A stretch of 22,603 nt of DNA from a virus. How positions within the stretch are numbered: position 1 is the stretch's first letter; each line of letters opens with the position of its first letter. Position numbers and translations under genes: made by a program. The notes beneath the pieces are model-generated. The model made no database searches. It saw only the letters and a program-made list of their open reading frames with translations, and had not been told where the DNA came from. Location of the stretch: positions 1-22,603 of the IMG/VR virus record IMGVR_UViG_3300029309_000373; one strand, 5' to 3'. Below are positions 1 to 22,603 of the stretch, one piece after another.

Positions 1-268
1 TTTTATAAATATCCTCCAACATCATGTACTGCTCAGAATCCGCGGGCAGTGACCCCATCTGTCCACGTGGCCATTTTATTCTAAACTCTGTGTTCTGAGA
101 AACATCCTGCTCCATTATCTTAATTTTGGTGTCAGCAATGTTTAACCTTTCAACCATCTGGAAATAGCCCATGGTGCCGAGTGCCACAATAATTATCAGA
201 CTGGCAACCGTCTTCATAGGCATCTGCACAGCGGCAGATTCAGATATTGTTAAAGGTTTCTTACTCAT
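1..268 (-). CDS. Small membrane protein of marine phages, C-terminus cut by window edge
   Basis: The start at 268 overlaps the stop of the upstream 43-aa gene (ATGAGTAA), so the two are translationally coupled. 89 codons are visible. Residues 1-18 are short and polar, about 19-35 form one hydrophobic segment (TVASLIIIVALGTMGYF), and the rest is polar, with the sequence EFRIKWPRG followed by SLPADSEQ. I know this last signature from many marine phage genomes, where it has no assigned function. One N-terminal anchor and a soluble tail suggest an inner-membrane protein, perhaps for lysis or phage assembly, but this is inference. GC here is about 46%, clearly above the neighbouring genes. Confidence 0.8.
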   Translation of the reverse strand, partial: MSKKPLTISESAAVQMPMKTVASLIIIVALGTMGYFQMVERLNIADTKIKIMEQDVSQNTEFRIKWPRGQMGSLPADSEQYMMLEDIYK

Positions 269-392
269 GTTTTGGTTTTGGTGGCGGAATTATATAATCT
301 TTTGGATCAACTTGCAACGGCTGCGGTGGCCGTACAAAAACCGCCAATAAACATAATAAAGCTATTAGTATTGCTGTGAACTTGTAGTCCAT
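261..392 (-). CDS. 43-aa membrane peptide with proline-rich tail
   Basis: ATG at 392 and TAA at 261-263 give 43 residues. Residues 5-20 are hydrophobic (FTAILIALLCLLAVFV). The remainder is polar with nine prolines (RPPQPLQ, IIPPPKPK). The stop overlaps the start of the next gene, so the two are probably translated together. A tiny proline-rich membrane-anchored peptide paired with a single-span membrane protein resembles a spanin pair. However, the only cysteine (Cys14) is preceded by ALL, which is not a lipobox, and the gene order is reversed relative to Rz/Rz1. The function is therefore open. The tight overlap and clean hydrophobic segment support a real gene. Confidence 0.65.
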   Translation of the reverse strand: MDYKFTAILIALLCLLAVFVRPPQPLQVDPKDYIIPPPKPKHE

Positions 393-407
393 AACAACCT
401 CCAATCA

Positions 408-485
408 TTATTGTTTTTTTGGTGTAAAAATAGATTTTATTTTGTCCCAAATTCTGCAACAAATTCTTTTACATTTATCCATCAT
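408..485 (-). CDS. 25-aa cationic cysteine peptide
   Basis: The ORF starts with two consecutive ATG codons (485-483 and 482-480) and ends TAA at 408-410. A strong Shine-Dalgarno GAGGAG lies at 493-498, seven bases before the first ATG, and this decides the start. The gene overlaps the last 11 bases of the 216-aa gene in another frame. The product contains Cys5, Cys9 and Cys10 (CKRICC), Trp13, many Lys/Arg and an alternating IWDKIKSIF segment that could be an amphipathic helix. I know of similar tiny CxxxCC peptides in this genome position in marine phages only by impression. Function is unknown; metal binding or membrane contact are possibilities. Confidence 0.6.
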   Translation of the reverse strand: MMDKCKRICCRIWDKIKSIFTPKKQ

Positions 486-1125
486 TTTTTTTCTCCTCAA
501 TATCATAAAACATTTTATCTGAATCCTCTGTTATCCAATCATCACCTTCTACATCCCAGTAAGTAGTTTGAACCTTATAGTCAGGCCAATTATTTTCTGT
601 TGTGTAGCTATTGACATGCCAAATTATTCTATTATTTGGCTGAGCTGCATAATTGCCATTCTTTAAAGCAAGTATGTGAGCACATTTATGCTCTTGCGGT
701 ATTTCAGAATGTTCCGTATTTAATATATTAGTCTCTGGATGTGCCCAGTCAATAGTAAAAAGATATTGACCTTTGTGGAATTTTTTGTCTCTACCCATAA
801 ATTTGCCATTTATACCAGCCAACCAATCAAAACAATGAACACTAGGATAGTAACTAAAACAGTTCCACAATTGCAACTCATCCACTCGCATATCTGGCAC
901 TTGATTTCTTTCAAATTCTTTTTGAAAAAACGCACTAATAGGTAATCTGTAGAAGACCGCACCATTCGGTAACATACAATGAAACAATATTGCACGCCCT
1001 GAAATAGAAGCAATGCCAAAGACAACACAGTCAAAATAATCTCCTTTATGTTTTTTAAGATCATAGAGATACTCCTTTCGTATTTTGCAATAAATAGGTG
1101 GTATGTTTGCATTTAAATAAGCCAT
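475..1125 (-). CDS. Conserved marine-phage protein of unknown function (216 aa)
   Basis: The gene starts seven bases after the DNA polymerase stop, and its Shine-Dalgarno GAGGA overlaps that stop codon (TGAGGACTTATG). It is therefore part of the replication operon. The N-terminus MAYLNANIPPIYCKIRKEYL is one I recognise as strongly conserved downstream of polA in marine phages, always without a function. The protein is soluble and rich in aromatic residues (14 Trp/Tyr in the last 110 residues, for example IIWHVNSY and YWDVEGDDW). It has scattered cysteines (13, 33, 50, 89, 98 and 147) but no evident catalytic or nucleotide-binding motif. Its position suggests a replication or DNA-metabolism role. 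I cannot say more. Confidence 0.85.
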   Translation of the reverse strand: MAYLNANIPPIYCKIRKEYLYDLKKHKGDYFDCVVFGIASISGRAILFHCMLPNGAVFYRLPISAFFQKEFERNQVPDMRVDELQLWNCFSYYPSVHCFDWLAGINGKFMGRDKKFHKGQYLFTIDWAHPETNILNTEHSEIPQEHKCAHILALKNGNYAAQPNNRIIWHVNSYTTENNWPDYKVQTTYWDVEGDDWITEDSDKMFYDIEEKKNDG

Positions 1126-1131
1126 AAGTCC

Positions 1132-3069
1132 TCATTTTATTTCTCCCCAATTAGGGCCAGATTCATAGTCTACCTTATTGGGGACTTCTAAGTCAACAGC
1201 TGACTCCATGATATCTTTTATTTTGGCAGCTTCCAACTCGTTTAACACAGATATATCAAGTTCATCATGTACTTGTATATGTGGTGTAATACCTTCTTTG
1301 TGTAATTCTACCATTGCTTTTTTTGTCATGTCTGCAGCAGATCCTTGAATTAATCTATTTAATGCTTTGTATGTAAATGCTCTACGTGTTGGATTTTCAT
1401 GCCAATAATTTTTCTTAGGATTACCTTCTTTATCTTTTATAATATTTCCTTCATCATCTTTTAAAATTGGTCCCATATTCTGTAGATCTAACATACTCTC
1501 GTGATCCTCTGCAGGCACAAATGTTCCCCATTCTTTACCTCTTAAAACAGGTTCATATTTTGGAAATCTACAACGTCTACCAAGTAAAGTTTTTATCTGA
1601 CCTTTTTTCTGTGCAGCTGACATTACCTTGTTCATCAGTTGTCTTACAAATGGTGCCTTATTATGATACTTGTTAAATAATTCTTCTGATTTTTCTTTTG
1701 TAACACCTAACTCTGCTTGAAGTTTAGCTTTACCCATACCATAAAATAAACCTAAGTTAATTGTCTTAGCTTGTGATCTTGGTATCTCTGCCATCTCTGC
1801 AACTATTTTGTGAAAGTCTGTTGATGAATCATTTTCGTATGAGTCTGCAATTGGATTTACTGAACCTAATCTAAATTTTAAAGCATAGTGTGCAACCAAT
1901 CTTGGTTCCTGTTGCGAGTAATCAAAACATCCCCACTTCATACCTTCTTCTGGTATGAACAAAGATCTTATCATAGGACCTGTTGCTGGATCTCTTGCTG
2001 GTATCTGTTGTAGATTAGGATTTACATAACTAAATCTACCTGTAACGGTGCCACCATCATCAGATCTTATTTGATTTATTTCAGAATGTATTCTCTCACA
2101 ATGTTCGTATTTCAATATAGAATCTATGAACGTTGTTCTTACCTTGTTTATTTTTCTAGCTTGTGCTATCTTTTGAACTAAAGGATGTGGATGATTAACA
2201 AGAAAGTTTTTAGTAAATGATGGTTCGTCTGATTTTGCAGTTCTGGAATATGGTAACTTTAATTTATCAAAAAGCGTGGCGATACTTCTTGCAGCCATTA
2301 ATTGAATGTCTAGGTTACTTTCTTTTTTTATTTGTAACAACAACATCTCTTCTTGTAATTGTAGGTCTTGTTTCACTCTATGAGCTTTTTCAACGTCCAC
2401 TCTCACCCCAAGAAATCGCATATCTACCAGACAAGGAAATAGATCTGTCTCAAGATTAAATATATCTTGTAAGTTATCTTCGATAATTATTTTTTGACAC
2501 TTGTGCCAAAGTTCTAAAGTTAGTTCAGCATCTTTTTCAGCGTATGCTCCAACTTCCATTGCAGGTAGTCTCCACATATCTGCTTTTGCATCTAGTCCTC
2601 TTTCTTTTGCAGCTTGAACTAATCTAGATTCGTTTTTACCTTTTGATAAATGATGCCACGATAAAGTATTTAGTGTGTATGAGTATCTGTTCTCATCAAT
2701 TAATGATGATGCAATCATGGTATCTACTATTAAACCATTGATATTTATACCCAATTTACGTATCCAACATACGTCATACATAGCGTTATGAAATATTTTT
2801 GTAGCGGGAGATTCACACAAATCTTTAAACCATTCTAAAGTTTTTTTCCTATCCATATTAGGTCCATTTTCATGTGCAATAGGAAAGTATCTTTTGTATC
2901 CTTCTACGGCCACAGCAAATCCTACAATCTCACCTACACCAATTACAGAGCCTGACCCTTTTGATTTTAATTCTGGATCTCTTGTTTCCAAATCAATTGC
3001 AATCTCAGGATAAGATCTAAGATCAGGATATTCTGTTGGCATTAACCATTCTGTATCAGGTAATATCAT
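1132..3069 (-). CDS. polA: Family A DNA polymerase with 3'-5' exonuclease domain
   Basis: This is the replicative polymerase. The proofreading domain covers about residues 20-200: Exo I IDLET (Asp26, Glu28), Exo II HNAMYD (Asn95, Asp99) and Exo III YAEKD (Tyr176, Asp180). The polymerase domain has motif A CFDYSQQEPR (Asp383), motif B RSQAKTINLGLFYG (Arg431, Lys435, Tyr443) and motif C VHDE (601-603). No 5'-3' nuclease domain is present, as is usual in phage enzymes. Leu439 aligns with E. coli Phe762. Motif A reads QQEPR instead of the usual QIELR. A Lys/Asp-rich insertion lies near residues 510-560. The stop lies seven bases before the 216-aa gene, and the start overlaps the DUF3310 gene (ATGA). 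Confidence 0.97.
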   Translation of the reverse strand: MILPDTEWLMPTEYPDLRSYPEIAIDLETRDPELKSKGSGSVIGVGEIVGFAVAVEGYKRYFPIAHENGPNMDRKKTLEWFKDLCESPATKIFHNAMYDVCWIRKLGININGLIVDTMIASSLIDENRYSYTLNTLSWHHLSKGKNESRLVQAAKERGLDAKADMWRLPAMEVGAYAEKDAELTLELWHKCQKIIIEDNLQDIFNLETDLFPCLVDMRFLGVRVDVEKAHRVKQDLQLQEEMLLLQIKKESNLDIQLMAARSIATLFDKLKLPYSRTAKSDEPSFTKNFLVNHPHPLVQKIAQARKINKVRTTFIDSILKYEHCERIHSEINQIRSDDGGTVTGRFSYVNPNLQQIPARDPATGPMIRSLFIPEEGMKWGCFDYSQQEPRLVAHYALKFRLGSVNPIADSYENDSSTDFHKIVAEMAEIPRSQAKTINLGLFYGMGKAKLQAELGVTKEKSEELFNKYHNKAPFVRQLMNKVMSAAQKKGQIKTLLGRRCRFPKYEPVLRGKEWGTFVPAEDHESMLDLQNMGPILKDDEGNIIKDKEGNPKKNYWHENPTRRAFTYKALNRLIQGSAADMTKKAMVELHKEGITPHIQVHDELDISVLNELEAAKIKDIMESAVDLEVPNKVDYESGPNWGEIK

Positions 3070-3305
3070 TTTTTATCTTTCAATTTTTTTATCTCTAAAT
3101 CACAATAGTGTTTAATTTTTTCTAAATCCTGTATACCATTTTTATTTAAATAACGGCACACATACTTTATAACGTTCCCTTGAAAGAATGAAAGGTCATT
3201 CTTTGAAATAAATTCGTAAGGCTGTATACGAAACGATTTATAATGTGATCCTCCAATTTGCTTATCTTGTGGAAACGCATCTTTAAAAATATCTTTGTGT
3301 GTCAT
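3066..3305 (-). CDS. DUF3310 family small protein
   Basis: Residues 17-75 match the DUF3310 pattern (Pfam PF11753): the start IGGSHYKSFRIQPYEFI, the central FFQGNVIKYVCRY, and the end DLEKIKHYCDLEI. The family is common in phages, often near replication genes. It has been called nucleotide kinase-like in some annotations without firm proof, and no P-loop is visible here. At 79 residues it consists of little more than this domain. It overlaps both neighbours by ATGA (helicase stop and polymerase start), so it is translated coupled with the replication proteins. A role in nucleotide supply or replication is inference from the neighbourhood. Confidence 0.88.
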   Translation of the reverse strand: MTHKDIFKDAFPQDKQIGGSHYKSFRIQPYEFISKNDLSFFQGNVIKYVCRYLNKNGIQDLEKIKHYCDLEIKKLKDKK

Positions 3306-4723
3306 AATCTGTACTCCTTTCTTTTTATTTTTGATTTAAGTTTATATAAATTATTACGTGCTCTTGTAATTCCTACGTACCAAACACGATGTTCTTCATC
3401 ACGTTTGTCAACACTTCTTTTTATAGATTTTTGTATTTTATCTCCTTGATGTAAAGCTAAAATTACATTATCCTGTTCGCCACCTTTTATTGCATGAATT
3501 GTAGACATAAATATTCTTGCATCCATATCTAAATCTTCACCTTTTTCTAACATTATTCTTATATATCTTTTTTCTTTTTCAGGAGCTGCAATGAATACAT
3601 CATACCAATTTTTAGTTCTGTTAAATAATTCATCACCCATAAAATCTTGACATTCTTTCTCTTCTTTCTCATCTAAAATTTTACCCTTTTTAGTCCAGTC
3701 TGTGTATAGTTTAGCTGCTTTGTATAATCTAACTTTGTAACTCTTACCTCTGTTACTTTGATAATATAAATTTTTCTTTCTAACTTCATTCATTAACTCT
3801 AACAATTGACTCTTGGTTCTTGTTAAAATCAACCATTTACCTTTTGTTAAATCTACCTGGCCTAAGTTTGCAATATATTTACACTCACCTTCATAGTCTC
3901 TCGCTAAATAATCTTTTTGTTTCCTGATGCCTGATATACTTTCTATTGGTCTATTGGACTCTTCTTGTACAATTCTTGATATACGTCTAGATTTTTTTAA
4001 TACTTTTTCTTTTGCAGGCTCTTGTATAAATCTACTAACATCTGCACCAGCCCAAGCAAAAATAGCTTGGTCATCGTCACCTGCGAGATATAGATCTTTG
4101 CTCTTTTCTTTTAATCTATCATACAATTTCCATTGTAATGGTGACAAGTCTTGTGCTTCATCAATAAATACAACATCAAATTCTGGAACTTTATTTAATA
4201 CATTATTTATGATGTCATTAAAATCATAGAGCCTGTAGTTCTTTTTATATTTTATAAAGTTGTCATGTATATGTTTTAATGTGGTCCACCTAATTTGTTT
4301 TCTATCGTGTTCATTACGATCAAACTCTTCTCTAATTTCTACGTCTCTATTGATTGCTCTTCCTATCATTTGAAAGTACGGGTCATTACATGTTAAGAAA
4401 TGTGATTCTTCTTCATTGTATTTATCAGAATACTTTACTCGAATACCTAGTTCTTTACCTAAGTCTTCATAGTGAAATGGTTGCATTATGTTTTCTTCAT
4501 TTAAACCAAGAGTGTTATATGCAAAAGAATGTAGCGTTTGAAAATGTTCTAGTTTCTTTTCATCGATAGGCATTCTTTCTCTAGCTTCTCTTGCTGCTTT
4601 TCTTGTAAATGCAAAATAACCTATCTTATGTAGTGGTGTTCCTATTCTAACATATGCTCTTGCTCTATTAATAAGCCTGTGAGTTTTACCCGTGCCTGGC
4701 GGACCATATATTTTATGTATCAT
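3302..4723 (-). CDS. Compact superfamily 1 (UvrD/Rep-like) DNA helicase
   Basis: All core SF1A motifs are visible: Walker A GPPGTGKT (7-14), Ia AFTRKAAREA (38-47), motif II IDEAQD (187-192), motif III GDDDQAIFAWAGA (215-227), motif V STIHAIKGGEQDNVIL (407-422) and motif VI VWYVGITRARNNL (447-459). At 473 residues it is much shorter than UvrD or Rep (about 670-720) and nearer to T4 Dda, so the 1B/2B insertions must be reduced. It lies between the primase and DUF3310 genes with ATGA overlaps on both sides. No DnaB-type helicase is seen in the window, so this enzyme is the best candidate for the fork or an assisting helicase. That role is inferred. Confidence 0.94.
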   Translation of the reverse strand: MIHKIYGPPGTGKTHRLINRARAYVRIGTPLHKIGYFAFTRKAAREARERMPIDEKKLEHFQTLHSFAYNTLGLNEENIMQPFHYEDLGKELGIRVKYSDKYNEEESHFLTCNDPYFQMIGRAINRDVEIREEFDRNEHDRKQIRWTTLKHIHDNFIKYKKNYRLYDFNDIINNVLNKVPEFDVVFIDEAQDLSPLQWKLYDRLKEKSKDLYLAGDDDQAIFAWAGADVSRFIQEPAKEKVLKKSRRISRIVQEESNRPIESISGIRKQKDYLARDYEGECKYIANLGQVDLTKGKWLILTRTKSQLLELMNEVRKKNLYYQSNRGKSYKVRLYKAAKLYTDWTKKGKILDEKEEKECQDFMGDELFNRTKNWYDVFIAAPEKEKRYIRIMLEKGEDLDMDARIFMSTIHAIKGGEQDNVILALHQGDKIQKSIKRSVDKRDEEHRVWYVGITRARNNLYKLKSKIKRKEYRL

Positions 4724-6324
4724 ACTATGTCCTCTTCCTTATCAAACTCTAATATTTCTTCTGGTGGTTCGTCCTCTTCAAATTGTTTCATATCTATTTC
4801 CATACATCTAATTGGATTGCCTTTACCTATTCTCTTTTGTTTACTAGGCTCTGCTTGAAATACATCAACGACCATTGTCTTTGTTTCGTTTTCATCCATA
4901 CGCCATTCATTTCTTTTTAACTCCTCGTAAAATTTATAAAATAAAAAATATCCTTTGCTTTCTTCTACATACACTGATCCACTTTTGAATCCATTTAGTG
5001 TTGTAGTTCTCACATCGTTTAGATATTCTTTTAGATGTCTAAACAATATACCTGCTGGTTGTGACTCTGGATCTGGTATCTCTACATTTAATTGTGACCA
5101 TAGTTCAGATACTATATCCTGAAAATCTTTTGCTTTGATAGCTGGTGGTACGATGTTTGTATGCTCTGCAATTAATGCTCTTAGTTCTCTTTGCTCTATT
5201 ATTTGTTTTACAGTTTTTGCATTAATAGTTTTAATTTTACCACTTGGTTGTTTTACATACAAAAAGAATTTTGGATGTGGTCTGTAATCCATTTTAGTTA
5301 CACTAATTATCTCAGGCCATGATGCATTTAATTGTTTACCAACGCCATACTTTCTACGCAAACATATACTCTTAGCACACTTAGATTGTATTGGATCTTC
5401 ATTACAAGTATAACCTGCTGTGTCACCCTTCCATGCTTTTATTTTTGATTTAACTTTGTCATCACCCCAGATGTTATCGTATTTAATATAATCCCTTGCT
5501 TTCTGTAAAACTTTATCTTCCCATTGATCTGGGTATTTTCTCTTGGCGAATACCATGTAGTTGTATAAGAATCTGTCTCTTTCGTCTGGTAGCTTTTCTT
5601 TCGTTCTTTCTATGTCGCCACATATCAGACCAAGACATGGTGGTCCCTCATCAAATTCTGTTGCTTGATTTTTTAATTCTTTGTTAATTAAATCTATACC
5701 AAGTTTTTTTAAATCTTCTGCAGATTGTGCGTTTAAATTTATAACTTTAATAAACGTATTGAAATCTATTTTATCTCCATCAGGTTTAACCGCTACTCTA
5801 TCTTTCTTGTTATAGTATGGTAGATTTATAAAATTACCCGAAGGTCTTTTACCATCACTTGAATCTAATGAAGTTTGTTTTGGATATATTTCTGTTTTTG
5901 ATGGTAGACCAAATATAAATAATAATTTTTCTAAAAATTCTCTTATCTCAGATGCTTTTATTTTTTCTTTAGCAAATAAATATAAATGAAGCCCACCTGA
6001 TTTTGATATGATAGGTATTACTGGTAACTTTTTTTCGTCAATTGTTTTTAAATATTTTTGTAAATTAAAATCTGTATAGTTTTTAGGATCAATATCTATT
6101 GCACCGAAGATAGCTTTGCCCTCATCATCACATGGATTTACACCAATAGATTTAACACCACTTAAATGTTCTTCGTAATCTTTATCTGTTATTTCTTTTT
6201 TAGCCCAACCATAATCTTTGGGTTCAAATTTTATTTTTCCAGACTCATCTTTGTATCCGTTATGAATATTACAGAATCCATAATTACGTTTTAAACCTGT
6301 GAAATATTTTATAAAATCCTTCAT
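4720..6324 (-). CDS. AEP-superfamily primase (primase-polymerase) with C-terminal cysteine cluster
   Basis: The first 200 residues carry the archaeo-eukaryotic primase signature: AIDIDP (metal ligands Asp77, Asp79), then SKSGGLHLYLF (Ser109, His113), then a strand near GNFINLPYY (163-171). This places it with AEP/PrimPol-like enzymes, close to the type called TOTE-like, not with TOPRIM phage primases. Further on, Cys230 and/or Cys235 and the group Cys307-x8-Cys316-x4-Cys321 (start YTCNEDP, end CLRRKYG) look like a Zn or PriL-like Fe-S site. The C-terminal 180 residues match nothing I know and end in an acidic tail. There is no helicase domain. The start has no clear Shine-Dalgarno and lies 9 bases after a strong hairpin. 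The stop overlaps the helicase start (ATGA). Confidence 0.85.
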   Translation of the reverse strand: MKDFIKYFTGLKRNYGFCNIHNGYKDESGKIKFEPKDYGWAKKEITDKDYEEHLSGVKSIGVNPCDDEGKAIFGAIDIDPKNYTDFNLQKYLKTIDEKKLPVIPIISKSGGLHLYLFAKEKIKASEIREFLEKLLFIFGLPSKTEIYPKQTSLDSSDGKRPSGNFINLPYYNKKDRVAVKPDGDKIDFNTFIKVINLNAQSAEDLKKLGIDLINKELKNQATEFDEGPPCLGLICGDIERTKEKLPDERDRFLYNYMVFAKRKYPDQWEDKVLQKARDYIKYDNIWGDDKVKSKIKAWKGDTAGYTCNEDPIQSKCAKSICLRRKYGVGKQLNASWPEIISVTKMDYRPHPKFFLYVKQPSGKIKTINAKTVKQIIEQRELRALIAEHTNIVPPAIKAKDFQDIVSELWSQLNVEIPDPESQPAGILFRHLKEYLNDVRTTTLNGFKSGSVYVEESKGYFLFYKFYEELKRNEWRMDENETKTMVVDVFQAEPSKQKRIGKGNPIRCMEIDMKQFEEDEPPEEILEFDKEEDIV

Positions 6325-6333
6325 AATTTATCA

Positions 6334-6361
6334 AGGCCGGTCCACTCTCGCTTTCCGGCCT
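6334..6361 (-). promoter_or_regulatory. GC-rich hairpin upstream of the primase start
   Basis: AGGCCGG (6334-6340) and CCGGCCT (6355-6361) form a perfect 7-bp inverted repeat around a 14-base loop. On the transcript the loop is AAAGCGAGAGTGGA. No U-tract follows, so it is not a standard intrinsic terminator. It lies nine bases before the primase ATG and is far richer in G+C than its surroundings. It probably acts on RNA, as a stability, processing or translation control element. Confidence 0.7.
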
Positions 6362-6372
6362 CGAGTTGCAAC

Positions 6373-6388
6373 GATTCCCGTAGGAATT
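6373..6388 (-). promoter_or_regulatory. Small hairpin with UACG tetraloop at the stop of the 257-aa gene
   Basis: On the transcript the sequence reads ATTCC-TACG-GGAAT (6374-6378 pairs with 6383-6387). The loop UACG closed by C-G belongs to the very stable UNCG tetraloops. The stem begins inside the TAA stop codon of the upstream gene. No U-run follows. It may protect the 3' end of the upstream message or mark a cleavage point. Confidence 0.6.
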
Positions 6389-7160
6389 ATACAATATCTC
6401 CTGTAGCAGAGTTTTTCTCATACTTAGGTTTAGCAGTTCCTTTAGCTACAGTTTTTTGTAGTTTCTGTGCTGCTACATATAAATCTGCATCTTCTGATTT
6501 AGTAATGTCTAACATTCTAATTTTAGATGGTTTATATACATGCCAACTTTTACTACCCGCAGTTTTGCCAATCGTTTTAAGATTAAACAAAGCTGAGTAT
6601 GCAGCAGGTTGGAATGAACCTTTGTCATCTGATACTCTTAAATTAGTTATCAGATTATTTAGTTCTCTCGCTGGTGATAAATTAGACGAACGCATAGTAA
6701 TTACAGCAGGTCTGAACTCTTCACCTTGTACCATTACTACATAAAAGTAAGCGGTCTTCTCAACATAATTACCATTAGGTAATCTGTATCTTCCATTTCT
6801 TTCTTCTGTAGCATCTGCAGGTATTTCCATGTGAGTTCCAACTGGTGCTGAAGCACTATCTCCTCTCTCTTGCCATTCAGGATATCTAGTTTGAGTGTGA
6901 GCAACAACAACGTTGATGCCTTCGTTCTCACCGTCCATTAATTGACCAAAAGATGAAGCGTAAATCATTCCTGGTTTGGAACCTTTTACGTATTTTGGAT
7001 CTCTTTCGTTACACTCTGGAGATAATTGATGAAGAATTTTTAAGATCGGAGTTGATACATCATCTCCTTTAATTTCTTCTGCACCTTTACCAGAGTCACC
7101 TCTGAGATTTATTGTTGCTAATGCACCAGCATCAGCTTTATTAGCTAATTGACTTTCCAT
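6387..7160 (-). CDS. Conserved phage protein, candidate single-stranded DNA-binding protein (257 aa)
   Basis: The start has a very strong Shine-Dalgarno, AGGAGG at 7165-7170, four bases before the ATG. This implies high expression, as expected for a stoichiometric protein. Conserved-looking blocks are TPILKILHQLSPE (37-49), KPGMIYASSFGQLMDG (62-77), TRYPEWQERGD, and FQPAAYSALFNLKTIGK with KSWHVYKPSKIR in the C-terminal half. I know similar proteins (LxxLQALSPE near the start) from phage replication regions, without a proven function. Predicted strands, the place before primase and high translation suggest an SSB-like or recombination helper. The tail is basic, unlike the acidic tail of T7 gp2.5, which weakens the idea. 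Two hairpins follow the stop. Confidence 0.75.
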   Translation of the reverse strand: MESQLANKADAGALATINLRGDSGKGAEEIKGDDVSTPILKILHQLSPECNERDPKYVKGSKPGMIYASSFGQLMDGENEGINVVVAHTQTRYPEWQERGDSASAPVGTHMEIPADATEERNGRYRLPNGNYVEKTAYFYVVMVQGEEFRPAVITMRSSNLSPARELNNLITNLRVSDDKGSFQPAAYSALFNLKTIGKTAGSKSWHVYKPSKIRMLDITKSEDADLYVAAQKLQKTVAKGTAKPKYEKNSATGDIV

Positions 7161-7192
7161 TTTTCCTCCTATTAAGTTATTGGTTTATTAAT

Positions 7193-7741
7193 TTAGCTTT
7201 TATTTTTTATCTTTACTTGATCTACATCAAGTACAGAAAACAGATCAGATGGAATTTCATTTCCTTTTTCTTTCCATTCCTTCATCACTGCTGATACAGA
7301 AGCATGGTGAGCATCTTCCTTTTGAGAAGGCTCATAGCCATGCTCCTTTGCAAGGTTAGCGTATGCCATAGCCTTGTTTTCTTCGCCTTGACCAAAAGTA
7401 ACACTAATATTATTTTTAATAATGTCACCTAAGCCATTGTTTCGAAGCCATTGATATGCATCTGCTCTTTTATCTGCTCTAGCATTTGCATAAAATTTTT
7501 TACCAACTGAAACTTCAGATCCATCTTTTAATTTCAGTGTACTTAAATTCATGTCATACATTAATTTTGGTATCACATCATAGACAAAATGTTTTTCGTC
7601 TTCTTCTAAATCTTTTACCTGTGCTTTTAATGTGGAGATTTGATTTTGTATTGATTTTAATTTCTCTATTTCTTCAGAGAGTTTTTTTGGATCAATTATA
7701 TCGCTTTGATCAGGAGCGTCTTGCCGTAAGTTTATTGTCAT
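7193..7741 (-). CDS. Conserved phage protein with N-terminal coiled coil (182 aa)
   Basis: This is the first gene of the replication operon. Its promoter lies at 7788-7817 and a Shine-Dalgarno AGGAAA at 7747-7752. Residues about 19-50 form a heptad-like coiled coil (KLSEEIEKLKSIQNQISTL). After this come a small beta segment (STLKLKDGSEVSVGKKFYAN) and a helical part with DAYQWLRNNGLGDIIKN and ISVTFGQGEENKA. I know this Trp-Leu-Arg-x-Asn-Gly pattern from phage genes located next to the preceding type of protein (LSPE), again without known function. The two probably work together on DNA. No enzymatic motif is visible. Confidence 0.8.
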   Translation of the reverse strand: MTINLRQDAPDQSDIIDPKKLSEEIEKLKSIQNQISTLKAQVKDLEEDEKHFVYDVIPKLMYDMNLSTLKLKDGSEVSVGKKFYANARADKRADAYQWLRNNGLGDIIKNNISVTFGQGEENKAMAYANLAKEHGYEPSQKEDAHHASVSAVMKEWKEKGNEIPSDLFSVLDVDQVKIKNKS

Positions 7742-7787
7742 TTACTTTCCTATATGTTTTTATTAATTTAATTTTTAATAGCGTATT

Positions 7788-7817
7788 AATATATAGAGAA
7801 GTAATTTTTATTGTCAA
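7788..7817 (-). promoter_or_regulatory. Sigma70-like promoter of the replication operon
   Basis: On the minus strand a perfect -35 TTGACA (7812-7817) is followed by TATATT at 7788-7793 (spacer 18) or TATATA at 7790-7795 (spacer 16). It sits directly after the TAG of the 111-aa gene and about 40-45 bases before the ATG at 7741. This gap of 76 bases otherwise holds only AT-rich sequence and the Shine-Dalgarno. Confidence 0.75.
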
Positions 7818-8153
7818 CTACTTTTGATGAATATTTATTTCTATTGGATAATAAGTTTTTTCTTGACGGTCCCATTTTAATAATTTGAATTTTCCATTTG
7901 TAATGTCTGAAACAACAGAACACACAACACCTATAATTGCAGGATCACCTGATAATAAAAGATAATCTTCTTCCGTATAGTTTTTTAGAAGAGTTCTAAG
8001 TTTGTGTATTAGTGGTCCTGGAGATAAAATCATTTGAGAAAACTCTGGTAGTAAAGTCACAATATCGCCATATTTTTGTGCGCCTACAATATTATACTTA
8101 GGTTCACCTTTAGCGGTGCCAGGTATGTCTTGAATTAAATAAACTTTGCTCAT
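7818..8153 (-). CDS. Conserved marine-phage protein of unknown function (111 aa)
   Basis: I place the start at the ATG at 8153 (MSKVYLIQDIPG), not at the in-frame ATG at 8171. The extra six residues (MKRKKS) would overlap the likely -10 region, and homologues I remember begin at this point. Neither start has a good Shine-Dalgarno. Blocks seen are VGAQKYGDIVTLLPE, ILSPGPLIHKL, YLLLSGDPAIIGVVCSVV and KLLKWDRQEKTYYPIEI. The protein is short and soluble, with an alternating strand/helix pattern and the conserved triplet GDP. I recognise it as a frequent gene near replication genes of marine phages, without a function. It is divergent from the helicase at 8206. Confidence 0.75.
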   Translation of the reverse strand: MSKVYLIQDIPGTAKGEPKYNIVGAQKYGDIVTLLPEFSQMILSPGPLIHKLRTLLKNYTEEDYLLLSGDPAIIGVVCSVVSDITNGKFKLLKWDRQEKTYYPIEINIHQK

Positions 8154-8181
8154 TGACTTTTTTCTTTTCATACACTATATA
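8153..8181 (+). promoter_or_regulatory. Sigma70-like promoter of the plus-strand helicase-glycosylase island
   Basis: TTGACT (8153-8158), a spacer of exactly 17 bases, and TATATA (8176-8181) form a good promoter about 25 bases before the ATG at 8206. The -35 starts within the ATG of the divergent 111-aa gene, so the two start regions overlap. Confidence 0.7.
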
Positions 8182-8183
8182 GT
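8174..8183. promoter_or_regulatory. 10-bp palindrome ACTATATAGT in the divergent promoter region
   Basis: This is a perfect palindrome containing the plus-strand -10 (TATATA). On the minus strand the same bases offer a -10 with a weak -35 (TTTACT at 8198-8203, spacer 16). It could be a shared -10 for divergent transcription or an operator. In such AT-rich DNA chance is possible. Confidence 0.4.
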
Positions 8184-8205
8184 TTTTTAGAAAGAAAAGT
8201 AAAGT

Positions 8206-9639
8206 ATGAACTATAAATTTAAAACTAAGCCTTATGCACATCAATTAGATGCATTAGAAGCTTCTTGGGATAAAGAAAACTTTGCCTATTTTATGGAGAT
8301 GGGTACAGGTAAATCTAAAGTCTTATTAGATAATGCAGCCATATTGTATGATAAAGGCCATATAAATGGATTATTATTGATAGCACCAAAAGGTGTTTAC
8401 AAAAACTGGTATGACTCTGAGATACCTACACATTTACCTGATCACATAGAAAAAAAAGTTGTCCTTTGGAAAACGTCTGACAAGTCTAGAAAACAAATGT
8501 CTTTGTTAAATACTTTGTTCGAAACAGGCACAGACCTTCATATTTTAATTATGAATGTAGAGTCTTTTTCAAAAGGTGCAGGTTTACAATTCGCACAAAA
8601 ATTTTTATCTTGCCACAAAGCAATGATTGCTATCGATGAATCCACTACTATAAAAACACCTACATCTAATAGAACTAAAAGTATTTTAAAATTAAGACAG
8701 GATGCAAAGTATAGAAGAATATTAACGGGTTCTCCTGTAACTAAATCACCATTAGATTTATTTTCTCAATGCTTGTTTCTTGATCCCTGGCTCCTTAATC
8801 ATCAATCTTATTACACATTTAAAGCTAGATATGCTGTTACTAAAAAAATAGAAGTTCAGGGTAGACGTATAGAGATTGTGGTTGGTTACAGAAATCTTTC
8901 TGAGTTATCAGAAAAAATAAAACCTTTTTCTAAAAGAATATTAAAAGAAGATTGTTTAGATCTACCTGCAAAATCTTTTATTAAACATACCGTTGAACTT
9001 ACTAAAGAACAGAATAAAGTTTACGAACAGATGAAGAAAGAAGCAATAGCATTTCTTGATGGTAAGATGCAATCTACAGCCACGGTCATGACTCAGCTTA
9101 TGCGATTACATCAAATAACTTGTGGTCATTTTACTGCTGATGATGGCACAATAAAAGATTTACCTTGTAGTCGTTTAACTGAATTGATGAGTATATTAGA
9201 AAACATTGAGGGTAAAACTATTATCTGGTCTCACTATACACACGATGTAAAAAGAATTATTGAAAAGATAAAAGAAGTATATGGTGATGAATCTGTAGTA
9301 GATTATTTTGGTGAAACAGATCAAGAAAATCGATCAAAGAATATAAAAAGATTTCAAACAGATGACAAGTGTAGATTTTTTGTAGGAACTACGCATACTG
9401 GTGGTTATGGTATTACATTAACTGCTGGTAGCACAATGATTTATTTTTCTAACGGTTATGATTTAGAAAAAAGACAGCAATCAGAAGCACGTATAGATCG
9501 TATTGGTCAAACTAAAAAGATGACTTACATAGATATAATGGCACAAGATACAATTGATGAACAGATAGTAAAAGCTTTGCGTAACAAAGTTAATATTGCA
9601 AATACAATTATGGGTGAAGGTTATAAAGAGTGGATTTAA
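8206..9639 (+). CDS. SNF2-type superfamily 2 helicase/translocase
   Basis: The protein has the two-lobed SNF2 layout: Q-like start YAHQLDALEA (10-19), Walker A EMGTGKS (31-37), Ia LLLIAPKGVYKNW (56-68), motif II IDEST in place of DEAH/DEGH (143-147), motif III LTGSPVTKSPLDLFSQ (173-188), motif IV region KTIIWSHYTHDV, motif V GGYGITLTAGSTMIYFS, and motif VI QSEARIDRIGQ (425-435) with the arginine finger. At 477 residues it is the bare motor with no added nuclease domain. Enzymes of this type move along double-stranded DNA and remodel bound protein or forks. It is the first gene of the only plus-strand unit, and its stop touches the start of the glycosylase gene (TAAATG), so the two are probably made together. 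Confidence 0.93.
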   Translation: MNYKFKTKPYAHQLDALEASWDKENFAYFMEMGTGKSKVLLDNAAILYDKGHINGLLLIAPKGVYKNWYDSEIPTHLPDHIEKKVVLWKTSDKSRKQMSLLNTLFETGTDLHILIMNVESFSKGAGLQFAQKFLSCHKAMIAIDESTTIKTPTSNRTKSILKLRQDAKYRRILTGSPVTKSPLDLFSQCLFLDPWLLNHQSYYTFKARYAVTKKIEVQGRRIEIVVGYRNLSELSEKIKPFSKRILKEDCLDLPAKSFIKHTVELTKEQNKVYEQMKKEAIAFLDGKMQSTATVMTQLMRLHQITCGHFTADDGTIKDLPCSRLTELMSILENIEGKTIIWSHYTHDVKRIIEKIKEVYGDESVVDYFGETDQENRSKNIKRFQTDDKCRFFVGTTHTGGYGITLTAGSTMIYFSNGYDLEKRQQSEARIDRIGQTKKMTYIDIMAQDTIDEQIVKALRNKVNIANTIMGEGYKEWI

Positions 9640-10044
9640 ATGAGAGATGATCTAATGGTACAACAACAGGTAAATAGTATATGGCAACACATGGTTGGTG
9701 TTATTTGTTTAAACAAAACTAGACGTCAAAAAGTTAAAAAGATGTTGCCAGCATTCTTCGATGAGTTTCCAACAGCGATACACCTTTTACAATCTGACAA
9801 AGACAAGATAGCAGAAATGCTGAAAGACTTGGGTATGAAACATGTCAGGGCCAACAGGCTGTGGCGGATGTCACAAGACTATCTCGGTTGGGACGGCGAA
9901 GACGCAACAGAATTATTTGGTATTGGTAAGTATGGTAGTGACAGCTACAGGATATTTTACAAAGACGAGATACCGGATAACATACAGGACAGCGAACTAA
10001 AAAGATATGTAAGAGAAGAGTTAAAAAAAGAATCCCTTATCTAA
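9640..10044 (+). CDS. MBD4-like helix-hairpin-helix DNA glycosylase
   Basis: The whole 134-residue protein can be aligned by eye with the catalytic domain of human MBD4. WQHMVGVICLNKT corresponds to WKLLIATIFLNRT, AEMLKDLGMKHVRANRLW to the SELLKPLGLYDLRAKTI segment, and ELFGIGKYGSDSYRIF to ELHGIGKYGNDSYRIF. The HhH loop is GIGKYG (94-99). Tyr98 takes the place of the lyase lysine of EndoIII (as Tyr540 in MBD4), which predicts a monofunctional glycosylase. Asp117 (IQDSELKRY) aligns with catalytic Asp560. MBD4 removes T or U opposite G. No methyl-binding domain or Fe-S cluster is present. GC reaches 58% at 9841-9900. The last 24 bases overlap a minus-strand gene. The family assignment is strong; the substrate is inferred. 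Confidence 0.87.
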   Translation: MRDDLMVQQQVNSIWQHMVGVICLNKTRRQKVKKMLPAFFDEFPTAIHLLQSDKDKIAEMLKDLGMKHVRANRLWRMSQDYLGWDGEDATELFGIGKYGSDSYRIFYKDEIPDNIQDSELKRYVREELKKESLI

Positions 10045-10242
10045 AACTTTCTCCAACAGCAGAAGTGATACTGCCCCAACAGTACCCAATAACACCCAAT
10101 AGATCTTGTCTATCTTACCGCCCAAATTGTGTATACCATCATGCATGTGTTTCATATCTTTCTTCATACCTGTAATATATCCATAGATGGATAATAAATG
10201 TTCTCTGGTGCTTTTAGGTCTTAACCTGTCTCCGTTTGGCAT
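10021..10242 (-). CDS. Small C-terminally anchored membrane protein, possibly XhlA/holin-like
   Basis: 73 residues: a polar N-terminus with a helix (about 13-45, rich in Lys, His and Met), then one membrane segment at 47-63 (IYWVLLGTVGAVSLLLL) and a short end EKVLDKGFFF. Size and layout are like XhlA-type or other small phage lysis-associated proteins. I see no decisive motif. The Shine-Dalgarno AGAGGA stands about ten bases before the ATG, and the start overlaps the stop of the 1,369-aa gene (TAATG). It is thus the last gene of the virion operon, a usual place for lysis genes. Its 3' end overlaps the glycosylase gene tail to tail by 24 bases. Confidence 0.7.
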   Translation of the reverse strand: MPNGDRLRPKSTREHLLSIYGYITGMKKDMKHMHDGIHNLGGKIDKIYWVLLGTVGAVSLLLLEKVLDKGFFF

Positions 10243-13200
10243 TATGCTAGTCCTCTTTGTCTAAGTTTAATCATCTTCTCCTCTTCAGATAATAATGCGT
10301 TTTCTACTGGTGTCAAACCTTGATTCATGTTTCCTGGTGCTTGTGACGTTTGTATCACTGCAGCGCTAGGCATATCGGTTGGTGGTAATGCAGACTGACC
10401 TGCTGGATCAGTATCTGGTAAAAAGTCTTTTAAATCTAAATTAAAATCACCATATAAATTTTGTGTCTCCATTAGATTTCTCATAGCTTCAAGCGTTCCT
10501 TCTGCACCTAAGAATGGATTAGGTTGTCCGCCTTCGAGTGCAATGTCTTCAAATCTTTCTTGAATTTTTTCTGAAGGAAAAAAAGCTTTAAACTCACCAG
10601 ATAATAAACTATCTAATAATCCAGTTGGTATACCTCTTTTTTCAAATATCTCTTCTAGTTTATTTGGATTAACACCTAACTTCATAGCATTTAATAAATG
10701 TTTTTGTGCATCTTTTCTAACTTGAAACAAAGCTTTATTTGCAACAAAATACCTTTCAATTACATCCTTTGGTGTTTTAGGTTCACCAGATAACACACCA
10801 AACTTACCACCGGTAAATAATTTGGTTGCTTCTGATTGACCTTGTCTAAGATCATACAAGTAAAATCCTAACGCTTTTTCTGGATCAACTTTTTCTAATC
10901 TAAAACCAAATATACCTGCAAGTTCTTTTGGCACCTCATACATTACAGGACCTTTACCCGGTATCTTTTTTATACCTTTATATGTTCTTTCAAAAGGTGC
11001 AGTTGTAGGTTTTAAAGTTTTAATTACATGTTTCATACCAATTTCTATTTGTTCTGGTAAGGGTGTTGTATCTGTCCACAACTCCTGACCTTCTCTAGTT
11101 CTACCACCTCTTAACATAATGTCTGCAAATGCCTCTGAATAAATAGACTCTGATATAAATGGTGATGCTGTTTCACCTGCAGCTTTTGCAATACCCTCTA
11201 TAAAACCTTTTAATAATACTTCTTCGTCTTCTATACCTTGTTGTATATTAGTAAGTAAACTTTGAAATGGTCTTGTAAGTGTATCGTATACATTATTTTT
11301 AGACCAATCTGTGTAATACAACTCACCTGTGTCTGGATCTTTAACAAAAATTAATTGTGAATTTTTTGACCATGGTGCAACAAAGTCTCTTGCTGCATCT
11401 GCCTCTTCTTGCGTTACTCCATAAATTGCTTGTGATCCTTTTATTAAACCATATGGAATTACACCCATAGCAAGTGTTGTACCTATAAGTCTTTTTATAC
11501 CCTCTGCTTTCATAGGGTTTGTGCTCGTTACTGGATTTATTTTACCTGTTACAGGGTCTCTTAGATCTTTCATTATCTGTCTAAATATACCTGCACCTGT
11601 TCTAAATACTTCTGATGGCCATGACATAAAATTACCAAGTGGAGATACACGCATGGCTCTTACAAACTCACCAACCTTTGCATAGTTTGGAACGGTGTCT
11701 TGTACAATTTCTGCAACTTCTTTTTTAAGTGCGTCGGGAGATATTTTGATACCTGCTTTTTTATATAGATCTCCTCTTTTTATTAATTGTGTTTCATAAT
11801 TAATAATTTTCCAAATGTCATCTTCAGCTACATATAAGTCCTGCATGAACTTACCAGCTTTTTTAATACCTCTAGATGTTTTTTTACCTAAAGTTTCTAA
11901 CATTGGTTTTAAAACACTATCGGTTGCAATATTACCCTCACCAAATCTAATATCTTTCATTAGATTACGTAGATCTCCAAGCCTTACATTTGTATTTACA
12001 ATACCTAGTTCTAAGTATTCTCTGTATTTTTCTTGTGATAATTCTTTTCTAGGTCCACCTACCTGAACGCTACCAAATGCGTTTTGCATTGCTCTTGCAA
12101 AAAGTCTTGGGTCAGAAAGTATTGCACCATTTGCAATAGAAAATGCTGCAGAACTTAAAAAATTTCTTATGTGTGTTGGTACAGATAAAATTGTTTTTGC
12201 GTATTGTGCACCAGCTTTAGGTGTTAAAACTCCATATCTCCATGCTGCAGAAAAAGTTCTACCTAAAGCACCACCAGTATCACCTCTCATAAAATCTTGT
12301 ATTTTAGATACGTTTGTAAAACCCTCTGCTATTTCTCTTGTTGTGTATGTGCCGGATAATCTATTTACTAACACACCTTCTTTAAAATATTCTTTTACAT
12401 AGTCATCCATTTTGACTATATCTGCTTGATTACCAAACGCTCTTTTTGCGGCTAATGGACTATCATGAAAAAATCCTCTTTGTCCCAATGGTGTAGTTGA
12501 TTTTGTGTTGGCTTTAGCTACTGCATCAGCATCTAATATTTCATCAAATAATTGATTTTTTCTTGCTATTGCAGACAATCTGTTAGTTCCTTCAAAAATA
12601 GAATGTCTTACATCATTAATTTCTCCAAATAATTCTCTAAATATTTTAGATCCCTTACCTATAACTTGTATTTCTTTTTTACCACCTGGTAAGTTTTTAG
12701 TTAAAGTTTGTGCAAATGTTTTTAAACCCATAGCATCGTCTGCAGACTTAGATAAATTTTGATACACAAAAGTTGGTAGTGTATCTTTTTTTGGGTCCAT
12801 CTTTCTAACTTGTTTTATAATATCATTAACCATACCTTCTGCTTCTAAATCTGTAATAGGATTATTATTTTTGGCTGCATATCTTTTAAATAATGCTGCA
12901 GTATTTTTTACTGCATCTTTTGTAGGTTTATATTTTTGAAAAAAACCAGCTTCTGCATCTTCAAATATTTCAAACGTATTACCTATATAATTTTTAACTC
13001 TATTACCCATAATCTTTCTAAGATCTTTAGTAACACCCGTAGGTAAATCTACTTTTGCTCCTGGTCCTGATGCAGTTATTTCTAGTAAATTATTAAATTC
13101 TTTTCTTGTTTTATCTAGTATATCTAAAATTTTGTTACCCGTTATTGCACCCTCTTGTTTACCCATTCTTTTTGTAATAGTTGTTAAAATATCTTTTTTA

Positions 13201-14351
13201 AAAGTTGCATCTAAAGGTTTTGTTAAATCACCTTCAAATAATGTGTCATCTAATAATTTTAAAAATTGTTTTCTTTCTTCGTTAGAAGATGCATTAAAAA
13301 ATTTTCTATATTCAGGAAATACTTTATCTATTTCTCTATCTATTAATGCTACTTTTTCTTCTGCAAAATTAGTATCTCTCATACTTCTTGCTTTTTGTTG
13401 TTGTTTTGCAACTGCAATTTCTTGTGGTTTAGTTCCTCTAAATCTAAATACAGATGCAAGTTTATCTAAAGCTCTTTCTAATCTAGAACTACTATAGGCA
13501 AGTTCTTTTCCTCTTTTTGCTAATGCTTTAGCACCTTTACCTACACCATATACAAAAGGTGAAAGCAACACAGACTCTGATCCAAATTTAATTCTGTTTA
13601 ACAATCTTCTTGATGCGTCTTCTGCTATATCTGTAGATTGTTCTCTATCTAATTCTGTAGGTCCTGCTTCAAATAAATCTCCAAACGTGCCTATCTTTTC
13701 ATTATCAACTACAAATATTTCACCAGCACCACCACCAACAGCCATTACACCAAATCTTTTTGCACCTGTTAATTTGTTTAATTGTGCTGCTTTTTTTGTA
13801 CCTTTTTTAAAATTAGGATTTTTTGGATCAACATATTTACCAGCTTTCTTTGCACTAACTGCTTTTTTTGCCACTCGTTCTGCAATAGCATCAGCCGTTT
13901 TCAAAGCTATCTTACCACCTGCTGTACCAAAACCAATTAATTGGGTTAAAGCTTCTGATATCCTACCAGCAGCTCTCTGATCTGCAAATTCTTCAAATGG
14001 ATTTATTGTATCAAAAAATTTTTCTACTTCTGCAACTGCGCTAATAGTTGAATCTTTTGTAGAGGGAACACCTATTAATTGTCCTGCTCCTAAATCCATT
14101 AGTTCTGCTGTTATAGATGCTACACCTTCTGGTATTTTAATTGCGCCTGATGCAATACCCGATACAAAAGATGTAAGTCCGCTTACTTCATTATTTTCTT
14201 CTGCTGGTAATTCAATATCAGTCTCATCTGTGCCTGCTTTGACAAGGTCTTGTTTGTTTTCTTCTGTGATCTTTTTTTGTTTCTTTCTTCTCTCCTCTTC
14301 TTCAGGAGTTAAAGGTTGAAATCTTGGATCGTCTAGGCTTAGAGTAGCCAT
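10242..14351 (-). CDS. Giant virion protein, candidate internal/ejection protein (1,369 aa)
   Basis: This is the largest gene of the window, in the size range of T7 gp16-type internal proteins. The N-terminus is highly charged (PLTPEEEERRKKQKK). Next comes a Gly/Ala-rich stretch (FVSGIASGAIKIPEG; QLIGFGTAGGKIAL). The middle is mostly helical, with the segment TPKAGAQYAKTILSVPTHIR and a hydrophobic helix near residues 950-975 (GTTLAMGVIPYGLIKGS). The end has GLTPVENALLSEEEK and LRQRGLA. I see no peptidase or lysozyme motif. I recognise relatives in marine podovirus-like genomes, named only as structural. Ejection into the cell with DNA is inferred from length, helical content, hydrophobic parts and position after the tail genes. 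The start at 14351 follows the preceding TAA closely. Confidence 0.8.
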   Translation of the reverse strand: MATLSLDDPRFQPLTPEEEERRKKQKKITEENKQDLVKAGTDETDIELPAEENNEVSGLTSFVSGIASGAIKIPEGVASITAELMDLGAGQLIGVPSTKDSTISAVAEVEKFFDTINPFEEFADQRAAGRISEALTQLIGFGTAGGKIALKTADAIAERVAKKAVSAKKAGKYVDPKNPNFKKGTKKAAQLNKLTGAKRFGVMAVGGGAGEIFVVDNEKIGTFGDLFEAGPTELDREQSTDIAEDASRRLLNRIKFGSESVLLSPFVYGVGKGAKALAKRGKELAYSSSRLERALDKLASVFRFRGTKPQEIAVAKQQQKARSMRDTNFAEEKVALIDREIDKVFPEYRKFFNASSNEERKQFLKLLDDTLFEGDLTKPLDATFKKDILTTITKRMGKQEGAITGNKILDILDKTRKEFNNLLEITASGPGAKVDLPTGVTKDLRKIMGNRVKNYIGNTFEIFEDAEAGFFQKYKPTKDAVKNTAALFKRYAAKNNNPITDLEAEGMVNDIIKQVRKMDPKKDTLPTFVYQNLSKSADDAMGLKTFAQTLTKNLPGGKKEIQVIGKGSKIFRELFGEINDVRHSIFEGTNRLSAIARKNQLFDEILDADAVAKANTKSTTPLGQRGFFHDSPLAAKRAFGNQADIVKMDDYVKEYFKEGVLVNRLSGTYTTREIAEGFTNVSKIQDFMRGDTGGALGRTFSAAWRYGVLTPKAGAQYAKTILSVPTHIRNFLSSAAFSIANGAILSDPRLFARAMQNAFGSVQVGGPRKELSQEKYREYLELGIVNTNVRLGDLRNLMKDIRFGEGNIATDSVLKPMLETLGKKTSRGIKKAGKFMQDLYVAEDDIWKIINYETQLIKRGDLYKKAGIKISPDALKKEVAEIVQDTVPNYAKVGEFVRAMRVSPLGNFMSWPSEVFRTGAGIFRQIMKDLRDPVTGKINPVTSTNPMKAEGIKRLIGTTLAMGVIPYGLIKGSQAIYGVTQEEADAARDFVAPWSKNSQLIFVKDPDTGELYYTDWSKNNVYDTLTRPFQSLLTNIQQGIEDEEVLLKGFIEGIAKAAGETASPFISESIYSEAFADIMLRGGRTREGQELWTDTTPLPEQIEIGMKHVIKTLKPTTAPFERTYKGIKKIPGKGPVMYEVPKELAGIFGFRLEKVDPEKALGFYLYDLRQGQSEATKLFTGGKFGVLSGEPKTPKDVIERYFVANKALFQVRKDAQKHLLNAMKLGVNPNKLEEIFEKRGIPTGLLDSLLSGEFKAFFPSEKIQERFEDIALEGGQPNPFLGAEGTLEAMRNLMETQNLYGDFNLDLKDFLPDTDPAGQSALPPTDMPSAAVIQTSQAPGNMNQGLTPVENALLSEEEKMIKLRQRGLA

Positions 14352-14354
14352 AGA

Positions 14355-15212
14355 TTACTTCCCTTCTTGTATTTCAAAAGTTAATTTATTTAAAATATAA
14401 GTTCCACCTGCGTTGTCGAATATTAAAAATTCTTTATCTACTGCATCATATATAATATCACCTGGTTGGTATCTATCTAAAGGTAAGGGTATAATATTAC
14501 CTTTGTTATCAAAATCGTATGGTCGAAATCCCTTATATTTAGCTAAAATTTCAGGTGATGCTTCTCTCCTAAATTTAGTTATGTTAAAAGCTGTTTCACC
14601 AGGATTTCCTTTAACCGCTGGATTTTTACTTTGCATGTATGTTTCTGTTCTTCTATCTACAACATTTTCAAAATTAGGAATTACTTGTTCTTTAGTTATG
14701 TTTGCTTCAGGATTATCTAATTTAAATTGTAATTCAGCTAATGCTTGTTCACCTTTTTTTATTTGAAGATCAATTTTATTTTGTCTATCTAAATTACCCT
14801 CAGCTGCAATCCTTTCGTTTTTTAATTCAGCTATTTCTTTTTTTATTCTATTTGCTTCATCTGATTCTTCTTTACCTATATCTGCAATCACACCTTCAAG
14901 AGCTATATCTCTTTTTTCTTTTCTTTGTGCAGATAAGTTTTTAAATAAATTTTGTGTAGGTTGTTCAAATGCAGCAGCTAAATTTGCAAATAATCCTCCT
15001 TGACCCGCAGTTTTCATACCTCTTAACCCACCTTCAATTAATAATTGATTAATAGGATCAATAGCTGGTGCAGAGTATTTATCAAGCTCTGCTTTAATTC
15101 TTTCTGATGGTTTTTCATCACCTTCTGCATATAGGTTTCTCATACCAGAAGTAATACCACCTCCGACTTCACCGCCTTTTCTAAACATAGGTCTTTTAAA
15201 AACGTTACTCAT
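14355..15212 (-). CDS. Virion-associated protein with FRKGG N-terminus and coiled coil (285 aa)
   Basis: I start at the ATG at 15212 (MSNVFKRPMFRKGG), one base after the TAA of the previous gene. The reading frame extends 18 codons further, but those overlap the upstream gene and have no ribosome site. The beginning FRKGGEVGGGI plus LYAEGDE is a signature I know in structural genes of marine phages. Residues about 122-161 are a charged coiled coil (IKKEIAELKNERIAAEGNL). The C-terminal 80 residues have several strands (PGDIIYDAVDKEFLIFDN and ILNKLTFEIQEGK). The position directly before the giant protein suggests a tail or ejection component. Exact function unknown. Confidence 0.75.
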   Translation of the reverse strand: MSNVFKRPMFRKGGEVGGGITSGMRNLYAEGDEKPSERIKAELDKYSAPAIDPINQLLIEGGLRGMKTAGQGGLFANLAAAFEQPTQNLFKNLSAQRKEKRDIALEGVIADIGKEESDEANRIKKEIAELKNERIAAEGNLDRQNKIDLQIKKGEQALAELQFKLDNPEANITKEQVIPNFENVVDRRTETYMQSKNPAVKGNPGETAFNITKFRREASPEILAKYKGFRPYDFDNKGNIIPLPLDRYQPGDIIYDAVDKEFLIFDNAGGTYILNKLTFEIQEGK

Positions 15213-15213
15213 A

Positions 15214-16029
15214 TTATGTTCTATTAGGTAATGCTCTATATATACCAGCCAATGTAGCACCTGCACTTAATGCTGTTTGTAATGGACTAGGTGTTGGTTG
15301 CATTTGTGTTTGTGTTCCGCCAGGGTATCCTGAGATTAGACCCATGATGCCTGATCCTAAAGTCTGTGCTGCTTGTAGTGGCTGATTAGCTTGTGCCTGT
15401 AATAATTGTTGTTGAGCAGTTAAACCAGCTTGCGCTTGCGCTTGTTGTTGTGCACCAAGTGTTGATAGTGCTCCGATCTGTTGACCTAATAATGCAGGAG
15501 TTGCTTGTGCTAATCCCATTTGATTCATAAAATTCTGTTGTGCCGCTTGTTGTGCTTGACCAAAACCTTGTTGTAATAATTGTGCTTGTAGTGCTGCTCT
15601 GTTTCTATCTGACTGCGCCATAAATTCAGACTCAGCTACACCTTGTCTTGCACCACCAAATGCACCAGATCTAATCGCTGCATCTGATAATGATCCTAAA
15701 CCTTTTTGTGCTTGACGATCAAAGTCTTGTAAAGTTGTGTCAATAACATCTCTTTGAAATGGTGACATAAATTGTTCGTAAGCTTGAGGTCCAGTGTTTG
15801 CTGCTGCAGTTTGTAAGAAGGGTTGAAAACCACCTAATCCACTTGCTAAATTTTGTGCTTGTGTAGTTAATGCACCGGGCCCAGCTACAAATTGTGGACC
15901 TAAAATAGTAGAAAGATCTTGACCTTTAAAATCACCGATTGCTGAAGTTAATTCTTGTAAATATGGTTTTGCTGCAGCTTCTATAAACGGAGCTGGTTGT
16001 TGTATTTGTGTTATAGTTTCTGTAGCCAT
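15214..16029 (-). CDS. Gln/Ala-rich virion protein (271 aa)
   Basis: A low-complexity protein. Residues about 149-222 are very rich in Gln, Ala and Leu (QQQAQAQAGLTAQQQLLQAQ). Before this lies the block FMSPFQRDVIDTTLQDFDRQ with AIRSGAFGGARQGVAESE, which I recognise as frequent in marine phages. It is predicted to be nearly all helix. A strong Shine-Dalgarno GGAGGA stands about nine bases before the ATG, so expression is high, as expected for a virion component. The start overlaps the stop of the upstream gene (TAATG). Amphipathic Ala/Gln helices would fit an ejection protein that forms a tube or lines the tail, but this is only inference. Confidence 0.78.
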   Translation of the reverse strand: MATETITQIQQPAPFIEAAAKPYLQELTSAIGDFKGQDLSTILGPQFVAGPGALTTQAQNLASGLGGFQPFLQTAAANTGPQAYEQFMSPFQRDVIDTTLQDFDRQAQKGLGSLSDAAIRSGAFGGARQGVAESEFMAQSDRNRAALQAQLLQQGFGQAQQAAQQNFMNQMGLAQATPALLGQQIGALSTLGAQQQAQAQAGLTAQQQLLQAQANQPLQAAQTLGSGIMGLISGYPGGTQTQMQPTPSPLQTALSAGATLAGIYRALPNRT

Positions 16030-16826
16030 TATACTCTTCCTCCGTTTTCTAATTGTTTCATCATACTATACATACGTTCGGCACCTTTGTTAACGTCACC
16101 ATCGCCCATACCTCTTACAGCATCGGCAGTAAATACAAATTCGTTATTTGAAAGCATCGCAGGGATGTCGTCTGCCTTCTCTTTTACACCAACTGGAGGA
16201 ATAAATCCACCAGTATTTCTAAGGTCTAATTCTGTTACACCTGCAGGGTTTTCATTCAATGGTAGACCCATGATCCCTGATGCCTGCATCGCGTTGTCTT
16301 CTGCAGTATCTCCCATAGCGTAACCAATACGGCCACCCATAGCTCTATATTCTCTCATATTTTGTTCTACAAGTAAATCTATTTCGCCCTCTGAGTATCC
16401 AAGATTTTTGTAATTGTTTCTAAGTTCTCTTTCAAGTTCAGCTATCTCTTCACCTGTTCTTCCTTCTATTCTCATTTGTGAAGGATCTAACTCTGGTTTT
16501 GTAAAACGATCAATACCACCAGCTATTAAAGAACCTACACCCACATCTAAAGCTACATCACCTATTTTACCAGCAGCTTTACTATCAAGAATACCACTTA
16601 CAAAAGGATTGCCTGCTACTTTACCAAATAAACTACCTGGACCAAAAAATTTACCACCTCCAAAAGGAATACCTGATCCTAAAGCAAGTAATCCAAATTT
16701 ACCTAAATCAGATTTAGCAAAATCTTTAACTTTGCTTACTACTTTCTTAACAGGTCTAGTTATCTTTTTAATAAAGCTTCCTAATCCGTATAATTGTCTG
16801 GGTGTTTGTCCTCTAGAAATCGACAT
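16029..16826 (-). CDS. Marine-phage virion-associated protein with GGRIGYAMG motif (265 aa)
   Basis: The N-terminal third is basic (KKITRPVKKVVSKVKDFAK, 20-38), followed by a Gly-rich hydrophobic stretch (FGLLALGSGIPFGGGKF and VGVGSLIAGG). Residues 125-160 are helical. The end has three blocks typical of marine phages: GGRIGYAMG (164-172), GIMGLPLNENPAGVTELDLR (184-203) and LSNNEFVFTADAVRGMGDGD followed by AERMYSMMKQLENGG. I recognise this end as very common in marine viromes, without known function. The basic and hydrophobic front part could bind DNA or membrane. The 38-base gap before the gene has no good Shine-Dalgarno close to the ATG. Confidence 0.8.
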   Translation of the reverse strand: MSISRGQTPRQLYGLGSFIKKITRPVKKVVSKVKDFAKSDLGKFGLLALGSGIPFGGGKFFGPGSLFGKVAGNPFVSGILDSKAAGKIGDVALDVGVGSLIAGGIDRFTKPELDPSQMRIEGRTGEEIAELERELRNNYKNLGYSEGEIDLLVEQNMREYRAMGGRIGYAMGDTAEDNAMQASGIMGLPLNENPAGVTELDLRNTGGFIPPVGVKEKADDIPAMLSNNEFVFTADAVRGMGDGDVNKGAERMYSMMKQLENGGRV

Positions 16827-16864
16827 AATCTATTTATTTTATATAAAAATCTCCTATTTTACAA

Positions 16865-17119
16865 CTATTCTTCTTTGTCTTTGTCAGAAGATGCACCTAA
16901 TGGTGGCATCGCTGCTACTTTTATTTTAACAGATCTTACTACATGTTCCTTTTTTGTAGCACTATCTGGGTTTGCAATATCATCTTCTGCTTCTTTGTCA
17001 GAACTATACTCGTAATTTGTTTCTTTGTTTCTTAAAACCACCTCTGTTTCGCATTTCACAACTGGTACTTTTTTACCATTTATATATGTGTATGCAACTT
17101 CACCTTCTTCTATAAACAT
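16865..17119 (-). CDS. Small acidic-tailed virion-operon protein (84 aa)
   Basis: The start follows a Shine-Dalgarno AGGGA that overlaps the end of the upstream gene (AGGGATTAATATG). The N-terminal 35 residues look like strands (EVAYTYINGKKVPVVKCETE). The rest is charged, with SSDKEAEDDIANPDS and the terminal SDKDKEE. I do not recognise a family with a function. It lies among virion genes and may be a decoration or chaperone-like piece. A gap of 38 bases follows, containing only AT-rich sequence. Confidence 0.7.
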   Translation of the reverse strand: MFIEEGEVAYTYINGKKVPVVKCETEVVLRNKETNYEYSSDKEAEDDIANPDSATKKEHVVRSVKIKVAAMPPLGASSDKDKEE

Positions 17120-17120
17120 A

Positions 17121-17450
17121 TTAATCCCTATTTATTTCTAGCAGAGAAACTACTACATGTAATCTATCTGCTGTTGTTGCTTGTGCTTTTAATATCTCAT
17201 TTTCTAATAAAATAATAGGTTGAGATATCATTTCTGTTGTTGCATTTGCTGCAACAGTCTTTGTTTTAAACAAAGAAAATATAGCTGAACTAGCGTCTGT
17301 AATTGTCATAGTTATTGAATCTCCATTACCAGAGTCGTCAGATACTACTATGTTTTTTATAATAGCTCTTGATCCTGCTGGCGTAGTATAAATAGTCGTA
17401 TTGTTGGTAGTAGTTAAATCTACCTTTGCATTATTATAAATATTAGCCAC
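17121..17450 (-). CDS. Small beta-rich virion protein (109 aa), GTG start
   Basis: The start codon is GTG at 17450 (CAC on the plus strand); no in-frame ATG lies near. It overlaps the last eight bases of the 55-aa gene (GGTGGCTAA). The protein begins ANIYNNAKVDLTTTNNTTI and continues with alternating strands: PAGSRAIIKNIVVSDDSGNG, SITMTITDAS, then ISQPIILLENEILKAQ and LHVVVSLLEI. This is the pattern of a small jelly-roll or Ig-like virion domain. I know similar short proteins (AGxRAIIKNIxVSN) in marine phages placed near tail genes. Function: probably a tail or head accessory protein. Confidence 0.78.
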   Translation of the reverse strand: MANIYNNAKVDLTTTNNTTIYTTPAGSRAIIKNIVVSDDSGNGDSITMTITDASSAIFSLFKTKTVAANATTEMISQPIILLENEILKAQATTADRLHVVVSLLEINRD

Positions 17451-17610
17451 CTATAAACCAAGAAAATCTTTCTTGCTCCTGTTTTTGCTCATCTAAAAAA
17501 GTTGAGTTTAATTGCTCTACTACTAAAGATATTGCTCTGTTAATTTGTTTCTGGTTAGAAACATCATAATCTGTTTTTGGTTCCGGTAATCTAACTACTA
17601 TCTTTGCCAT
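17443..17610 (-). CDS. 55-aa conserved protein of the virion operon
   Basis: ATG at 17608-17610 overlaps the stop of the upstream 210-aa gene (TAATG). TAA is at 17443-17445. The product starts MAKIVVRLPEPKTDYDVSN, continues with the helix QKQINRAISLVVEQLNSTF, and ends EQKQEQERFSWFIGG. I remember very similar small proteins (ending QERFxxF) in many marine phages. Both ends overlap neighbours, so it is fully inside the operon. Beta strand followed by helix and an aromatic end suggest a small assembly or tail-completion factor, but nothing is known to me. Confidence 0.8.
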   Translation of the reverse strand: MAKIVVRLPEPKTDYDVSNQKQINRAISLVVEQLNSTFLDEQKQEQERFSWFIGG

Positions 17611-18242
17611 TAGAAGCTACCTTCTGTTGCTGTTGGTTCTGACTCTCTAAAACTACCTGCACCTTGTCCAAAACCTCCAGGTCTATCATCACCTCCGCCA
17701 AAGTATTGTGCAGCACCCTGATTAAATTCTCTTAGTTTTTGAATTCTTTGTTTTTCAGCACCTCTTCTTGCAGCTTCTTCTCTTGCTTTTTTGTCTCTTC
17801 GTCTTTGTAAGAAATCTGCAAGACTAGTTGATCGTCTAAATGTATCAAAACCTGTATCTCCTCTTAGACCAACACCACCAATTACTCCTGGTAAACTAAA
17901 TCTATCTCCAAGAGAACTTAAACCTTTTCTTAATAAATTAAGTGGTGTAGGAATATTTTGTAAAAAATTAAATAATGACCCAATACCAGTTCTAGATCTT
18001 TTTGTCATTTCTACATCTTCTTCAACATCAGGTTCGTTAGCTACACCAAAAGAAGTATCTATTGCTGGTAGGCCAGCGTTATCTAAAAACATACTAGGTG
18101 CTTGGTTCATGATGCCTTGATTCATCATGTTTTGATTTCTAAAACCTTGTTTAAAAACATCCATTGCAGCTTTATTAGCTGCATTTTGATTTAATATAGA
18201 ATCAAAATAATATTGATCTTGAAAATTATCTAATATTGACAT
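17610..18242 (-). CDS. Virion-operon protein of unknown function (210 aa)
   Basis: A Shine-Dalgarno GGAAGAAG precedes the ATG, and the start overlaps the nozzle gene stop (TAATG). The N-terminus is Asn/Gln-rich and mostly helical (FKQGFRNQNMMNQGIMNQAP). A middle part reads SLFNFLQNIPTPLNLLRKG. A strongly basic helix follows (FLQRRRDKKAREEAARRG). The end is Gly-rich and disordered (FGGGDDRPGGFGQGAGSF). This looks like a flexible virion or scaffold-type protein that can contact nucleic acid. I recognise no family. Position right after the nozzle gene suggests a tail-associated role. Confidence 0.72.
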   Translation of the reverse strand: MSILDNFQDQYYFDSILNQNAANKAAMDVFKQGFRNQNMMNQGIMNQAPSMFLDNAGLPAIDTSFGVANEPDVEEDVEMTKRSRTGIGSLFNFLQNIPTPLNLLRKGLSSLGDRFSLPGVIGGVGLRGDTGFDTFRRSTSLADFLQRRRDKKAREEAARRGAEKQRIQKLREFNQGAAQYFGGGDDRPGGFGQGAGSFRESEPTATEGSF

Positions 18243-20188
18243 TATCTTCTTCCATCCGGTTGTACATCTATTTTAAAAGTGCCAAAACGCCATGATTCGG
18301 ATACTGAATCATTTTCTATTTTAACATTGACGAACCTACCTCTGGCTCTTGTATCTTTTTTATCAGTAGATGAGGTAATTGTAAAGGGACTCAAAGTAGT
18401 TGTAGTCTCTGATTGTTGCGGATATCTCTTAACTCCCAAAGTTACTTTAGCATTACCTTGTAATGTTTTAAAATCAGGCACAAATCTTCTCATTGCAAGA
18501 AAAACTTCACCAGAAACACTAGGACCTGATGGCCGACCTTGTGCATTTCTTTGTCTTTGTTGTAGATCAAAATCGTATGATTTTACAAACGATGTGACTG
18601 TGGTTGTTGTACCATCTGGATTAACTTGATCTGTTCCAACTTCATGTTCAAACAATGTTGTTTGTCCTAAACCAGACTCACCTACTATTACAGGAAATGT
18701 ACCTGTAGCTGTTGAATTATATTTTGTTGCAAAAGGTGTAGGATAAATAGTTGCATCAATCCATGTTGTTCTAGCTTCGGTACCAATATACCAAACACCA
18801 CCTCTCATTTGTTCACCATAATTATACACAACATATTTATCATTATATTCAGATCCTGCAGATGGATAATACCAAACTACTTCTGTATATAAATTGTTGA
18901 TACCTGCATTTACTTGTTGACCTTTTGTAGTGTCAAAATTATCAAAAACAAAATCTTCTACACTACAAGGTAAAGATTTAACTGTACCATCAAACATAAA
19001 AAAACCATTTGGTGATAACCAAAATGCAGAACCATCTATTTCTACAGCTGCATTCTTACCTATCAAACCACAGTTTGTACCTACTTGTTCAAATCCAAAT
19101 GTAAAAGGTGCACCGATAAACTTCATGGTATACAGAGCATTATCTGTCCAAACTAAAATAGTTTCTTTTGCTTTTAATGCACCTACAATTTTTGTGCCAT
19201 CTTGTAATCTTTGTGAACCTGCAGAATTAATTGCAGTTGCAACATAGTCATTAATGTCTTCTTGATCAGAAAATCTGATAAACATATCATCTTGTGTCGA
19301 AGCTGAACCAATAGTTGTTTCTGTTCCAAGATGAATTAAGTGACGTGTTGTTGGTGAAACTAGTGTTACTCTTGTTGCAGTTGGATTGTTTGTAGTTGTA
19401 AAACCAGATGTTGCTGTTGATGCTCTTACTTCTAATGGTGTCGAAGCTCCTGCATTCCACGTAAAGGTTTTACCATTTGCAATAGTTGCAACTAACACTT
19501 GACCGAAATTACTCAATGACCAAAGTCCTGGTTCAAGTGTTACATCATTTGCTGATGATGCTTCACCCCACGCACCTGTACCATAAGTATCTGTGCCCCA
19601 ACCATATCCATATGATTGTGCTCTTGGTCCTACAGGTTCGTAAGGAATTAGTTCTAAACTACCACCTGTAGATACAGTCCCTGATGCATTGGAACTTTGT
19701 GTAATTGTAAATACAGAACTTGATGTAATAGAAGTTACTTGAAAATTTTTATCTTCAAAATCAGAATTACTAAAACCTGTACCACTTGGTAAAGTTACAC
19801 TATTAAGTTGCACAATGTCACCTGCTACTAATCCATGTGCAGATTTAGTTATAGAACAAATAGCAGAGCCATTTGTAGTTGCAATTGTTGCACCAGACAA
19901 AGTCGCCTTTACAGGTGTGATGTCATATAGCTGACCTTCAAAATATAATAATAAAAATTTATCTGTTCCAATAGCGACATATCTATTGCCATCTAAGTCT
20001 ACAAATGCAAATTGTCTTCTTGCTACACCCACTATTGTATCTGTAACAAGTGATGACCACCCACCAACTTTTTCTGGTAAGCCATATCTAAAACGAACAT
20101 TATCACAATCAATCCATCTAAACTCAGCACCAGAGTCAGTGTTTTGTTTATCTATTCCTGGTAGGACTTTGAAATCAATTAGAGCCAC
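18242..20188 (-). CDS. Tail nozzle/hub protein, P22 gp10- or T7 gp12-like
   Basis: The start is GTG at 20188, with Shine-Dalgarno AGGAG seven bases before it overlapping the stop of the previous gene. The N-terminus DCDNVRFRYGLPEKVGGWSS is the typical opening of podovirus tail proteins grouped with P22 gp10 (packaged-DNA stabilisation) and T7 gp12. Repeated blade-like strands follow: NRYVAIGTDKFLLLY, VWTDNALYTMKFI, GSAFWLSPNGFFMFDG and DKYVVYNYGEQMRGGVWYIG. Residues about 92-180 look like an inserted domain (SAHGLVAGDIVQLNSV). The end SWRFGTFKIDVQPDGRR is also typical. It supports a short-tailed phage. Expected role: distal part of the tail tube holding DNA in the filled head. Confidence 0.82.
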   Translation of the reverse strand: MALIDFKVLPGIDKQNTDSGAEFRWIDCDNVRFRYGLPEKVGGWSSLVTDTIVGVARRQFAFVDLDGNRYVAIGTDKFLLLYFEGQLYDITPVKATLSGATIATTNGSAICSITKSAHGLVAGDIVQLNSVTLPSGTGFSNSDFEDKNFQVTSITSSSVFTITQSSNASGTVSTGGSLELIPYEPVGPRAQSYGYGWGTDTYGTGAWGEASSANDVTLEPGLWSLSNFGQVLVATIANGKTFTWNAGASTPLEVRASTATSGFTTTNNPTATRVTLVSPTTRHLIHLGTETTIGSASTQDDMFIRFSDQEDINDYVATAINSAGSQRLQDGTKIVGALKAKETILVWTDNALYTMKFIGAPFTFGFEQVGTNCGLIGKNAAVEIDGSAFWLSPNGFFMFDGTVKSLPCSVEDFVFDNFDTTKGQQVNAGINNLYTEVVWYYPSAGSEYNDKYVVYNYGEQMRGGVWYIGTEARTTWIDATIYPTPFATKYNSTATGTFPVIVGESGLGQTTLFEHEVGTDQVNPDGTTTTVTSFVKSYDFDLQQRQRNAQGRPSGPSVSGEVFLAMRRFVPDFKTLQGNAKVTLGVKRYPQQSETTTTLSPFTITSSTDKKDTRARGRFVNVKIENDSVSESWRFGTFKIDVQPDGRR

Positions 20189-20198
20189 CTGTTAGCTC

Positions 20199-20918
20199 CT
20201 ATATCTTATCTTTGAATACCCAGCCTCTTGTTGCATTAACATACACCAATGTAAAAGCTGAAGCGTTGGTTGAAACTACTAAATCAGATGCTGATCCATT
20301 TATGTTAGATCCATTTCTTCCAACTGTTAAATTGTTAGATGCAAGATTGTTTCCACTATCAATAAATGTAACTTCGTTTCCAATAGCAGGTGATGCAGGT
20401 AAGTTTATTGTAACTGCAGCACTAATACCACTTCCAGATGTGTTTACTAAAATTTGATCGCCGTTAACTGTCGTATATGTTGCAGAGGGTGTGTAGTATC
20501 CTTTGGTTTGTAATTTACCTGTAATGTTTGTACCATCAGAATATAAAACTGTAGTTGAACCAATAGGTAAAGCTAATCCAGTTCCCGATACAGTTTTAAC
20601 TGTTAGTGTGTAATTAGAAGAAGATCTATCTGTTGCATCTTCTACAATAAATACTCTTTCAGCAGAGTCAGGCATAGTTACCGTTCTATTAGCTGCTAGT
20701 GTACCAGTTAGTTTATAATATAAATTTTTACCATTTGCTGTGGCATGGTTTGCCAAAGATAAAGCCACATCACCAGATCCTACATTTAACGACAGGTATC
20801 CTGATGCTGCTTGTTCTAATATTTGTAAATTAGTATTTGTAATTGTACCCCAGGTTCCTGATTTCTCACCTGTAGTAATTAGTTCTAGTTTTAAGTCACT
20901 CGATGTACTTGACGCCAT
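20199..20918 (-). CDS. Tail fibre-type protein (239 aa)
   Basis: The gene has Shine-Dalgarno AAGGAG overlapping the stop of the 83-aa gene. The N-terminus LKLELITTGEKSGTWGTITN with NLQILEQAASGY is a module I know at the start of many marine-phage fibre proteins, probably the part that attaches to the tail. Then come beta strands rich in Thr, Ser, Gly and Asn (RTVTMPDSAERVFIVED; AVTINLPASPAIGNEVTFID), and an end FTLVYVNATRGWVFKDKI. The length is small for a fibre. No transmembrane or catalytic element is seen. Host recognition or base structure is likely. Confidence 0.78.
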   Translation of the reverse strand: MASSTSSDLKLELITTGEKSGTWGTITNTNLQILEQAASGYLSLNVGSGDVALSLANHATANGKNLYYKLTGTLAANRTVTMPDSAERVFIVEDATDRSSSNYTLTVKTVSGTGLALPIGSTTVLYSDGTNITGKLQTKGYYTPSATYTTVNGDQILVNTSGSGISAAVTINLPASPAIGNEVTFIDSGNNLASNNLTVGRNGSNINGSASDLVVSTNASAFTLVYVNATRGWVFKDKI

Positions 20919-20928
20919 ATATTTCTCC

Positions 20929-21180
20929 TTATGGGTTGTTTGGGTCGATAGGTACCCATGTTCCCGTTGCCCCTGGAATTATTGCATTCCATGATATCAC
21001 ATTAACCGTGCCACTTGCAAGGTTTATTTGGTTGCCTGTTACAGGTGCTTCGGTTATTAATTCAATATTAGTATTGCCTATTGCTACGTTTATTCTTTTA
21101 CCATTGACCGATACCACTACATTTTGAATACCTACGCCTGCAAAAGTGGTTGATGAAAAAGGTGTTGCTCCAAATAACAT
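20929..21180 (-). CDS. Short paralogue of the repeat tail protein (83 aa)
   Basis: It shares three parts with the next gene: the N-terminus FGATPFS..F..VG, the NG-x-R-[IL]-N type repeats, and the C-terminal cap W..IIPGAT..WVPI (64-83). Only two repeats are present (about 21-44 and 45-63), against nine in the neighbour. The Shine-Dalgarno AGGAT overlaps the region just after the neighbour's stop. It arose by duplication or by loss of repeats. A small tail or head appendage is likely. Confidence 0.78.
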   Translation of the reverse strand: MLFGATPFSSTTFAGVGIQNVVVSVNGKRINVAIGNTNIELITEAPVTGNQINLASGTVNVISWNAIIPGATGTWVPIDPNNP

Positions 21181-21183
21181 ATT

Positions 21184-21900
21184 TTATCCTAACGATGTTT
21201 GAATAGGTTCCCATACCTGAGTAGCTCCTGGTACGATACCATCCCATTTTTTAATTAATACAGAATCATCTGCTATGTTTATTCTACTACCATCAGGAGT
21301 AACCGTAGCTTTTGCTACAATCGTTACAGTTCCTGTTGATAAATTTTGTCTATTTGTTGTTACAGTTACGGTTGCATTCGCTCTTGTTGTAACATTACCT
21401 ATTTCAACATCTACTCTATTTCCAGTTACTGATAAGTTTGCATCAGCAGATATAGTTACTGATCCTGTGCTAACATCTACTCTAGATCCATTTGGTAATA
21501 CTGTTGCTTTACCAACTGTTGTAACGTTTCCTGTATTTGTATTTATTCTAGATCCTGATACAGAATATACAGAAGCAAGTGTAGGTGTACCTGTATTTAG
21601 ATTTACTCTTGATCCTGTAAGAGCTAGTGTTGCTTTTGCAACAATAGTTGGATCACCAGTTGTAACATTAATACGACTACCATCAGGAGATACAATAACA
21701 CCTGTACCTTCTACAATAGTTACATTACCAATAGTAAAATTAAGTCTTGTGCCATTAACAGTTACATTAGCTTTACCAACTAAACCTACCGTGCCTGTAG
21801 ATTCATTTAATCTTGACCCTAGGACGTTGACGAATGCGTTAGGATTAAAGCCTACATCTGAGAAGGCTGCTGCCGAAAAGGGGGTAGCACCGAAATACAT
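21184..21900 (-). CDS. Repeat-built tail/adhesin protein (238 aa)
   Basis: The N-terminus is MYFGATPFSAAAFSDVGFNP. Nine repeats of 21-24 residues follow (21-218), each of the form A-x-[VL]-x-x-x-G-[ST]-R-[IVL]-[ND]-x-x-x-G-x-[VP]-T, for example GSRINTNTGNVT. The C-terminal cap is WDGIVPGATQVWEPIQTSLG. Repeats of this length rich in Val, Thr, Asn and Gly suggest a stacked beta fold, as in beta-helix or fibre shafts. Its translation start is hidden in a hairpin (21901-21915). A role as surface or tail appendage is inferred from the repeat type and from the fibre genes on both sides. Confidence 0.78.
   Translation of the reverse strand: MYFGATPFSAAAFSDVGFNPNAFVNVLGSRLNESTGTVGLVGKANVTVNGTRLNFTIGNVTIVEGTGVIVSPDGSRINVTTGDPTIVAKATLALTGSRVNLNTGTPTLASVYSVSGSRINTNTGNVTTVGKATVLPNGSRVDVSTGSVTISADANLSVTGNRVDVEIGNVTTRANATVTVTTNRQNLSTGTVTIVAKATVTPDGSRINIADDSVLIKKWDGIVPGATQVWEPIQTSLG
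21247..21840 (-). repeat. Nine diverged tandem repeats of about 66 bases inside the tail gene
   Basis: The repeats are clear in the protein (units at residues 21-43, 44-67, 68-89, 90-110, 111-131, 132-153, 154-175, 176-197, 198-218). In DNA they are diverged; blocks such as tctactctagatccatttgg and related ones recur with changes. They are therefore old, or kept apart by selection. Confidence 0.75.
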
Positions 21901-21915
21901 GCGAGATTACCTCGC
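21901..21915 (-). promoter_or_regulatory. Hairpin hiding the ribosome site of the repeat tail gene
   Basis: On the transcript GCGAG-GTAAT-CTCGC ends directly at the ATG of the 238-aa gene. The five-bp GC-rich stem includes most of the Shine-Dalgarno GAGG, and the loop holds the TAA stop of the upstream fibre gene. A ribosome that ends at this stop would open the stem, which suggests translational coupling. Confidence 0.6.
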
Positions 21916-22603
21916 GTTTGCTGGGATATTATTAGATCCTACGATTGATTGACCAAATGCCATGTAGATGTATGTTGCACCACTACCATTATAACCACTA
22001 TCTGAATTTCTAATTTTAAATCCATTTGATAAAAAATCTGTATCTTGGCTAGAGGCTGAAACTTCTGCATCTGAAGCATTTGCTAATAATCTATGTTGTG
22101 CAGGATTATCAATATCTCTTTTTGCATCCCTTATTCTCCAACCATCTGATGAATCACTTCTTTTAGACATCACCCAAGCTGGACGAAAGCCACAGAAAAC
22201 AAATGTTCCATTTGTACTACCATTTCCTGTGTAGCTTCCGAATTTGCTGTAGCCAGTTTTCTCTGCAAAGCAGTAGGCGATAGTATTATCTGAAGAATCA
22301 TTAGCATCTGTATCAGTACCAACAGAGAAAACAGAACTTGTTGGGGAAGTATTATTAAAAAAACCTGAGCTGCTAGTAGAAGCATTAGTTAAATCAAGAT
22401 ATATTCCATGAGTGTTGCCTAATTGTTTGTGATAAACTAGCCAATCCCTACTTGCTGTTAAATTTTTTATTATAATCATAGATGGTTCTACACCTAAACC
22501 ATGACCAATTGTAGCATTAGAGCCTGTGCCTGTGTATTTTACGATACTAAATCCAGCAGTAGTATTTGCAGATACAGTTGAGGTTATGCTTCCATCTGAG
22601 TTT
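21907..22603 (-). CDS. Tail fibre/adhesin protein, N-terminus beyond the window
   Basis: The open frame runs through the window edge; the internal Met at 22479 is not the start. 232 codons up to the TAA at 21907 are visible. The region GFSIVKYTGTGSNATIGHGL, then MIIIKNLTASRDWLVYH, then YCFAEKTGYSKFGSYTGNGS, FRPAWVMSKRSDSSDGWRI and the end GATYIYMAFGQSI form a domain I know from the C-termini of many marine-phage fibre proteins (I recall it as DUF7483, number not checked). It contains strands and aromatic residues like a lectin-type fold. It probably binds the host surface. Its stop lies in the loop of the hairpin before the next gene. Confidence 0.85.
   Translation of the reverse strand, partial: NSDGSITSTVSANTTAGFSIVKYTGTGSNATIGHGLGVEPSMIIIKNLTASRDWLVYHKQLGNTHGIYLDLTNASTSSSGFFNNTSPTSSVFSVGTDTDANDSSDNTIAYCFAEKTGYSKFGSYTGNGSTNGTFVFCGFRPAWVMSKRSDSSDGWRIRDAKRDIDNPAQHRLLANASDAEVSASSQDTDFLSNGFKIRNSDSGYNGSGATYIYMAFGQSIVGSNNIPANAR

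Follow-up and report, generated by a model that had tools for sequence, protein, structure and literature searches.

The viral DNA fragment IMGVR_UViG_3300029309_000373 (the window, 22.6 kb from IMG/VR), from an uncultured ocean phage, encodes a 134-residue protein that homology supports as a stand-alone MBD4-type DNA glycosylase whose catalytic site is intact. Discussion of MBD4 has mostly concerned animals and plants and the enzyme's connection with DNA methylation. The viral protein is a member of a large marine viral family that is mobile, and its gene is most simply read as a recent, single-gene, accessory arrival in the phage that carries it. The enzyme probably acts in an accessory role on G:U and G:T pairs, protecting phage DNA during replication; its fold and active site are assigned by homology, and the reaction and substrate are those we infer.

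The open reading frame runs from an ATG start to a TAA stop codon (Table 1), and HhH-GPD is the sole Pfam family to pass its curated cut-off (2.2e-6). Searching the PDB with phmmer places the MBD4 glycosylase domain at the top (4.9e-15), with endonuclease III (EndoIII) at 3e-4. A profile built from 60 relatives matches MBD4 at 5.3e-29 over residues 5–123 of 134, the thymine-DNA glycosylase MIG at 5.6e-9, and EndoIII at 2e-7; PHROGs holds no family matching the glycosylase. An AlphaFold2 model built from the family alignment (mean pLDDT 94.7, pTM 0.89) was compared with the PDB using Foldseek, and the best 16 matches are all MBD4 (TM 0.74–0.84), followed by MIG and MutY. By sequence, profile, predicted fold, and active-site residues, the MBD4 catalytic domain is thus favored over EndoIII, MutY, and MIG. 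These results bear out the preliminary description, made from the DNA letters and translations, which had aligned the protein with the MBD4 catalytic domain; the profile comparison and structure prediction it proposed both put MBD4 first, and Asp117 lies within the active site. Its reading of the protein as the catalytic part only is likewise confirmed: all 134 residues are glycosylase domain and the methyl-CpG-binding domain of full-length MBD4 is absent.

EndoIII and MutY belong to the same superfamily but match less well. Tyr98 occupies the position of the EndoIII catalytic lysine, and the EndoIII (Nth) model TIGR01083 scores 23 bits against a cut-off of 211.7. The MutY model TIGR01084 reaches 18 bits against 286.5, and at 134 residues the protein has neither the C-terminal 8-oxoG domain of MutY nor its Fe–S cluster, the Fe–S cysteine set being absent from a sequence with a single Cys. 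MIG.Mth, a thermophilic thymine-DNA glycosylase (PDB entry 1kea) that acts on G:T, shares the HhH-GPD fold and catalytic Asp and forms the second-best group by profile and fold, but aligns over residues 14–101 only. It is longer than the window protein and has a [4Fe-4S] cluster. Assignment to MIG is further disfavored by the missing Fe–S cysteines and by the presence of a methyltransferase in only about 4 of the 62 carrier records. The UDG fold (PF03167) was not recognized in the window protein, for which Pfam gives HhH-GPD and one sub-threshold match only.

A search of a viral structure library returned one confident match, the HhH-GPD protein of Clostera anastomosis granulovirus A (U5KBB0; 36% identity, 1.7 Å over 121 columns), which differs in being a 245-residue insect baculovirus protein; no phage protein in that library matched the model confidently. 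The ENDO3c-domain protein of Bosavirus phages (vB_SmaS-AXL_1, vB_Xar_IVIA-DoCa6) is also a stand-alone phage protein with the same active-site motif (27–30% identity). It differs in having 160 residues, Leu at the position of the MBD4 arginine finger, and a gene located beside those for thymidylate synthase and dCMP deaminase.

Residues were mapped onto MBD4 through the HMMER alignment, in which chain numbering matches the published human numbering at 9/9 positions checked. The window protein shares with the human and mouse catalytic domains the fold, D560, Y540, L466, N467, T469, the GIGKYGxDSYRIF core, and the lack of an Fe–S cluster, with 35% identity over 113 aligned columns. It differs in lacking the methyl-CpG-binding domain, in the replacement of R468 (K/Q in the family), K562 (Glu), and L508 (Met), in having one residue fewer ahead of the catalytic Asp, and in its viral, marine source. 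Asp117 and Tyr98, which the preliminary description had identified as the catalytic residue and as the substitute for the EndoIII lysine, align with the MBD4 nucleophile D560 and with Y540, respectively, and are present in 103/103 aligned members. Also invariant are N25, T27, G65, G94, G96, K97, D101, S102, F106, L120, Y123, and the GxGKY core. L24 is the equivalent of L466, N25 and T27 are identical to N467 and T469, G65 corresponds to G507, and M66 to L508.

MBD4 reads thymine through Q449 (O2, N3), Y540 (O2), and the V448 backbone (O4), D560 primes the water, and the arginine finger R468 senses the orphan G of T:G (PMC12073362). The ungapped HMMER alignment pairs Q449 with V7, not Q8; the L-x-Q-E motif of two relatives (L107, L018) and MBD4 points instead to V7-Q8 as the probable counterpart of V448-Q449, a pairing that needs a one-residue gap. 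Position 26, the R468 site, is Gln in 87 of the 103 members, Lys in nine (including the window group), Leu in six, and Met in one. In MBD4, R468K is active, and changes of R468 to Q, Y, F, E, or L lose all or nearly all activity (PMC12073362), so that K26 of the window protein corresponds to the activity-keeping change. K562, the MBD4 contact to the 5′ phosphate, is replaced by Glu in 99/103 members, the window protein included. Because the arginine finger is replaced, the protein is named an MBD4-type variant rather than MBD4, and because both of these DNA contacts differ, its T:G activity is a prediction. Judged from these alignments, the family's chemistry looks intact, with a possible change in mismatch sensing that is clearest for Gln-type members.

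Table 1. Features of the window that relate to the glycosylase gene, with positions in the 22.6 kb stretch
Feature	Position	Strand	Basis or remark
Family A DNA polymerase	1132..3069	−	Pfam; 73% identical to Pelagibacter phage HTVC027P
UvrD-type helicase, replication module	3302..4723	−	Pfam
TOTE-type archaeo-eukaryotic primase, replication module	4720..6324	−	Pfam
SNF2-family helicase (phrog_62)	8206..9639	+	Stop codon abuts glycosylase start; 66% identical to HTVC027P helicase
MBD4-type HhH-GPD DNA glycosylase, 134 aa, catalytic domain only	9640..10044	+	ORF, Pfam, phmmer, AlphaFold2, Foldseek, family profile
Segment missing in contig L147, net insertion of 385 bp	9640..10025	+	Comparison with L147
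V7-Q8, putative counterpart of MBD4 V448-Q449	9658..9663	+	Q8 in 99/103 members; exact pairing inferred
K26, site of MBD4 arginine finger R468 (Q in most relatives)	9715..9717	+	Alignment
Helix-hairpin-helix signature LFGIGKYGSDSYRIFY, residues 92–107, including Y98 = MBD4 Y540 at 9931–9933	9913..9960	+	Alignment
D117, catalytic aspartate = MBD4 D560	9988..9990	+	Invariant, 103/103; alignment
Small convergent gene, HTVC027P gp86 homolog (59% identity), right-hand flank of insertion	10021..10242	−	Homology

An empty site for the gene is provided by contig L147 (IMGVR_UViG_3300030060_003061), which is identical to the window at 96.2% of nucleotides over 3302–9640 and 96.1% over 10011–12389 and lacks the glycosylase gene. 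The junctions fall within two similar 15-bp stretches (9626–9640 and 10011–10025), which suggests microhomology-based joining. The C-terminal ESLI of the window protein (four residues) is encoded by phage flank beside the insert and is not family sequence, a correction to the preliminary description. In HTVC027P, the helicase abuts gp86 directly and the glycosylase gene is absent, and none of the 80 closest relatives by PolA carries the gene, 58 of them showing both UvrD and primase. Since a 96% identical contig lacks exactly this gene, its arrival in the window appears recent, and its absence from all 80 relatives marks it as dispensable. Precise loss from L147 is formally possible, but is disfavored because loss would need repeating across the 80 relatives.

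The SNF2 helicase, directly after which the gene sits, is the only other main plus-strand gene in the window. A fixed partnership of the two was considered and rejected, as only the window and one other viral locus (L002) show it. Across 92 viral loci, a core replication gene (primase, UvrD or SNF2 helicase, DnaB, or PolA) is found within four genes of the glycosylase in 67, and a PD-(D/E)XK nuclease gene is nearby in 18 more. At least five slots are occupied: primase-GLY-UvrD, UvrD-GLY-DUF3310, gp34-GLY-primase, GP88-GLY-Toprim primase, and PD-(D/E)XK-GLY-terminase, where GLY is the glycosylase. On the family tree, the window protein and its three nearest relatives (support 100/99) occupy three different slots, and the starred branches alone force at least 10 changes for one slot label, on a tree of few columns and many unresolved forks. 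The gene thus appears to change slot repeatedly within replication modules. In 45/88 loci its start codon and the stop codon upstream share 1 or 4 nt, suggesting co-translation with replication genes.

Several further observations concern these neighborhoods. The TOTE-type primase domain is known from conflict systems. Membership of the glycosylase in a defense system was rejected, its PADLOC match being weak and generic and those of the helicase reflecting the SNF2 fold. A pyrimidine dimer DNA glycosylase (PF03013) lies a few genes from the MBD4-type gene at L117:13721-14191, and likewise in the L011, L012, and L065 neighborhoods, placing two repair glycosylases in one module. Elsewhere in the window, the product of 475–1125 (minus strand) falls in a PHROGs family annotated as ferredoxin and has no Pfam match, and its counterpart by position and size in HTVC027P is annotated as PurM; the gene at 21184–21900 (minus strand) encodes a predicted protein of repeated GSRxNxxTGxVT-like units, probably structural.

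At least 588 IMG/VR stretches encode relatives according to a profile-guided scan, and the same approach found seven loci among cellular genomes of 84,980 species, several of which look viral. The copy in Candidatus Actinomarina (L103:5001-5387; 59% identical) looks chromosomal, as its neighbors are genes such as those for CbiM and EamA transporters; it is present in one of 42 genomes of that family, and the carrier genome has no UDG-family match. Against 50,697 phage records, the window protein matches only cyanophage S-TIM54 (54%), the only complete marine isolate carrying the gene, and two Bosavirus-type phages (approximately 27%, two records each); the Actinomarina homolog as query adds two further phages. 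No description of an MBD4-type glycosylase from a phage turned up in the literature search. For magroviruses, a DNA glycosylase has been reported whose family is not given (PMC10160649). The dN/dS ratio is approximately 0.03 for the window and its relative L003, and across the 231 informative pairs its median is 0.13. As estimated from these alignments, the family is under strong purifying selection, and ratios this low make a decaying or inactive gene unlikely. Placement of eukaryotic MBD4 on the family tree was dropped, the branches being too long for a reliable root.

The hosts of the window phage are likely SAR11-type bacteria, a link that rests on similarity to the Pelagibacter phage HTVC027P. 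The order searched is putatively SAR11, an assignment based on SAM-V riboswitches, on the size of its genomes, and on a SAR11 16S probe that matches 21/58 genomes perfectly or with one mismatch. UDG-family proteins occur in 110/117 genomes of this order, with one or two such enzymes per SAR11-type genome. MutS domain I (MutS_I) was found in 0/58, and 11/14 control genomes were positive. For SAR11 subclades Ic and IIa.A, published work reports the absence of both mutS and mutL (PMC12374537). Hosts of this type would therefore already handle uracil but lack MutS-based T:G correction. The idea that the phage makes up for missing uracil repair in its host is unsupported, given the UDG-family proteins in those 110 genomes. 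The phage-type glycosylase was found in 0/297 putative SAR11 genomes, where open-frame profile matches are weak and of EndoIII/MutY size and three further marginal matches are broken by stop codons; a cellular origin from SAR11 was rejected on this ground.

Of the roles raised in the preliminary description, repair during phage replication fits the surroundings best. In the reading we favor, the protein would act as a monofunctional glycosylase: U or T paired with G would be flipped into a pocket made up of V7/Q8, L24, and Y98, D117 would activate a water to cut the N-glycosidic bond, and the resulting abasic site would be left to host base excision repair. As an accessory gene that repeatedly enters the DNA-replication operons of marine phages, it would probably reverse cytosine deamination and correct T:G mispairs in phage DNA that has just been replicated. 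SAR11-type hosts have UDG and lack MutS, so T:G activity is what they would be unable to provide for themselves. Counting against this reading, T:G repair has no strand memory and could do no more than bias errors in one direction. More tentatively, the glycosylase could be a roaming, single-gene mismatch-correction module that passes from phage to phage between replication operons and acts on T:G and U:G during the phage's own replication in hosts without MutS and MutL, a broader role that we regard as possible but doubtful.

Rather unlikely, though the strongest competitor to repair of both mispairs, is an enzyme acting mainly on uracil in G:U, which would have lost T:G sensing through its Gln or Lys finger and would back up the host UDG at replication forks. 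The prevalence of Gln at position 26, together with the near inactivity of R468Q in MBD4 (PMC12073362), argues for such a loss in the family, but the window protein has Lys, the sole tolerated change. A U-only enzyme would moreover be redundant in a SAR11-type host, where UDG-family enzymes are already present.

Removal of T arising from 5-methylcytosine deamination in self-methylating phages, as performed by MIG and Vsr beside their methyltransferases, is an improbable role. A C5 cytosine methyltransferase lies three genes downstream of the glycosylase in L024, L037, and L096 and near it in L087, and the complete isolate S-TIM54 combines the glycosylase with a C5 methylase-family protein, alongside a DNA alpha-glucosyltransferase-like protein, ThyA, and ThyX. 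Clear examples are nevertheless confined to 4/62 carrier records, with one more weak match, although most records are fragments and the true share may be higher; a general link to C5 methyltransferases was accordingly rejected (4–5/62). C5 methyltransferases of a few carriers are seen at L114:13819-14238, L123, L125, and L126, three genes downstream of the glycosylase in three cases. None was found in the window, nor any other base-modifying gene, in agreement with the preliminary description; this absence is weak evidence, as the window is a 22.6 kb fragment and the HTVC027P genome measures 57.6 kb. Genes for PTPS (6-pyruvoyl tetrahydropterin synthase) or GTP cyclohydrolase I, as in 7-deazaguanine pathways, occur near distant relatives (L101:9219-9719, L105:6033-6485, L102:9373-10059). 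Modified DNA may matter for some carriers, not in general, and the preliminary suggestion that the enzyme reads a modified base fits a minority of them.

Attack on modified-pyrimidine DNA, whether the host's or a rival phage's, generating abasic sites as the Brig glycosylases do in defense, is very improbable. Brig1–3 set a precedent for anti-phage glycosylases (PMC13160076), and, like many weapon genes, this one is accessory and mobile. Brig enzymes, however, belong to the UDG superfamily and have a different fold, the phage gene lies among replication rather than defense genes, and its pocket residues match the pyrimidine pocket of MBD4. No sign was found of the attack on host DNA considered in the preliminary description. 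Least probable of all is a shift to another HhH substrate, either A opposite 8-oxoG or oxidized pyrimidines: the Gln at the finger position resembles Q28 of Bst MutY (PMC12073362) and the K562 to Glu change alters the catalytic loop, but MutY and EndoIII are weaker by both sequence and fold, the EndoIII lysine is Tyr, and the Fe–S cluster and MutY C-terminal domain are missing.

A marine viral family built on the MBD4 catalytic domain, with no methyl-binding part and an altered arginine finger, provides natural variants for studies of T:G recognition, and two nearly identical genomes, one carrying the gene (the window) and one lacking it (L147), offer a clean natural comparison. The family also bears on phage genome upkeep in SAR11-type hosts that lack MutS and MutL. 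If the roaming-module proposal is true, a glycosylase would be doing the work of mismatch correction in hosts that lack the usual system.
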